In this document: piece after piece, positions 1 to 59,197 of the stretch
Numbering within the stretch: position 1 is the first letter of the stretch
Layout: the number at the start of each line of letters is the position of its first letter
NCBI GenBank assembly: GCA_009391195.1
Contig: VEXB01000008.1
Coordinates: forward strand, 1-59,197
Reading direction: 5' to 3'
Length of the DNA: 59,197 nucleotides
Source of the DNA: SAR202 cluster bacterium AC-647-P02_OGT_505m
GTDB taxonomy: Bacteria; Chloroflexota; Dehalococcoidia; Lucifugimonadales; UBA826
Position numbers and translations under genes: made by a program
The notes under the pieces: generated by a model
Databases searched by the model: none
Seen by the model: the letters and a program-made list of their open reading frames with translations, nothing else
What the model was told of the DNA's origin: nothing

Positions 1-323
1 AAGTGGCAGGTTATTATGAGGAAAACCTTAAGATGTTCGGGCCATTAAGGTTAGTGAGAGCCCTTTCGGATGAACAGATTGAAATTATGTCAGATCCATC
101 ACGTGCTCCTACCGCTGATCTGCCGAGAGTAGAGGATGCGGTGGCAGCCGGTGGTGTATTGGCAGGTCCTCCAGATCTGATCATTCAGCAGCTCAAAGAA
201 CTGGAAAAGCTCTATCCTGGATTAGACAGAGTTAGTGTTAGCCATCCTATGGGGACGCCTGAAACTGTTATTACAGAGCAGCTCCAACAGTTTTCAGAAG
301 AGGTTATGCCTGCTTTCAAATAG
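1..323 (+). CDS. LLM-class flavin-dependent oxidoreductase, C-terminal fragment (5' end outside window)
   Basis: Open from the left edge to a TAG at 321-323. The 106 visible residues have the form of the tail of a luciferase-like (LLM) monooxygenase: a segment stating which positions to exclude (VLAGPPDLIIQQL, like the usual 'GTPDEVIEQL' element), a helix, then a short beta segment (DRVSVSHPMG) and a final helix ending in MPAFK. The GTG at position 3 would start the protein in mid-fold, so it is an internal valine and the gene is cut by the window. The family uses FMNH2 or F420H2 to oxidise small organics; the substrate cannot be told from this fragment. The gene converges on another LLM gene with only 8 bp between the stops, and no terminator is seen there. 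Confidence 0.75.
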   Translation, partial: VAGYYEENLKMFGPLRLVRALSDEQIEIMSDPSRAPTADLPRVEDAVAAGGVLAGPPDLIIQQLKELEKLYPGLDRVSVSHPMGTPETVITEQLQQFSEEVMPAFK

Positions 324-331
324 ATTAGGGT

Positions 332-1198
332 TTATGGACGGGCCATTTGTAGAAATTTCTCGATGGATTGAATGTGTTCATCGGGGAATTTCAAACCGCT
401 GTTCATTGTATTGACAGATAGATGAGTTGCTCCTAAATTTCTCCATCCTTCAATTTCTTTTTGAACATCTGAGTCAGAAAGATCTTTCAATGTGACCCAG
501 CTTTCTATTCCTATATCGTCTATGCTGCGACCTTCTTCGTTGAGGTATCCCGTAAGTTTTTCGATCATTAACTGTCGAGAGTCGTCTGGTTTTCCAACTG
601 GCATCCATCCGTCCCCGAGTCTGGCAACTCTTTTCAACACAATATCGGCAGTTCCCCCAAACCATATCGGTATTGAGCCTCCAGGGGGGAGAGGATTTAT
701 TCCTGCGTCAGTCACTTTATGGGATTTGCCTTCATATGTGATTAATTCGTTCTTCCAGAGAGATCTCAAGAGATCTATTTGTTCCTCGGACCTCTTACCC
801 CTTGTTGAAAAATCTTGATCTAAGGCTTCATATTCCACAGGGTTCCACCCAATACCGATTCCCATCCTAAGTCTTCCTCCAGATAGAAGGGATACTGTGG
901 CGGCCTGCTTGGCCGCGAGAACAGTTTGTCTCTGTGGAAGAATTATTATTCCTGTAACCAGTTCTATTTTTTCAGTCGTGGCGGCTATGTGACCGAATAA
1001 TACCAAGGGTTCGTAGAACGAGTCAGTGTGGCGGTAGGCTCCCGACCAACCTGGCCTGCTTTCTGCGTTAGCTCCTATTACGTGGTCAAAGGCCAATATA
1101 TGATCGAATCCTAGCGATTCCACGGCTTGGGAGTATGCCTTTATTGCTCCCGGATCGGTTCCGGATTCTGTCTGGGGGAAAACAGCTCCTATACGCAT
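332..1198 (-). CDS. LLM-class F420-dependent oxidoreductase (TIGR03619-like)
   Basis: A 288-residue luciferase-like TIM barrel, the usual length for the single-domain F420-dependent subgroup. Visible signatures are the N-terminal strand MRIGAVFPQ, the 'FDHV' element near residue 37, the SGGR motif (106-109) followed by a glycine-rich MGIGIGWN loop that binds the cofactor phosphate, and PIWFGG then VARLGDGWMP in the second half. Members transfer hydride from reduced F420 (or use FMNH2 and O2) on small substrates; the real substrate is unknown. The ATG is preceded on the minus strand by AAAGGAA at a good distance. It is followed upstream on the same strand by a Gfo/Idh/MocA and a 3-hydroxyisobutyrate-type dehydrogenase with short gaps, so these three probably form one catabolic operon. 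Confidence 0.85.
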   Translation of the reverse strand: MRIGAVFPQTESGTDPGAIKAYSQAVESLGFDHILAFDHVIGANAESRPGWSGAYRHTDSFYEPLVLFGHIAATTEKIELVTGIIILPQRQTVLAAKQAATVSLLSGGRLRMGIGIGWNPVEYEALDQDFSTRGKRSEEQIDLLRSLWKNELITYEGKSHKVTDAGINPLPPGGSIPIWFGGTADIVLKRVARLGDGWMPVGKPDDSRQLMIEKLTGYLNEEGRSIDDIGIESWVTLKDLSDSDVQKEIEGWRNLGATHLSVNTMNSGLKFPDEHIQSIEKFLQMARP

Positions 1199-1236
1199 TT
1201 TAAATTCCTTTAATTGGTTTTCTGCCTAGGTATTAG

Positions 1237-2298
1237 TTAGGACAGTGCATTTGTATAAATTGTTTTTTCCGATTCTGACGATTCGTATACGGATAAGGCT
1301 ACCTCCAGAACCCTAGTAGAAAAGTCTATATCCATATCTGGGGTCTTTTCATCAATTATTGAGTCAATGAAGCTTGCAGCTGCTCCTTTGAAACTGTGGA
1401 TCCAATCTGAAGGTACGTCGTAGGTAATGGTGTGGTCGCCTTTTATTAAAATAACTGGTGCCATATCCAAAAATTCACCAGTACATCTCGTTACCCAAAT
1501 TGTTCCTTTGGGCCCAACTATTTCAAAAAATTCATCAGCTGGGTAATATTTGGTTCTAATTGGCATTTCTCTGGCGCTCGAGTAGTCCATGGTGACCAGG
1601 CAGTCTTTGTCTCTCACTTTCATCACCGCGGCGCTGGGAGTATTGTCTATGTAGTCATCGTTATGAGTCACGATACTGGTGACCTTTTCGATATTTCCTA
1701 CCCAAGATATAGCAGTGGCATATTTATGCCATCCGTCGTCGTAGAGCATGCCACCTGGGTTAAGTTTAGGATCCCGACGCCAGGCATAAGTGTCACTTTC
1801 GACAGGTACTCTTACTTTATCTATCCCGCCCCTTATTGTTCGTATTCTCACTAAAGAGGGCGATCCAATTTCTCCAGAGTCAATGAGTTGTTTTGCTTTT
1901 AATATAGGAGGGTAGTACAGGAAGTTTTCAGTTACTCTGAATATATGATTACTCTTCTGTACAATTCCCCGAATTTCTGCGGCCTCCTTCATGGAAGTAG
2001 CAAGGGGTTTTTGACATGAGATGTGTTTTCCGGCCTCTAGTCCAGAGATGATCTGTTCTGCATGTAAATATGTTGGGGTCAATAATTCAATTGCGTCTAT
2101 ATTCTTATTTGAGAGTATGTCACCATATTCGGTGAATATGTCTGGGTTAATTCCCCACTCTTTAGCTTTTGAAGTGGCTCTTTCAGGGACAGGATCGCAG
2201 AGCGCGACAATTTCGCATTTACTATGCTCTAGATATCCAGGTACATTAAGGTTGGAGATGGCCCCACAACCAACAATAGCTAATTTGACCTTGTCCAT
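1237..2298 (-). CDS. Gfo/Idh/MocA family NAD(P)-dependent oxidoreductase
   Basis: A 353-residue protein with an N-terminal Rossmann fold: the dinucleotide-binding GCGAIS is at residues 10-15 and an acidic residue (CDP) ends strand 2. The C-terminal alpha/beta domain carries GGMLYDDGWH, the usual position of the catalytic Asp/His pair. The family oxidises or reduces sugars, inositols and other polyols. The normally conserved EKP motif, whose lysine binds substrate and cofactor, reads QKP here (residues 96-98): the lysine is kept and the glutamate is changed. It lies between an LLM oxidoreductase and a 3-hydroxyisobutyrate dehydrogenase-like gene on the same strand with gaps of about 40-60 bp, suggesting a shared transcript for a hydroxy-acid or sugar-derived substrate. 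The exact substrate cannot be assigned. Confidence 0.85.
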   Translation of the reverse strand: MDKVKLAIVGCGAISNLNVPGYLEHSKCEIVALCDPVPERATSKAKEWGINPDIFTEYGDILSNKNIDAIELLTPTYLHAEQIISGLEAGKHISCQKPLATSMKEAAEIRGIVQKSNHIFRVTENFLYYPPILKAKQLIDSGEIGSPSLVRIRTIRGGIDKVRVPVESDTYAWRRDPKLNPGGMLYDDGWHKYATAISWVGNIEKVTSIVTHNDDYIDNTPSAAVMKVRDKDCLVTMDYSSAREMPIRTKYYPADEFFEIVGPKGTIWVTRCTGEFLDMAPVILIKGDHTITYDVPSDWIHSFKGAAASFIDSIIDEKTPDMDIDFSTRVLEVALSVYESSESEKTIYTNALS

Positions 2299-2357
2299 AT
2301 CCTTTCCACCTCGTGATTTTCAGTTAATAAATTGAAATAACTCTGAAACGTCATCTG

Positions 2358-3290
2358 CTATTTATCATCATCATCACCCAATCTGACTTCGATGTTTCCT
2401 GCTCTTTCCTCTTGTAGAAGTAATGCGATACGAGAGTCCTGTTCGGCCCAGCCTCTGTTAATAGCAGCGGTGAGCTCATTATAGGCGTGGCTTGCGGCCT
2501 CCATGGGAACGTCATACTCTCTTCCTAGTTCAAGAGCGAGGGCCACATCTTTCCGGGCTAGCTTAAGGGCGAAATTGGGTGGGTCAAATACCCCCTTGAA
2601 ATATGTTTCTGGCAGTGTAACGTTAAGTAAATTTCCTCGACCTACACTTCCATTCCTAATGCATTCCACAAGAGCTTCAGCTTCAACGCCGGCTTTTACT
2701 CCAAGTGTGAGACATTCCGACAAGATCATCTGCATGCCGTAGCCTATTGAGTTATGCATGAGTTTACAGATGCTACCAGCGCCTATATCTCCTGTGTAAG
2801 TTACTTTGTCACCAAAAGATTCAAGGATTGGTAACAGCCGGTCGAAGGTATCTCTATCCCCACCAACCATCACGGCCAGTAATCCCCTCTGTGCCCCTCT
2901 TACCCCTCCGCTTATGGGGGCATCCATCACAGTGGCGTTTTTGCTTGCGAAGGTGTCTGATAGCCTGCGTATTAGCGTTGGAGAACTAGTGCTAAGATCC
3001 AACCATACGGAGTTTTCTGAAATTCCTTCGAATAAACTATTTTCTCCAGTAGCGACGGCCTCTACTTCAACTGGTCCGGGAAGAGAAGTGAATATTACGT
3101 CACATTTTTCCGCTATCTCTTTTGGGCTGTCCGCCCATTCGGCCCCAAATTCTAGTATCGGGGTTGCCGCGCTACGGTCTAGGTCATGCACTATCATTTT
3201 GTATCCCGATTTAGCAATATTCATGGACATGCCACCGCCCATGTTTCCGAGACCGATAAATCCAACCACTGTGTCTGCAACCTTGCTCAT
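2358..3290 (-). CDS. 3-hydroxyisobutyrate dehydrogenase-family oxidoreductase
   Basis: A 310-residue beta-hydroxyacid dehydrogenase. Residues 10-18 give the NAD(P) motif (GFIGLGNMG), residues 123-132 the substrate-binding DAPISGGVRG, and K176 in GSICKLMHN is the catalytic lysine, here followed by His-Asn where many relatives have Asn-Asn. The all-alpha C-terminal domain is complete and contains LARKDVALAL. The family oxidises beta-hydroxy acids (3-hydroxyisobutyrate, tartronate semialdehyde, 6-phosphogluconate-like) with NAD(P)+. The C terminus is unusually acidic, ending in several aspartates and a lysine. It is probably the first gene of the minus-strand operon with the Gfo/Idh/MocA and LLM genes. 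A 149-bp divergent region separates it from the MBL hydrolase. Confidence 0.88.
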   Translation of the reverse strand: MSKVADTVVGFIGLGNMGGGMSMNIAKSGYKMIVHDLDRSAATPILEFGAEWADSPKEIAEKCDVIFTSLPGPVEVEAVATGENSLFEGISENSVWLDLSTSSPTLIRRLSDTFASKNATVMDAPISGGVRGAQRGLLAVMVGGDRDTFDRLLPILESFGDKVTYTGDIGAGSICKLMHNSIGYGMQMILSECLTLGVKAGVEAEALVECIRNGSVGRGNLLNVTLPETYFKGVFDPPNFALKLARKDVALALELGREYDVPMEAASHAYNELTAAINRGWAEQDSRIALLLQEERAGNIEVRLGDDDDK

Positions 3291-3439
3291 TTAGTTACTC
3301 CCGAATTAGTATTCGCTTAGTTTTGCTATAGGGGATGTTAGTATCCAGCATACGCAGAATCAAACCTTGCCGTCATGTTAGATGGTTGGGTGGGGTGATA
3401 CAAATTTGCATGGTGGGTTGTGTAAAAAAGGAGTTATAA

Positions 3440-4279
3440 ATGCAGGAAACCATAAGTGTGGGTAATGTAGATATTGTGGCCTTGCTCGATTTAATTCCTC
3501 CGGCAAGAGCTACGGAGGATTTTTTCCCAGACGTTCCGTCTAGCGCGTGGGAACCCTATAAGGACGAGGTGTTAGAAAAGGGTAATTTACAGTTGTATTA
3601 TGGCTGTTTTCTTGCTCGGAGTAATGGGAAAAACGTTCTGGTTGATACAGGAATTGGTCCTGGACCACATCCCAGTCGGGATAATAAAAAAGGCAATTTG
3701 ATAAATGATCTCAAGAGATTCGGGGTTGATCCTTCAGATGTTGATATCGTTGTACATAGCCACTTGCATATAGACCATGTGGGTTGGAATCTTGACCTTA
3801 CCAGTGATCCCCCCAAACCATATTTTCCAAATGCAAGATATCTCGTACCAAGGGTTGATTGGGATCATTTCAGGAAGCCAGAGAACCTCATTAATGCTCC
3901 TTGGGTATCGGAGAATGTGATACCTCTACAAAGTCTTTCGCTGATGGATCTTTTTGAGGACGGGGATTCCATAACTGATGAGATAACAGCGATGATAACG
4001 CCTGGGCACACTCCCGGGCATATGGTATTCCTCTTGGATTCAGCTGGAGAGAAAGGTGCCATCACAGGAGATGCCATCCATAGTAAGGTGCAAATTCAAG
4101 AGCCGTCTTGGAGTGCGGGGGTAGATGTGGATAAGTCTGCCAGTGAGAGGAGTCGTCTGGAAATTATTCGGAGGGCTGTATCAGGTGACTTGATTATAGC
4201 GGCAGGACACTTTCATCCAGATGAACACTTCGGGAGAATTAGACAAGAAGGTGATAAGGCCAAGTGGGTTGTCGCTTAG
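3440..4279 (+). CDS. MBL-fold metallo-hydrolase (lactonase-like)
   Basis: A 279-residue metallo-beta-lactamase-fold hydrolase. The metal motif HxHxDH is intact (H108, H110, D112, H113, in HSHLHIDHVGWN), followed by the third-ligand region TPGHTPGH, the bridging aspartate in ITGDAIHS and a late histidine in AAGHFHPDEH. This arrangement resembles the AHL-lactonase/AhlD type of quorum-quenching and general lactone hydrolases, but lactonases of unrelated pathways share it, so the substrate is open. It starts at an ATG with AAAGGAG upstream. It is followed by an SDR and an HpcH/HpaI aldolase on the same strand with gaps of 52 and 41 bp, which suggests a short pathway of dehydrogenase, lactone hydrolysis and retro-aldol cleavage for a sugar acid. 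Confidence 0.88.
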   Translation: MQETISVGNVDIVALLDLIPPARATEDFFPDVPSSAWEPYKDEVLEKGNLQLYYGCFLARSNGKNVLVDTGIGPGPHPSRDNKKGNLINDLKRFGVDPSDVDIVVHSHLHIDHVGWNLDLTSDPPKPYFPNARYLVPRVDWDHFRKPENLINAPWVSENVIPLQSLSLMDLFEDGDSITDEITAMITPGHTPGHMVFLLDSAGEKGAITGDAIHSKVQIQEPSWSAGVDVDKSASERSRLEIIRRAVSGDLIIAAGHFHPDEHFGRIRQEGDKAKWVVA

Positions 4280-4331
4280 AAGCATGATGAACATTGAGAT
4301 TCAAATAAGATTAGATTTTGAGGAGAATTAA

Positions 4332-5090
4332 ATGGGTAGATTGGATGGGAAAGTCGCGATTATTTCGGGTGGGTCAAAAGGCCAGGGAGCTGTTGAGACG
4401 AAGCTGTTTGTATCGGAGGGAGCAAAGGTTTTGTTTGGAGATATTCTCGATGATGAAGGTCAGCAGATTGAAAGTGAAATTGCTGAAACTGGAGGCGAAG
4501 CCACCTATTGCCATTTGGATGTAACGAGTGAATCGGACTGGGAATCAGTCGTTCGATTGGCGGAAGAAAAATATGGAAGGTTAGACATATTAGTTAATAA
4601 CGCAGGTGTGTCTATAAGACATGAAGGTTTGGACTTGACTGGTGACGAGTGGGATAAGGTTATGAATATTAATGCCAAAGGGGTATTTCTTGGAACTAAG
4701 GCGAGCATTCCTGCTATGCAGAGATCTGGAGGAGGGTCGATAGTAAATATCTCTTCGATTGCCGGGAATTATGGAAGGCCTTTGGCTGCCCCAGTATATT
4801 CTGCTTCTAAGGGGGCTGTAAGGGTTTTCACAAAGTCTACTGCAGGAAGATTTTCCTCAGATGGCATAAGGGCTAATTCGATACATCCTGGTCCTATAGA
4901 TACAGATATGATTCGTGCAGCAACCAACTCAGTTCGACCGGAGTCACGTGTGGGTGAAATACCTTTAGGCAGACTGGGAAAACCTGAAGATGTTGCATTT
5001 GGGGCTTTGTTTCTTGCCTCTGATGAATCTTCATTTATTACAGCAAGCGAGTTGACAATCGATGGTGGAGTGACGGGTATAAGACCATAG
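4332..5090 (+). CDS. SDR-family NAD(P)-dependent oxidoreductase
   Basis: A classical 252-residue short-chain dehydrogenase. The cofactor loop is at 12-19 (SGGSKGQG), NNAG at 89-92, the catalytic serine in NISS near 141, and Y156/K160 form YxxxK in VYSASKGAV. The C-terminal substrate loop and the closing DGGVTGIRP are present. It is closest in style to 3-alpha-hydroxysteroid, glucose or 2,5-dichloro-diol dehydrogenases, and the sequence does not fix the substrate. A ribosome site (AGGAG) precedes the ATG. It sits between a lactonase-like MBL hydrolase and an HpcH/HpaI aldolase, consistent with oxidising a sugar or hydroxyacid to a lactone. Confidence 0.9.
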   Translation: MGRLDGKVAIISGGSKGQGAVETKLFVSEGAKVLFGDILDDEGQQIESEIAETGGEATYCHLDVTSESDWESVVRLAEEKYGRLDILVNNAGVSIRHEGLDLTGDEWDKVMNINAKGVFLGTKASIPAMQRSGGGSIVNISSIAGNYGRPLAAPVYSASKGAVRVFTKSTAGRFSSDGIRANSIHPGPIDTDMIRAATNSVRPESRVGEIPLGRLGKPEDVAFGALFLASDESSFITASELTIDGGVTGIRP

Positions 5091-5131
5091 TTGGCTATAA
5101 AAACTTTTTTTGATTTTACAAAGGGGGAATT

Positions 5132-5884
5132 ATGTTGAATAAAGCGAAAGAAAAAATGTTGGGAGGTCAACCAGCTGTAGGTGCTGAGGTTAATCTTGGT
5201 TCTACGTTGTCGGTTGAAATAATTTCTCCTCTCGGGTTTGATTTTGTAATTGTGGATAACCAACACGGCAATTGGGCTGATCAAACTAGCATGTTGGCTT
5301 TCAGGAACATAGTTCTTGGTGGCTCAGTTCCCATGGCCAGGGTTAGGAAAAACGATTTCGGTCTGATTGGACGATTGTTGGATAATGGCTGTCTAGGAGT
5401 TGTTGTCCCTATGGTTAACAACGCTGAGGAAGCCGAACAGGCCGTTTATGCTGCTAGATATCCTCCCCTTGGTGGCAGATCATCAGGTGCGTTTGGTGTT
5501 GGCATATATGGTCCGGGCTATGATGATTGGGCTGCTGAGGAAATATTTTTGGGAGTTCAGATAGAGACTGCTGAGGGAGCTCAAAATGCCAAGGAAATTA
5601 TGTCTGTAGAAGGTATAGACGGTTGCTGGATTGGCCCTGGTGATTTATCTCGATACAGCGGTATGGACTTAACAACCCAGGATGGAAGAGATTTACACCA
5701 CAAAACCATTGAAGAGATCATTGCCGCATGCCAGGAGGCGGGAAAGATACCTGGAATTTGGACTGGTGACGCGGAAGGAGCTAGTCATTGGATTTCCCAC
5801 GGTTGTTTATTCCTTACAGCTGGCGCTGACGGAGTGTGGGTAGAAAAGATGGCAAAGCAAACACTGACGGACTTGAACATGTAG
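5132..5884 (+). CDS. HpcH/HpaI aldolase family protein (2-keto-3-deoxy sugar-acid aldolase type)
   Basis: A 250-residue class II (metal) pyruvate aldolase. Key residues of the family are visible: the catalytic base H45 in VDNQHGN, R70 in MARVRKND that binds the keto acid, metal ligands E145 (VQIETAEG) and D171 (IGPGDLS), and the PPLGGRS turn. These enzymes cleave 2-keto-3-deoxy or 4-hydroxy-2-keto acids to pyruvate or glyoxylate plus an aldehyde. The AGGGGG ribosome site and ATG are clear. It is the last gene of the MBL/SDR/aldolase group and converges with the MFS carrier downstream, which could import the substrate. Confidence 0.88.
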   Translation: MLNKAKEKMLGGQPAVGAEVNLGSTLSVEIISPLGFDFVIVDNQHGNWADQTSMLAFRNIVLGGSVPMARVRKNDFGLIGRLLDNGCLGVVVPMVNNAEEAEQAVYAARYPPLGGRSSGAFGVGIYGPGYDDWAAEEIFLGVQIETAEGAQNAKEIMSVEGIDGCWIGPGDLSRYSGMDLTTQDGRDLHHKTIEEIIAACQEAGKIPGIWTGDAEGASHWISHGCLFLTAGADGVWVEKMAKQTLTDLNM

Positions 5885-5916
5885 AGGTCACTGGCATTGT
5901 TCCCTAGTAGAATGCT

Positions 5917-7221
5917 TTAGTGATTCGTTGACCTTTGTGCTGGATGAATAGGCTTTTTGGCGAACAGAAAGGCTATGCTTCCGAACGCACCTAAGATAGC
6001 CATCGATACAAATGCGGTTGTGTAGTCCTGTTGGCGGTCAAAAAGTGTTCCTGCGATAACCGGACCTATCATGGTCATTATCATCATTATTATTGCTGAT
6101 ATTCCCATGATTTTGCCGAATGACTTTCTACCAAAGTACTCACCTCTCATGGCGGTGGTTATGGGAGCACGGGCACCAAAGCCCATCCCGTATATGGTCG
6201 CAAATATCAAGGCTGACCATATGGAAGTCACGGTTACTGCGAGGGCTACCCCAATTGCCTGCAGGCATCCAAAGAAGAATAGAGCATATCGTTTTGTTAC
6301 CTTGTCTCCAATGATTCCACCAAGCAATTGAGATATACCACCTATACCCATAGATATTCCCCATATAAGAGCGGCTATTTCAATAGTTAGACCTTGGTTC
6401 TTGAAAGCAAGTATGAGATGTACCATCATTGTTGAGGTCAACATTGCCGACGCCCCGTGACCAATAGAAATGTACCAGAAGGATTTTTCGCGAATAGCTT
6501 CACCAATAGTAAAGCCCTCATTGTTATCTTCGCCAGATAATAGCTCGTATCCCTGTCTTTTTTTGTTTTGCAATCCATCGGGAATTTCCCCGATGTCTTC
6601 AGGACTGTTTTTAACACTTTTCCATATTAGTATGGGAACTAAGAGAAAGATCAGAGCGATTAATACAGCTGTGAGACGCCAGCCAAGATTTTCCGGGAGT
6701 ACCAGTAATGCAATGAGTGGCACAATGGCAAATGTGCCAACAGAAAACCCTAATCCTCCTATGGACATTGCCAGGCTTCTTTTCTTATCGAACCAGTTAT
6801 TTATGATTACCGTCATCGGTATCCATGCCCCTAGAGTGGACCCTAGCATTATCACTAGATAGGCAAGGTAAAATATTAGGGGATCATTCCATCCTGTATC
6901 TGTAGGACTGAAAGGTTGTGTAGCACTTAGTAGTACATACCCTAGTGCTCCCACAAAAGCACCAGATATTGCTATTTTTTTCCCACCATATCGGTCGATT
7001 AAGTAGCCCACGATAGGTGCAGCAATGCTCCCTTCCAACTGACCTAATGAAAATGCCCACGATAGTTGCCCTCTGGCCCAACCAAAATCGCGTTCTAAAG
7101 AATCAATCCATAACCCAGTTGCCCCATATGTGGGTCCTGAAAGGATGGCATTTACGGCTAAAGCGGTCAGGGCTATCCACCAGCCGTAAAATATTTTATT
7201 TGGTTGAGATTTAAGGAACAA
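5917..7221 (-). CDS. MFS transporter, OFA/monocarboxylate type
   Basis: A 434-residue 12-helix major facilitator. It has the MFS signature between helices 2 and 3 (GYLIDRYGGKK), a cytoplasmic loop near residues 205-245, and a matching turn in the second half (GGIIGDKVTKR). The start FYGWWIALTALAVN and the overall pattern resemble the oxalate:formate antiporter/monocarboxylate branch, which moves small organic acids across the inner membrane. It converges with the aldolase operon and lies near a CoA-transferase and TPP-enzyme pair; a role in organic-acid uptake fits both, but the substrate is inferred only. Confidence 0.85.
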   Translation of the reverse strand: MFLKSQPNKIFYGWWIALTALAVNAILSGPTYGATGLWIDSLERDFGWARGQLSWAFSLGQLEGSIAAPIVGYLIDRYGGKKIAISGAFVGALGYVLLSATQPFSPTDTGWNDPLIFYLAYLVIMLGSTLGAWIPMTVIINNWFDKKRSLAMSIGGLGFSVGTFAIVPLIALLVLPENLGWRLTAVLIALIFLLVPILIWKSVKNSPEDIGEIPDGLQNKKRQGYELLSGEDNNEGFTIGEAIREKSFWYISIGHGASAMLTSTMMVHLILAFKNQGLTIEIAALIWGISMGIGGISQLLGGIIGDKVTKRYALFFFGCLQAIGVALAVTVTSIWSALIFATIYGMGFGARAPITTAMRGEYFGRKSFGKIMGISAIIMMIMTMIGPVIAGTLFDRQQDYTTAFVSMAILGAFGSIAFLFAKKPIHPAQRSTNH

Positions 7222-7276
7222 ATACGTGAGGCTTTCTTTGTGAGAGGAGGTTTTAGTAGATCTCGTATAGGGTCTC

Positions 7277-7314
7277 TATTTCCCCAACTCGACCATTAGT
7301 GAGTTGAGGAAATA
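7277..7314. terminator. Stem-loop between an LLM oxidoreductase and an MFS gene
   Basis: The arms at 7277-7290 and 7301-7314 are inverted repeats of 14 bases with one mismatch, enclosing a 10-base loop. The hairpin lies just past the stop (7333) of the minus-strand LLM gene and before the start of the minus-strand MFS gene (7221). No long T run follows on the minus strand, so this could be a transcript-end stabiliser or a weak terminator rather than a strong intrinsic one. Confidence 0.45.
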
Positions 7315-7332
7315 TGACTTGCAGTATTATCG

Positions 7333-8595
7333 TCAGTCACCTGTTGGGACTGCTGCTTCCTCTGAAGTCTCCCCTATAGGTTCTCCAGTCTTTGGACTAA
7401 CTTCGAATGGACTACGTAACTCCAGTTCGTCTGCGATTTCCCGTACTGCTGGAATGACTTCCTCTCCCATAAGGCGAAGGCTTCTCATTTGATCATCATG
7501 AGTCATTGCACCATCACCATCCCAGAAAAATACTGATCCTGGCCTTAGGTACTCTAATACGTGTCTTATTTTTGGAATTACTGTTTTGGGAGTTCCAGAG
7601 ATAATGGTGTAGTCTTCAACTTGTTCTTCAAAAGATCTAGAAAGTTGTCCGCCTCTGTTGGCTGTTGCAACATTGGCAGTAGGCAGTACTCTTCTTCTTG
7701 ATGTTAATCCTGGGAGTTTCAATAAGGCAGGATTAGCGGTTCCCTCGTTTCCCGCCAGAAATGGATTACTCGGTCCTTGCACAAATTTTCTTGCAACTTC
7801 TTCCGCTAATTCCTCAGTTTCATCAACGTGAACCTTCCATAAATAGCCGAAGTTTTGGGATCCGGCTTCGTATCCCTCTTCTTTAGCAGTGTCGTGGTAC
7901 ACCTGAAACGATTGGCGCGTGGGTTCCAATTGAGTGGCAAGCATTATGTAGGGTATACGTTGTTTCGCAGCCCATACGATCGAGTCTCTGCTGACGACGC
8001 CCGGAAGCATAATTTGGGGGTGTGGTTTTTGGTAAGGTCTCATCCATGGATTCACGTATCTGTACTGATAGTGTTTTCCCTCCCATCTAAATGGGCCTGG
8101 TTCACTCCAAGCTTTCACTATAAAGTCGTGAGCTTCTTGGAATCTCTCCCAGTTGTAAGCTGGAGGGGCATTATGAGAGACGCTCTCTCGACCAGTTCCT
8201 CGCACCCAACCAGAAACTAGACGTCCCTTCGATATCATATCGATCATGGCTAGCTGTTCAACGAGCCACAATGGGTCGTCCCAAATCGGGAGGATATTTC
8301 CTAGCAATACTATTTTGGCTTTTTTCGTTATGCGGGCCAAAATAGAAGCTTCCACATTCATAGCGCCGCCCATGCAAAAAGGTGTGCTGTGATGCTCGTT
8401 AAGCATAAGTCCATCGAAACCCATTTCCTCTGCATAGACCTTTTCGTCTAGGTACCTGTTGTAAAGGGCAGACCCTAAAATTGGATCGTATATTTCGTTA
8501 CTCAAGCTTAAGTCTTTTATTGGCAATCCTGTGGCACCAAAGTATCCTGAATCAGGATCTTGGTAAGGCCTTTCAGTGAAGTGTCCGATGAACAT
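7333..8595 (-). CDS. LLM-class flavin-dependent oxidoreductase (long form)
   Basis: A 420-residue luciferase-like monooxygenase, longer than the F420-type single-domain members and similar to the bacterial-luciferase/alkane-sulfonate subgroup. Visible are GFDGLMLNEHHST (the EHH element near residue 66), MNVEASILARITKKAKIVLLGNILP, and SKGRLVSGWVRGTGRES, which is the flavin-phosphate loop. The C-terminal tail is rich in Glu, Ser and Pro and probably disordered. Enzymes of this type use FMNH2 and O2 to hydroxylate or cleave organics. The ATG has AGGAG at a proper distance. The alpha/beta hydrolase upstream ends 37 bp before this start, so they are likely co-transcribed; a monooxygenase plus esterase or lactonase step is a common pairing. 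Confidence 0.88.
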   Translation of the reverse strand: MFIGHFTERPYQDPDSGYFGATGLPIKDLSLSNEIYDPILGSALYNRYLDEKVYAEEMGFDGLMLNEHHSTPFCMGGAMNVEASILARITKKAKIVLLGNILPIWDDPLWLVEQLAMIDMISKGRLVSGWVRGTGRESVSHNAPPAYNWERFQEAHDFIVKAWSEPGPFRWEGKHYQYRYVNPWMRPYQKPHPQIMLPGVVSRDSIVWAAKQRIPYIMLATQLEPTRQSFQVYHDTAKEEGYEAGSQNFGYLWKVHVDETEELAEEVARKFVQGPSNPFLAGNEGTANPALLKLPGLTSRRRVLPTANVATANRGGQLSRSFEEQVEDYTIISGTPKTVIPKIRHVLEYLRPGSVFFWDGDGAMTHDDQMRSLRLMGEEVIPAVREIADELELRSPFEVSPKTGEPIGETSEEAAVPTGD

Positions 8596-8632
8596 TTATT
8601 GTCTCCTCATCACTCTATGAAGCGAACGAGCA

Positions 8633-9436
8633 TTATTTTGAATCTAGGAACGTGGTTATTAATTTGCTAAATTCGTCTGGATTTTCGATTTCAGGTCTGT
8701 GCCCAACATTTTCCATTACTTGCATTACGGAACCAGGTATCGACTCTTGATATATTCGGCCGGAGTCTATAGGGACTATTTTATCTTCTCTCCCCCAGAC
8801 GATAAGAGTATTTAAATTCTTTAACCTATGCAGTAGGTGCTTTAAACTGAGACTGTACATATACGGTTTCCACCCTAATTTGCATGACTGTTCTCTGCCT
8901 ATTTCCCAAAGCTCGAGCATTTCAGGGCTGGGTTCCTCAGGGCATATGAGTTCGAATTCAGCGCAGGAATTCGAATCATGTATAGCTTCTTTCAGGTAGT
9001 CGGGCGCAAGGTTAAGAAATATGTCATATATCTCTCCTTCATCAGGTTTGACCCCGGTGGGAGCGACAAGGGCCAGATTGCGAAACTTGGAAGGATCCAT
9101 AACAGCCATTTCAGCAGCTATCCATCCACCAAACGAAAAACCTATAAGGTCTATGTCGTCTAAGTCCATATCATCAAGAGCTTCCAGATACCATCCGGCA
9201 AGATCCCGAACCTGCATCATCCAGTCAATCCCCTGAGATTCGTCATATCCGGGATGACTAGGAGCGTAAACTTTTCTGGACGCCGACAAGGTTTTGTGAT
9301 AGTTCATCCATCCTGGGAACCCTAGCTCCCCATGGAGGAGCAATAATGGTCTACCCTCACCGGCGGTACGCATCTGAATTGTTGCTCCGGCCACTTCCAA
9401 TCTGGATTCTTTAAAAGATCCTTCGCTAACGGCCAA
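8633..9436 (-). CDS. Alpha/beta-fold hydrolase
   Basis: A 267-residue alpha/beta hydrolase. The oxyanion-hole region is LLLLHGELGFPGW, the nucleophile is S101 in GFSFGGW, the acid is in WGREDKIVP and the base is the histidine in NVGHRPEIE; the triad is complete. There is no signal peptide, so it acts in the cytoplasm on an ester, lactone or C-C bond (meta-cleavage hydrolases look alike). The start is a TTG, supported by GAGG about 5 bases upstream on the minus strand; the next ATG would remove the first beta strand. It precedes the LLM monooxygenase in an apparent two-gene unit, and a 178-bp divergent region separates it from the CoA-transferase operon. Confidence 0.88.
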   Translation of the reverse strand: MAVSEGSFKESRLEVAGATIQMRTAGEGRPLLLLHGELGFPGWMNYHKTLSASRKVYAPSHPGYDESQGIDWMMQVRDLAGWYLEALDDMDLDDIDLIGFSFGGWIAAEMAVMDPSKFRNLALVAPTGVKPDEGEIYDIFLNLAPDYLKEAIHDSNSCAEFELICPEEPSPEMLELWEIGREQSCKLGWKPYMYSLSLKHLLHRLKNLNTLIVWGREDKIVPIDSGRIYQESIPGSVMQVMENVGHRPEIENPDEFSKLITTFLDSK

Positions 9437-9617
9437 TGTGTCCTCACTCGTTCTAATACCAAATGTTTTCGCAATCCTAGTGGTCTTAACGATCTATTTC
9501 AACTCATTACGAATAGAAATTCTCCCTAATAGATGTCAAATAGGTCCACAGATGATATAAATCGCTTTGTAACACTTTATGGAAGTTGTTAGTTGACATT
9601 AATGGAGGTGAATTTTG

Positions 9618-10868
9618 GTGGGCACAAGTTCCGTTTCACAACCAGACGGCCCTCTAAAGGGAGTCAAAGTATTGGACTGGACTATTTGGCAATTTGGTCC
9701 AGTTAGTACTTCAATGATGGGGGATATGGGTGCAGATGTCATAAAAATCGAATCTCTTGATGGAGACCCAGGAAGGGGTCTGGCAAGAGCATCAAACCTC
9801 AGAATGGATCTTGGTGAAGGCCGAGTTGCGTATTTTGAGGCTTTGAATAGGAATAAACGCAGTTTAGCTGTGAACCTAAAAACTGAAGAAGGATTAAAAG
9901 TCGTCCACGAGCTCGTAAAAGATGCAGATGTTTTTGTTCAGAATTTTCGCAGTGGAGTTGCAGAGCGACTTGGTGTTGGATATGACACACTGTCGGAGAT
10001 CAATCCGAAGTTGATTTACGGTTCCGCCAATGGTTACGGTCCAGATGGACCTGACGCTGGTCAGCCTTCATTCGATGGCTGTGGACAGGCGAGATCAGGA
10101 TTGATGATGTCTGCCACGGAGGATTATCAAGAATACCCCACAAGGGTGACTCAAGGTGTTTCTGATCAAATTGGAGGCATAATGCTCTGCCAGGGGATTT
10201 TAGCTGCTTTGGTATCAAGAGGCATACGAGGCGTTGGACAAAAAGTTGAAACATCTCATTTGAGTGCCAATATGTGGCTTCAAGGTTTAGGGATTTCTAT
10301 GAGCCTTTTGCAGGGCGGTGTTAATTTCGCCTCGTATAGTAGGGATAGTCCAACCAACCCATTATCAAATACCTACAATGGTAGTGATGGCAAATCAATA
10401 GTGATGATGCATCTCCAACCTGATCGGTATTGGGCCCCTCTTATGAAAGAGATGGGGCTGGAACAGTTTATTGAAGACGAAAGGTTTGTTGACATGTCGG
10501 CCAGAGCAGAAAATGCCCCTGCGATAGTGAAAATTCTTGATGAAAGATTTGCGACCAAGACGGTAGCTGAATGGGATAAGTTATTTCGAGACTCGGAGAC
10601 TGATTTTATCTACGCCTTGGTTCAAAGTATCGAAGAGCTTTCGGACGATATTCAGGTTCAATCCAATAATTACATAACGCATTTTGATCATCCGGTTTTG
10701 GGTGATGTTCAGATGTGTAACCATCCGAATATATATAGCGAGACTCCAGCAGGTATCTGGAAGGAGGCCCCCGAGGTGGGGCAAGATACGGAGGAAATTC
10801 TTATAGAAAATTTAGGATACGACTGGGATGATATAGGCCGGCTTCAATCTGCCGGCGCAATCCTGTAG
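9618..10868 (+). CDS. CaiB/BaiF (class III) CoA-transferase
   Basis: A protein of about 416 residues from the formyl-CoA transferase/carnitine CoA-transferase family. It opens with PLKGVKVLDWT, followed by GADVIKIE, NRNKRSLAVNLKT and the active-site segment PSFDGCGQARSG, where the Asp near 153 aligns with the catalytic aspartate that forms the acyl-CoA anhydride. The usual start choice is between TTG (9615) and GTG (9618); GGAGGTG at 9604-9610 suits either and GTG is the stronger codon. The enzyme moves CoA between carboxylic acids. It heads an operon with a TPP-dependent lyase and a double-hotdog protein. That pairing recalls formyl-CoA transferase/oxalyl-CoA decarboxylase or 2-hydroxyacyl-CoA lyase systems, but the acid is not known. 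Confidence 0.9.
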   Translation: MGTSSVSQPDGPLKGVKVLDWTIWQFGPVSTSMMGDMGADVIKIESLDGDPGRGLARASNLRMDLGEGRVAYFEALNRNKRSLAVNLKTEEGLKVVHELVKDADVFVQNFRSGVAERLGVGYDTLSEINPKLIYGSANGYGPDGPDAGQPSFDGCGQARSGLMMSATEDYQEYPTRVTQGVSDQIGGIMLCQGILAALVSRGIRGVGQKVETSHLSANMWLQGLGISMSLLQGGVNFASYSRDSPTNPLSNTYNGSDGKSIVMMHLQPDRYWAPLMKEMGLEQFIEDERFVDMSARAENAPAIVKILDERFATKTVAEWDKLFRDSETDFIYALVQSIEELSDDIQVQSNNYITHFDHPVLGDVQMCNHPNIYSETPAGIWKEAPEVGQDTEEILIENLGYDWDDIGRLQSAGAIL

Positions 10869-10876
10869 AGATATAT

Positions 10877-10892
10877 TGCCTTATTGAAGGCA
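10877..10892 (+). other. Small intercistronic hairpin
   Basis: TGCCTT and AAGGCA flank a 4-base loop between the CoA-transferase stop and the TPP enzyme start, 20 bases before the ATG. It has no T run and sits just upstream of the ribosome site (AGGAG), so it may be an mRNA-processing or translational element. The stem is only 6 bp. Confidence 0.3.
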
Positions 10893-10912
10893 TTCAATAA
10901 ATAGGAGACAGC

Positions 10913-12577
10913 ATGGCAGAAATAGATGGAGGACACCTTTTCGCGAAGGCTCTAAAGAAAGAAGGTGTGGAATATATCTTCACTTTGAACGGAGGTCATA
11001 TATACAACCTGTATGAAGGTTGTGCAGATGAAGGTATTAAGATCGTTGACTTTCGACATGAGCAGGTAGCAGCGCATGCAGCTGAAGGTTGGGCTAAAGT
11101 TACTGGGAAACCAGGAGTCGCTATCGTAACCGCTGGGCCTGGGGTAACCGATGCCGTTACTGGGATCGCGAATGCTTATCAAGCACCCAGCCCTATGATT
11201 ATGATTGGGGGCAACGCAGGTATTACAGACCATTTACGTGGTGGATTACAGGACTTCGATAGTGCGACTTTCTTGAAGCCAGTAACAAAATTCTCCGAAC
11301 AGGTGAAAAAGGTAGAGCGTATACCAGAATATGTTGCAAACGCTTTTAGAGCATCAATGAGCGGGGTACCTGGACCAGCTTATCTGGAAATTCCTATCGA
11401 TATCGTAGGTGGGGTGACTGATGAAGCGAATGTTAGATATCCTGACAGATATAGGACGGACGCGAGAGCCTTCGGTGACCCAGAATATATCCAAAAAGTC
11501 GTCGATATTTTAAAAAATGCAGAGCGCCCCATGATTCTTGCGGGATCGGATGTTTGGTGGTGTGACGCTGCTGAAGAGCTTAGGAGATTCGTCGAGACCA
11601 TAGATTCTCCAGTTTTCCTTAATGCGATGGGAAGAGGGAGCCTTCCTTCCGACCATCCCAATTTAGGGAGTTTGGGAAGGAGATACGGTTTAGTTAAGTC
11701 TGACGCTGTAATCCTTATTGGTACTCCAATAGACTTCAGATTGAGCTATGGGGAAGACAGATTGTTCCCCCAGAACCCGAAGCTCATCGAGATCATGATG
11801 GATGGAAACAAAATTGGTCAGAATAGAGATGTTGATGCAGGTGTGGTAGGTGATGTGGGTGCGGTTTTGGGTCAGGTTCTAGATGGACTAGAGGCTTCTG
11901 GATACAAGTCGAAGGGAAAGTCTTGGGTCGAAGAAGTTATGACTGAGGACAAGGCTTTGAAGGCTGCCGATGAGGAAATGCTGAATAGTGACGCTAACCC
12001 GATACATCCCATGAGACTTTGTAAAGAACTAAGAGATGTACTCGATGAAGATGCAACGGTTATAGGTGATGGCGGCGACATCGTTACTTTCGCTGCCAGA
12101 GTTCTTAACATAAACAGGCCCGGACACTGGCTTGACCCCGGACAGTTTGGATGTCTTGGTGCTGGTAGTGGGTTTGCTGCCGCCGCTCAGTTAGCCAGAC
12201 CCGGGAAACAGGTCTGCATCGTCTATGGCGATGGTGGATTTGGACTCACCGGATTTGATGTTGAGTCATATGTGAGATTTGATCTACCGATCGTTTCCGT
12301 AGTGGGTAACAACGGGGCTTGGAATCAGACCACTCAAGGTGTGGTTAAAAGAGGTGGAAGAGCTCTTGGGACCTATCTTTCCCAAGATACCGATTATGCC
12401 AAGATTATGGAAGGTATGGGGGGACATTCAGAGAGGGTGTCGGAGCCAGACCAGATAAAGCCGGCTCTTGAGAGGGCTTTTGAGTCTGGGAAACCGGCGT
12501 TGGTGGACGTTGTAATAGACCAAAATGTCTCTTATGGAACTATGGGAGGAAGATCGAGAGAGCAGCGTCAGTATTAG
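10913..12577 (+). CDS. Thiamine-pyrophosphate-dependent enzyme (acetolactate synthase / 2-hydroxyacyl-CoA lyase / oxalyl-CoA decarboxylase superfamily)
   Basis: A 554-residue three-domain TPP enzyme. The N-terminal Pyr domain holds the activating glutamate E50 (FRHEQVAAHAAEGWA) and VTAGPGVTDAVTGIANA. The central domain spans roughly 190-340. The PP domain contains the Mg-TPP motif running from GDGG (about 439) to NN (about 467). The family makes or breaks C-C bonds next to a carbonyl. Because the preceding gene is a class III CoA-transferase and the next is a double-hotdog protein, a CoA-ester substrate (oxalyl-CoA or a 2-hydroxyacyl-CoA) is attractive, but sequence alone does not exclude an acetolactate synthase-like enzyme; no small regulatory subunit gene is adjacent. 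The ribosome site is AGGAG, and the stop is followed by a 7-bp hairpin. Confidence 0.82.
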   Translation: MAEIDGGHLFAKALKKEGVEYIFTLNGGHIYNLYEGCADEGIKIVDFRHEQVAAHAAEGWAKVTGKPGVAIVTAGPGVTDAVTGIANAYQAPSPMIMIGGNAGITDHLRGGLQDFDSATFLKPVTKFSEQVKKVERIPEYVANAFRASMSGVPGPAYLEIPIDIVGGVTDEANVRYPDRYRTDARAFGDPEYIQKVVDILKNAERPMILAGSDVWWCDAAEELRRFVETIDSPVFLNAMGRGSLPSDHPNLGSLGRRYGLVKSDAVILIGTPIDFRLSYGEDRLFPQNPKLIEIMMDGNKIGQNRDVDAGVVGDVGAVLGQVLDGLEASGYKSKGKSWVEEVMTEDKALKAADEEMLNSDANPIHPMRLCKELRDVLDEDATVIGDGGDIVTFAARVLNINRPGHWLDPGQFGCLGAGSGFAAAAQLARPGKQVCIVYGDGGFGLTGFDVESYVRFDLPIVSVVGNNGAWNQTTQGVVKRGGRALGTYLSQDTDYAKIMEGMGGHSERVSEPDQIKPALERAFESGKPALVDVVIDQNVSYGTMGGRSREQRQY

Positions 12578-12591
12578 TAATAAATATGAGA

Positions 12592-12612
12592 GCCCCCTGT
12601 ATTAAAGGGGGC
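12592..12612 (+). other. Intercistronic stem-loop (no T run)
   Basis: GCCCCCT (12592-12598) and AGGGGGC (12606-12612) form a perfect 7-bp GC-rich stem with a 7-base loop, 14 bases past the TPP enzyme stop. The 3' side lacks a T run, so it is more likely to protect or process the operon mRNA, or attenuate partially, than to stop transcription. It could also compete with the ribosome site of the next gene. Confidence 0.5.
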
Positions 12613-12640
12613 CGTTAACATAAATATGGGGGTCAATAAT

Positions 12641-13504
12641 ATGACAAATAGAGAACATCACCCTGATGAAGCCTTTGTAGGCAAGGAACTTGAACCTAGA
12701 CAGTTTGAAGTGTCTGCCAATCATGTAGAAGATTACTTTGAAGGTCTTAAACTGGACTCCGATTGGTATGAAGATAGCGGTGGAAATAGTGATAAGTTGC
12801 TTCCGTCTATGCTTCTTGTAGACGCTGAGTCAATGAGTGGAGCTAGTTTCCGAAATAATTTTGGCAATCTGTGGATGAGACAAGAACTCGACTTTCATGC
12901 TCCTTTATCTTCGGAAACTGAAATGAGAGTCGAATCTCGTGTCAAGGATATATATGAGTGGAGAAACAGGACGATCGTTCTCCAAGAATCCAAGATTTAT
13001 GGGGAAAATGACACCATTCTTGGCGTGATGCGTCACCATCAAAGCTATTTACTTGATCAAGATTCTGGCAGAGTGGCCCTGAGAAAGCCTTCCGACAAAG
13101 AAGGGGTTCGGAAATTCAATGTCCCAAAAGGTGACCTATTGGAACCTGTTGCCAGGGAAATTGATCTCGAGATGTGCGGAACATTCTTTCATGGAAACAA
13201 GCACTATCACACAAATAAAGAAGCATCTCAAGAACTAGGATTTGAGGAAGTAGTTGTTGGAGGGAAAATGACTATTTCCTACATCGGTGACATGTTAGAC
13301 CGAAGCTTTGGCCACAAATGGTTTGATGGTGGCAAGCTAGATGTAAAGTTTACAAACATTGTCTGGCCGGGGGACAGAGTGACTGCCAAGGGTGTACTTA
13401 CAGATGAAAGATCTGTAAGCGACGACATTGCAGAGGCTAGAGTGTGGATGGAAAAAGATGATGGGACTGTGGTGATAGTCGGTAACGCATATATACCGGA
13501 TTAG
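12641..13504 (+). CDS. Double-hotdog (MaoC/FAS1-dehydratase-like) protein
   Basis: A protein of about 287 residues with two hotdog-like halves: residues up to about 145 form a degenerate half, and the second half carries HYHTNKEASQELGFEEVVVGG followed by VKFTNIVWPGDRVTAKGVL. This is the pattern of MaoC/(R)-enoyl-CoA hydratases and FAS1-type dehydratase domains. In hydratase 2 proteins the motif reads D-x-N-P-x-H; here the histidine survives but the catalytic Asp and Asn positions read Gly and Lys, so ordinary hydratase activity is doubtful. Two starts are possible (12626, 12641); the second has a G-rich ribosome-like site about 8 bases upstream and is preferred. It ends the CoA-transferase/TPP enzyme operon and may bind or hydrolyse its acyl-CoA. 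Confidence 0.75.
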   Translation: MTNREHHPDEAFVGKELEPRQFEVSANHVEDYFEGLKLDSDWYEDSGGNSDKLLPSMLLVDAESMSGASFRNNFGNLWMRQELDFHAPLSSETEMRVESRVKDIYEWRNRTIVLQESKIYGENDTILGVMRHHQSYLLDQDSGRVALRKPSDKEGVRKFNVPKGDLLEPVAREIDLEMCGTFFHGNKHYHTNKEASQELGFEEVVVGGKMTISYIGDMLDRSFGHKWFDGGKLDVKFTNIVWPGDRVTAKGVLTDERSVSDDIAEARVWMEKDDGTVVIVGNAYIPD

Positions 13505-13542
13505 TAGCAACATCACGTATTATTTTCTCAGTATAGAAAACA

Positions 13543-15162
13543 TTGAGTGAGTCTTTTGATGTGGTCGTTATAGGTGGTGGTCCAGCCGGAAGCTGTGCTG
13601 CTTCCATGGCGGCCACCGCTGGTCTATCCGTTGTGCTTCTTGAACGCGACAAATTTCCTAGAGATCACATAGGAGAGTCCCTGCTTCCCGCCAGTATGCC
13701 AATACTTAGAGAGTTGGGCGTTGAGGCAGAGATAGCCGCTGCGGGGTTCCCCGTCAAATATGGAGCGACTATGGTGTGGGGTAGTGGATCTGACCCCTGG
13801 ACATGGAGATTCAGTGAAACGAACCAGGAATACACTAGCGCATATCAGGTCAATCGTTCTGAGTTCGATACTATTCTTCTCAATAGGGCGAGAACGCTAG
13901 GGGTAGAGGTTAGAGAAGAGACTCAAGTAATTGAGGTAATTTTTCAGGATGACAGAGCTACAGGAGTTTTTTGTAATAATCGGCATGAGGCTCAGTTTTT
14001 TATAGAGTCCAGAATGGTTATAGATTGTAGTGGACAATCATCTTTGATTTGCAGGGCTAGGAATCTTCGCCAATGGGATGATAGCTTTCAAAATCTTGCA
14101 ATATATGGGTATTTTCAAAATGCCGTTTCCCTACCCAAACCCAACGAAAACAATATTTTTATTGAGTCATTTTCAGAGGGCTGGGTTTGGAATATACCTT
14201 TAAAGGACAATATTGCTAGTGTTGGCATTGTTCTAGATTCAAAAAAAGCATCACTGGATTTGCAATCTAGTGATGTTGAAACTTTCTTTCAGAGGAATCT
14301 GTCATATACGAAAGAAACTAGTCGGATGCTTCAATCAGCAAAGCCTCTCAAATCTCCTCAAATTGTAAAAGACTGGTCTTACACATCCAGTCAAATTGCA
14401 GGTCTATCTTGGGTCTTAGCAGGTGATGCTGCTTGTTTTATAGACCCCTTGTTTTCGTCAGGTGTACATATGGCTCTTATGTCGGGAGTTTTAGCATCGG
14501 CTTATGCGGTTACGGCATTATCAGACCCAGATATGGAGATAGCCACGGCCGAGGTGTATGAAGATATGATCAGAAGGGAGTATTCCCTGTTCAGGGAGTT
14601 GGCCCAACTTTTCTATCAGACAAATAGATCTGTCGACTCTTACTTCTGGGAGGCGAGAAAAATATTGGGCCAAAGTGGGATTTCTACTGGGCGAGAGGCC
14701 TTTATCAAAGCTGTATCTGGCCAATCTGTAAGAGGGTATGAAAGAGCTGTTTTGGAAAAAGGGGATTTACCAGAATCGTTCAAACATGCTCTTGAATCAC
14801 AACAGAATGACAGGCATTCCCGACAACGTGAGTTGGGGATGTACTTTAGTAACTGGGACAATCTGGTCCCTTATTTACATGAAGACACCTATGTTGCTAG
14901 AAAGCCTGTTTTATCTGCGGGGAGGTTCGAATGGGGGCTCGTCCTCCATTCGCCTGAGAGACAGGAAGGCACTGATTGTAGTTCTTTTGTCGCCTTGTTA
15001 TTAGACTTGATCGACGGTGAAGCGAATATGCGTTTAATCTCTGAGCGACTCAGAGATAAGGTTAATAGTCCGAATAAAACAGTTATCAATGAGTATTTGC
15101 AAAGAACTGTAGAAATACTCTATGTAGAAGGAGCTATAAGCAAGTTAGAGCTAGTGAAATAG
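13543..15162 (+). CDS. FAD-dependent oxidoreductase of the flavin-dependent halogenase family
   Basis: A 539-residue flavoprotein. It has the FAD motif GGGPAG (11-16), an acidic residue ending strand 2 (LLERDKFPR), GESLLPA (44-50) and, most telling, GWVWNIP (213-219), the W-x-W-x-I-P signature of flavin-dependent halogenases. K72 in FPVKYGATMVWG is placed like the lysine that carries hypochlorous acid in this family. AGDAACFIDPLFSSGVHMAL is the second FAD contact. Residues from about 440 form an extra winged-helix-like tail (LLLDLIDGEANMRLISERL). The start is TTG, the only one before the FAD motif apart from a too-late GTG. Relatives without halogenase activity (geranylgeranyl reductase-like) share much of this, so halogenation is a hypothesis. 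It follows the CoA-transferase operon by 38 bp. Confidence 0.78.
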   Translation: MSESFDVVVIGGGPAGSCAASMAATAGLSVVLLERDKFPRDHIGESLLPASMPILRELGVEAEIAAAGFPVKYGATMVWGSGSDPWTWRFSETNQEYTSAYQVNRSEFDTILLNRARTLGVEVREETQVIEVIFQDDRATGVFCNNRHEAQFFIESRMVIDCSGQSSLICRARNLRQWDDSFQNLAIYGYFQNAVSLPKPNENNIFIESFSEGWVWNIPLKDNIASVGIVLDSKKASLDLQSSDVETFFQRNLSYTKETSRMLQSAKPLKSPQIVKDWSYTSSQIAGLSWVLAGDAACFIDPLFSSGVHMALMSGVLASAYAVTALSDPDMEIATAEVYEDMIRREYSLFRELAQLFYQTNRSVDSYFWEARKILGQSGISTGREAFIKAVSGQSVRGYERAVLEKGDLPESFKHALESQQNDRHSRQRELGMYFSNWDNLVPYLHEDTYVARKPVLSAGRFEWGLVLHSPERQEGTDCSSFVALLLDLIDGEANMRLISERLRDKVNSPNKTVINEYLQRTVEILYVEGAISKLELVK

Positions 15163-15178
15163 ATTGGGCAGTGTGATG

Positions 15179-16399
15179 CTAGCTTTTTGTAGATTCGGAT
15201 TTAACCATCTGGGGCCATATCAGACAAACGCCTATTGTCAGAAGTACGCCTATGATCCCGTTAAATACAAGAGAAACTTGAACTCCGGCCAATTCAGTTA
15301 TTGCCCCCGAGAGTAATAGTCCCAAGGGCAACCCCCCTACAGCCAGTTGCCTAAGTCCCATTATTCGCCCCCTAAGATTTGAAGGGGTGAGGTTAAGAAT
15401 CATAGTTGAAATCATGATTACACACATTGATTGTCCAATCCCTGCAGAAAAAAATATTGGCAGGCTTACAGATGTGCTGGTAGCGATGCTCACTAGAGCA
15501 GCTGCAGTATGCCATATGATAGATCCACAGACTATTAGCGTGCCCCCCCTAATCCGAATCAAACCTGAACTGAGGCTAATTGAACCGATTGCCGCTCCTA
15601 ACGAATAGGTACCTAGAATTATCCCCAAGCTCTCCGCACTGTTTTGAAACACTTGCTTCACTACAACAGCAGCAAGTGAAAAGTAGAGCGGGTACGCGGT
15701 CAAATTAATTATTACTGCCATTATCAACAGACCTGATAGTGCAGGGACTGTTCGTACGTGTTTCAATGCTTCAACCAAAGATGAAATCATAGGACGCTTG
15801 ATATCGATATGATTAGTGGTTACATCCAGCGGATTTTGTCCTATTCTGAATGAAAGCATGAATGATAGTAGATAGAATATAACCACTACTGAATAACTCA
15901 CTGTCATATCTGACCAGCTCAGTAAGTAACCACCAGCGATGGGACTAACTATTTGTGTCAGATCACTCCCTGCCCTTTCCAATGCAAGACCATTCCTTAC
16001 ACTTTTTTCGGGAATTATGTCGGGAAGAATCGACTGCCTAACCACCATTTCAGCTGTTTTTGAGATGCCGAGAAATCCAGCCAATATTAGAATTTCCCAC
16101 TTATCTAGATTGTCAAAAAATATTAATGTCAGGCCAATACTTGAGTTGAAGAGGAATGAAGCCCTGACCAGGATTATTAGAATTCTTTTTTCGAGACGAT
16201 CCACCACTACGCCTATCAAAGGGGCGAACAAGGTCGCTGAGAATCGAAGTGCGCCATATATGCCCAAGATCAAGGGGGAGTCAGTTTTCTCAAGTATGAA
16301 CCAGGATAGGATCACCATCTCCATATATTCAGCCCAGTGAAGAGTGGCAACCGATGTCCAAAGATATCTATAGTCTTTGTACTTTAGGCTCTCTAACAT
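15179..16399 (-). CDS. MFS transporter (exporter-like, 12 TM)
   Basis: A 406-residue major facilitator of the MFS_3/enterobactin-exporter style. It starts at MLESLKYKDYRYLWTS, a classical opening of that group, has GVVDRLEKRILI after helix 2, and ends in a short charged tail. About 12 hydrophobic segments can be counted. Relatives export drugs, siderophores or small metabolites. It converges with the halogenase-like gene (16 bp between stops), so it might export that product, but the pairing is only positional. The region 16400-16602 upstream holds one small stem-loop. Confidence 0.82.
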   Translation of the reverse strand: MLESLKYKDYRYLWTSVATLHWAEYMEMVILSWFILEKTDSPLILGIYGALRFSATLFAPLIGVVVDRLEKRILIILVRASFLFNSSIGLTLIFFDNLDKWEILILAGFLGISKTAEMVVRQSILPDIIPEKSVRNGLALERAGSDLTQIVSPIAGGYLLSWSDMTVSYSVVVIFYLLSFMLSFRIGQNPLDVTTNHIDIKRPMISSLVEALKHVRTVPALSGLLIMAVIINLTAYPLYFSLAAVVVKQVFQNSAESLGIILGTYSLGAAIGSISLSSGLIRIRGGTLIVCGSIIWHTAAALVSIATSTSVSLPIFFSAGIGQSMCVIMISTMILNLTPSNLRGRIMGLRQLAVGGLPLGLLLSGAITELAGVQVSLVFNGIIGVLLTIGVCLIWPQMVKSESTKS

Positions 16400-16510
16400 T
16401 GACCGCGCCGGGTAACCATAAGTTTGATTGCCTTTCGTTCAATATATTGGGACTTTGGAGAGTTTTTTAGAGATTCGAAATTATTATATTCGATCTACAT
16501 TGTTCCACCT

Positions 16511-16528
16511 CACTTGCGTTGGCAAGTG
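16511..16528. other. Stem-loop upstream of MFS gene
   Basis: CACTTGC and GCAAGTG form a perfect 7-bp stem with a 4-base loop in the 203-bp gap between the amidase stop and the MFS start. A run of seven T lies 13 bases beyond it on the plus strand, too far for a canonical terminator. No other clear signal was seen in this gap. Confidence 0.3.
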
Positions 16529-16602
16529 ATAGAGTGGTTGCTTTTTTTGTCGGCAAATTTGTTCTAGTGCGAACGTAAGTTTCGCTTCAAACATCATTTA
16601 CA

Positions 16603-18003
16603 TCATAATACTGAAGTGGGAGCTATCCATCCGCCAGTGATTTCCTCTACAGTTTCTAAGACAGACAGGACAATATCTTCTCTCCAGGGTTTCCCTACTA
16701 CCTGAACAGCTATGGGTAAATTACTTGAAGATGTTCCTCCCCTTACTACTCCGGCCGGCCATCCGGTGACATTAAAGGCCGAAGTATAAGAATAAAGAAA
16801 CTTGTTTTCAGGTAGAAAACTTTCACCAGGTCCCACTGCGGGTTTAGCAGATGCGGGACATAGAATCACATCGAAGTCTTTCATGAATTGGATCATTCCA
16901 CTCCTGTAGTGATCTACCATCTCCAGTACTTCTGTAAACTCCGACGTTGGTATTGCTGGGGCTTCTTCTAGCCTGTTTTCGATGAATGGTGAGAATTGGT
17001 TGGTTCCTGCATCCTTGAGGATTCTTCTGACCCACTCTCTTCCATCCCCTGTTCCATTTCTTCCATCGATTTGTTTCAACATTCTAATTGGGTCAGGTAG
17101 GATCTCTACAGTTGCTGCTCCTTTGTCTTGTAAGGCTGACGCTACATTTCTCACAACATTTGAAATCTCTTGAGTGGGTGACATCAAACCATTGTCCGTA
17201 TGAAAAGCAATTCTCATCCCTTTAATATCTATTTCGCTGGGATCTCTGATGGGCATAGGTACTATGTATGGATCCTTGAAATCAGGACCTGAGATAACCT
17301 TTAGGATTGGATTAAGATCTCTAACATACCGTGCCATAGGACCATTCTGAGTAAGGGATTCTGTTGCTCCCAGAGCGTAAGAAATACAATGTCCTGTGCG
17401 TGGGACTCTTCCTGAGGTCGGTTTGATTCCTGCAATTCCACAACTGTGTGCTGGTATGCGTATGCTTCCTCCCGTATCGCTGCCTATATCAAATGGGGAC
17501 CCTCCAGTAGCGATGATTGCCGCAGCCCCTCCACTGCTTCCACCTGGAGACAGATTTGTGTCGTAAGGATTTTTAGTTCTACCGTAGACCAAATTATCTG
17601 TATCAGCAGCAAGAGTCAGCTCTGGAGTATTTGTTTTTCCGAGTAAAATTGACCCGGCTTCACGAAGTCTTGAGACCAAAGTTGCGTCTGCCTCGGGGAC
17701 TTCATTTTGTCTCCCTAGAGTTGCCCAGGTTGTAATAACTCCCTCTGTATTCAAGGAGTCTTTTAAGGTCATGGGAACTCCATGCAGAGGACCTCGGTTT
17801 ATTCCTTGAGCGAGTTCAATATCTAGTGAATCAGCTTCAGAGAGTGCTCTTTCAAAACAATCTTGTACCAGTGCGTTTATAGAAGGGTTGATTTTGTTAA
17901 TTCTTTCAATACAGTTTTCCACGGCTTCTTTACTGGTTATCTCATTTGAGGCAATCGCTTTTCCTATATCTACTGCTGATGAGTGATTAACGTCTATACT
18001 CAT
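16603..18003 (-). CDS. Amidase (amidase-signature family)
   Basis: A 466-residue amidase-signature hydrolase with the complete Ser-cisSer-Lys triad: K81 (PMTLKDSLN), S156 in the GGSSGG block, and S180 in SDTGGSIRIPA. The C-terminal part that shapes the substrate pocket is full length. These enzymes hydrolyse amides (fatty amides, aryl amides, 6-aminohexanoate oligomers, or Gln-tRNA when paired with GatB/C, which are absent here). There is no signal peptide, so it is cytoplasmic. The ATG is preceded by AAGGAG on the minus strand. It lies 67 bp downstream of an epimerase-like gene on the same strand. Confidence 0.9.
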   Translation of the reverse strand: MSIDVNHSSAVDIGKAIASNEITSKEAVENCIERINKINPSINALVQDCFERALSEADSLDIELAQGINRGPLHGVPMTLKDSLNTEGVITTWATLGRQNEVPEADATLVSRLREAGSILLGKTNTPELTLAADTDNLVYGRTKNPYDTNLSPGGSSGGAAAIIATGGSPFDIGSDTGGSIRIPAHSCGIAGIKPTSGRVPRTGHCISYALGATESLTQNGPMARYVRDLNPILKVISGPDFKDPYIVPMPIRDPSEIDIKGMRIAFHTDNGLMSPTQEISNVVRNVASALQDKGAATVEILPDPIRMLKQIDGRNGTGDGREWVRRILKDAGTNQFSPFIENRLEEAPAIPTSEFTEVLEMVDHYRSGMIQFMKDFDVILCPASAKPAVGPGESFLPENKFLYSYTSAFNVTGWPAGVVRGGTSSSNLPIAVQVVGKPWREDIVLSVLETVEEITGGWIAPTSVL

Positions 18004-18070
18004 TTTTTCTCCTTGTGGTGGCAGCCCGATGCAAATTCTGCCGTGCTCGTTACATTTTTAATCTGGTTGA

Positions 18071-18841
18071 CTAACTATCTGGATAAAAAAAGTTGTCATC
18101 TGCAGAATTCTTGGGTATGTATCCGAGTATTTTTTCTGCGTGACTAAGATCACGATAATTCCACTTGTTGTTTGAAACAGCGAAAACTGTTTCACATCTA
18201 ATTGTGTCGGGGGCGTCTATGCAGAGTCTGAGCATGTTACATATATCATCGTGTCCTAGGTAACTCGCATTCTCCCTAACACTCAAGGGTTTATTTTCTT
18301 TTTTAACAACACCTATTCGCACGCTGATTACAGAAAGGTTATATTCGTCCGAAAAATGTCGCCCCAAGGCCTCTCCCCAAACTTTGGTTGCGCCATAAAG
18401 AGCATCGGGACGCACTTGTTCGTGAGTAATCATGTCAAAATCCTTTGGGACTTCGTGGTAACTCCCTTCAGCAATTTCCTTATATGGAGATACTCTCTCA
18501 AATCCTCTTATTGCACTTCCACTTGAGGCAAGTATCACTCTGTTTACTCCTGCCCTTCGGGCTGCTTCAAAAACATTGTAGGTGCCTACAACGTTCACGG
18601 AGTGCTGATGTTCCCATTCCTGTGAACCGAGATATGCGGCGAGGTGCACTACCACATCCTGGTTGTCGAAAGCGGGTGTAATAGACTCTAGGTCTGTGAT
18701 GTCAGACTGGAAGGTTTTTACACCTTCTACACGGCTTCTGTTTAGTGCTGTAAGTTCGTATCCACCTTTATCCTCTAGATGTGTTTTAAGCAATCCCCCT
18801 ATTAGTCCACTCATTCCTGTTATCAACACTCTTTTGGTCAT
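18071..18841 (-). CDS. NAD-dependent epimerase/dehydratase (extended SDR)
   Basis: A 256-residue extended short-chain dehydrogenase. The cofactor loop is TGMSGLIG (residues 8-15), VVHLAAYLG is near 84-92, the catalytic serine in ASSGSAI follows, and YGATK gives the YxxxK pair. At this length it is closest to the short uronate/sugar epimerase-like members. The substrate is probably a nucleotide sugar or sugar acid, and nothing in the neighbourhood fixes it. The ribosome site AGGAG precedes the ATG. The amidase downstream may be co-transcribed. Confidence 0.85.
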   Translation of the reverse strand: MTKRVLITGMSGLIGGLLKTHLEDKGGYELTALNRSRVEGVKTFQSDITDLESITPAFDNQDVVVHLAAYLGSQEWEHQHSVNVVGTYNVFEAARRAGVNRVILASSGSAIRGFERVSPYKEIAEGSYHEVPKDFDMITHEQVRPDALYGATKVWGEALGRHFSDEYNLSVISVRIGVVKKENKPLSVRENASYLGHDDICNMLRLCIDAPDTIRCETVFAVSNNKWNYRDLSHAEKILGYIPKNSADDNFFYPDS

Positions 18842-18972
18842 TTTTTTCTCCTAAAGGCCATCGTTCGATACTCTTTGTGGATACTAGCATTTATGGAGAG
18901 ATTATTGTTCTCTTTACTTCGAGCGGTATTTCCCCTTCTATTATTAAATTTAATAGTGGGTTGGTGACCTGT

Positions 18973-18992
18973 ACCTAATTAGGTGCTATATT
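18973..18992 (+). promoter_or_regulatory. Extended -10 promoter with adjacent 12-bp palindrome
   Basis: The palindrome ACCTAATTAGGT (18973-18984) is followed directly by TGCTATATT, an extended -10 element with TATATT at 18987-18992, about 50 bp before the FAH-family gene. No good -35 is seen at 17 bp, which fits an extended -10 promoter. The palindrome is placed where a repressor could block polymerase. This is pattern-based and has no other support. Confidence 0.4.
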
Positions 18993-19039
18993 CACCCCGT
19001 TGGGAGTTACGACTAGATCTGGAAATTTAGGAGCAAGAA

Positions 19040-19963
19040 ATGAAGTTGGCATTTTTTAATGATTTTACTCTGGGTGTTGTGAAAGGTGACAAGATAGTAG
19101 ACATATCTGAAGCTGTTCCAGTTAACGAACATAACCATCCCCAGGGATTACTTAACAGGATTATAGAGTCGTTTGGAAGTTACAGGAGCGCGATAGAAGA
19201 TGTAGTTGAATCTTCAGAAGGGGTGCCGATTGCATCAGTGTCTTTTAAATCGCCAGCACCAAATCCTCATAATATTGTTTGTATGGCGGTTAACTATATG
19301 GAGGATGGGACAAGAGATGCCCCTGCTCCCATTAACGCTTTCCATAAATCTCCCAATGCAGTACTTCCTGACGGAGGAACGATAGTTTTGCCAGATGCGC
19401 CCGCTACGATATTTGAGCCGGAAGCGGAAATGGCATTGGTAATAGGTAAAACTGCTACACAAGTGCGGGCTGAGGATGCATTTGATTACATATTTGGATA
19501 TATGAATTTCATTGATATGTCTGCTCGGGGTCTAGGTTCTGGTGGGGGTGTTTTTTATCAGATGAAATCAAGGGATACTTTCGCTCCCATGGGCCCGTTT
19601 ATAGTTACAGCAGATGAGGTTGATAATCCTCAAAACCTTAATATAAAACTTTCTGTAAATGGGGACTTGAAGCAGGATTTCAATACGGATGATATGGCCC
19701 ACCAGATACCAAGAGTAATTGAATGGGTAACCTCAATACACACTCTAAATCCAGGAGATGTCGTAGCAACAGGCACGAATCATAGAGGCCTTACTCCAAT
19801 TATGGACGGGGACAAGATTGAACTAGAAACAGAAGGTTTGGGGAAACTTCATATTGGTGTTAGTGATGATCTCGGACGCAAATGGGAGCGTGAAACAAGG
19901 TTAGAAAGACAGAATCAAGGTTTTGATGATCCTACTCCCCAAGTATCTGGCAAATATTCATAA
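19040..19963 (+). CDS. Fumarylacetoacetate hydrolase (FAH) family protein
   Basis: A 307-residue protein with a full C-terminal FAH domain. The metal ligands appear in FEPEAEMALVIG (E-x-E) and in YMNFIDMSAR (Asp); the substrate loop is near MKSRDTFAPMGPF, and PGDVVATGTNHRG closes the fold. The family hydrolyses or decarboxylates C-C bonds of beta-diketo or 2-keto acids: fumarylacetoacetate, 2-oxo-hept-3-ene-dioate, acylpyruvates or oxaloacetate. An LLM oxidoreductase follows by 74 bp on the same strand, so the two may act in one ring-cleavage or keto-acid pathway. The ribosome site is AGGAG. Confidence 0.9.
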   Translation: MKLAFFNDFTLGVVKGDKIVDISEAVPVNEHNHPQGLLNRIIESFGSYRSAIEDVVESSEGVPIASVSFKSPAPNPHNIVCMAVNYMEDGTRDAPAPINAFHKSPNAVLPDGGTIVLPDAPATIFEPEAEMALVIGKTATQVRAEDAFDYIFGYMNFIDMSARGLGSGGGVFYQMKSRDTFAPMGPFIVTADEVDNPQNLNIKLSVNGDLKQDFNTDDMAHQIPRVIEWVTSIHTLNPGDVVATGTNHRGLTPIMDGDKIELETEGLGKLHIGVSDDLGRKWERETRLERQNQGFDDPTPQVSGKYS

Positions 19964-20037
19964 ATAACTAAAAGCGCTATATTTTTCGGTGATGTTTAAA
20001 TGTAAATATTCTGTCGTATGAAGTATGAGGAGATTAG

Positions 20038-20871
20038 GTGAAGTTCAATTTAATATACCCAGTTAAAGAGGGATATTTGGATAGAGGACTCATTCGTGAT
20101 GTTGCGGTTGCGGCGGAGGAAGCGGGATTTTACGGGTTTCTTTCATGGGACCATTACATGCTTCCAGATAGTTCTGAAACTCTAGATGCGTGGAGTATTT
20201 TGTCATATCTCGCCGGTCAGACGTCCAGGATTAAATTGGGTACAGTGGTAACCCCTCTTCCTTTCCGTCCGCCTTCTCAACTTGCAAAGATTGTAAGCAC
20301 CGTAGACTTGTTATCTGGTGGCCGGACCATACTTGGTGTTGGAGCAGGCTGGCACAGACCTGAGTTTGACGGGTTTAGTGAGTGGTTACCCACTGGTAAG
20401 CGAGTTGCACAAACATCGGAAGCTTTAGAGCTCATAACCACGCTTTGGCGAGGAGGGACCAGTGATTTCAGTGGGAGGTATTTTAGTTCGAAAGGTGCCG
20501 AAATTTTGCCTTCTCCCGTACAAAAACCTCATCCCCCAATGTGGTTTGGCGTAAAAGGACCAAAAATGATGGAATTGGCAGCCCTTTATGGAGATGGGTG
20601 GATTCCTACTAACATTACACCGTCAGATTATGCTTCTGGACTGCAGAAATTACATGAAATCCGAACAGATAATGGAATCAGGGAAGATATAAAAGGGGCC
20701 CTTCAGAATTTTGAGGTGTTTACTGACGCCTCTCTATGCTTGGAAACTATATGTGAGTACAGAGACGCTGGCTGCGAATACTATGGTCCAATATGGTCCT
20801 ATCCACCGGATGAAATGATTTCCCGCATACACTGGTTCGCTGAGAATATTATGAGTTCCAACGAATTGTGA
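20038..20871 (+). CDS. LLM-class F420-dependent oxidoreductase
   Basis: A 277-residue luciferase-like enzyme, single TIM barrel. It has the EAGFYGFLSWDHY element (about 30-42), KLGTVVTPLPFRPP, the SGGR motif and GVGAGWHRPEF cofactor loop near residues 96-110, and PPMWFGVKGPKMMELAALYGDGW in the second half. The start is GTG with AGGAG about 6 bases upstream. F420H2 or FMNH2 is the likely reductant; the substrate is unknown. It is read on the same strand as the FAH-family hydrolase. Confidence 0.87.
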   Translation: MKFNLIYPVKEGYLDRGLIRDVAVAAEEAGFYGFLSWDHYMLPDSSETLDAWSILSYLAGQTSRIKLGTVVTPLPFRPPSQLAKIVSTVDLLSGGRTILGVGAGWHRPEFDGFSEWLPTGKRVAQTSEALELITTLWRGGTSDFSGRYFSSKGAEILPSPVQKPHPPMWFGVKGPKMMELAALYGDGWIPTNITPSDYASGLQKLHEIRTDNGIREDIKGALQNFEVFTDASLCLETICEYRDAGCEYYGPIWSYPPDEMISRIHWFAENIMSSNEL

Positions 20872-20940
20872 GTTTTTTCAAATTCCAAACAGAGAACTCG
20901 TACTTGCGATTTCTCCAAATAACTTTTCAGGCCGTAGACT

Positions 20941-21945
20941 CTAAAGATTGTATTGGGGGTCTAAGTAGTCTTTTTCCTTGGCGTAGACTTGCAGTCTACC
21001 TCTAGTGCTCTCAGATACGATTATTCGGTCCTGACTGTCTATTGTGATAGAGGTAGGTCTTTCAAAAGTTGCCAGAGATGACTTGTCTTCTACCCTGCGA
21101 TAGGCTTTTAATGCGTCAGGATTGGACTCGACGACCTCTTTGGCCCATTGGGAGAATTCGTACGCATCTCCATAGAGACTTGTGAGGATCTCTCCTTCTG
21201 GATCAAAAATTTGTACTCTTTTATTACCCCAGTCCACCACGTAAACGTCGCCTTCACTGTCGACTGCAACATCTGATGGATGGTTTAGTCTCATATCTTC
21301 TGGGAATGTGACACCATACGAGAGTAAGAACTCTCCTTCAGGGGTGAATTTCTGGACTCTATTGTTACCCCAGTCAGCCACATAAACGTTAGAGTTTTGG
21401 TCCACAGTGATACCCCATGGGTCCGAAAACTGGCCTTCTGAACTCCCTGCTTCGCCCCACGTAAGGATAAATTCACCTTCCCTGGTAAATTTTTGTATTC
21501 TGTTGTTTCCTGAATCAACTACGAAAAGATTGTCACTAGAGTCAAATGCGATTCCAGAAGGCATATTTAAATTACCTTCCTTGTTGCCTGGGTCTCCCCA
21601 TTCACCCATCTTTTTACCTTCTGGGTCGTATTCGATTACGGTGTTTGTATGTTCGTCAGTGCAGTAAACGTGACTTCTACTGTCCACCGCCAGAGATGAG
21701 GGCCACGTAAAATCTCCGTGTCCAAAATCCCCAATAAACTCTTCGTCAATGGTTACTTTGCCGATTCTTTTGTTCGGCTGTACCACCCCTCCAGCGCCGT
21801 CGCCACCTCTACTGAGCACATATATTGAGTCATCTTTAAAGCTGACTATGCTCATAGGCTGGGTAAATCCGTTACCTGCTGCTGCATTTCTTCCGATTGC
21901 ATGACTGAAATTCCAAGTTCTGCCTTGGACTGTAGTTGTAAGCAT
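20941..21945 (-). CDS. NHL-repeat six-bladed beta-propeller protein
   Basis: A 334-residue protein built of about six NHL repeats. The core 'vyVaDwGNnRVQkFtpeGefl' pattern occurs at least four times, for example VVDSGNNRIQKF, VADWGNNRVQKF and VVDWGNKRVQIF. There is no signal peptide and no transmembrane segment, although many relatives are extracellular. Such propellers act as scaffolds or as SMP-30/peptidyl-lyase-like enzymes. It is the last gene of a same-strand group with DUF1501 and DUF1800 proteins with gaps of about 36 bp, so a shared role is probable but undefined. Confidence 0.85.
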   Translation of the reverse strand: MLTTTVQGRTWNFSHAIGRNAAAGNGFTQPMSIVSFKDDSIYVLSRGGDGAGGVVQPNKRIGKVTIDEEFIGDFGHGDFTWPSSLAVDSRSHVYCTDEHTNTVIEYDPEGKKMGEWGDPGNKEGNLNMPSGIAFDSSDNLFVVDSGNNRIQKFTREGEFILTWGEAGSSEGQFSDPWGITVDQNSNVYVADWGNNRVQKFTPEGEFLLSYGVTFPEDMRLNHPSDVAVDSEGDVYVVDWGNKRVQIFDPEGEILTSLYGDAYEFSQWAKEVVESNPDALKAYRRVEDKSSLATFERPTSITIDSQDRIIVSESTRGRLQVYAKEKDYLDPQYNL

Positions 21946-21981
21946 CTTTGCCTCCGAGCAAATTCTCTATGATGCGTTTTT

Positions 21982-23121
21982 CTAATTAGAGGATTGAATG
22001 AACTTCTCGCTGGAAAATGCTCCATTAACTATGGGAGCGGCCTCAACCTCCAGCCAGTCCTCTAGCAAAGTAGTATAAACACCCCTGAAATCTTGATTAG
22101 GAACTAAGTCTCCCTGTTCGAGAGCCTCAGCTCTTGTTTCAGGGTAGCGGCTGTACATTCCTCCGTTCACTCTCGGCCCGATTACAAACGAAACTCCGGC
22201 TGCACCATGGTCTGTTCCTGACCCGTTGTCCCTAACCCGCCTACCAAATTCGGAAAATAGGAACATCACGACATTTTCGTCATGCCCTGTTTCTTCCAGA
22301 TCATCCCAAAAATCTTGTATAGCTGTGGAAACTTCTTGCCATAACTGAGCATGGGTAGGTGTCTGGGCTGCATGAGTGTCAAAACTTCCATGCTGCGTAT
22401 AGAAGACTCTCGTCCCTAAGTTTGCTTTATGAATAGTTGATACATCTCTCAAATTTCTTGCTATGGAATTATCAGCATATTCAATGTTGGATTCATATTT
22501 GTCTGGCGCGACCTTCAGAATATCGGCTCCATTCAATGCATCAATTCCAGTTTGGCCCAGATAATCCAAAACAGGGCCGGAACCCAGGGCAGCTCCATAC
22601 ATGTTAGAAAAGCGGGTTAGCATTTTTTCTCTAACTACATCTTGTTCTACACTTGTTAATAGTCCATATGTTGATAAATCTGCTACTGATGCGACTGAGA
22701 CACCAGGGGTCACTAGTGCTCTAGGCAGACCCTGTCCGATATTGACTGCTGTAACTGGATTTGTACTCTCTGGATCTAATTCACGAATAGCTCTGCCGAG
22801 CCATCCTTCAGTGCCTACTTTATCTGGTTCCGCCGTGTGCCAAATATCCATAGATCGGAAGTGAGACCTTGGAGAATTGGCGTATCCAATACCGTGGATG
22901 ATGGCCATGTTTCCTTTTTTATAGATGTCTCTCATAGGTGACATCGATGGGTGTAGAGCATACTCTGCGTCGATAGTGAGCATCTCAGCTTCTGGGATGC
23001 TTAGGGATCTTCTGTTGTCATAGTAATTGCTATCGTTGTAGGGGATAACCGTATTGAAATAGTCGTTTCCCCCAGACAACTGCAAAACAACTATTACGGG
23101 TTCTTTGTCTTTCGTTACCAT
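21982..23121 (-). CDS. DUF1501 family protein
   Basis: A 379-residue DUF1501 protein with the N-terminal VVLQLSGGNDYFNTV, the central SHFRSMDIWHTAEP, TQHGSFDTHAAQ, and the C-terminal SEFGRRVRDNGSGTDHGAAG, all hallmark segments. The fold belongs to the alkaline-phosphatase/sulfatase-like group and the Asp/His motifs could bind metal. Most DUF1501 proteins carry a Tat signal peptide; none is seen here, as the protein starts eight residues before the first strand. It is paired with DUF1800, as in many genomes, with a 36-bp gap. The pair's function is not established. Confidence 0.88.
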   Translation of the reverse strand: MVTKDKEPVIVVLQLSGGNDYFNTVIPYNDSNYYDNRRSLSIPEAEMLTIDAEYALHPSMSPMRDIYKKGNMAIIHGIGYANSPRSHFRSMDIWHTAEPDKVGTEGWLGRAIRELDPESTNPVTAVNIGQGLPRALVTPGVSVASVADLSTYGLLTSVEQDVVREKMLTRFSNMYGAALGSGPVLDYLGQTGIDALNGADILKVAPDKYESNIEYADNSIARNLRDVSTIHKANLGTRVFYTQHGSFDTHAAQTPTHAQLWQEVSTAIQDFWDDLEETGHDENVVMFLFSEFGRRVRDNGSGTDHGAAGVSFVIGPRVNGGMYSRYPETRAEALEQGDLVPNQDFRGVYTTLLEDWLEVEAAPIVNGAFSSEKFIQSSN

Positions 23122-23157
23122 GTTTGCCTCCTCTACTTGCAGTTCAGCCTATAGTGT

Positions 23158-24564
23158 TTATCCGAACTGATACTCCCTGGTTGACGCGATTAGCGCCAGC
23201 ATTTCACTGGCTCTCACCGCAGATTGCTCGTAGGATTTTTCATCCCACGTTATATTTCCCTGTTCATTTGCATGTGAGACGAGTTCTTCTCGTGTCTTGT
23301 CCTTTACTGGTAACGGTCCCATCTGCTCCAAACATTTTTCCACTAGTTCTTCAGGTGACATGGTGCCGTCACAGTCTGCAATTTTGGAAATGATCTTTTT
23401 TACACCCGGTAGGGCGGTGTCACTGAGTCGATCGGACACGAAGTTAACCCTTTTTACAAGTGCCCCACTATTTATCCACTCCCTGCCCGTATGCCAGCCT
23501 TCCACGCTAGGCGGGTCTAATATATCCTGGCCCATATATCCTGGTTCCTTGGCGGTGGATTCTAATCGCGGGTCGGGTCCTAGAACATCTTCTACTAGTC
23601 TCAGAGTTCCAACGACTACTTCCACCGGGCTCTTAACTCTTTTGTAGGCGGATTCTTTGAAGAAGCTGGAGTTAAACAGAGCTCTTAATGCTGGTTTTAC
23701 CTCATAGTCTGAGTCAATGAGTATTTTTGCTAACTGGTTCACTGCCTCAGGATTTTTTGGTGCTTCTATGTTCCATGCGGGAACTTGAGGTTCATCTTCG
23801 ACAAAAAAGTTGTAGAGATGTCGAGCTATGAATTTTGAACATGCGTCCTGTTGGAGAATGATATCTATGATGTCTTCACCATCGAAGTTCCCTGTATGGC
23901 CAAGGAATGTCTTCTCTGTGTAGTCGTGGTCTTCTGCTCTAAACTCGAATTTCCAGGGGTGTCGGCCGTATGGGTATCTAGGCATCTTCGCGCCAATTGT
24001 CCATCCAGTGAACGCTCTTGAACACTCAAAGACATCGGTTTCTGTGTAATTGCCCACGCCAAGGGAAAACAGTTCAAGTAATTCACGTCCCCAATTCTCG
24101 TTTGGAGCGTTTTTGTGGTTTTCATTATTGTCCAACCAAAATATCATCGCCGGGTCTCTGGCTAGATTAACGAGAAGGTTTCGATAATTCCCCATACCCT
24201 CTTCACGGAACATGGCGATCTGATCCAAAAGATGGTTGCAGTTATCTACTTTTGCGTTTCCAGTAGCAAACACATGATGCCAAAAAAGCGCCATTTTTTC
24301 TTGAAGTGGTCGCTGGGTATTCAGCATGAAATATAGCCAGTTAGCCTGACCGGGTCCAGATGCTCCACCGGGGACTTCAGTAATAGGATGGCGTCTAAGT
24401 AACGAATATTCATCGACCGCAGTTTCCGAATCAACATTTATCAGCTTTTCCACTGTGGCTTCGTAACCAATTTCGCTAAATACATCAAGATCGTCACTGC
24501 TTGCCCCGAATCCTGCGCGCCTCAAAAGATGGGCCAATAATTCTCTTTCCGCCGTCACAGTCAT
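23158..24564 (-). CDS. DUF1800 family protein
   Basis: A 468-residue DUF1800 protein, recognised by HLLRRAGFGAS near residue 11, MALFWHHVFATGNAKV, WGRELLELFSLGVGNYTE, CSRAFTGWTI and IARHLYNFFVEDEP. It is helical, conserved and of unknown biochemical role, almost always encoded beside DUF1501, as here. There is no signal peptide. It is the promoter-proximal gene of the DUF1800-DUF1501-NHL group. The 262-bp divergent region before it contains a perfect 9+6+9 inverted repeat. Confidence 0.88.
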   Translation of the reverse strand: MTVTAERELLAHLLRRAGFGASSDDLDVFSEIGYEATVEKLINVDSETAVDEYSLLRRHPITEVPGGASGPGQANWLYFMLNTQRPLQEKMALFWHHVFATGNAKVDNCNHLLDQIAMFREEGMGNYRNLLVNLARDPAMIFWLDNNENHKNAPNENWGRELLELFSLGVGNYTETDVFECSRAFTGWTIGAKMPRYPYGRHPWKFEFRAEDHDYTEKTFLGHTGNFDGEDIIDIILQQDACSKFIARHLYNFFVEDEPQVPAWNIEAPKNPEAVNQLAKILIDSDYEVKPALRALFNSSFFKESAYKRVKSPVEVVVGTLRLVEDVLGPDPRLESTAKEPGYMGQDILDPPSVEGWHTGREWINSGALVKRVNFVSDRLSDTALPGVKKIISKIADCDGTMSPEELVEKCLEQMGPLPVKDKTREELVSHANEQGNITWDEKSYEQSAVRASEMLALIASTREYQFG

Positions 24565-24666
24565 ACCAACCTCCTATCACAAATACAGGTGAATTATTCT
24601 TTTAGAAAATACAACTTATTATGTCTCTGTATTTACACCATTATGGCATCGTGATTTCTCATGTCA

Positions 24667-24690
24667 ATAACCATACAAATTTATGGTTAT
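24667..24690. promoter_or_regulatory. Perfect inverted repeat (9+6+9) in a divergent promoter region
   Basis: ATAACCATA (24667-24675) and TATGGTTAT (24682-24690) are exact inverted copies with a 6-base spacer. The repeat sits in the middle of the 262-bp region between the DUF1800 gene (minus) and the VOC-protein gene (plus). The AT-rich arms and 15-bp centre spacing suit a dimeric helix-turn-helix repressor more than a terminator, and no T run follows. The rest of the gap shows no confident -35/-10 pair. Confidence 0.45.
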
Positions 24691-24826
24691 AAAGGACGTT
24701 AATTTACAGTTGATGAGACCGTGTTTTGTGACTATAAGGTATTAGGTTTATGTCCCATTTGGCGTTCTGTCTTGACCCATGCCATATTATTAGGATTCTA
24801 CGAAGTAATGCTTTGGGAGGTGATGT

Positions 24827-25300
24827 ATGCCAGCAGTAGCAGGATTAGGTCATGTGGGGATATATACGCATGATTTGTTTAAGATGAGAGATTTTTACTC
24901 ACGTGTAATGGGGCTCGAAATTACGGATGAAGAAACAGAGGACAGGGGAATAGTCTTCATGTCATCTAATCCCGAAGAAGAACATCATGAATTTGTTTTG
25001 ATGAAAGGAAGGGATGTACCGGAAGGATCGAAGATGGTTCAACAGATCTCTTTTTACGTTAATACGCTCTCAGAGTTGAAACAATTTCACACAGTGTTCA
25101 AAAGTGAAGAGGTTCGTATAGAACGTACGGTCAGTCATGGTAATGCATTTGGCATGTATGCCCTTGACCCTGAGGGAAACACTATAGAGGTTTACTACCG
25201 GACCGGATTCCCGGTTCCTCAACCCTGTGCAGACCCAGTCAATCTTGAAGATGCAGAGGAGTCATTGTTAGACCAGGCTAGATCTCGCATACCTGCCTAG
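24827..25300 (+). CDS. VOC-family protein, extradiol (catechol 2,3-) dioxygenase-like
   Basis: A 157-residue single VOC unit made of two beta-alpha-beta-beta-beta modules. The three metal-ligand positions are filled: His in GLGHVGIYTHD (residue 8), His in EHHEFVLMKG (about 63-65) and Glu in PEGNTIEVYYRTG (about 125). H-H-E with Fe(II) is typical of extradiol dioxygenases, though glyalase-like and other VOC enzymes share it, and the protein is half the size of two-domain BphC enzymes. It is followed after 15 bp by an HsaA-like monooxygenase and then an amidase. A hydroxylation followed by ring-cleavage sequence is a plausible reading. Confidence 0.82.
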   Translation: MPAVAGLGHVGIYTHDLFKMRDFYSRVMGLEITDEETEDRGIVFMSSNPEEEHHEFVLMKGRDVPEGSKMVQQISFYVNTLSELKQFHTVFKSEEVRIERTVSHGNAFGMYALDPEGNTIEVYYRTGFPVPQPCADPVNLEDAEESLLDQARSRIPA

Positions 25301-25315
25301 CCACGAGGTTTTACA

Positions 25316-26470
25316 TTGCTAAATACATGGCCGGGTGATCGATTTGAAAAGCGGCAAGCTTTGCTGGATGCTGTTTCATCGGTCGCGGATACAGTGGCTG
25401 GCAATGTTTCATTCGGTGAAGAACATTGCTACTTACATCCAGATAGCTGGGGTGCTATTCATGATAATGGTCTTCTCTCGTTGAAGTTGCCTTCAGAGCT
25501 CGGTGGCGCTGAGGCTGATCCTGTTACCCAGCTTGAAGTATTGGCCGCTTTGGCTTCTATTGATACCTCGGCTGCGTGGTGCACCATGGTGAGCGCAACA
25601 AACGTTGGGTCGGCCGGAGCTTTTCTTTCTGACACTGGGATAGACGAAGTTTTTGGCAAAGAATCTTCTAAATCTCACCCATCGATCGTTGGGGTTGGGA
25701 TGTCGTTTGGAGAGGCAAATCCCTCTGAAGATGGATATGTTGTGACGGGTAGGTGGCCTTACGGTAGCGGCATAAAAGGCTCAGAGTGGGTAACAGCAGG
25801 AGCCAAAGTTTTGTCCGAAAGTAAGCCCTCGGAAATAAGAGCGTTATTCAGGACATCAGAAGTTCAAATAATCGATAACTGGGATGTAGCGGGTTTGAGA
25901 GGAAGTGGGAGCAACGATTATTCGGTTTCAGAGCTACATGTCCCTCTTGAGCTTACTTGGTCAGGAGATGACCTTCCATTGAGGGGAGGGGATCTTTACA
26001 GAATTAAGAGACCTGCTTTTGTGGTGTTTGGGCATGCTGGGATTGCGATTGGGACTGCAAAAAGGGCAATACAAGAAATTAAATCTCTGTCTTCATCCAA
26101 GTCAAGAGGGGTTCCCGGACAAACTCCGATTGGAGATAGTCCTCATTTCCAAATGATGTTAGGCAATATTGACCTAAAGATGCGGTCCATTGAGTCTCTC
26201 TCAAAAAACATATTTGAACAGGCGTGGGATGTCGCTAAGTCGAGAACTGTTCTTTCGCAGACGGAACAGTTTAGAGTTAGAGCGGTGGGGGCATGGGTGA
26301 CGAGAGAATCTGTGGATATAGTAGACTCATGTTTCCATGCTGCGGGTGGATCCGCATTGAATATGGATAATCCACTACAGCAATGCTTTAGAGACATGCA
26401 TGCTGCAGCGCAGCATTTTATGGTAAGTCCTGACCACGTAGGCAGCTACGGAGCGCTAACGGATGGTTGA
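25316..26470 (+). CDS. Acyl-CoA dehydrogenase-fold flavin monooxygenase (HsaA / group D-like)
   Basis: A 384-residue protein of the acyl-CoA dehydrogenase fold. It has an N-terminal helical domain with LPSELGGAEADP, the ASIDTSAAWCTMVSAT segment, a beta domain with VTGRWPYGSG and GLRGSGSNDYSV, and a C-terminal domain with AAGGSAL, PLQQCFRDMHAAAQHFM. The closing R-D-x-x-A-A-x-Q-H is the mark of HsaA/p-hydroxyphenylacetate hydroxylase C2-type oxygenases, not of true acyl-CoA dehydrogenases (catalytic Glu absent). Such enzymes hydroxylate aromatic rings with FADH2 or FMNH2 from a separate reductase; none is encoded next to it. The TTG start has GAGG seven bases upstream. Between a VOC dioxygenase and an amidase, it suggests degradation of an aromatic or heterocyclic compound. 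Confidence 0.83.
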   Translation: MLNTWPGDRFEKRQALLDAVSSVADTVAGNVSFGEEHCYLHPDSWGAIHDNGLLSLKLPSELGGAEADPVTQLEVLAALASIDTSAAWCTMVSATNVGSAGAFLSDTGIDEVFGKESSKSHPSIVGVGMSFGEANPSEDGYVVTGRWPYGSGIKGSEWVTAGAKVLSESKPSEIRALFRTSEVQIIDNWDVAGLRGSGSNDYSVSELHVPLELTWSGDDLPLRGGDLYRIKRPAFVVFGHAGIAIGTAKRAIQEIKSLSSSKSRGVPGQTPIGDSPHFQMMLGNIDLKMRSIESLSKNIFEQAWDVAKSRTVLSQTEQFRVRAVGAWVTRESVDIVDSCFHAAGGSALNMDNPLQQCFRDMHAAAQHFMVSPDHVGSYGALTDG

Positions 26471-26513
26471 CGGAGAAACTTCGATAGCTGAAATATTTAA
26501 ATGGAGATAAAAA

Positions 26514-27947
26514 ATGGCAGAGATAGATCAGAACCTGGCTTTTGAACCTGCAACAGTAATCGGGGGACTTATAAAATCAAAGGAGTTATCTCCAGTGGAG
26601 ATAACAAAACTATACCTCGAACGGATTGAAAAACTTGATTCAAATCTAAATTCATATTTGACAGTAACTGCTGATACAGCGCTGCGAGCAGCCCAAATTG
26701 CTGAAGATAAAGTGTTAAATGGAGATGAGTTGGGGGCACTTCATGGGATCCCTATTTCGATCAAAGATCTCCAGATGACAAAGGGGATTCGTACAACGGG
26801 CGGTTCTTTAGCCTATAAGGATCGAATTCCTGAGGCGGATTGTGCAGTTGTAGAGCGTGTTCTTGAAGCTGGGGCAATTATGCTAGGTAAGACCAACTCT
26901 CCAGAATTTGGCCTTCTAGGTGCCAATGAGAATCGACTGGGCGATTCCTGTCGTAACCCGTGGGATGTGAATAGAACGTCTGGAGGATCTAGCGGTGGAG
27001 CGGGGGCCTCTATTGTTGCAGGTCTGACCTCGCTTGCGACGGGAGGTGATGGAGGTGGATCGATTAGGATACCGGCTAGTTTTAATGGTATTTATGGCAT
27101 AAAACCTACCCAGGGAAGAGTCTCCAGTTTTTCTGGAGTCCCAGCTTCTCCACTGGCGAATTACACTAGCCAACAAGGTCCACTAACCCGAACGGTAAAA
27201 GATTCTGCGCTACTGTTACAGGTAATTGCGGGATATGATTCGCGGGATCCAGGGTCCCTGAGGTCTTCTGTGCCTGATTTTTTAGCGTCTGTCACTAGAG
27301 GAATATCTGGTTTGAAAATTGGATGGAGTCCAGATTATGGATATGCGGCAGTTGACAGTGAAGTTCTAACTATTACTGAAAGTGCAGCTAAAGTATTTTC
27401 TGAACTGGGATGTGAAGTAATGGAATCTGACCTAAAGTTGGAGGGAGCATTCGATACATGGTTCACACTTTTTGCTGCCGGGGCTTACGCTACCCAGGGG
27501 CATTTGCTCGATGACGAAGAAGATCCCCTTACTTGGTACGCCAAATATGCGATCGAACACGGTTCAAATACTACTGGAGTGGACTACGTGAAGGCAGTGG
27601 GTGAGAGAGACAGGATGATTCAGTTATTTGAGGACGAATTTGATAAGTTCGATGTCATTCTATCTCCCACGATGGCAGTCACAGCATTTCCTACCGATGC
27701 TTATCCAGAGACTATTGGGGGCCAAAAGCCATATCCCAGCCCAGGATGGGGATTTTTACCTTTTACACATCCTATAAACACGATTGGTTATACAGCAGCC
27801 AGTGTGCCCTGTGGTTTTGATTCAGATGGAATGCCAGTAGGTCTACATATCGTAGGAAGACATGGAGATGAGGAAACGGTTCTTGCAGTAAGCGCTGCTT
27901 TTGAGGAGGCAAGGCCATGGGTTCAACATCGGCCTTTAATCAGTTAA
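26514..27947 (+). CDS. Amidase (amidase-signature family)
   Basis: A 477-residue amidase-signature enzyme. The triad is intact: K84 (ISIKDLQMT), the cis-serine S159 in TSGGSSGGAG and the nucleophile S183 in GDGGGSIRIPA. It is unlike the amidase at 16.6 kb in its N-terminal segment and C-terminal pocket. It follows the HsaA-like monooxygenase by 43 bp, so it may hydrolyse an amide produced or exposed by that pathway. The start region MAEIDQNLAFEPA is preceded by TGGAGA. Confidence 0.9.
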   Translation: MAEIDQNLAFEPATVIGGLIKSKELSPVEITKLYLERIEKLDSNLNSYLTVTADTALRAAQIAEDKVLNGDELGALHGIPISIKDLQMTKGIRTTGGSLAYKDRIPEADCAVVERVLEAGAIMLGKTNSPEFGLLGANENRLGDSCRNPWDVNRTSGGSSGGAGASIVAGLTSLATGGDGGGSIRIPASFNGIYGIKPTQGRVSSFSGVPASPLANYTSQQGPLTRTVKDSALLLQVIAGYDSRDPGSLRSSVPDFLASVTRGISGLKIGWSPDYGYAAVDSEVLTITESAAKVFSELGCEVMESDLKLEGAFDTWFTLFAAGAYATQGHLLDDEEDPLTWYAKYAIEHGSNTTGVDYVKAVGERDRMIQLFEDEFDKFDVILSPTMAVTAFPTDAYPETIGGQKPYPSPGWGFLPFTHPINTIGYTAASVPCGFDSDGMPVGLHIVGRHGDEETVLAVSAAFEEARPWVQHRPLIS

Positions 27948-28000
27948 GAATCTCCTTTGTTGAAAAATTTAAACTTAACAAGACGTTAATCTCAATTCGA

Positions 28001-29569
28001 CTAGTCTCTTCCCCGTCGTAAGGCTCGACCAGGAGTGACCCCGGTGTTATTACCTTCGTCGATTACGAGTTTTCCATTTACGATTACGTAGTCGATGCCG
28101 ATTGGGTATTGCTTTGGATTTTCCTTGGTCGCAGGTGCTTTTACGGTGTCCGGATTGAATAGAACTATGTCAGCCTTATATCCGTCTCTGATCAGTCCTC
28201 TATCTTTCAACCCCAGGCGTTGAGCTGGGAATGATGTCATTTTTCTTATGGCTTCAGGTAGTCTCAGCTGTTTTTCAGCTCTTACAAATTCAGCAAGTAC
28301 GACTGGAAAGCATCCATAAGTTCTGGGATTTGGATATTCCCCAAATAAAATGGCGTCGCTTGCTACCATCCCTGCAGGATGCGAAACGAACGCTGGTAAA
28401 GTCTGAGGATTCGTACCAAGTCCCACCGTAGATAAACCAAGATTTTCATCCAGTAGTAAATCAAAGAGGGCGTCAGCCGGATCCTGATTTCTGAGATTGG
28501 CTATTTCTGTGATTAACAAGCCGTCATAAATTTTATTAGCTTCTTTAGTAAAATTCGTTAGCCAGTTGTTCTCCAGTCTGTCTATAGTTATTTCTTTTTT
28601 CATTTTTGATCTATCGTCAGGATCTTTAAGGGCAGCTATTAGTCGTTCCGGGCCTCCGTCTTTTGCCCAATGAGGGAAGCCAATTGTTATCGTGGTTCCA
28701 GAATATGGGTAGGTATAACAATCAAAAGTGACATCCAGACCGTTATCTCGAGCATTATCTACCAAGGCTAAGTAATCTAAATGACTTCCATCCCCTTGGT
28801 AGCCCTGTCTGAAATGGGTTAGATGAATAGGGATCCCAGACTTATGTCCTATTTCTATAGATTCTTCCCATGGAGCTAGTACGCCTTTTTCTTTTAAACT
28901 AGCTCTCGTGTGGGTATGGTAAAAGCCTCCTAATTTAGCGCTTTCTTCAGAAAGTTCTATTAATTCATTAGTTGATGCATACGCTCCGGGGGGATAATCG
29001 AGCCCAGTAGATATTCCATACGCTCCTTCTTCCATGCCTTCTCTCACAACTGATCTCATGTTCGCTATTTCGGCATCAGTAGCAGGTCTTTGTTCCCATC
29101 CCACACTCCATATGCGCACAGGAGAATTGCCGAGTATGTAAGCTACGTTGACTGCGACTGTGTTTTCGTACTTAGATAAAAGGTCACTCACGGTTAGCCA
29201 ATCGGGTGGCATCGGAGGGTATCCGTTTAGACCCGAATCCAACCAAATATATCGCTCTAGTTCCTCCCGTGTTTTGAAAGGGGCATGTGAAATCCCATCG
29301 ATTCCGATCAGTTCTGTAGTGACACCTTGGCGGATCTTAGGGTCATGATGTGGCGCCCCCAAAATGGTTAGACCAGCGTGTGAATGAAGATCTACAAATC
29401 CAGGAGACACAACGTATCCTTCGGCATCTATGTATCGTTGTGCTTCGACATTAGATATATCACCTCGGTGGAGTGAAATTGTGTCCTCGGTAATGCCAAC
29501 AGCCCCTTTGAAACCAGGATTTCCAGTTCCATCCAATATGGTCCCGTTGTGTATCAATATATCTAGCAT
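28001..29569 (-). CDS. D-aminoacylase / N-acyl-D-amino-acid deacylase family amidohydrolase
   Basis: A 522-residue amidohydrolase with the D-aminoacylase layout. The N-terminal beta sandwich (MLDILIHNGTILDGTGNPG) is followed by the barrel motif DLHSHAGL (H-x-H), ELIGIDGISHAP, YHTHTRAS and the metal-bridging segment HLTHFRQ. The C-terminal segment is VIVNGKLVIDEG...TPGRALRRGRD, a common ending of this family. It hydrolyses N-acyl groups from D-amino acids or related imides and dipeptides. The last metal Asp (usually ASDG) appears in VASDAILFG. The gene is single and convergent to the amidase at 26.5 kb, so both could work on amide-bonded substrates. Confidence 0.88.
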   Translation of the reverse strand: MLDILIHNGTILDGTGNPGFKGAVGITEDTISLHRGDISNVEAQRYIDAEGYVVSPGFVDLHSHAGLTILGAPHHDPKIRQGVTTELIGIDGISHAPFKTREELERYIWLDSGLNGYPPMPPDWLTVSDLLSKYENTVAVNVAYILGNSPVRIWSVGWEQRPATDAEIANMRSVVREGMEEGAYGISTGLDYPPGAYASTNELIELSEESAKLGGFYHTHTRASLKEKGVLAPWEESIEIGHKSGIPIHLTHFRQGYQGDGSHLDYLALVDNARDNGLDVTFDCYTYPYSGTTITIGFPHWAKDGGPERLIAALKDPDDRSKMKKEITIDRLENNWLTNFTKEANKIYDGLLITEIANLRNQDPADALFDLLLDENLGLSTVGLGTNPQTLPAFVSHPAGMVASDAILFGEYPNPRTYGCFPVVLAEFVRAEKQLRLPEAIRKMTSFPAQRLGLKDRGLIRDGYKADIVLFNPDTVKAPATKENPKQYPIGIDYVIVNGKLVIDEGNNTGVTPGRALRRGRD

Positions 29570-29710
29570 GTCGGTCTCCTTAATGATTCGTTAACATGAC
29601 TTTACTTCTATTTCAGGTGCTCTAATCATTTCCTGAAATTAAAGGTTGAACATAATAATTCTTAGAGATGTCTAAGTAGGAAGCTTTATTGTCATCAATC
29701 TAACGTGCAC

Positions 29711-29738
29711 TTGACTAGTTTAGGTAGTTTAATATGAT
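29711..29738 (+). promoter_or_regulatory. Sigma70-type promoter for the LLM gene at 29780
   Basis: TTGACT (29711-29716) and TATGAT (29733-29738) are 16 bp apart, each with five matches to consensus, about 40 bp before the LLM start. This is the clearest housekeeping promoter in the first half of the window. It implies a monocistronic LLM transcript. Confidence 0.6.
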
Positions 29739-29779
29739 CCGTAACAGAAATCAGGTTGTTCCATGGTAAGGAGATCTTT

Positions 29780-30625
29780 ATGACTATTGGAATTTCGACG
29801 CCACTACCCGCATATAAGGTAAACGCTTCCTTTATGGCCTCAAAGGCGGAACTTTTAGGATTTGAATCGATATGGTACGCGGAACATCCTGTGCTTCCAG
29901 TGAATACTACCAGTAGATTTCCAGGTTCGGAGGATGGGGTCATACCTTGGACCTATGCACATTTTGCAGACCCATTTATTGCTCTCGCCCAGGCATCTGG
30001 AGCGACCACCAAAATTAAGTTAGCTACTGGGATAACTTTGGTTCCTGAAAGGAATCCCTTGGTTCTTGCGAAAACAGTATCTACATTAGACCTTTTCAGC
30101 GGTGGTAGATTTCTTTTCGGAATAGGCACGGGATGGTTGAGAGAGGAGACTGAACTGATGGGAGGGGACTTTGATCATAGGTGGACTCAGACGAAAGAAT
30201 CTCTTCTTGCATTAAAAGAGCTTTGGACAAAGGAGGAGGCCGAATTTCATGGTAAATATTATGATTTCCCCCCTGTGAAAATGTTTCCAAAGCCAGCTCA
30301 GAATCCTCATCCGCCAATATTAATTGGCGGTATGGCTAAAAACGTTTTGCGCCGTATTGTCGAGGTTGGAGATGGGTGGTTGCCAAACAGAGTCACTCCT
30401 AAAGATGTGGAAACAAGCAGACGGGAATTGGATTCACTCGCTAAAAATCGAGGCAGAAATCCGAATGACATCTCGATTACTATTTATGGACAGCCGCCTG
30501 ATAGAAATGCTGCACAAGATTATCTGAATGCGGGGGCAAATAGAGTTGTAGTAAGGCCAGAATTTAAGGAGACGGAAGACGAAATGGCTTTGGAATTGGA
30601 GAGAATTGCAGAAGAAGTTCTCTAG
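29780..30625 (+). CDS. LLM-class F420-dependent oxidoreductase (TIGR03619-like)
   Basis: A 281-residue luciferase-like barrel. It has GFESIWYAEHPVLPV, LATGITLVPERNPLVLAKTVSTLDLFSGGRFLFGIGTGW with the SGGR cofactor loop, and PPILIGGMAKNVLRRIVEVGDGWLP. A TTG further upstream (29756) would add eight residues, but the ATG at 29780 has AAGGAG six bases before it and is the real start. It likely uses F420H2; the substrate is unknown. Fifth LLM enzyme of the window. Confidence 0.88.
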   Translation: MTIGISTPLPAYKVNASFMASKAELLGFESIWYAEHPVLPVNTTSRFPGSEDGVIPWTYAHFADPFIALAQASGATTKIKLATGITLVPERNPLVLAKTVSTLDLFSGGRFLFGIGTGWLREETELMGGDFDHRWTQTKESLLALKELWTKEEAEFHGKYYDFPPVKMFPKPAQNPHPPILIGGMAKNVLRRIVEVGDGWLPNRVTPKDVETSRRELDSLAKNRGRNPNDISITIYGQPPDRNAAQDYLNAGANRVVVRPEFKETEDEMALELERIAEEVL

Positions 30626-30756
30626 AGTGATTCTATGGGATTTTTGATTTGAAACTGATTATAGATATCTTCGCTCAAAGTCGAATTTATTAGGAATGTT
30701 TGGTCTTGGAGATTTCTATTTAGTGTTGCAATTTCTAGAAATTTGGTAGAGCAAAA

Positions 30757-31467
30757 TTATGGGCTTAGTTCAATTCTAAGTCTTTTGTTTATCCGGCCTT
30801 TGCTTTCATGTCCCACTACTTGAATTGGACCTACTTCACGTGTGTTGGCAACATGTGTTCCTCCATCTGCCTGAAGGTCTAACCCCACTATGTCGACAGT
30901 CCGGACCTCTTCTATGGTGGGGGGTAACTTGTTAATCTTCAAACGAATTAGATCCGGAATTTTAAATGCATCCTCTCTAGGAAGTGTGTCAACAATTATT
31001 TCTCTTGCCTCTTCGACTTCTTTGTTGATTAATTTTTCCATTTCCACGGCAAATTCAGAGGACATATTTTCCAATTCAAAATCCATCCGGGCTGACAATG
31101 GAGTCATATTACCTCCAGTTACCAAAGCTCCATAATCTCTCCAAACAACACCACATAGAATATGTAGAGCTGTGTGAGTTCTCATTAGCTGGTAACGCTT
31201 ATCCCAATCCAATGCCCCATGTACTTTTGTGCCTATGCTCGGGATTTCGCCATCGAGTTTATGTATAAGCAGGCCACCAGTTCTGGATAGTTTTTGCACT
31301 GAAGAACTACCGTCTTCCCAGATGATGAACCCCGTATCCGATGGCTGCCCGCCTCCCCCTGGATAGAATGCCGTTTGATCCAGGGCTATTCCGGTCTCAG
31401 TAACATGTGTAACTATGGCGTCAAACTCTTTTAAGTAACTATTTTCGTAACAGAGTATTTCGGTCAA
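30757..31467 (-). CDS. alaX: AlaX-type alanyl-tRNA editing protein
   Basis: A 236-residue homologue of the alanyl-tRNA synthetase editing domain. TAFYPGGGGQPSDTG (about 32-46) is the family's N-terminal glycine motif, H98 and H102 (THTALH) form the zinc HxxxH, and DGGTHVANTREVG near residue 205 supplies the later zinc histidine. In many family members the last motif is C-G-G-T-H; here that position is Asp (D-G-G-T-H). The protein is of AlaXM length and has the extra N-terminal domain. It removes serine or glycine from mischarged tRNA-Ala. The start is TTG with AAGAGG about 5 bases upstream on the minus strand. It is single and near a thiolase-like gene on the same strand. Confidence 0.88.
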   Translation of the reverse strand: MTEILCYENSYLKEFDAIVTHVTETGIALDQTAFYPGGGGQPSDTGFIIWEDGSSSVQKLSRTGGLLIHKLDGEIPSIGTKVHGALDWDKRYQLMRTHTALHILCGVVWRDYGALVTGGNMTPLSARMDFELENMSSEFAVEMEKLINKEVEEAREIIVDTLPREDAFKIPDLIRLKINKLPPTIEEVRTVDIVGLDLQADGGTHVANTREVGPIQVVGHESKGRINKRLRIELSP

Positions 31468-31496
31468 TGTTGCCTCTTAATATTCTTAAATTCTTT

Positions 31497-32672
31497 CTAG
31501 TGTGGTGAGGAATTTGTAAATATCAGGCTTCCTGCCGCCATAAACATCCCCCCGACTCCTTGGCAGAAAGATAATTTTACGTCGGGCACCTGATGAGCAG
31601 CCTCACCTCTTACCTGCCTAACAGATTCTTGGATTGCAAACATCCCGTACATACCCGTATGAGTATATGAGAGTCCTCCTCCATTGGTGTTCATGGGTAA
31701 ATCACCGCCGGGAGAGGTGTTTCCCTGTTCTATGAATGCCCCCGCTTCTCCCCTAGATACGAATCCAAGATCTTCTAGACCATAAATAGGTAGATGGGCG
31801 AATGCGTCATAAATCATCAAGTGGTCTATATCACTGTGACTAACATCGGCCTCTTCAAATGCCTTCTTACTAGAAATTTTAAAGGCAGTCGAGGAGGTCA
31901 TATCGTACATTTGGCTAACTATTGGCGTTTCAACAGACTCACCTGTACCTAATATATAAACCGGATTCTTGGCATAATTGGTTGCTCTATCACTTTTTGT
32001 GATTATTAATGCTCCTCCCCCATCAGTAACTAGGCAGCACTCTAGAAGATGAAATGGGTAACAAATTATTCTGCTTTCAAGAACGTCGTCAACAGTTATT
32101 AAATCTCTGTACATGGCTCTAGGTACTTTGTTAGACCATTTGCGTTGAGCAACAGCAACGGAGGCCAGTTGTTCGTGGCTGGTACCAGTTTCCTTCATAT
32201 ATCGCAATACTCCCAAACCAAATTGGGTTGTAGGTCCGTAAACGCCATAAATTGATTCAAACTGCCCTGGGAAGCTACTATCTTTCATACCTTCTAGAGT
32301 TGGTTCAGAAAAGGTTGAAAGGGAGGTGTCTCCCACTCTGCTTCTCCCACTTTCGGCCATCGATACGAGTACTGTTTCACAGAGTCCGCTTGCAATCGCA
32401 GCAGCTGCATGTCTTACATGTATCAGAAAAGAGGTTCCCCCCACTTGAGTATTGTCTATCCATTTGGGGGTTATACCGAGGTAATGGGCGAGAGAAGCAG
32501 GATTCATAGTTGTAGCGATGCCGTCTATCTCTTGCTTATCGATACCACAATCTTTGATGGCGTTTACGGAGGCATCGACATGAAGTTGGAATGGAGTTTT
32601 GTCGGGAATAATACCGAGTTCAGTAGTTTCTGAAGCTCCGACTATTGCAGCTTTATACCTGAGTGACTCCAT
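31497..32672 (-). CDS. Thiolase-like protein (SCPx-type, no acyl-cysteine)
   Basis: About 391 residues of thiolase fold with AAIVGASETTELG at the N terminus, WIDNTQVGGTSF where a true thiolase has its acylating cysteine (here the equivalent position is Gly), CHLLECCLVTDGGGALIIT-type segment around the middle, and NTNGGGLSYTHTGMYG near the C terminus, which keeps the second-half histidine. Such 'thiolase C-terminal domain' proteins act with DUF35 partners in lipid or steroid catabolism and sometimes as non-decarboxylating acyl-CoA binders. The ATG at 32672 is preferred to a TTG two codons earlier. The next gene upstream encodes exactly such a DUF35 protein, 36 bp away. Confidence 0.85.
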   Translation of the reverse strand: MESLRYKAAIVGASETTELGIIPDKTPFQLHVDASVNAIKDCGIDKQEIDGIATTMNPASLAHYLGITPKWIDNTQVGGTSFLIHVRHAAAAIASGLCETVLVSMAESGRSRVGDTSLSTFSEPTLEGMKDSSFPGQFESIYGVYGPTTQFGLGVLRYMKETGTSHEQLASVAVAQRKWSNKVPRAMYRDLITVDDVLESRIICYPFHLLECCLVTDGGGALIITKSDRATNYAKNPVYILGTGESVETPIVSQMYDMTSSTAFKISSKKAFEEADVSHSDIDHLMIYDAFAHLPIYGLEDLGFVSRGEAGAFIEQGNTSPGGDLPMNTNGGGLSYTHTGMYGMFAIQESVRQVRGEAAHQVPDVKLSFCQGVGGMFMAAGSLIFTNSSPH

Positions 32673-32708
32673 TTTCAATATCCACTTTTTCGAACTTTGG
32701 CGTTATCG

Positions 32709-33143
32709 TTAACCGTATTTTATAGTTTCATCAGGGCGCCATTTCGGGATTGTTATGGCTGGAGTAATATCTTCAAAAACGACTCTTAATGGCATATCCA
32801 ATATAAGATTTTCTGGGGTATTTTCAATACCCACTATATTGGACATCATTCTTGGACCCTCTTCCAACTGAACTATGGCTATTGCGTATGGACTATCTTC
32901 TTCAAAACCTGGTGCTGGGCGGTGGTTAATCATGTAGGAATATAAGGACCCTCGTCCACTCACCTCGAACCATTCAATCTTGTCTGAGAGGCAGTGTGGG
33001 CAAACCATTCTGGGATAGAAGAAGGGTTTCAAACAGTCAACACAACGTTGTATCCATAATTCGTGTTGACTGACCTTGGCCCAAAAGAAGTCGGACTCTG
33101 GAGTCGGAATTGGTATAGGTTTTCTGTATATTTTGTCAGTCAT
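32709..33143 (-). CDS. Zn-ribbon / OB-fold (DUF35) protein, thiolase partner
   Basis: About 144 residues. The N-terminal rubredoxin-like zinc ribbon has two C-x-x-C pairs (CVDC at about 32-35, CPHC at about 45-48) separated by KPFFYPRMV, followed by an OB fold (GRGSLYSYMINH, PYAIAIVQLEEGPRMMSN, RVVFEDI). DUF35 proteins bind acyl-CoA and pair with thiolase-like proteins, as here. An upstream GTG at 33188 would lie inside a hairpin, so the ATG at 33143 is chosen; no strong ribosome site is seen. Confidence 0.85.
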   Translation of the reverse strand: MTDKIYRKPIPIPTPESDFFWAKVSQHELWIQRCVDCLKPFFYPRMVCPHCLSDKIEWFEVSGRGSLYSYMINHRPAPGFEEDSPYAIAIVQLEEGPRMMSNIVGIENTPENLILDMPLRVVFEDITPAITIPKWRPDETIKYG

Positions 33144-33185
33144 TAAGTTCTGGTAGAGAATTACTGTATTGAGTGTGTTACTTCT

Positions 33186-33216
33186 CACACCTTGGTTGCC
33201 AAGGTGTGTATTTTTT
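33186..33216 (+). terminator. Intrinsic-terminator-like hairpin, plus-strand orientation
   Basis: CACACCTTGG and CCAAGGTGTG form a perfect 10-bp stem with a 3-base loop (33186-33208), followed on the plus strand by TATTTTTT. On the minus strand, where both flanking genes are read, there is no T run after the stem. As a plus-strand terminator it has no coding gene to end nearby; it may stop antisense transcripts or act on the minus strand only as a 3' stabiliser of the SDR-DUF2867 operon. Confidence 0.5.
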
Positions 33217-33258
33217 CTTCCTAGTCTGATGCATTGTATGGATCATATATTCTTTGGG

Positions 33259-34722
33259 TCAACGAGTCCCCGTTTGATTATTCAAAACTTTGGAGCCTAT
33301 GGATCTAATCATTCCTCTGAATATGAACGCGTGAAGTGGTAACAGAGAGTACCAGTATAGGTGTCCCGTTAAAGAATTAGAATAAAACGATGCAGTCTGC
33401 CATATTCTTACAGAGGAATCGCGCTTCTCAACCTCAAATTTAAGTGTGGCTTCACCAGGAAGTTTCATCTCTGCCAGAAATGTGACCATTGTATTCTCTA
33501 CTGTGTCAATAATTCTCCACCAGTCTAGGGTATCTCCGATCAGAAATTTGTCTTTCATCAACCTTGATCGGCGCATTCCAACCCCTCCAATCAAAAGATC
33601 AAACCAGCCCCTGATACGCCACAAAATATTTGCGTAGTACCACCCATTTCGACCTCCGATTTCATTTATGGGTTTTATAGCATCAGATATGTTTCCTTGC
33701 ACATCTACAAACCGGGTGTCTTCGAATCTGTATTTGAAATCTGAGAGATTTTTAGATCCAAAACCAATTTTTTTTGGGGTTTTACTGGCGGAGGAATTGG
33801 CATCGAACCAACGTGATACAGGTCCCGTTTCTGAGTCTTTAAGTACATTCTGTATAGCTTCTTTGTAGTTTATTGGGGTAATTGGAAATATTTCCATTCC
33901 GTTTTTTTCAGTCACAATGCTGTCCGAAGTTAAGCTGTTGATTAGCTTTCTCCCTGCCCTTGCGTACACAGGAGTTACTAAACCTAGCCATAGACTTGAC
34001 AGATGAGGGGTTAAAACGGGTACGGATATCATGGCACGTTTTATTCCACGTTGGCGGCCGTATTCTTTCATCAGATCTTTATAAGATACTTTGTCAGGCC
34101 CTCCAATCTGAATAACCCTACTCCCTTCGAAATGTGAATCAATGGAAAGAGAAAGATAATCCACTACGTCCTCGATCCAAATAGGCTGAGCCAGAGAAGA
34201 GACCCATTTGGGCGTAATCATTGCAGGGAGCCTTTCAACCAGGTTTCTCATTATTTCATAGGATAATCCCCCTTTTCCAATAATGATTGAAGCTTGGAAT
34301 TCTATACATTCTATAGAGGATGATCTAAGCAGCTCTCCCACTCTTAATCGACTGGACAGATGCCTGGAAATTTTATCTGTCTTTGCTGTTAGTCCTCCAA
34401 GGTAAATAATTCTTTTAACACCACTATTTATAGCCTCATTCAAAAAGTTTTGAGCGCAAGCGACCTCGTCTTCGTCGAAATCATTGTCGGAAGCCAGAGA
34501 GTGCACAAGAAAAAAAGCTGTATCAATATTTTCTAATTTATTTGAGAGGGTCTCTGGCTTGAGTAGATCACATTCTTTTGCCTCTATTAACGGATGATTA
34601 AAACGTTCCACAAATGCTGTTTTGTCTCTGACTAAGCATCTTAATTTATTGGGTCCGGCAGACATTTTTTCTGTCAAGCGCGAACCTATGTAACCCGAAG
34701 CACCCGTTATAGCTATGTTCAT
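33259..34722 (-). CDS. SDR (NAD(P)-binding) - DUF2867 fusion protein
   Basis: A 487-residue protein. Residues 1-300 are an atypical extended SDR: ITGASGYIGSRL at the N terminus, TAFFLVHSLAS, YLGGLTA, and PIWIEDVVDYL. The C-terminal 180 residues (from about 320) are DUF2867: RFVDVQGNISDAIKPI, then WWRIIDTVENTMVTFLAEMKLPGEATLKF, closing with WYSLLPLHAFIFRGMIRSI. The same fusion is often found near LitR/CarH light-responsive loci and CFA-type genes. The reaction is unknown. It is the last gene of the minus-strand unit driven from about 36.7 kb, with a 15-bp gap from the DICT-Usp gene. Confidence 0.85.
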   Translation of the reverse strand: MNIAITGASGYIGSRLTEKMSAGPNKLRCLVRDKTAFVERFNHPLIEAKECDLLKPETLSNKLENIDTAFFLVHSLASDNDFDEDEVACAQNFLNEAINSGVKRIIYLGGLTAKTDKISRHLSSRLRVGELLRSSSIECIEFQASIIIGKGGLSYEIMRNLVERLPAMITPKWVSSLAQPIWIEDVVDYLSLSIDSHFEGSRVIQIGGPDKVSYKDLMKEYGRQRGIKRAMISVPVLTPHLSSLWLGLVTPVYARAGRKLINSLTSDSIVTEKNGMEIFPITPINYKEAIQNVLKDSETGPVSRWFDANSSASKTPKKIGFGSKNLSDFKYRFEDTRFVDVQGNISDAIKPINEIGGRNGWYYANILWRIRGWFDLLIGGVGMRRSRLMKDKFLIGDTLDWWRIIDTVENTMVTFLAEMKLPGEATLKFEVEKRDSSVRIWQTASFYSNSLTGHLYWYSLLPLHAFIFRGMIRSIGSKVLNNQTGTR

Positions 34723-34737
34723 GTAAAGTCCTAAGTC

Positions 34738-35913
34738 TTAAACGTGATGTGATATGAATTTTTCCAAAACATCAGAACTATTAGTAGGAGTTAGCTCACA
34801 ATTTCTATCTGCTGATGTATTTAACTGCCTGAAATGTCCGTCCTCAGTTGAAATCATTAGTTGAGGAATATTAGAGTTCTTTATTTGTCCTAGTGTGTTG
34901 CCAACAATTCTGTCCACAAGGTTAGGGTATTCGTAATATTGTGGCACTATGACAACATCGGCTTTTTCTCTGGTTGCCGCTTCCTCTATGGCCTGAAATC
35001 CATGCTTTCCCGCGAGTACAGCGTTGGCATTCAGTCCCTCGTTTTGAAATTCTATGATTTGCTTGCTGAGGTGAGATCTACCGAGTGACTCTACTTCATT
35101 TCCTGATAAATTGATTCCGGTCCAGGCTGTTCCTGGAGGGCCTGGATTTACGAAATAGGAAGCTGCCGATAAATCGTACAGAGTAACTTCCGCTTCGAGG
35201 GCTTTGCAAAGAGAAACAGATGAGTTTAAAGATTGCTTTGTTCCCGGCGAAAGTTTATCGGCAGGTTTATCCTGAGTGATAACCATGACTTTCTTCACCT
35301 TGCCTTCCAATTCCATAGCTATTGTGTCCACACTCATAGGCTGCAATTGCTTTCTTAGTCTTACTGAATCTAAGTGTGAGATAAGAGATTTGATCACCCG
35401 TTCATCTGACGACACAAATCCTTCAAACATTTTCTCAGGATTAGACAACTTTCCTTGGCCGAAAAGCTCTTTAGAGGTTTCCCAACCTACAAAAGCTATC
35501 GGAGTAGGACTTTCACTTACTAAAAACCATTGATTTTCCACATTTGAAACTGAGAAAGCTAGAGATATCCAATCATCCACAACAGATAGTTGATCTGGGG
35601 TGGGTATACCTACTCCATAAGCGTAAACCTGCGTGCCACTATTTCTCAGTTGGTTATATCTATCAAGCTCGTTATCGACCTTATCAATTCTTTGGAAACC
35701 TACATGTAGAGTAGCACTCTCAGGTGATCGTGAAAGTTCATCTTCAATCTGACGGGTGATTTCCAGCATTTTTGACGAACTATGTAAAAACTCAAAACCT
35801 TCTATAGGTAATCCGTTTTCTCTCAGGTTGGTATCCATGCGAAGCACTAACTCCCTCACTGGACTCCCCATAGTGTTGGCGTCCGAAGAACTTAATTTCC
35901 AATCAAAATTCAT
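34738..35913 (-). CDS. DICT-like sensory domain fused to universal stress protein (Usp) domain
   Basis: A 391-residue protein. Residues about 10-155 resemble the DICT sensory domain: ELDRYNQLRNSGTQVYAYG, then NQWFLVSESPTPIAFVGWE. Residues about 205-350 resemble a Usp alpha/beta fold: VKKVMVITQDKP as first strand, CKALEAEVTLYDL, EEAATREKADVVIVPQYYE and a final NTLGQIKNSNIPQLMISTED. The glycine-rich ATP loop (G-x2-G-x9-G-S) is not clean, so nucleotide binding is uncertain. DICT has been proposed as a sensory module in bacterial signalling. The ATG has AAGAGG upstream, and the first 11 bases overlap the next gene, giving translational coupling. Function in the light-linked cluster is an inference. 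Confidence 0.6.
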   Translation of the reverse strand: MNFDWKLSSSDANTMGSPVRELVLRMDTNLRENGLPIEGFEFLHSSSKMLEITRQIEDELSRSPESATLHVGFQRIDKVDNELDRYNQLRNSGTQVYAYGVGIPTPDQLSVVDDWISLAFSVSNVENQWFLVSESPTPIAFVGWETSKELFGQGKLSNPEKMFEGFVSSDERVIKSLISHLDSVRLRKQLQPMSVDTIAMELEGKVKKVMVITQDKPADKLSPGTKQSLNSSVSLCKALEAEVTLYDLSAASYFVNPGPPGTAWTGINLSGNEVESLGRSHLSKQIIEFQNEGLNANAVLAGKHGFQAIEEAATREKADVVIVPQYYEYPNLVDRIVGNTLGQIKNSNIPQLMISTEDGHFRQLNTSADRNCELTPTNSSDVLEKFISHHV

Positions 35914-36271
35914 TGTAGGAACCTCTTATTAATTTTGCTGATGTTTTTATGCTTTTTACTTCTATACCAGGAAATAAACCCACTCTGCTGAGAAGACTTG
36001 GCTTTGCTCCGTGCCCTATTACGAAAGCAATTTCGCCTTTTAAAGAAACGAACAAAGTCTTTCTAAATCCTTTTAACAAGTTGGCAAGTTTTTCTAACAT
36101 GATCCTTTTTGAGGCGGACTGGACAACGATTTTCAATGCAATTGGATCTAGCTCCGTTACGTCAATAGTTATATTGTTGCCTTCAAAAGTTAATGAGAGA
36201 TCGAGTGCAGGGCCTTTAACCTTGACTTGACCATTCATGTAAAAGATATTTTTCTGAGCGCTGCTAGTCAT
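35903..36271 (-). CDS. Small conserved-type protein of unknown function
   Basis: About 122 residues, rich in short hydrophobic beta-like segments (NGQVKVKGPALDLSLTF, NNITIDVTELDP) and a basic helix (KLANLLKGFRKTLFVSLKGE). No signal peptide, transmembrane helix or known motif is seen. Two adjacent ATGs occur; the second (36271) stands better from the AGAGGT ribosome site. It overlaps the DICT-Usp gene by 11 bases and the 74-residue gene by about 8-11 bases, so all three are translationally coupled and very likely real. Confidence 0.6.
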   Translation of the reverse strand: MTSSAQKNIFYMNGQVKVKGPALDLSLTFEGNNITIDVTELDPIALKIVVQSASKRIMLEKLANLLKGFRKTLFVSLKGEIAFVIGHGAKPSLLSRVGLFPGIEVKSIKTSAKLIRGSYNEF

Positions 36272-36488
36272 CATTACCTCTGGAGTGGAGGTTCTCCGAT
36301 GTACTGAGGCTTACACTTCCATTCAAAGACCATTCTGCTCTTGGGGACGAATCCCCAGTGGTCTGAGGTACTGACACGTTTAGATTTTCGAAGGAATAAT
36401 GTATCGTCGTATTTCTTTCATTTAGGAATGTGTATAGCCCTTGCGCTAGGTCTATCCAAGCACTCATTTTTTCGTTTTGATTTGTCAT
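36264..36488 (-). CDS. Small protein of unknown function (74 aa)
   Basis: Opens with MTNQNEKMSAWIDLAQGLYTF (predicted helix), then polar beta-like residues and a Ser/Asn-rich tail. There is no motif I recognise. Support comes from context: it sits between the zinc-ribbon gene and the 122-residue gene on the same strand with overlapping ends, and AAAGGAAA lies ahead of the start. Confidence 0.5.
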   Translation of the reverse strand: MTNQNEKMSAWIDLAQGLYTFLNERNTTIHYSFENLNVSVPQTTGDSSPRAEWSLNGSVSLSTSENLHSRGNDD

Positions 36489-36522
36489 ATTGAAGTTTCC
36501 TTTCTAATTTTTGTTTTCTTAA

Positions 36523-36663
36523 TCAGGCAGCAGTTTTTTTCCGATATACAATCCTTTCTTCGTATTTTCGACCGCACATTAAACATTGCAGTTCAGGCCC
36601 CTCATATTGCCTAAATTCAACGATGTTCCCGCCACATCTCTCGCATTTGCTTATATGTTTCAT
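36523..36663 (-). CDS. Small zinc-ribbon protein (46 aa)
   Basis: The 46 residues have two C-x-x-C pairs (CERC and CLMC, about 20 residues apart), followed by a basic tail. This is a rubredoxin-like zinc ribbon of the kind found in small DNA- or RNA-binding or chaperone-like proteins. An in-frame upstream extension to 36714 exists, but it runs through the promoter -10, and the ATG at 36663 has AAAGGA ahead of it. It is the first gene of the 36.7-33.2 kb unit. Confidence 0.6.
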   Translation of the reverse strand: MKHISKCERCGGNIVEFRQYEGPELQCLMCGRKYEERIVYRKKTAA

Positions 36664-36704
36664 AACACACACATCCTTTGGTGATTTGTTCTTTAACACA
36701 AGAT

Positions 36705-36733
36705 AGTGTATCAAAATATATATGAGAGTGCAA
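36705..36733 (-). promoter_or_regulatory. Sigma70-type promoter for the zinc ribbon - DICT-Usp - SDR operon
   Basis: On the minus strand, TTGCAC (36733-36728) and TACACT (36710-36705) are 17 bp apart, about 42 bp before the zinc-ribbon start. The -10 begins an imperfect inverted repeat, TACAC-N6-GTGTT, which could be a regulator site. A second element, CATGTAT, lies just upstream of the -35 and resembles half of the palindrome at 44993-45008. Confidence 0.55.
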
Positions 36734-36809
36734 TTATGTGGATTTTAATATACATGTTCGTAGGTTACTTAAGAAACAGTTGTGAGATGAGCCTATGTAT
36801 TTGCCGGTA

Positions 36810-37805
36810 TTAAAAACGCTGGTTGGAAGATCTCTTAGTCAGATCATTTAACTGGTCTCTAATGGAAGACTGCCAAGGTCTGGATTGAAAGTTGAGGTCT
36901 TTTTTTGCGAGGCTGGAAGAGATCTCTGAGTTGCTCCATATTGTCCGAAGTGAGCTTGCAGTGAACCACGTCTCTCGCCCGATAAATCTATTTATGTACC
37001 CGTTTGTATGGCCTGCAATAAGGGCTAATGAATTGGGGATGCGAATTATCGGCATTCTTTTGTCCGTCAACTCGCATATGTATTTCAAAAAGTTTTTGAC
37101 CGAGACTTTACTTCCCGATAGAAGATAATGCTGACCATCCGCCCCCATAGTTGTACTGTCTATTATGGCATTAGAAACATCACGTACGTCTACAAAGTCA
37201 TAGGCTCCTGATACAAATGCATATGTACCGAATTTCATGTGTACTTTCAAAAATTTACCGATTTGTGAAGATCCGGGGTCATGGGGCCCTATTATCCCAG
37301 TAGGACACAGCACAGTGGTTCTAAGTTTTCCCGTGTGTGCTGCCTGCAAAACGTCTATCGTAGCTTTTGCTTTGCTGAATCCGTAGTCGTCGTGTGTTAG
37401 ATAAGGGTCAATCTCAGAATTTTCGTTAATTTGTTTGTCTCCAGGGCCTGGAGATATAGCCTGTATAGAACTGGCATATATCAGTTTCTCCACTCCAGTT
37501 TTCATGCAGGCTTGTATTACGTTTCTTGTTCCCTGAACGTTAGTACGGGTCAACGCTTTTCTCATTAATGGCATAACCGAGATCTTGCTTGCGAGATGTA
37601 TTACGTATTCAGAGCCAGATATCGCTTCCGTCAGGCTTTCCACATTTTCTAAATCGGCCCTCGCGACGTCTAGGCCAATTTTCTCAAAATATTCTGCGTT
37701 TGATGTATTTCTGCATACTATGCGTAGGGGTATTTTTAGATCGTTTATACGTCTTGCTAGGGCATGTCCTAAATGTCCAGTGGCCCCTATAATCGAAATA
37801 GTCAT
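36810..37805 (-). CDS. NAD-dependent epimerase/dehydratase-like SDR
   Basis: A 331-residue extended SDR. It has the cofactor loop GATGHLGHAL (about 7-16), CRNTSNAEYFEKIG, IHLASKISV, and the active-site YGFSKAKATID (the Y-x-x-x-K position reads Y-G-F-S-K, intact). FVDVRDVSNAI and the C-terminal lobe are complete. It is like 3-beta-hydroxysteroid/dihydroflavonol reductases. In this cluster it might act on a lipid or isoprenoid alcohol. It follows the 246-residue membrane protein by 52 bp and probably ends the long minus-strand operon. Confidence 0.82.
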   Translation of the reverse strand: MTISIIGATGHLGHALARRINDLKIPLRIVCRNTSNAEYFEKIGLDVARADLENVESLTEAISGSEYVIHLASKISVMPLMRKALTRTNVQGTRNVIQACMKTGVEKLIYASSIQAISPGPGDKQINENSEIDPYLTHDDYGFSKAKATIDVLQAAHTGKLRTTVLCPTGIIGPHDPGSSQIGKFLKVHMKFGTYAFVSGAYDFVDVRDVSNAIIDSTTMGADGQHYLLSGSKVSVKNFLKYICELTDKRMPIIRIPNSLALIAGHTNGYINRFIGRETWFTASSLRTIWSNSEISSSLAKKDLNFQSRPWQSSIRDQLNDLTKRSSNQRF

Positions 37806-37857
37806 ATTACAGCCGATAATCTTAACGTTTGGTTTACTTCAACCCGGTTCTGGTATC

Positions 37858-38598
37858 CTAATTTGATTTCTTAAGTTTTAATACCAGTATGCTTAGAGCC
37901 ACAGTTCCAATAGCTATTAATAGTACTAATAAAGGTAAAAAGAATTTGTGGGTCCATGGGCTTGATTTACCGTTCTCACGATTCTCATGAAACTTTCTCA
38001 CTTCCCATATGCTTGATGGCAGACTAGCTATGTCACTCATACCAAAGCGTTCTTCTTTGCCTATTGCTACCCATAATTTTCCAGTATTTTTTTCTTCATC
38101 TAGGCTTACCAGATAATACCTACCCGTTTCAGTAAGAGAAATTTCTCTCTTAGTTAAAACCCAAGAATTTGTATCAGTAAAAGGTTCATGAAATGGTGTT
38201 AAACGTGCTCCATCTGTGCTGACGTACGATTGTGTCAACTCTATAGGGGAGTGATTCGGGTCACTGGGTTCGATAAGAACTATTGTTGGTCGGAAATCTC
38301 TGACTTGTTCTAGAGCTGGTAATCCAATCTCTAAATGTAGAATTTGTCCTGACTTGCCTTCAAATGTGATCCACGACTGTTCAGCTGACTCATTCAATAT
38401 CTGATAGATGACTTTCGATATTTGGATTTCATCTAGGGCCAGAGCTTTTTCGAGTGTTTCATTTTCATCAAGTGCCATATAAGGGACATGTGATTCAACA
38501 AAGTGAACATCGGTTAATGTAATTATAGTGAGGGAGATTAAAGAGAAGAACAGGATTTTCAATAGCCATGTATTTTTAAACGTTGTTAGAACAGTCAC
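37858..38598 (-). CDS. Envelope protein of unknown function (N-terminal signal/anchor, C-terminal TM)
   Basis: A 246-residue protein. It has a hydrophobic N-terminal segment (about 13-30, possible signal or anchor), an outside beta-rich domain of about 170 residues with ITFEGKSGQILHLEIGLP, FRPTIVLIEPSDPNH and TETGRYYLVSLDE (PPC-like in shape), and a C-terminal membrane helix (about 220-240) followed by KLKKSN. No catalytic motif is seen. Its ATG overlaps the DUF1365 stop by 4 bases, so it is translationally coupled to the lipid-modification genes and may scaffold them at the membrane. Confidence 0.7.
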   Translation of the reverse strand: MTVLTTFKNTWLLKILFFSLISLTIITLTDVHFVESHVPYMALDENETLEKALALDEIQISKVIYQILNESAEQSWITFEGKSGQILHLEIGLPALEQVRDFRPTIVLIEPSDPNHSPIELTQSYVSTDGARLTPFHEPFTDTNSWVLTKREISLTETGRYYLVSLDEEKNTGKLWVAIGKEERFGMSDIASLPSSIWEVRKFHENRENGKSSPWTHKFFLPLLVLLIAIGTVALSILVLKLKKSN

Positions 38599-39392
38599 GT
38601 GAATGGAAACTTTATCTTTGATATAAAGCCTCTAGCAGGAGCTACATGGTTATCTTCTTTTGGGATCGGTTTTTTATAAAAATCTATCTTCATTTTGAAA
38701 AATAATACCCGGGCAATTCTTAGTATTCTTAATTCAGTTAGTAACACTGTTACAACCAATTTTGGCAGCATCTTGAATAAGGAGGATTTTCGTATTGGTG
38801 TTAAATTGCCGGAGAATTCAGTGGTTATTAAAGGCTGATCATCTTGGTTCAACTTTATATGTATTTCGACGCTGTCATCTGAAATTGAAAATCTAAATGT
38901 ATATGTGCCTTCTCTGGAAATGAAGGGTGATACATGAAATTGCTTGGTTGAAATGTATTCAATATTTTTACTATCTAGCGATTTATCGTTTAGGTAATAA
39001 ATGTGAGATTCGCCGAATGTATTGTGAACCTCAACAGCAGCGTCACGGATACTTTTGTCTATGGTAAGGCGGAAGTAAAAGGTCGCAGGGTTGAATGAGT
39101 ATCGAAAAATGCTTGGAGTGGTGAGAATAAAAATATTGTCTTTATCGTCTATTCCTTCGAAGTAGTTTGATAATTTTGTTCTAATACTTTTATGGGAATC
39201 GTCTATATAGTCTGAATCTTGAATCTGAATTAGTCCGCCGCCGTTATAGGACAGCGGCCAAATGTTTAATTCCCCTCTTTCCAACTGATGCAGATTGAGA
39301 AACAGCATCGTATGTTTGAACCGGAAAGAGTGTAACGCTGGTCTTGACCTATTGTGTACGAGGTAACCTGAAGCAATAAATGAATTATTCAG
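38595..39392 (-). CDS. DUF1365 family protein with non-ATG start
   Basis: A clear DUF1365 protein: RPALHSFRFKHTMLFLNL at the N terminus, FNPATFYFRL, VEVHNTFGESHIYYL and FHVSPFISREGTYTF. DUF1365 genes are almost always next to an FAD amine-oxidase-like and a CFA synthase gene, as here. The first ATG (39308) would cut off the conserved opening ASGYLVHNRSRPALH, whose codons are open upstream without a stop. No ATG, GTG or TTG is in frame there; a CTG at 39392 has GAGGA about 5 bases ahead and gives about 265 residues, overlapping the FAD gene by 8 bases. ATT at 39377 is the alternative. Biochemical role is unknown, probably lipid-linked. Confidence 0.75.
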   Translation of the reverse strand: MNNSFIASGYLVHNRSRPALHSFRFKHTMLFLNLHQLERGELNIWPLSYNGGGLIQIQDSDYIDDSHKSIRTKLSNYFEGIDDKDNIFILTTPSIFRYSFNPATFYFRLTIDKSIRDAAVEVHNTFGESHIYYLNDKSLDSKNIEYISTKQFHVSPFISREGTYTFRFSISDDSVEIHIKLNQDDQPLITTEFSGNLTPIRKSSLFKMLPKLVVTVLLTELRILRIARVLFFKMKIDFYKKPIPKEDNHVAPARGFISKIKFPFT

Positions 39393-40653
39393 ATGATCCT
39401 CGACTTGTTTCAGACTTGATTATCTCCGACACTTCTATTCCTGATTTGTAACCATCTTCATGAAACCCATACCCAGTGTATGCTCCACAGAATTTTATTT
39501 TTCCCTTCTTATTGAGTATGGGAATGATTTTTGATTTTGATTTCTCCGAGTGTGACAGCATAGGATGGCTAAAAGTTGTTTGATACAAAACATCAGATTT
39601 GATTGGCGGATTCTCAGGATCGACAGTGACTAAGAATCTTGTTTTTGATTCAATGGATTGGAGTAAATTCATATTGTATGTCGTATATGTGTGATCAGTG
39701 AAATTTCTGCTTTCTTCTCTAATTACATTCCATGAAGCCCATAGCCTTTTTTCCTTTGGCATGAACGTCAAGTCAGTATGAAGATAAATCTTGTTAATTG
39801 AATATTGAATCGCCTGTAATATATTGGATTTTTCGTTGGATATGTTTTCGACAATTTTTAGAGCTTGGTCTGCGTGGGTTGATACGATGACGTAATCAAA
39901 ACTTTCGGATATTCCTTGTTTTGTGGTAACGCACACGCTATTTTCTTTTTCTAAAACCCTGATCACCTCCTCTCCTGTTTTTATTGTGCCTCGGAAGCAA
40001 TTTTTAAAGGCATTTAAATAGGTGATACTTCCACCTACCACGGAATACCACTTCGGTCGGTTCGTAAGTTGCAGAAGTCCGTGATTGTCAAAAAAAGTTG
40101 CATATGTACTAACGGGTATTTTCTCAGCGGCCTTTTGATCGCAGGACCAGATAGCAGAAGCAATCGGCTTGAAATAATTGTTGATGACTTCGTTCGGGCA
40201 TCCCGCATGTCGAAGAAAGTCAGTAATAGACTGACTTTCATGGCTATCAGACAGCTGTATTCTTCTGAGCTTTCTGGAATATTTGTAGATATTGAAAAGA
40301 GTTTTTGGGCCGCCTGAGGTCCAGTTGGTGAGGGAGGGAGTCAAACCCAGCAATGTTCCTGCATAGGCTATGTTTTTTGAGTAGTCAGTGAATGAAAATG
40401 ACATGGAAGTTTTAAAACTTTTAACTCCCAATTCTATTAGAAACTTAGAAAAACCGGGATAATTCCTGTCATTAAATACAATGAATCCTGTATCAATGTT
40501 CCAGGGGTTACCCAATTCATCCTCAACGGACACCGTGTTAGTGTGGCCTCCAATACGAGGGTTTGACTCATAAATAACAATCTCATGTTCTTTATCCAGG
40601 TTGTATGCTGCAGAAATACCGGAAATGCCGGACCCTATAATTGCAATTTTCAA
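39385..40653 (-). CDS. FAD/NAD(P)-binding amine-oxidase-like oxidoreductase (COG2907 type)
   Basis: A 422-residue flavoprotein. It has GSGISG (7-12) with the acidic end YESNPRIGGHTNT, the WNIDTGFIVFNDRNYPGF segment typical of this group, and a C-terminal GFHEDGYKSGIEVSE that closes the FAD site. It is related to carotenoid desaturase/amine oxidases but shorter. It is the standard partner of DUF1365 and CFA-synthase-like genes in light- or stress-inducible loci, where fatty-acid modification is suspected. The start overlaps the stop of the preceding methyltransferase by 4 bases (ATGA). Confidence 0.88.
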   Translation of the reverse strand: MKIAIIGSGISGISAAYNLDKEHEIVIYESNPRIGGHTNTVSVEDELGNPWNIDTGFIVFNDRNYPGFSKFLIELGVKSFKTSMSFSFTDYSKNIAYAGTLLGLTPSLTNWTSGGPKTLFNIYKYSRKLRRIQLSDSHESQSITDFLRHAGCPNEVINNYFKPIASAIWSCDQKAAEKIPVSTYATFFDNHGLLQLTNRPKWYSVVGGSITYLNAFKNCFRGTIKTGEEVIRVLEKENSVCVTTKQGISESFDYVIVSTHADQALKIVENISNEKSNILQAIQYSINKIYLHTDLTFMPKEKRLWASWNVIREESRNFTDHTYTTYNMNLLQSIESKTRFLVTVDPENPPIKSDVLYQTTFSHPMLSHSEKSKSKIIPILNKKGKIKFCGAYTGYGFHEDGYKSGIEVSEIIKSETSRGSSE

Positions 40654-41666
40654 GGGATATCTACTCTTTTTGAAAATAAATGTTGAGCAACAAACCAGTC
40701 TTTTCCTTCGTTGAATCTGAAAAGTTCAGAGCAAAAAATCAGAAATAATCTGTATCTGCTTAGGTAAGAATCATCGTTGTAATCCGATAGTATTTTTTTC
40801 TTGTTTTTGTGGAGGTTGGAAAGCCAAAATTCCAAAGTTTTATGATAGTGAATTCCCGATATAGTCCAGGTGCTATCTAATTGGAGAGGAATTTGCAGAT
40901 CGTTATAAAAATTCTTGTACGGCATCATTCCATTAGTAAAAAAATGTCTGGACATCCAAGATGTTTGAGCGTTATCAAAAAACTGTGGGAAGGACCGGTG
41001 AGAAAATACTTGTATAAAAAGTTTGCCTTCGTCATCTAGCCATTCATTAATCTTCCCTATAACCATTTTGGGATTTCTTAAGTGCTCAAACATTTCAATC
41101 GATGTGATTCGATCAAAACGATCATGTGTCTTGAAATCATTAATATCTGACTTTATTACTTTGATATTAACGAGGCCTAATTCATTTGCACGTTGATCAA
41201 TGAAGTTTTTTTGAATACTAGAATTAGTAAGTGCTTTCACTTCAGAATTTCTGTATCTATCCGCCATTTTGATTGCCAGGGATCCCCATCCTGCGCCTAA
41301 ATCAAGGATTGAGTGTCCATTTTCAATCGATGCTTTATCAATGTAATTGTCAAGCGTTTCGTTATCTGCGACTTCTATGTCGTCACCTTCTCGTTGCCAA
41401 TATGAGCCGCTGTACTTCATCGTTCGACCGAGAACATGTTCAAAAAAGATTACAGGCACTTCATAATGCTGAACGTTAGCTTCTGCGGCGCTCAAGGCAA
41501 TAGATCCAGAAAGCGACTTTTTCAGGAATGAACTTTGCACCTGCAAAATTTGGCTGGGATCTAACCTTTTTATACGGTTGCTGTATCTTTTTAATCCTAT
41601 CCTTACCGCATATCGAAGAGCCCAATCAGGAAGAATTCCACTTTCAATAACCTTATCTATTAACAT
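40650..41666 (-). CDS. CFA-synthase-family SAM methyltransferase, short divergent form
   Basis: A 338-residue protein. The SAM-binding motif is SILDLGAGWGSLAI (about 118-131), with TSIEMFEHLRNP as the later catalytic segment and SWMSRHFFTNGMMP matching the 'sYIFPGG' region. In classical CFA synthase the sequence before motif I reads Y-S-C, with the cysteine near the bicarbonate site; here it is Y-S-G (TMKYSGSYW), so chemistry may differ, for example plain methyl transfer. It is less than full CFA length. It is 4 bp from the paralogue upstream and overlaps the FAD gene. Confidence 0.83.
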   Translation of the reverse strand: MLIDKVIESGILPDWALRYAVRIGLKRYSNRIKRLDPSQILQVQSSFLKKSLSGSIALSAAEANVQHYEVPVIFFEHVLGRTMKYSGSYWQREGDDIEVADNETLDNYIDKASIENGHSILDLGAGWGSLAIKMADRYRNSEVKALTNSSIQKNFIDQRANELGLVNIKVIKSDINDFKTHDRFDRITSIEMFEHLRNPKMVIGKINEWLDDEGKLFIQVFSHRSFPQFFDNAQTSWMSRHFFTNGMMPYKNFYNDLQIPLQLDSTWTISGIHYHKTLEFWLSNLHKNKKKILSDYNDDSYLSRYRLFLIFCSELFRFNEGKDWFVAQHLFSKRVDIP

Positions 41667-41670
41667 TGGG

Positions 41671-42864
41671 CTATTGTTTTCTGTAAGAAATTTGCAAAGT
41701 ATTTATATGCCCTGACTGAAAAGCTCCTTCACAGTAACTGAAGTAGTAAAAGAATTTTCGGAAGTCGCGTTCTTTGAATCCTAGTTGTTTAACGGCTGGC
41801 CAGTTGGATTCAAGATTAGTTCTCCAGCTTGCAAGAGTCTTTGCATAGTGGTGGCCAATCTCTTCACTGCGGTAAATTTCAAAACCATATTTAGCAGCTG
41901 AATTGTTTAATAGTCTCTCTGAAAGTAATAGCCCGCCAGGGAAGATGTATTTTTGTATATAGTCGCAATTTTTTCTATAGGTATCGTATCGGTCGTCGGG
42001 GACCACTATTACCTGTATCTGTAGAGAACCATTTGTCCTGATAAGGTTGGAACATTTTTCGAAAAATGTATCAACACCATTGTGTCCAACGGCTTCAAGC
42101 ATTTCCACTGAAAATATGTGGTCAAACTTTCCCTCCATCATTCTGTAGTCCATACGTTTTAGGTCAATTACGTGAGTTAAATTGTTGTCTCCAATCCTTT
42201 TGTTGAATGAATCAAATTGATTCTTTGATAAAGTAACTGCAGAAACATTTAACGAGTAATTTGTGGCGGCACTAAGTGCCAAGCTACCCCAGCCACATCC
42301 GATATCAAGTATCGATTGTTCTGACCTGACACCTGCGGCGTTAAGCAGGTGGTTAATTTTTGTCTGTTGAGCCACATCCAAAGAATTTTCGTTATTTTCA
42401 AAAATGCCACAAGAATAGGTCATAGAGTTGTCGAGGAAACTCTCAAAAAAATCGTTACTCAAGTCATAGTGATCGCTGATGTTTTTTTTCGCGCTCTTTA
42501 ATGAGTTTTTTGATTTTACGTGCTGAGTTATACGGGCGGCTATTTTGGAGGGGGCATATACTCCAATTGCGCTTGCCAAACCTTGAGATGTCAGTGTGGA
42601 AAGATGTTCAAATAATCTTGGTAGGTTGTTGTGATCCCATCTCCCATTCAGATATCCTTCCGCGAATCCTAGGTCGTATCCCGAAACAAGGTCCCAGAAG
42701 AATCCCCAATCTTTTACAGTAATGGGTTCGATAGGATTGCCTAAAACACTACCCAATTCATGTGTTTTCCCATCAGGGGTGATTATGCTTATACCTGATT
42801 GAGCGAAACTTTTTAGAATCGGTTTTGACAAGGCACGACCTGTTAGTCTTCTTAAAGAAATCAA
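41671..42864 (-). CDS. Cyclopropane-fatty-acyl-phospholipid synthase family methyltransferase
   Basis: A 397-residue full-length CFA synthase. It has an N-terminal lipid-binding domain (SCP2-like), HYDLSNDFF, MTYSCGIF with the active-site cysteine, ILDIGCGWGSLAL (SAM), SVEMLEAVGHNG with the Glu, DYIQKYIFPGG and HYAKTLASWR, then FFYYFSYCEGAF near the end. The family adds a methylene or methyl group from SAM across a cis double bond in membrane phospholipids. The neighbouring desaturase-like gene (3 bp away) could make that double bond. Acts at the inner face of the cytoplasmic membrane. Confidence 0.9.
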   Translation of the reverse strand: MISLRRLTGRALSKPILKSFAQSGISIITPDGKTHELGSVLGNPIEPITVKDWGFFWDLVSGYDLGFAEGYLNGRWDHNNLPRLFEHLSTLTSQGLASAIGVYAPSKIAARITQHVKSKNSLKSAKKNISDHYDLSNDFFESFLDNSMTYSCGIFENNENSLDVAQQTKINHLLNAAGVRSEQSILDIGCGWGSLALSAATNYSLNVSAVTLSKNQFDSFNKRIGDNNLTHVIDLKRMDYRMMEGKFDHIFSVEMLEAVGHNGVDTFFEKCSNLIRTNGSLQIQVIVVPDDRYDTYRKNCDYIQKYIFPGGLLLSERLLNNSAAKYGFEIYRSEEIGHHYAKTLASWRTNLESNWPAVKQLGFKERDFRKFFYYFSYCEGAFQSGHINTLQISYRKQ

Positions 42865-42867
42865 AAC

Positions 42868-43953
42868 TTAAGACAACCCCGAAGGCCCTAGAGGAGATTC
42901 TGATTTCTTTAGAAATCCCTCAACATCTAGTTTCTCGTATACATATCTCTTTAACGATTTACGAAGGTTAAATTGTATTTTCTCTAGCAGATTCATCGGA
43001 ACCTCTTGTTCATGGGTTGTAAGTCCAAGCTGCTCCAGCATTGCCTCCCCAACTATTCCATGACTCCCTGGAAAAGTGTTCAAAGCTTTTTTAACCAGAG
43101 TGTTGGGTACTTGATCTATAAATTTCTGTTCACCAGCTGTTGCATATTCAATAAGTAATTTTCCCAGTTTCTTATTGTCATCCAAAGCCAGATTTAAATT
43201 CGCAACTATTCTTGCGAGGAGTTCTATCACTGAGCCGTTCATTTTTGGTATCCACTCTTGCGTTTTTTCTTCTATGTCAGAGACATTGGGAATGTGATTT
43301 GATGGCATTTGGAATGTAGTCGTCGCATTTATTACTTCAGTTAAAAGAGCCGGGTCTGCTTCTAGTTGCAACGCAGTCAGGTTGCGAAATTGCACTGTGT
43401 GCAGAGCCTCTCTACCTTTAACTTTACTGATGACTTTTGATGTGTTGCTATTGGCCGGGAAAAATCCCCTCTGTAGCTCGTACCAGTAATCTGTTATGCA
43501 TTCTTGGATCATTCCGTATGTAGTGAGAGCTATCGGATGAAACCCAGAGGTGTGCTTCGTCTGATATTCGACTCCCTGTTTCGCTTCCTCAATATCCAAC
43601 TTTAAATTGGTTTCGTTTATGCCGAAGTCGACCAAAATATTTTTAAATGGATCTGCATGACCATATTCGTCAGGTTCCCAAAAACCTAATACATAATCTT
43701 GGAGCCATTGAGCTCCATACATTTGTGCTCCTAACTGAAAAGTTTTGGAGTATTGATCAGTGAGGGATTCAGTTATCAGTGATAACCTGAAGCTATCAAT
43801 TAAGTCCTCGGCAGTCATGCCACTTTCCGTAACGAGGTCTTCAGGTGTAAATGACTCAAACATCGATTCAAGGTCTCTTGAATTTACGGTTTTTAGTTTA
43901 GGTATCTGGTCTTGAACGTAGGAATCAATGATGACGTTGGGTTTGATTTTCAT
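42868..43953 (-). CDS. Acyl-ACP desaturase-like diiron protein
   Basis: A 361-residue ferritin-like protein resembling acyl-ACP desaturases of the DesA type. All six likely iron ligands are present: E62 (LITESLTDQY), E96 and H99 (EPDEYGH), E151 (MIQECITDYW), E182 and H185 (GREALH). The helices and spacing match, though the C-terminal 150 residues are unlike the mycobacterial enzymes. Such enzymes place a cis double bond in acyl chains with O2 and ferredoxin; no reductase is adjacent. Three bases separate it from the CFA synthase gene, which would use the double bond. Function is assigned on family pattern only. Confidence 0.72.
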   Translation of the reverse strand: MKIKPNVIIDSYVQDQIPKLKTVNSRDLESMFESFTPEDLVTESGMTAEDLIDSFRLSLITESLTDQYSKTFQLGAQMYGAQWLQDYVLGFWEPDEYGHADPFKNILVDFGINETNLKLDIEEAKQGVEYQTKHTSGFHPIALTTYGMIQECITDYWYELQRGFFPANSNTSKVISKVKGREALHTVQFRNLTALQLEADPALLTEVINATTTFQMPSNHIPNVSDIEEKTQEWIPKMNGSVIELLARIVANLNLALDDNKKLGKLLIEYATAGEQKFIDQVPNTLVKKALNTFPGSHGIVGEAMLEQLGLTTHEQEVPMNLLEKIQFNLRKSLKRYVYEKLDVEGFLKKSESPLGPSGLS

Positions 43954-43997
43954 TTAAAGGATTACCTGTGATCTAATCTTGTTTTTGGTAAATTAAT

Positions 43998-44408
43998 TTA
44001 TGTTGTGACTGGCCATACATATGGCAAATTATTGGGAACATTCCAACCGAATTTCGAGTAGAATTCAAAATCTTTTCGGAGAAGGTTAGATCTGTGTGAT
44101 TCATGAAATTTATTTGCACCCATGAATGGAGGGAGTTTGTATATTTCTTCGTGTTCTGCAAGTTCCATAGTGTTATTGAAACCACGATCTATCCACTCCG
44201 TGATCATTGAATTTTGATAAGCTGCAAGGGCATCTGAAAACCCCTTCCACATTAGTACTGCTGGATGTCTCAGCCATCCCCCACTCGTACGTTTACCCGA
44301 TATTATCCGTAGGATTTGATAGGCTTCTACACGTTGTTTACCCAGGCGCCTGTTATCCAGGCACGCAGCTGTTTTTTTGAAGTCGTTGTAAGGAAGAAAA
44401 GTTTGCAT
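43998..44408 (-). CDS. Pyrimidine-dimer DNA glycosylase-like protein (MSMEG_6728 family)
   Basis: A 136-residue protein. MQTFLPYNDF, LDNRRLGKQRVEAYQIL, HPAVLMWKGFSDALAAYQ and HRSNLLRKDFEFYSKFGW match the MSMEG_6728 group, related to T4 endonuclease V (DenV) family annotation for UV-dimer glycosylases. The activity itself has little direct proof in this group. It is coded 14 bp behind the membrane protein in the long minus-strand operon, which would place a UV-damage function beside the B12 light-sensor regulator. Confidence 0.75.
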   Translation of the reverse strand: MQTFLPYNDFKKTAACLDNRRLGKQRVEAYQILRIISGKRTSGGWLRHPAVLMWKGFSDALAAYQNSMITEWIDRGFNNTMELAEHEEIYKLPPFMGANKFHESHRSNLLRKDFEFYSKFGWNVPNNLPYVWPVTT

Positions 44409-44422
44409 TTTAAAGGCCTGTT

Positions 44423-44959
44423 CTACTTATGAAATAAAGCTGTCCATATAATCGCGTCAAAGACAAGACAATGAAATGTTATTGAACTCAAACCAGCTAT
44501 AGCCAGATATTTTGTTCCGATGCCAACAGAATCGCTACCCGTTGAGGCGGTTATATAAATTAGGGTCAAAAGAGCCAGGGCAGTGACCCAGAGAGATGCA
44601 ATTGAAATAATCCACCATATAGTGTTTTGAGTCTTTAGATAATAAATAGTAGATGGCATCCACAGAGCTGCCGAGGCTAAGAATATGACAACCATAATTT
44701 CTACTGCATGTGGTCCAATGTTATTGGCGTCATTAAAATTTACCAGACCATCCCTGAATAAACTGACACAACAAAATAGTAAGTATCCGGACGCTGCAAA
44801 AATCATTGATACGGTGAGGATAGTACGAAGAGTGCCTTGAACTCCGCCCCAAAGCGCCTCACGATATTCAGGAAATGACGCTATTCCCCAGTAATACCCC
44901 CCCAATACAGCTACTCCACCGACTAAATTTGAGAGTATAAATAAAGTTTGCGTGTTCAT
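44423..44959 (-). CDS. Membrane protein of unknown function (about 5 TM)
   Basis: A 178-residue hydrophobic protein with about five membrane helices (near 7-25, 47-68, 87-107, 115-140, 155-175). No motif is recognised and cysteines are few. It is the first gene of the long minus-strand operon; the ATG has AAGGG about 5 bases ahead and a promoter at 45000-45028. Position suggests a role in membrane lipid or light response, but nothing more can be said. Confidence 0.7.
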   Translation of the reverse strand: MNTQTLFILSNLVGGVAVLGGYYWGIASFPEYREALWGGVQGTLRTILTVSMIFAASGYLLFCCVSLFRDGLVNFNDANNIGPHAVEIMVVIFLASAALWMPSTIYYLKTQNTIWWIISIASLWVTALALLTLIYITASTGSDSVGIGTKYLAIAGLSSITFHCLVFDAIIWTALFHK

Positions 44960-44992
44960 GATGACCCTTAGTAACTATTAATTGATTTCTAT

Positions 44993-45008
44993 ATGTACTA
45001 TAATACAT
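44993..45008. promoter_or_regulatory. Palindrome overlapping the divergent promoter -10 (candidate operator)
   Basis: ATGTA (44993-44997) and TACAT (45004-45008) are inverted copies with a 6-base spacer. The repeat covers the -10 of the minus-strand promoter (45000-45005). Its centre lies about 105 bp from the TIGR01777 start and 42 bp from the minus-strand first gene. A repressor such as the downstream B12-XRE protein could bind here and control both directions. Binding is inferred from position only. Confidence 0.5.
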
Positions 45009-45028
45009 GGAAATGGCTTGAAAGACAA
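45000..45028 (-). promoter_or_regulatory. Sigma70-type promoter of the long minus-strand operon
   Basis: On the minus strand, TTGTCT (45028-45023) and TATTAT (45005-45000) are 17 bp apart, about 41 bp before the first gene. The -10 lies within the ATGTA-N6-TACAT palindrome. This would drive all genes from 44.96 kb down to 36.8 kb. Confidence 0.6.
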
Positions 45029-45046
45029 TTATTGATCTAGGAGAAT
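45018..45046 (+). promoter_or_regulatory. Possible plus-strand promoter of the TIGR01777-regulator operon
   Basis: TTGAAA (45018-45023) and GAGAAT (45041-45046) are 17 bp apart; the -10 is a weak 4/6 match. The -35 overlaps the -35 of the opposite promoter, so the two would compete. Lower confidence than the minus-strand one. Confidence 0.35.
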
Positions 45047-45119
45047 ACTTCATGTTCGTGGGTGTTATTTGGGCTTTTGACTCTAGAAGATCCACTCGTA
45101 AAACAAGGGGAGATAGGAA

Positions 45120-46562
45120 ATGAAAGTTCTTATTGTTGGAGCAACAGGATTTATTGGTAAAACCACTGTTGCTTTCCTGCAGGGGAAAGGTCATGAGGTT
45201 TCGGCATGGGTGAGAGATATTGAAAAGGCTACCGGCATGCTTGGGGATGGTGTGGAGCTCATTTCGTCTATAAAAAATGCTGAAGGTCTGCAACAGTATC
45301 TTGAGGAAACCGATGTAGTAATAAATTTAGCGGGACGGCCTTTAGCAGGAATACGATGGACGGGCAAAAAAAAGATTGAATTTTTTGAAAGTCGTGTGAC
45401 GGTTACTAATTTAATATCGGATGCTATTTCTATATGCAAGAATCCGCCGAAGGTTTTGATTTCAGCCAGTGCAGTTGGAATATATGGGAACACGGGGTCA
45501 ATATCTGTAGACGAGGAAAGCGTTGTTGGTCAGGATTATTTATCCGAACTATGTTTACAGTGGGAGGCGGCTGCCAACCGATCCAAAAATTTCGGAGTTA
45601 GGGTCTGTAACATAAGGATTGGGATTGTTTTAGGGCGTGAGGGTGGAATGTTGCAGCAGTTGATCCAAAGTTTTGATCTCGGGATAGGAAGCTATTTGGG
45701 AAGCGGTAAACAAAGAGTTCCATGGATACATGTTGTTGATGTTGTCAGGGCTATAACATTCTGTATAGATAATAAGGAATTAAATGGTCCTGTTAACCTT
45801 ACATCTCCCCACAGTTCCAGCGGGAAAGAATTTGCTAGAGTTTTGGCTTCATTAACTAACGCACGCTTCATTATTCCCGTGCCTAGGTTTGTCTTGAAAT
45901 TGGTTTTTGGGGAGGGGGAGGTAGTTTTGACAAATAGCCAAAATGCACTGCCATCGAAACTGCTGAAATTTGGATTCAGGTTCGAATATGAGTCGCTTAA
46001 ACCTGCTCTCAAAGACGAAATATATCCTGAAGAAATTGTAGTTAGTAAATCTGATTCGACTGATGAGGATCTTGAATATGGGCGTAAAGCCCAATACGAA
46101 TTGAAAACTTCCGTTGCATTAAACTCTGATCAGGAAAAAGCCTTTAATTTTTTTTCATCTCCTCTGAATCTCGGGTTAACTACTCCGTCTTGGTTGAATT
46201 TTAAGATCACTGAAATTCCTCTGTCAGTTTCAAAGGAGTGTGAGATTGCTTATGAGATTCGACTATGGTTTATCCCAATAAAATGGAGAACCAGTATTCT
46301 TGAATGGGATCCACATGAGTCATTTGTAGATATTCAAAAAAGTGGGCCCTACAAGCTATGGATACATAGCCATTTTGTCGAATCAACCTCAGAGAATACC
46401 TCGATAATGAGAGATATAGTTCGGTACAGTGTTCCAGGAGGCCCTCTAGGTAGGCTGATACATTTTTTGGTTATAAAGAAATCACTCATAAGAATTTTTG
46501 GTTACCGGAGAAGTATGATTCGTATGAGACTTGGGCATGTTACATGCGACTTGTCTATCTAA
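45120..46562 (+). CDS. TIGR01777-family epimerase-like SDR with C-terminal SRPBCC domain
   Basis: A 480-residue fusion. Residues 1-300 form an atypical SDR of the TIGR01777/YfcH type: VGATGFIGKTTV, VINLAGRPLAGIRW, LISASAVGIYGNTG and VPWIHVVDVVRAI are family marks; DUF1731-like residues follow (FRFEYESLKPAL). Residues about 325-470 resemble an SRPBCC/START-type domain (SVALNSDQEKAFNFFSSPLNL, GPYKLWIHSHFVES, IMRDIVRYSVPGGPLGRLIHFL) that could hold a lipid. It is transcribed with the B12 regulator gene (16-bp gap), and opposite the lipid-modification operon. A role in lipid binding or reduction is suggested by context. Confidence 0.83.
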   Translation: MKVLIVGATGFIGKTTVAFLQGKGHEVSAWVRDIEKATGMLGDGVELISSIKNAEGLQQYLEETDVVINLAGRPLAGIRWTGKKKIEFFESRVTVTNLISDAISICKNPPKVLISASAVGIYGNTGSISVDEESVVGQDYLSELCLQWEAAANRSKNFGVRVCNIRIGIVLGREGGMLQQLIQSFDLGIGSYLGSGKQRVPWIHVVDVVRAITFCIDNKELNGPVNLTSPHSSSGKEFARVLASLTNARFIIPVPRFVLKLVFGEGEVVLTNSQNALPSKLLKFGFRFEYESLKPALKDEIYPEEIVVSKSDSTDEDLEYGRKAQYELKTSVALNSDQEKAFNFFSSPLNLGLTTPSWLNFKITEIPLSVSKECEIAYEIRLWFIPIKWRTSILEWDPHESFVDIQKSGPYKLWIHSHFVESTSENTSIMRDIVRYSVPGGPLGRLIHFLVIKKSLIRIFGYRRSMIRMRLGHVTCDLSI

Positions 46563-46578
46563 TTAGGAGAAATGTGCT

Positions 46579-47448
46579 GTGACAAATCATCTAGTCGATA
46601 AGTTAACCGATGCGTTGCTTGCGGGAGATGCCCCTGAAAGCGAATTGGTACTTCAAGAAGCTTATTTAAATAAGTTTTCTGCTATGGATATTTACGAGTC
46701 TGTTTTCGTGGAAGCTATGAATAAAATTGGGTCGCTTTGGCATGATGGTGTGATAACGATTGCTCATGAACATAGGGCGAGCGAGATAGTAATGGGACTC
46801 ACAGACAAAGTGTCTGACAATACTCCACATCTATCGATAAATGGGTTTTCTGCCTTGGTGGCTTGCGTGGAAGAAGAAAATCATGTTCTTGGGGCCAAAC
46901 TTTTTTCTAGTATTTTGGAGATTAATGGTTGGGTAGTGCACTACTTGGGATCTTCCATGCCGGCAGGGGACTTAAAACGTTTTTCCGAAGAAACATCACC
47001 TGACGCCATCATACTAACCGCAACATCTGCCGATAGGGCAGCGAGGGTTCATGAGGCTATAGCGGCACTGAGTGATCTAGATAAAGATCCTGTCATTCTT
47101 CTGGGTGGTTCAGGTATTTGCGAAGATGATTATAGTGGGCAATTAGTGGCTCAGGACTTATCCTCAGGGTTAAGCCTACTGGAAAAAAATCTGAATATAG
47201 GGACTGACTTCGATGGATTGGACCAGGTTTTAATTGGGATAGGAAATAATATACAAAATTTGCGAAAGGCAAGAGGGATGAATCAAGGACAACTTGCAGA
47301 TATCGCAGGAGTTGATAGGGCCTATATCAGTTTGGTAGAAAATGGGAAACAGAACCTTACTCTTGGGGCACTAGTAAAGTTGTCTGAATCTCTTAGTGTT
47401 TCCGTATCAGCTCTGGTACCAGCTTCAACCAGGGGTACCCAAAAATAG
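46579..47448 (+). CDS. Cobalamin-binding transcriptional regulator with C-terminal XRE-type HTH (CarH/LitR-like photosensor domain)
   Basis: A 289-residue protein. Residues about 5-80 form a helical bundle with W54, nine residues, then E64-H65: the W-x9-E-H signature of B12 photoreceptors of the CarH/LitR group. Residues 90-205 are the cobalamin Rossmann domain: E100-x-H102-x-x-G105 (lower-ligand histidine), the LTATS strand end and GGSG (176-179). Residues about 218-280 are a Cro/C1-type HTH (LRKARGMNQGQLADIAGVDRAYISLVENGK). CarH/LitR proteins have a MerR HTH at the N terminus, so the architecture is inverted and of another HTH type. The start is GTG with AGGAG nine bases ahead. Likely adenosylcobalamin-dependent repressor released by light; the target is probably the divergent promoter. 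Confidence 0.85.
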   Translation: MTNHLVDKLTDALLAGDAPESELVLQEAYLNKFSAMDIYESVFVEAMNKIGSLWHDGVITIAHEHRASEIVMGLTDKVSDNTPHLSINGFSALVACVEEENHVLGAKLFSSILEINGWVVHYLGSSMPAGDLKRFSEETSPDAIILTATSADRAARVHEAIAALSDLDKDPVILLGGSGICEDDYSGQLVAQDLSSGLSLLEKNLNIGTDFDGLDQVLIGIGNNIQNLRKARGMNQGQLADIAGVDRAYISLVENGKQNLTLGALVKLSESLSVSVSALVPASTRGTQK

Positions 47449-47474
47449 TTTCAGTATATTGGTCGTTTCAATAC

Positions 47475-48056
47475 TCAGAGTTTTCGGTATTGGAACTTAA
47501 ACTTCACCAGAATAGCTGTTGAAAGCAGTAGGATAGTAGAGGAGTTTAGAAGATTGGTATTTATAAACCAGTCGGCTAGCACACTTATGATAAACGCTGA
47601 AACTCCTGTGTAGCTGGGTCTTTTGGTGAGTAAAAGAATTGCGGCTGCTGGGGGTATCGCTATGATGGCACCTAGGGGTATAAGACCTACGGCTGCACCC
47701 ATTCCGGCTGCCATCCCTGTTCCTCCACTTATTCGGAATGGAAATCTTATCTGATGTCCGGCCATTAAGCTGAGAATAGAGAGACTGGAGATCCATGGGG
47801 GTTGATCGGCCAAGGTCAATGGCAAAGTTACGACTAGCCCTTTGCACAGATCCAGAAAAAATACTGTAATTCCTGCGAGGGGACTTATCTCATAAAATAT
47901 ATTGGATGCCCCAGGGTTTCCGGTGCCAATGTTTCTAATGTTGAGACCACTTAGTTTGCTGATCACATCGCCTAACTGAGCGACACCGAGAAGATAGCAG
48001 AGTATTATCCATAGGGGGATCCAGAAATATGTTTCGAAGAAAATGGTGTCAATCAA
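47475..48056 (-). CDS. PlsY-like glycerol-3-phosphate acyltransferase
   Basis: A 193-residue membrane protein with about five helices. The PlsY motifs are recognisable: IGTGNPGASNIFYE (about 42-55, motif 1) and AGHQIRFPFRISGGTGMAAGMG (motif 2). In standard PlsY the latter reads G-G-K-G; here lysine is replaced by threonine, so activity may be changed. PlsY transfers an acyl group from acyl-phosphate to glycerol-3-phosphate. The start is a TTG with no clear ribosome site, leaving the N terminus uncertain. It converges with the B12 regulator and is divergent from a small membrane gene only 26 bp away. Confidence 0.8.
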   Translation of the reverse strand: MIDTIFFETYFWIPLWIILCYLLGVAQLGDVISKLSGLNIRNIGTGNPGASNIFYEISPLAGITVFFLDLCKGLVVTLPLTLADQPPWISSLSILSLMAGHQIRFPFRISGGTGMAAGMGAAVGLIPLGAIIAIPPAAAILLLTKRPSYTGVSAFIISVLADWFINTNLLNSSTILLLSTAILVKFKFQYRKL

Positions 48057-48082
48057 GTTAAAGTAGTGGAAATGAAGGGATT

Positions 48083-48466
48083 ATGTCTGGGCGAGTATTT
48101 AAGAACAAAGAGCTAGAAGATAAACTCTACAAAGATGTCACATTCGTTAATACTCTACTAAAAATAGTCCCTCTCCTTTTTTCAATCGTGTTCTTGCACG
48201 CTGGGTTGTCTGGAAATGCTCAATTCAGCTTAACAGATAAGATTTCAGTATCCAGTCATTATATCGTGACAGCAATTGGACTCCTCTCCTGGGTTTTTGC
48301 CGCAGTAATGGCTACGAGAGATTTTATAATGTTTCAACGAACATCCTCTTCGCTAAAATATATGTTTAAAAACTTTACTGAGCAGTTGGTGACACTGGCT
48401 GGAGCTCTATTTCTCTGTTCAATGATTAATGCAGCTTCACTCATTTACTATCTAATATTGCAGTAA
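48083..48466 (+). CDS. Small membrane protein of unknown function (3 TM)
   Basis: A 127-residue protein with an N-terminal charged helix and three hydrophobic segments (near 24-43, 60-80, 100-125). AAGGGA lies right before the ATG. No family is recognised. It is followed by the Eis-like gene 37 bp downstream and may be co-transcribed. Confidence 0.65.
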   Translation: MSGRVFKNKELEDKLYKDVTFVNTLLKIVPLLFSIVFLHAGLSGNAQFSLTDKISVSSHYIVTAIGLLSWVFAAVMATRDFIMFQRTSSSLKYMFKNFTEQLVTLAGALFLCSMINAASLIYYLILQ

Positions 48467-48503
48467 TTAAGATTTTTTATTAACACGCATGGAGTGATCA
48501 ATT

Positions 48504-49694
48504 GTGATCGAATATAGAAAAAATACCTGGGATGAATTTGCTAGAGTGAAAATCACCAACGCAAGAGGAGAAAACGGTTATAGGACGGAAACGGATCTCA
48601 ATGCTCATAGATTGATATTTGAACCTGACAGGGCTTGGTCAGCCTTTGATGGAGATCACATGGTGGGTAATTGCGTGAGTTATCCAATGTTAATGAATAT
48701 ACCTGGCGGTTCAATTCCGATTGCCGCCGTGGCATCTGTTTCAGTGCAGGCGACTCATCGAAGGAGAGGTATTAATAGAAGCATGATGAGGCTTCAGCTC
48801 GAGGATATATATTCTAGGAATGAGCCATTAGCTGTTCTTCAAGCTTCAGAAAGTATTATTTATGGCAGGTATGGGTATGGGATGTCTTCATTTGAGGATA
48901 GTCTTTCGATAATGAAAGAACATGGAGCGTATGCTCATGAGTTCCAACCTATAGGACAATTGTTTTTTTGTGAGGAAGATGAGGCTAGAACCATATTCCC
49001 CGATATATATCAGTCGGCCATAAAGAATAGGGTAGGGACTACGGCGCGTGAGGATAACTGGTGGAAGTTTCGATTTTTAGAACCTGGCCTTAAAGGAGGG
49101 GATCCTCGAAGTTGGTTTGTAAAACATGTGGAGTCAGGGAGAAATACTGGTTATGTGAGATACACGGTTGATGGGCGTGTACTTCATATATTGGAGCTTA
49201 TTTCTTCAACATTTGAGGCATACAGCGCCTTGTGGAGATTCTGTCTAGATATGGATTTGGTAGACACTATTACAGCAGGGCATAGGCCAGTCGATGAGGA
49301 ACTTCGGTGGATGCTCGCTGACCCACGAAGGCTAATAAGTAGTTCAGAAGATAGATCCTGGGTAAGACTGGTGGACGTAAAATCTGCACTCGAAAACAGG
49401 TCGTTTTCCAGCGAAGGATCGCTGACTATTCGTATAAAAGACGACTTTTTACCCTGGAACGACGGGGTTTACACACTCTCAACAGACGGGAATGAGAGTG
49501 AATGTGTACTAAGCGAAAAGTCGCCTGATATTACAGTATCAACATCTGATGTAGCAGCCGCTTATCTTGGTGGTGTGAGCTTTAGTCTTCTGGCACGATC
49601 AGGAAGAATAGATGAAGATACACCAGGTTCCCTTGACCTGATTGACAGGTTATTTTCTACCGATCGCAAGCCGTGGTGTATCGACGGGTGGTAA
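48504..49694 (+). CDS. GNAT N-acetyltransferase, Eis-like
   Basis: A 396-residue protein built of a GNAT domain, a second GNAT-like domain and a C-terminal SCP2-like part, the Eis arrangement. VSVQATHRRRGINRSMMRL is the acetyl-CoA loop, and VLQASESIIYGRYGYG is a family segment. C-terminal residues (SDVAAAYLGGVSFSLLARSGRI) match the SCP2-like module. Eis proteins acetylate multiple amines on aminoglycosides or other amines; substrate here unknown. The start is GTG with GGAG about nine bases ahead. It converges with the CocE gene without a gap. Confidence 0.85.
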   Translation: MIEYRKNTWDEFARVKITNARGENGYRTETDLNAHRLIFEPDRAWSAFDGDHMVGNCVSYPMLMNIPGGSIPIAAVASVSVQATHRRRGINRSMMRLQLEDIYSRNEPLAVLQASESIIYGRYGYGMSSFEDSLSIMKEHGAYAHEFQPIGQLFFCEEDEARTIFPDIYQSAIKNRVGTTAREDNWWKFRFLEPGLKGGDPRSWFVKHVESGRNTGYVRYTVDGRVLHILELISSTFEAYSALWRFCLDMDLVDTITAGHRPVDEELRWMLADPRRLISSSEDRSWVRLVDVKSALENRSFSSEGSLTIRIKDDFLPWNDGVYTLSTDGNESECVLSEKSPDITVSTSDVAAAYLGGVSFSLLARSGRIDEDTPGSLDLIDRLFSTDRKPWCIDGW

Positions 49695-51440
49695 TTATTT
49701 TTCAACTATGGGTAGGGTTACGTGTGATCTGAACTCAGAGGAATGGTGTATTGTCTGCAATGCAGAAACAAACGCTAGTTCTGATCCGATTTCTCCTCCG
49801 GTGTTTAGGTTCCTATCAAATCGTGGGAAATTGCTGCTCGAGATTTCTATTCTTATTTGGTGTCCTTTAAGAAAAACGTTACTTGTAGACCACAAATCGA
49901 TGGAATATTCCACTATATCTCCAGGCGTTATAAAAGAAGCGGGGTTTCGTGGCTTACGGTACCTGGCTCTTATAATTCCATCAGTTAGGTTTCGAGCAAA
50001 TCCTGAGGTGTCAACATCGACAAGTTTCGCCGTGAAATCTGTGTCCAGGGCCGTAGTTGAAGCATAAAGAGTGACTGAAATGGGTCCTGTTACCTCTAAG
50101 GGCTCTTCAAGGGGTGGTGTCGAATACACCAGAACGTCAGATCTTTGTTCAATTGGCCTCTGGTCGAAAACACCATTTTGCATGAACACGTCATCACAAC
50201 AAAGCCCTCCGCCAGCAGTTGGAACTGGGAACTGCGGATTGTAGTGATAAGAGTCTGGGGGTTCATTAGCAGGGGTATCTTGGCTTAAGACTCCGTCTCC
50301 ACGCAAAGAATTGGCCCCACCGCGGCTGTGCAAATAAAAGTTTGTTTCAACAGCTCTATCTAATGGCCACTCCTCTTCATCCCGCCATTCATTTATTCCC
50401 ATAACAAATATGCGGACTGACTTGTCGATAGGCTCTTTTGAGGTTTCACCTTTTAAATATTTGTCGAAAAAAGAGAGAGTTCTCCCATGGATATTTTCTT
50501 TGTCTCGGCTCGACGATGTCCCGTAGTTATAACTTCCTGCTAGAGTTCCGGTATTTCCGTGTACCCATGGTCCAAGTAGTAACCTTTGTCCGTCTCTGGC
50601 AGATTGGTTGCCTCCAGACAATTTCATTCCAGTAAAATTTCTGATCGTACCGCCTAAGAATATGTCATGCCATCCACCTATGTTCAAGGCAGGTACTTGG
50701 ATCTTGTTATGGTTATCTTGTATAGACAGTTTCTGCCAGTATTCATCATATTCTGGGTGACTTAGCCAGTCATAGTAATAGGGAGCTAAACCGTTTTTTA
50801 GAACTTCCATTTCTGAGAGAGGTAAATGTTGGAATTCCGGTTGTAGGTTGTCTTTGGACGAAATCAGGTTTTCTAAAGCTGAGTTACTTAATCCGAGCTG
50901 AGCAGAAAGTGCATTCCAGTTTCCATGGGCAAGAGACCCAACTGACCAAGACAAATTAAAACCAAGTTCAAACGCACCACCTTGCCACGCCCACCCTTCA
51001 TGGTAATCAGACGCCGTAACTGTAGGAACTATTGCTGCCAGGGAAGGAGCCTCAGATCTGGCTGCCAACCATTGTGTAGCTCCTACATAGGAAGCTCCGT
51101 ACATACCTACTTTACCGGCAGCCCATGGCTGTGCAGCAGCCCATTCTATGGAATCAAGTCCATCCTCAGTTTCATTCACAAAGGTGTAAAATTCACCCTC
51201 CGATGAATACCTTCCACGAACGTCTTGAATTACTACCGCATACCCCTGACTTGCAGCGTTTATTGCATCCAAAGCTCCAGACCGGCTGGCACCCGAAGAT
51301 TTGTCATATGGCGTACGAGTCATCAGAACTGGATATTGTCCATCGGCAGCAGGTCTGAATACATCTGCATATGTTTTTGTCCCATCCCGCATTGTGACTT
51401 CAAGGTTTTGATCGAATCGTATTGATGTTCTAATCGTCAT
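49695..51440 (-). CDS. CocE/NonD-family serine hydrolase (X-Pro dipeptidyl-peptidase type)
   Basis: About 581 residues. The alpha/beta hydrolase domain has GKVGMYGASYVGATQW (nucleophile Ser in G-x-S-x-x-G), the helical cap, PALNIGGWHDIFLGG near the Asp, and GPWVHGNTG with the His. The jelly-roll C-terminal domain begins near 350 and has VTGPISVTLYASTTALDTDFTAKLVDV. The family hydrolyses esters, amides and acyl compounds such as cocaine esters or cephalosporin esters. The ATG at 51440 is chosen over a TTG at 51455 because GGGAAGG lies six bases ahead. No signal peptide, so cytoplasmic. Its stop abuts the Eis-like gene. Confidence 0.9.
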   Translation of the reverse strand: MTIRTSIRFDQNLEVTMRDGTKTYADVFRPAADGQYPVLMTRTPYDKSSGASRSGALDAINAASQGYAVVIQDVRGRYSSEGEFYTFVNETEDGLDSIEWAAAQPWAAGKVGMYGASYVGATQWLAARSEAPSLAAIVPTVTASDYHEGWAWQGGAFELGFNLSWSVGSLAHGNWNALSAQLGLSNSALENLISSKDNLQPEFQHLPLSEMEVLKNGLAPYYYDWLSHPEYDEYWQKLSIQDNHNKIQVPALNIGGWHDIFLGGTIRNFTGMKLSGGNQSARDGQRLLLGPWVHGNTGTLAGSYNYGTSSSRDKENIHGRTLSFFDKYLKGETSKEPIDKSVRIFVMGINEWRDEEEWPLDRAVETNFYLHSRGGANSLRGDGVLSQDTPANEPPDSYHYNPQFPVPTAGGGLCCDDVFMQNGVFDQRPIEQRSDVLVYSTPPLEEPLEVTGPISVTLYASTTALDTDFTAKLVDVDTSGFARNLTDGIIRARYRKPRNPASFITPGDIVEYSIDLWSTSNVFLKGHQIRIEISSSNFPRFDRNLNTGGEIGSELAFVSALQTIHHSSEFRSHVTLPIVEK

Positions 51441-51493
51441 AAAATGCCTTCCCAACTCCTGTATTCATCAGCCGAATTTTTCAATCATGAGTT

Positions 51494-53029
51494 ATGGCTC
51501 GGCGGAGCCTTCGTAAACTCATCATGTCTCCTGTACCATGCGCAGAGCAATCTTGGAGTATCCCACGAATGATAAGCAATTTTGGTAGAAGAAATCCCTT
51601 CGGAAGTCTCGCTAACTATAAATGGTGGGTTCTTTTTGCTGTCTCCGTCGGGTTGTTTACTTCAGTATTTGACCACGGTAGTGTCAATGTAGCACTTCCT
51701 TCGATAGCTGACCACTTCAATACTGATTTGCCGACTACACAATGGATTGTTATTGGATATGGATTGACTATATCCGCACTGTTATTACCTATGGGACGCC
51801 TTTCCGATATTTTGGGAAGAAAAATAATATACGTGCTTGGATTCATAGTATTCACAGCGGGTGGCTTTCTTGCCGCAGCAGCTTTCAACGTTGAATTATT
51901 GATAGGTGCCAAAATACTTCAAGGGGTTGGTGCATCAATGACTCAAGGTACATCAATGGCAATGGTCATATCTGCTTTTGGCGCGAGAGATAGAGGAAAA
52001 GCCCTTGGCCTAACGATGAGTGTGGTCGGGATAGGGGCGGTAGTTGGCCCAGCTATAGGAGGCTTTCTGGTCGATTACTTGGGTTGGGGATCAGTTCTGT
52101 ATACCACTGCTGGACTAGGTGTAGTATCCCTGGTAGTGGCCATAGTTATTTTGGATGCTGAACGTAGCGGGGGAGGTGACGGTGTTGATGATAACTTTGA
52201 CTGGTTAGGTGCCACTCTTTCTGCGGTCACATTGATTTCTCTACTGCTAGCAATGACTCTTGGGTCGCGTTTTGGCTGGGATGCATTAGCTGTGATTACG
52301 GCATTCGGCATTTTTTTTGCATCGACAGCGGGGTTCATCTGGTGGGAACTACATGTTGAATCCCCAATGTTGGATCTTAGATTGTTTGGCACAGGCTTAT
52401 TTGCCACCGGTGTCTTGGCAAGCTGGGTATCGTTTTTGGGTACGCAACCCGTAAGGTTCCTTATACCATTCTATCTTCAATTCGTTCTCGGGTTTAGTCC
52501 GTCAGCGATTGGATGGATAATAGTCCCGAGTGCATTTTGTATGGTTATAGCAGGCCCTATAAGTGGTCGTCTGTCTGATAAATACGGCTGGCGTTTGTTT
52601 AATGTGGGTGGAATGTTGGTGGCCGCCATTGGGTTATTAATGTTGGTTAACCTCGATGTGAAAGAATCCCTTTTAGTGATTTTAGTAGGAATGGTTGTTC
52701 AAACACTTGGCTCAGGAACATTTTGGCCTTCCAACAATAGCTCTGTGATGAGTGTTGTTTCTCCTGCTAGTTATGGCGTCATTTCATCATTTATGAATTT
52801 AGTAAGAAACTCCGGGAATGTTGTTGGTATCGCGGTGTCGACTGCCATCGTTACAGAGACCATGGGTTCGCTGGGGCACCCTCCGACTCTTTCCGCAATA
52901 AATGAATTGAGTGGATTATCTATATTGAATGCGTTTACCATGGGGTTGAAAACTACTTTCTGGGTTTGTGTTGGATTTACCTTGGTAGGGGCTGTGGCGT
53001 CTCTCGTAGGAACAGCCAGGAAAAATTAG
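51494..53029 (+). CDS. DHA2-type MFS drug/metabolite exporter
   Basis: Up to 511 residues, about 14 membrane helices. LPMGRLSDILGRKIIYVLG is the MFS motif between helices 2 and 3, VVGPAIGGFLVDYLGWGSVL is motif C of drug exporters. The N-terminal start is uncertain: ATG codons occur at 51494, 51524 and 51569; the last has GGAG about 10 bases ahead and would begin just before the first helix. The substrate is unknown. It is followed by a hydantoinase gene, 50 bp on. Confidence 0.85.
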   Translation: MARRSLRKLIMSPVPCAEQSWSIPRMISNFGRRNPFGSLANYKWWVLFAVSVGLFTSVFDHGSVNVALPSIADHFNTDLPTTQWIVIGYGLTISALLLPMGRLSDILGRKIIYVLGFIVFTAGGFLAAAAFNVELLIGAKILQGVGASMTQGTSMAMVISAFGARDRGKALGLTMSVVGIGAVVGPAIGGFLVDYLGWGSVLYTTAGLGVVSLVVAIVILDAERSGGGDGVDDNFDWLGATLSAVTLISLLLAMTLGSRFGWDALAVITAFGIFFASTAGFIWWELHVESPMLDLRLFGTGLFATGVLASWVSFLGTQPVRFLIPFYLQFVLGFSPSAIGWIIVPSAFCMVIAGPISGRLSDKYGWRLFNVGGMLVAAIGLLMLVNLDVKESLLVILVGMVVQTLGSGTFWPSNNSSVMSVVSPASYGVISSFMNLVRNSGNVVGIAVSTAIVTETMGSLGHPPTLSAINELSGLSILNAFTMGLKTTFWVCVGFTLVGAVASLVGTARKN

Positions 53030-53079
53030 ATCTTTGCGGCGGTATTAACATATTAGGCAAAAATTGGAAGGGATAAAAA

Positions 53080-54492
53080 ATGCATGATCTACTGATATGT
53101 AATGGAACTGTGGTCACTCCTGCAGGAGTTGGTAAATTCGACGTTTTTATTGATGAAGGGAAAATAACTTCTCTCTCATCTACTACTGGTAATAAGGCAG
53201 AAGCTTCCAAAACCATTGACGCGTCAGGACGTATAGTTATTCCGGGGGGTATTGAACCTCACGCCCATATCGGAGGACCTCGCCAGCCTGAAAGGTCTGG
53301 AGCTTTACCAGTATCAAAGGCTGCATTGTATGGAGGCACCACAACGGTTATTGATTTTGCGACTCAGATACCCGGGCATGATCTGTTCCATGCTGTCAAA
53401 GAGGCTGAAGACCGATGGGAGGGTAATGCTTTCACTAATTATGCTTATCACCCGATTATCACACATGGTGCTGACCTAGATTCGATACGCCAAATTCCCG
53501 AGTTGGTCAAAAATGGAATAGCCTCATTCAAAATATTTACTACTAGCATTAGACCTCCAAGTCCTCAAATGCAGAATAACCACATAGACTTTGGCAGGCT
53601 GGGTGAAATTATGAGCCAGATAGAAGAGTCTGGTGCGATTCTACTTGTTCATTCAGAAGACGATGAGATGGTTCATTACAACTATGATCGTTTGAAGACG
53701 ACTGATGAATGGGACTGGTGGAACATGCATAGAATACACACCAACCAGTCTGAGGATTTATCCTTCAGGAGAGTTACTAGACTTGCTGAAAGGACAAATT
53801 GTCCCATTTATTTTGTTCATGTAAGTGCCAAAGAAGGCGTTAACGAAATCAAGAGGTGCAGATCTCTTGGGTTACCCATATACGGTGAAACGTTACACAA
53901 TTACATATGTTTTACTTCGGATAATTATCGTGAAGATAATGGTATGAAATTTCATACTTATCCATCCTTAAAAGGTGATTCTGACGTGGATTCTCTTTGG
54001 GCCGGGTTACTGGATGGCACGATTTCAACCTTGGCAACTGATCTGGTTTCTACTACTTGGGAAGAGAAAATCAAATATAAGACTGTGGCGGATGTCACCG
54101 GAGGTCATAATGGGATTGAGACTAGAGTAGGTATTGCCTATACCGAAGGTGTCGTAAACAGAAATATGTCTCTGGAAAGGTTCGTAGATATCACCTCAAC
54201 TAATGCAGCAAGACTGTTGGGTATGTATCCTCAAAAAGGTGTGTTAGCTCCAGGGAGTGACGCTGACATTACTATAATTGATCCCCAAATTGACAAGATG
54301 CTGTCAATGGATGATCTTCACTTGGAAAACTATAGTATTTGGGAAGGATGGCATATTAAGGGATGGCCTACGACCACTGTTTTGGGAGGGGAGACCGTGG
54401 TTGAAAATGGCATATTGATGACTGATAAACCGTCTGGCAAATTTGTTGAACGATGTATTTCCAGCGAAGTTACCAAGTCTCCAGCATATTGA
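53080..54492 (+). CDS. Dihydropyrimidinase / hydantoinase family amidohydrolase
   Basis: A 470-residue amidohydrolase with a binuclear metal site: HAH in GGIEPHAHIGGP (residues about 60-62), the carboxylated lysine in ASFKIFTTS (about 150), His in LLVHSEDDE, His in YFVHVSAKEG, and Asp in LATDLVST, where related enzymes have TDH. Such enzymes open cyclic amides (dihydropyrimidines, hydantoins, phthalimides). A ribosome site AAGGGA precedes the ATG. The gene is next to an exporter and converges with the threonine dehydrogenase-like gene (2 bp between stops). Confidence 0.9.
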   Translation: MHDLLICNGTVVTPAGVGKFDVFIDEGKITSLSSTTGNKAEASKTIDASGRIVIPGGIEPHAHIGGPRQPERSGALPVSKAALYGGTTTVIDFATQIPGHDLFHAVKEAEDRWEGNAFTNYAYHPIITHGADLDSIRQIPELVKNGIASFKIFTTSIRPPSPQMQNNHIDFGRLGEIMSQIEESGAILLVHSEDDEMVHYNYDRLKTTDEWDWWNMHRIHTNQSEDLSFRRVTRLAERTNCPIYFVHVSAKEGVNEIKRCRSLGLPIYGETLHNYICFTSDNYREDNGMKFHTYPSLKGDSDVDSLWAGLLDGTISTLATDLVSTTWEEKIKYKTVADVTGGHNGIETRVGIAYTEGVVNRNMSLERFVDITSTNAARLLGMYPQKGVLAPGSDADITIIDPQIDKMLSMDDLHLENYSIWEGWHIKGWPTTTVLGGETVVENGILMTDKPSGKFVERCISSEVTKSPAY

Positions 54493-54494
54493 CC

Positions 54495-55442
54495 TTAAAT
54501 CAACTTATTTTCAAGATTTTGGTACATATCATTCACAAGAGAATCCATATCAAAATCTGGTTTCCATCCCCACTCTTTTCGCGCGGCAGAATCATCCAGT
54601 GATGCTGGCCAGGAATCTGCAATAGATTGCCTTAAAGGGTCAATATTGTACGTAATGTGAAATTTTGGATTTATTTTTTTTATTGCCTTCTCCAGTTCTG
54701 AAGGAGTGAAAGTCATTGCGTGGACATTGAAATCTGAATGATGGACAAGGTTAGTTATATTTGCATCTGATAGGTCTAATAGGGATTTTATGGCATCTGG
54801 CATATACATCATTGGGAGAGCTGTGTCGGGACGCAGATAGCATTCATATTTATCACCTACGATCGCCCCATAGAACATGGCTACTGCGTAATCCGTAGTA
54901 CCGGCAGTAGGTTCGGTTTTCCAGCTTATCACTCCAGGTAAACGTAATCCTCTTACATCTAGTCCGAATCGTGAATAGAAGTAGTTTCCCATGAGTTCAG
55001 TGAATACTTTAGATATTCCGTAAACTGTGGATGGTCGTTGTATTGTGTCATTGGGAGTTAATTCCCTAGGTGTGTCTGTTCCAAAAGCTGCGATAGAGCT
55101 GGGAATGATGACCTGCTCAACATTTGACTCAAGAGCTGCATTCAATACGTTGAAGACGCCATTAATGTTAACTTGGTGAGCTCTTTGTATGTCAGATTCT
55201 GCAAGAGCTGACAGAATAGAACTCAGATGAAAAATTTTTGTTATGCCATAGTTGAGTAATGTACTTTTGAGTTGCTCAGGGTCCGAAACGTCCACAATTT
55301 GAGAAGGACCCGAAGAAGCGATTTCGTCTGGTAAGGGAGTTCTGTGTTTCCCAGCTAGAATATTTTCAGGGCCATGCCGGTTTCGAAGTTCAACTACGAG
55401 CTCAGTTCCTATCTGTCCTGCCGATCCTGTTACTAATATCAT
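54495..55442 (-). CDS. SDR-type L-threonine 3-dehydrogenase-like protein
   Basis: A 315-residue extended SDR with ILVTGSAGQIGTELV, IFHLSSILSALAE, IIPSSIAAFG and YGISKVFTELMG (YxxxK). The specific opening T-G-x-x-G-Q-I-G-T-E-L and the LPGVISWKTEPTAGTTDYAV segment are typical of UDP-galactose-epimerase-like threonine dehydrogenases, which oxidise L-threonine to 2-amino-3-ketobutyrate with NAD+. No kbl-like partner is in the window. A FabG-like SDR follows upstream on the same strand (63-bp gap). Confidence 0.85.
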   Translation of the reverse strand: MILVTGSAGQIGTELVVELRNRHGPENILAGKHRTPLPDEIASSGPSQIVDVSDPEQLKSTLLNYGITKIFHLSSILSALAESDIQRAHQVNINGVFNVLNAALESNVEQVIIPSSIAAFGTDTPRELTPNDTIQRPSTVYGISKVFTELMGNYFYSRFGLDVRGLRLPGVISWKTEPTAGTTDYAVAMFYGAIVGDKYECYLRPDTALPMMYMPDAIKSLLDLSDANITNLVHHSDFNVHAMTFTPSELEKAIKKINPKFHITYNIDPLRQSIADSWPASLDDSAARKEWGWKPDFDMDSLVNDMYQNLENKLI

Positions 55443-55504
55443 TTCTCACTAATTTAGTTGGTTTGTAAGTTAGGTTAATTGAATCGCATTTAAAACTCGA
55501 AAGC

Positions 55505-56257
55505 TCAGATCATTAGATCTCCCCCATTTATATCCATAGAAGCTCCAGTTATATAAGCGGCCTTATCTGAAGCTAAAAACATGACTAGTTCCGATACTTC
55601 TTCCGGATTTCCAAGTCTCTTAATTGGAAAGCTATCTGCGTATTTCTCCACCGATTCGTCAGATATGGTATCTCTTACCATTTCGGTGTTTATAAGACCA
55701 GGACATAAGGCATTAACGGTTATTCCAAACTCTGCCACCTCTTTTGCTGTATGCCGTGTTAACCCTAATATCGCTGCTTTTGCAGCGGTATAGTGAGCAC
55801 CACCAACGGTGCTAATATTCTTTCCTGCCGTAGAGGAGAAATTGATAATCCTTCCCCAGCCGTTTTTTTGCATGCATGGAATTACTTTTTTAGTGCATAA
55901 GAAAGTGCTAGTGAGATTTCCTTTAATGACAAATTCCCATTCAGCCAGTGGTATGTCTACTAACGGTGTTGGTCTGAGTACTCCTGCATTATTTACCAAT
56001 ATATCTATTGATCCGTACTCACTTATAGAGTGTTCAACCATATCGTTTACGAAGTCTTCGTCTGAGGCATCTCCTATGTTTAGCGAGCAAATTCCGCCTG
56101 AGTGTCGGATTAATTCTTGTGTTGACTCTGCAAGATCTCTATTGAGATCGTTTATAACTACCGTAATATGTTCTTGAGACAATCTGAGTGCTATAGCTCT
56201 ACCCATCCCTCGTCCAGATCCTGTAACAAGAGCAACTTTTTTATTGGCGTTTGACAT
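55505..56257 (-). CDS. FabG-like SDR (3-oxoacyl-reductase type)
   Basis: A 250-residue classical SDR: TGSGRGMGRAI (12-22), NNAG at about 91-94, the catalytic serine in NFSSTAGK, YTAAK (YxxxK), and a C-terminal INGGDLMI. The length and the HYTAAKAAILGLTRHTA segment resemble FabG and related reductases, but similar enzymes act on many alcohols. It is probably transcribed with the threonine dehydrogenase-like gene. Confidence 0.88.
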   Translation of the reverse strand: MSNANKKVALVTGSGRGMGRAIALRLSQEHITVVINDLNRDLAESTQELIRHSGGICSLNIGDASDEDFVNDMVEHSISEYGSIDILVNNAGVLRPTPLVDIPLAEWEFVIKGNLTSTFLCTKKVIPCMQKNGWGRIINFSSTAGKNISTVGGAHYTAAKAAILGLTRHTAKEVAEFGITVNALCPGLINTEMVRDTISDESVEKYADSFPIKRLGNPEEVSELVMFLASDKAAYITGASMDINGGDLMI

Positions 56258-56394
56258 TTATGATTATCCTCAAATTTGCTCAGCTAGCCCAGGCAGGTTT
56301 CAGGTGCGATCTTTTCTACGAATTATTATGTGTAAAAAGAGGTCTGACACTCGTGTAAAAGTATTCTATTTTTGCTGGGCATATAAGTCTACTT

Positions 56395-56709
56395 TCAGAT
56401 CCGGATTCTCAGGATTTTTCCCCATGTATTTTTTATACGTCCTCTGAAAAATTTACCCTTTCCAAATAGAGTACCTATCGATATTAACAATAAGTAATAA
56501 ATTGGAGGTATGGTCATAATATATAGAAGTCGGTATGACCAGGGACCAGATATGAATCCTCCCTCAATGCCTATTATGCCGGATAAAATTACGGGAGCGA
56601 TTTGGGTGATAAGCATGCCTGTCAATGCGAAGACAAACATAATCACAAGGGTTCCCGCAATTCCTTCATTCTGTAATTGAGTTTTAAAATACTTCTTTAG
56701 ATCAATCAT
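56395..56709 (-). CDS. Small membrane protein, DUF6787-like
   Basis: A 104-residue protein with two hydrophobic helices (about 18-45 and 65-85). The core WSYRLLYIMTIPPIYYLLLISIG-type segment with FGKGKFF after it recalls DUF6787 (short inner-membrane proteins). No function is known. It is separated from the ABC operon by about 100 bp and from the FabG-like gene by 137 bp, in which no clear signal was seen. Confidence 0.55.
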   Translation of the reverse strand: MIDLKKYFKTQLQNEGIAGTLVIMFVFALTGMLITQIAPVILSGIIGIEGGFISGPWSYRLLYIMTIPPIYYLLLISIGTLFGKGKFFRGRIKNTWGKILRIRI

Positions 56710-56812
56710 TGGAAATTTTTTAATAGGAATTTAGCCTGGTTCCAATTTGAATCCAAAGGTGATTAACTTGCGGGCTTATGTTGACCACAAATATGGGTGG
56801 AGAGTGTAAAAA

Positions 56813-57229
56813 TCAAAGTTCCCCACGCTTAAAGATTCGTATCGACCCTATTATTATCGGTGGGACATTTCCGCCTACCGTGGCTCCCTTGATGATACCT
56901 GAAAGCTCTGCTATTCCAGGCATTCCTCCCATGATGTAGACATCTTTTCCAATTACCCAGCCAAGTCCTGCGCCTATAAAGGCACCTATCACACCTGAAA
57001 TTAATATTAAGGCCACCGACGTTTTCGAAGATGTGAAACTTACCCAGCCCAGCGCTGATCCTAAGCCGCAAGTAAAAACCGTAGAAGTCATTGTGACTAC
57101 AAAGAAAAGGGATGTAGGTGCCATTAAAGCACCCATCAGATAACCTATCCCAGCTCCTATGAAGCCGAAGAATAATCCAAGCCAAAGCCTTATGAAAACA
57201 GGAAGTATGTAGTTGGTTACCAGGTACAT
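56813..57229 (-). CDS. Glycine-rich membrane protein of unknown function
   Basis: A 138-residue protein with three to four hydrophobic segments rich in glycine (GFIGAGIGYLMGALMA, GLGSALGWVSF, GVIGAFIGAGLGWVIG), which is a glycine-zipper pattern. The second half has VIGKDVYIMGGMPGIAEL. No family is recognised. It lies 31 bp behind the OppC-type permease on the same strand, so it may belong to the transporter operon. Confidence 0.6.
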   Translation of the reverse strand: MYLVTNYILPVFIRLWLGLFFGFIGAGIGYLMGALMAPTSLFFVVTMTSTVFTCGLGSALGWVSFTSSKTSVALILISGVIGAFIGAGLGWVIGKDVYIMGGMPGIAELSGIIKGATVGGNVPPIIIGSIRIFKRGEL

Positions 57230-57260
57230 TTTGCCGCCTGGACTACCTTTTCAAATAGCC

Positions 57261-58157
57261 TTATATCTGCCGTAACCTTGGGTCAAACCGGTCTCGCAAC
57301 CAGTCTCCCAAAAAGTTGAGTGACATAACCACAAGGGCGATAGCAGTACCGGGTACAACCGGTATCCACCAGTGGCTTCTTAGATAGTCTCTGCCTTCTG
57401 CAACCATTAGACCCCAAGCGGGAGTTGGTGAGGGAATTCCTGCTCCGAGGAAGCTCAATGTAGCTTCAGTAAGGATGAGACCACCCACATTTAAGGTTGC
57501 TATAACAAATACGGTGTTAACGACACCAGGTATTATGTGTCTGATAAGGATGCGGGGCGTAGAAGCTCCGGATACCCTCGCAAGTTCAACATAATCTCTT
57601 GTTTTTAAGGTGAGTACTTCTGCCCGTACGTTACGAACGAAGGTACTCCAAGACACCATTGCCAGGACAAGCATCATCGTAGGAACGCTCTGTCCAAATA
57701 CTATTACAACAACTAGTGCCACTAGAAGGAAAGGCAAAGCAAGCCAAATGTCGACAATTCGAGCCAGAATTTCGTCAGCAAATCCACCATACCAACCGGC
57801 GATTAGCCCTAGCGTCACCCCAATCAGTATTCCACTGCCGAGGGCTACTACAGTTACCATGAGTGATATTCTGGCACCGTGTATGACTCGGCTAAGTACA
57901 TCTCGACCCACGTGATCGGTTCCGAGAAGGTATTCACTGCTTCCACCCTCAGCCCATGCAGGTGCCTGAGTTCGGTCCCTAAGAGACTGATCATAAGGGC
58001 TATGGGGAGCAACTATGGGTGCAAACGCCGCCGAAAATACCAGTAAAGCAAGGATTATCCCTGGGATTACTGGCCATCTTCTAATGAAGTCCCAGGCTCG
58101 TTTAGGATAACCGATTATCCCCGGTCTGGGCCCAAAATTTATGTTTGCTTCGGCCAT
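57261..58157 (-). CDS. ABC transporter permease, OppC/DppC type
   Basis: A 298-residue inner-membrane permease with an N-terminal cytoplasmic stretch, one helix (about 32-52), the large loop with YLLGTDHVGRDVLSRVIHGARISL, and the EAA motif region near 195-215 (DYVELARVSGASTPRILIRHIIPG). WLRDRFDPRLRQI is the common end of OppC proteins. It forms the membrane channel together with the OppB-type protein 22 bp upstream; substrates are peptides, nickel or similar. The ATP-binding genes are not in this window. Confidence 0.92.
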   Translation of the reverse strand: MAEANINFGPRPGIIGYPKRAWDFIRRWPVIPGIILALLVFSAAFAPIVAPHSPYDQSLRDRTQAPAWAEGGSSEYLLGTDHVGRDVLSRVIHGARISLMVTVVALGSGILIGVTLGLIAGWYGGFADEILARIVDIWLALPFLLVALVVVIVFGQSVPTMMLVLAMVSWSTFVRNVRAEVLTLKTRDYVELARVSGASTPRILIRHIIPGVVNTVFVIATLNVGGLILTEATLSFLGAGIPSPTPAWGLMVAEGRDYLRSHWWIPVVPGTAIALVVMSLNFLGDWLRDRFDPRLRQI

Positions 58158-58179
58158 TTATAAACCTTTTATTACTGGA

Positions 58180-59121
58180 TTAGGAATATCGTATTCTTGG
58201 GTCAATGAGTGCGTAAAGAACATCTGCTAAAAAGTTCACAGCCAGGTAAATAACAGTGAACACAAAAACAGCTCCCATAAGTAGAGGAAAGTCATTATTG
58301 TTCACCGCTTCTAGCAAAGCTACTCTGCCAAGCCCTGGCCAGGCAAATACTACTTCTGCTACAACGGCTCCGTTGAGTAATCCAGCCAACAGCAGGAATG
58401 AAAACGTGAGCGGTGGAATCATTGCGTTTCTGAAAGCGTGCTTCCAGATCACTTGAGAGGCTGTTGCGCCCTTAGCACGTGCCAGCTTAACAAACTCTGA
58501 ATCTAGTACTTCCAGCATTGAGGACCTTGTAATACGCAGATATCCTGCAGCCGACGCCCATGCCACTGTTATGGAGGGCAACACGAAGTGTTTCCATTGC
58601 CCCCAGCCTTCACCTTTGAATGCGGCCGGCAGCCAGTCAAGATGAACTGCAAATATAAGGATTCCCAAAATACCTACCGCAAATGGAGGTACAGATTGAC
58701 CAAACAAAGCAAAACCCCGACCAATGTAATCCCACACTGATCCTCTCTTAATAGCCGAAAGAACGCCTATAGGGACTCCGACAACAGTTGAGATAAACCA
58801 ACCAACGAAAGCGAGTTGGAAGGTGTTCCAGATTTTTTCTTGAATGACTCTTGCAACTGGTTGTTCTGCAAGTAGAGTTCTGCCCATGTCACCTCTTAGA
58901 TATTGTCCAACCCAACGAACATACTGAACGACGAGGGGTTTGTCAGTACCAAGGTGCTTTCTAAGATTATCTAGGTATTCCTCCGTTGAACCATAGCCTG
59001 CAGGCTTGGCATACAAGAGGACAGGGTCACCTGCCGCCCTTGATAGAGAAAATACGGTAGCTGTGGCCCCGATGAGCGAGATGAATACGAAAAGCAGTCT
59101 TCTTAGAAGAAAGGGGCCCAT
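58180..59121 (-). CDS. ABC transporter permease, OppB/DppB type
   Basis: A 313-residue inner-membrane permease: FLLRRLLFVFISLIGATATVFSL as first helix, the D-P-V region (RAAGDPVLLYAKP), GQYLRGDMGRTLL, the EAA loop near 215-235 (FVKLARAKGATASQVIWKHAFRN) and a C-terminal YALIDPRIRYS. It is the first permease gene of the operon. The long first outer loop is typical. A substrate-binding protein gene is expected just upstream on the minus strand, beyond the window. Confidence 0.92.
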   Translation of the reverse strand: MGPFLLRRLLFVFISLIGATATVFSLSRAAGDPVLLYAKPAGYGSTEEYLDNLRKHLGTDKPLVVQYVRWVGQYLRGDMGRTLLAEQPVARVIQEKIWNTFQLAFVGWFISTVVGVPIGVLSAIKRGSVWDYIGRGFALFGQSVPPFAVGILGILIFAVHLDWLPAAFKGEGWGQWKHFVLPSITVAWASAAGYLRITRSSMLEVLDSEFVKLARAKGATASQVIWKHAFRNAMIPPLTFSFLLLAGLLNGAVVAEVVFAWPGLGRVALLEAVNNNDFPLLMGAVFVFTVIYLAVNFLADVLYALIDPRIRYS

Positions 59122-59157
59122 TTTTACTCCGCGATTATAGTTCTAATTAAAACTCAT

Positions 59158-59190
59158 GACCCGGCCAGCCGTTTCCAGCTGGGCCGGGTC
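59158..59190 (-). other. GC-rich stem-loop upstream of the permease genes
   Basis: On the minus strand a stem of about 12 bp with one bulged base (arms at 59190-59178 and 59169-59158) encloses an 8-base loop, 36 bases ahead of the OppB-type start. Only a weak T-rich stretch (GTTTTAATT) follows. It lies where many ABC importer operons carry an attenuating or RNA-protecting hairpin between the binding-protein gene and the permeases, so a similar gene probably lies just outside the window. Confidence 0.5.
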
Positions 59191-59197
59191 ACTTATT

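Follow-up and report, generated by a model that had tools for sequence, protein, structure and literature searches.

Light-type cobalamin-binding domains (CBDs) fused to helix-turn-helix (HTH) domains at their N- and C-termini have been reported in the 2024 SignatureFinder survey (PMC11796333), the main text of which names neither the XRE family nor an operator or regulon. Other described systems of relevance are the photocobilins (PDB 8j2w, 8j2y), the cobalamin domain of CtMerR (PDB 8jbs/8jbt), and the CarH/LitR regulators with an N-terminal MerR domain, such as CarH of Thermus thermophilus (TtCarH, PDB 5c8d/5c8e). In Pseudomonas, a light-induced gene cluster belongs to class II LitR, a MerR-type protein that works with a LOV photoreceptor (PMC9758184). 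The few cultured SAR202 bacteria are inhibited or killed by light (PMC10444878); in 'Ca. Lucifugimonas marina' light inhibits growth, and the heliorhodopsin gene lies one gene downstream of a photolyase gene. The words 'cobalamin', 'B12' and 'photoreceptor' are absent from the main text of the latter study, and no cobalamin-based light regulator is named there. In the open-access literature searched (supplements excluded), no description of an XRE-type B12 photoreceptor by name, of its operator or of its regulon was found, nor was any experiment on a member of the family described below found in the literature searched.

The window, that is, the whole stretch of 59,197 nucleotides of contig VEXB01000008.1 analysed here (SAR202 cluster bacterium AC-647-P02_OGT_505m), encodes at 46579-47448 of the forward strand a regulator of 289 aa, in which a CBD precedes a Cro/C1-type (XRE, HTH_3) domain, as identified by Pfam, alignment and an AlphaFold model. 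Its domains, residues and fold, the conserved gene module and the conserved palindrome were all established by computation. The protein is likely to be an adenosylcobalamin-dependent dark repressor released by light, a role in which the binding of cobalamin and of DNA, the photolysis, the change of oligomer and the sign of control are inferences.

Domain order, cobalamin-site residues and fold

The regulator ORF begins with GTG, which AGGAG precedes by 9 nt, and a 16-nt gap separates it from the preceding gene of a DUF1731 oxidoreductase. The N-terminal part is a four-helix cap, B12-binding_2 (residues 6-72, 46594-46794, forward strand; Pfam 52 bits, cut-off 23), holding W54, H55, E64 and H65, which is followed by the B12-binding Rossmann domain (residues 92-182, 46852-47124, forward strand; Pfam 38.4 bits, cut-off 32.1) with the lower-ligand H102 and the GxxxP element (G124-P128). 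Past residue 208, both Pfam and the AlphaFold model (mean pLDDT 90.5; monomer, no ligand) show only a linker and the HTH_3 (XRE) domain (residues 225-277, 47251-47409, forward strand; Pfam 46.8 bits, cut-off 23), whose recognition helix DRAYISLVENGKQN is near-invariant among the family members. The first-pass annotation had claimed this very order, the cobalamin domain first and a C-terminal Cro/C1-like HTH instead of an N-terminal MerR domain, and the claim held, with B12-binding_2, B12-binding and HTH_3 all above their curated cut-offs in the HMM searches. The implied lack of precedent for such a fusion failed: a C-terminal HTH on a light-type CBD is not unprecedented, since HTH fusions at either end are reported in PMC11796333. 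The architecture alone is, thus, not wholly new, and what is new here, as inferred from sequence alone, is the candidate operator and regulon. The HTH_3 fold is held in common with the XRE regulators of the C.AhdI/SinR types, which, unlike the present protein, are without a cobalamin domain.

The presence of the full cobalamin residue set, also claimed by the first-pass annotation, was confirmed by inspection of the sequence for W54-x9-E64-H65, E100-x-H102-x-x-G105 and GGSG (G176-G-S-G), and its claim that this set defines the CarH/LitR-type sensors was upheld only in part. The ExH motif is not diagnostic of the family because position 100 is mostly D (D in 31, E in 16 and N in 3 of the 50 aligned members), and the window protein lacks the G of the GxxH element of the published light signature, having E99 at a position occupied by G in 42 of the 50. 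The GxxW, EH and GxxxP elements of the light-type CBD signature (PMC11796333), which are shared with CtMerR, are met by the regulator, whose G124-P128 aligns with the GxxxP, and H55 aligns with H132 of TtCarH, the second axial ligand of the light state. The conservation counts in the 50 are 48 for W54, 49 for E64, 49 for H65 (one X), 48 for P128 and 44 for H55. The lower-ligand histidine H102 is invariant (50/50), so that its loss in homologues, which had been named as a ground for refutation, was not observed. In L058 and L061, W54 is replaced by Y and the P of GxxxP by L, with H102 kept; a loss or change of the light function is possible in these two relatives.

These residues bear on the rival explanation that the protein is a B12-independent effector under another light sensor, like class II LitR of Pseudomonas, with the B12 fold as a mere scaffold. 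It is supported by the action of class II LitR downstream of LOV proteins at loci with similar genes (PMC9758184) and by the substitutions at W54 and at the P of GxxxP in the two above relatives; however, the window protein and nearly all relatives retain the ligand residues, H102 without exception, which makes this rival very unlikely against the light-released, cobalamin-dependent dark repressor.

In the structure comparison with the regulator model, the nearest solved fold was that of the photocobilins (Z 25.9-28.3; the best 28.3, with 1.5 A over 202 residues), and CtMerR (Z 24.8-25.1) and TtCarH (Z 21) were also matched. Methionine synthase (Z 23.4) and the monomethylamine corrinoid protein (Z 23) were on par with TtCarH, and, therefore, the fold alone does not separate photoreceptors from corrinoid enzymes; it is the W/EH/H/GxxxP residues, not the fold, that are inferred to distinguish the regulator as one of the photoreceptor type. 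The profile search of PDB sequences ranked photocobilins at 116 bits, CtMerR at 106 and CarH at 77, with the corrinoid proteins (74-76 bits) close to CarH, and the CarH-type proteins well above AerR. The photocobilins are, thus, the closest by both sequence and fold and share the N-terminal cobalamin domain, but carry at the C-terminus a globin-like domain that binds bilin, in place of the HTH. TtCarH is alike in the CBD fold, in the equivalents of W131/H132/E141/H142/H177 and in GxxxP; in contrast to CarH/LitR, the regulator has a C-terminal XRE and no N-terminal MerR domain, a candidate palindromic operator of the TGT..TATA..ACA type and no carotenoid genes. The best NCBIfam match of its CBD (CBD only) is the CarH repressor model, and the regulator is not classed as a CarH/LitR member because the MerR domain is absent and the equivalog cut-off of that model is far from met (70.5 vs 400 bits).

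Since the SCHIC domains of AerR and AppA have the same fold (Z about 20), a sensor of redox state or haem like AerR/PpaA/AppA may be considered, or a protein with stronger DNA binding in the light. Against it are the higher fold scores of photocobilins and CtMerR (Z 25-28), the above sequence ranking and the location of the candidate operator over a -10 region, which favours dark repression, so that such a sensor is a highly doubtful alternative to a light-released dark repressor.

The proposed dark repressor belongs to a family of its own domain combination. Homologues of full or nearly full length, with their domains in this order, are carried by 19 of the 59 relatives in the order searched, and the alignment of 18 diverse orthologues, including the window protein, has 20 invariant columns spanning both domains, by which the combination is a conserved family and not a chance one. 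This alignment, used as a profile for scanning the GTDB genomes, gave about 59 loci, nearly all encoding full-length proteins; the fetched loci are from SAR202 and other Dehalococcoidia, Caldilineaceae, Fraserbacteria, Uabimicrobium and several deltaproteobacteria, the genomes being mostly MAGs. In Chloroflexota, full-length matches of 318-376 bits were found in 12 of 400 genomes, and the fusion stands apart, since the next-best matches (at most 179 bits) cover the cobalamin domain only. The plasmid records yielded no protein covering 80% of the query and only CBD relatives such as CarH. The clade of the window (11 members) forms one side of a well-supported branch, and the closest named relative is a SAR202 MAG with 86% identity.

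Gene neighbourhoods of the regulator

In the window, eight genes read leftward (44959 to 37858, reverse strand) and face the rightward pair of the regulator and its preceding gene, the first of their operon, which encodes a TIGR01777/DUF1731 NAD-dependent oxidoreductase with a C-terminal SRPBCC-like part (45120-46562, forward strand; Pfam, NCBIfam). The leftward operon begins with a conserved hydrophobic (membrane) protein of unknown family (44423-44959), followed by a pyrimidine dimer DNA glycosylase family protein (Pyr_excise, 43998-44408; Pfam), a conserved protein without a Pfam match (42868-43953), a CMAS-family fatty-acyl methyltransferase of the cyclopropane fatty acid synthase type (41671-42864; Pfam), a second CMAS-family methyltransferase (40650-41666; Pfam, NCBIfam), an FAD-dependent amine-oxidase-family protein (39385-40653; Pfam, NCBIfam), a DUF1365 protein (38595-39308) and, as the last gene, another conserved protein without a Pfam match (37858-38598), a homologue of which adjoins the regulator in Fraserbacteria. 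The whole arrangement or part of it is kept in ten relatives. The 42868-43953 protein, which eight module-bearing genomes keep at 52-88% identity, has E62, E96xxH99, E151 and E182xxH185, resembling diiron desaturases, and these ExxH motifs hint at a diiron enzyme as a lead only; the PDB search was without a match, and the AlphaFold model, at pLDDT 39, was too poor for use. The genus of the window (G000, G001; genomes 56% and 87% complete) yielded no FAD_binding_7 photolyase, while Pyr_excise sits in the proposed light operon.

The first-pass annotation had noted a lack of carotenoid genes in the window, which held and extends beyond it: phytoene/squalene synthase was detected in none of the 11 searched genomes of the family to which the organism belongs, and carotenoids are, therefore, probably not the output of the regulator. 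The class II LitR light cluster of Pseudomonas (PMC9758184) is alike in its photolyase, short-chain dehydrogenase, FAD oxidoreductase, CMAS-type UfaM and FolE, and unlike in its regulator type and LOV partner.

In the complete genome of 'Ca. Lucifugimonas marina' JH1073, there are two regulator copies, each beside FolE, SRPBCC, photolyase and SDR-DUF2867, and both heliorhodopsin genes share clusters with them (L069, L081), which possibly points to linked light responses in this bacterium. The Fraserbacteria locus contains DUF1365-CMAS, amine oxidase, DUF2878, DUF1475, SDR, SRPBCC, RudS, whose genes are known from light-responsive operons (PMC11417400), and a photolyase-like protein, called from a weak Pfam match under the cut-off. 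At least one marker family was found within 10 kb in 19 of the 49 loci left non-redundant by clustering, and in the remaining ones RudS beside L046 was the only light gene to be recognised. The deltaproteobacterial-type members (L075-L078, L085-L087) are mostly beside a DnaJ-like gene, with neither the operator nor recognised light genes.

The neighbourhoods are of use for weighing two further rivals. The first is a sensor of cobalamin supply, with adenosylcobalamin as a corepressor that reports the B12 status and tunes lipid modification. In its favour, any adenosylcobalamin-binding repressor would respond to the cofactor level too, and 11 of 12 searched genomes of the order, that of a congener of the window's organism among them, have the adenosyltransferase gene (PF01923). 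The PduO-type adenosyltransferase was not found in the organism's own genome (56% complete) or in Lucifugimonas, a point against the dark repressor itself. Against the supply sensor, the neighbours across the family are photolyase, FolE, heliorhodopsin, RudS and Pyr_excise rather than genes of B12 synthesis or uptake, and the W/EH/GxxxP signature belongs to light-responsive CBDs (PMC11796333), which leaves this explanation unlikely.

The second is corrinoid methyl transfer of the MtbC/MtaC-like kind, with regulation of methylotrophy. The genome does have a genuine MtbC-like corrinoid protein with MtaA- and RACo-like neighbours, that is, a corrinoid methyl-transfer locus, on another contig (L001, G000:C2:83417). 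Nevertheless, the W-x9-EH is intact in the regulator, and a predominance of the fusion in corrinoid-methyltransferase contexts, which the first-pass annotation had named as refuting, was rejected, as no MtaA- or RACo-like partner gene was found in any of the 58 family loci; this rival is practically ruled out. The light-released dark repressor remains the preferred reading, to which the candidate operators are relevant.

Candidate operators

The palindromic weight-matrix search gave in the divergent promoter region of the window (44960-45119) a candidate operator palindrome of 14 bp, TGTACTATAATACA, at 44994-45007, which is the sole match of the window to the pattern TGTNNTATANNACA (0.04 expected); the exact-palindrome counts in the intergenic regions were not above those in the shuffles. 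A different operator had been implied by the first-pass annotation, and the 44.96-45.12 kb region pointed out there does hold the best candidate, without any binding data. The -10 hexamer (45000-45005) of a predicted sigma-70-like promoter of the leftward operon (45000-45028, reverse strand), known from the consensus scan only (2 found, 0.9 expected), falls within the palindrome. The TGTNNTATANNACA pattern occurs once in each of the loci of seven fetched relatives, always in the same intergenic region. Genome-wide, TGTNYTATARNACA has 13 sites in 12 genomes against 7 for the reversed control, and of the 13, nine lie at the promoter of the module and two at a single ABC-transporter operon. The only other clade palindrome in the genome of the window (G000:C17:11637-11650; L093, L094) precedes the genes of a LolD-like ATPase and a 1146-aa FtsX-like permease, and in a congener (L098) the clade palindrome is before the same LolD-like/FtsX-like ABC operon. 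It is absent from the photolyase loci of the organism's own relatives.

Upstream of the regulator outside this clade, the 14-bp palindrome is not enriched, whereas an 18-bp version is: the palindromic weight-matrix search of 38 regulator upstream regions yielded TGTngaaTATAttcnACA, a TGT-n(12)-ACA motif centred on TATA, with a score of 152 against at most 35 for the shuffles and 28-38 upstream of the other genes of these loci. Scores of at least 12 were reached by 27 of the 38 regulator upstream regions and by 4 of 263 others, with the reservation that these controls correct only partly for shared descent. The spacing of the candidate operator differs between the clade of the window and the rest of the family. 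In the 4.1 Mb of the Fraserbacteria genome, an exact search for TGTCNANTATANTCNACA returned three sites, which all fall in 6.1 kb of the light locus: one between DUF2878/amine oxidase/DUF1365-CMAS and DUF1475/SDR, one before RudS/photolyase-like and one before the regulator. The TGT-n(12)-ACA palindrome was not found in the deltaproteobacterial members.

In three SAR202-type loci (L080, L082, L083), an extra operator copy precedes the fasciclin-domain gene adjoining the regulator, and in the two loci of 'Ca. Lucifugimonas marina' such a gene shares with it a divergent promoter region. In L070, L080 and L082, the regulator is preceded by a pair of palindromes separated by 54 bp, roughly five turns of the helix, and cooperative binding may be suggested from this spacing as a possibility.

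Proposed light control and its meaning

In the dark, the N-terminal domain would bind adenosylcobalamin, with H102 as the lower ligand and W54 and E64-H65 packed on the adenosyl side, and the bound cofactor would keep an oligomer whose C-terminal XRE domains sit on TGTACTATAATACA, over the -10 region of the divergent promoter. Light would split the Co-C bond, loosen the oligomer and let transcription begin both ways: leftward, for the lipid-modification and DNA-repair operon (the membrane protein, Pyr_excise, the diiron-like protein, two CMAS, the FAD oxidoreductase and DUF1365), and rightward, for the oxidoreductase and the regulator itself. Dark repression is favoured because the candidate operator lies over the predicted -10 region, and the inferred dark repression with the operator over a promoter is a likeness to CarH/LitR. 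The light-responsive repressor proposed by the first-pass annotation is, thus, supported by the gene context and by the overlap of the operator with the predicted -10 box, and not shown. Points that weigh against it are the missing G of GxxH in the window protein, the minority of loci with a recognised light gene within 10 kb, the lack of the palindrome in the deltaproteobacterial members, its differing spacing between the clade and the rest, and the photolyase loci of the organism's relatives without a clade palindrome.

A bolder reading, to which we lean only slightly, is that the B12 photoreceptor repressors with the sensor first and the XRE domain last are a separate family and the main light switch of many SAR202-type bacteria, with their own palindromic operator over a -10 box, and control a carotenoid-free photoprotection, including lipid methylation, photolyase or dimer glycosylase, FolE and RudS, and heliorhodopsin in the cultured lineage.

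An XRE-type B12 regulator might serve as a green-light gene switch. The family indicates that a B12 light sensor can be joined to a different DNA-binding domain, predicted to read a palindrome, which bears on the signal passing in such sensors. For SAR202, which is very abundant in the ocean, it offers a candidate cobalamin-based light regulator, together with a predicted operator and regulon.
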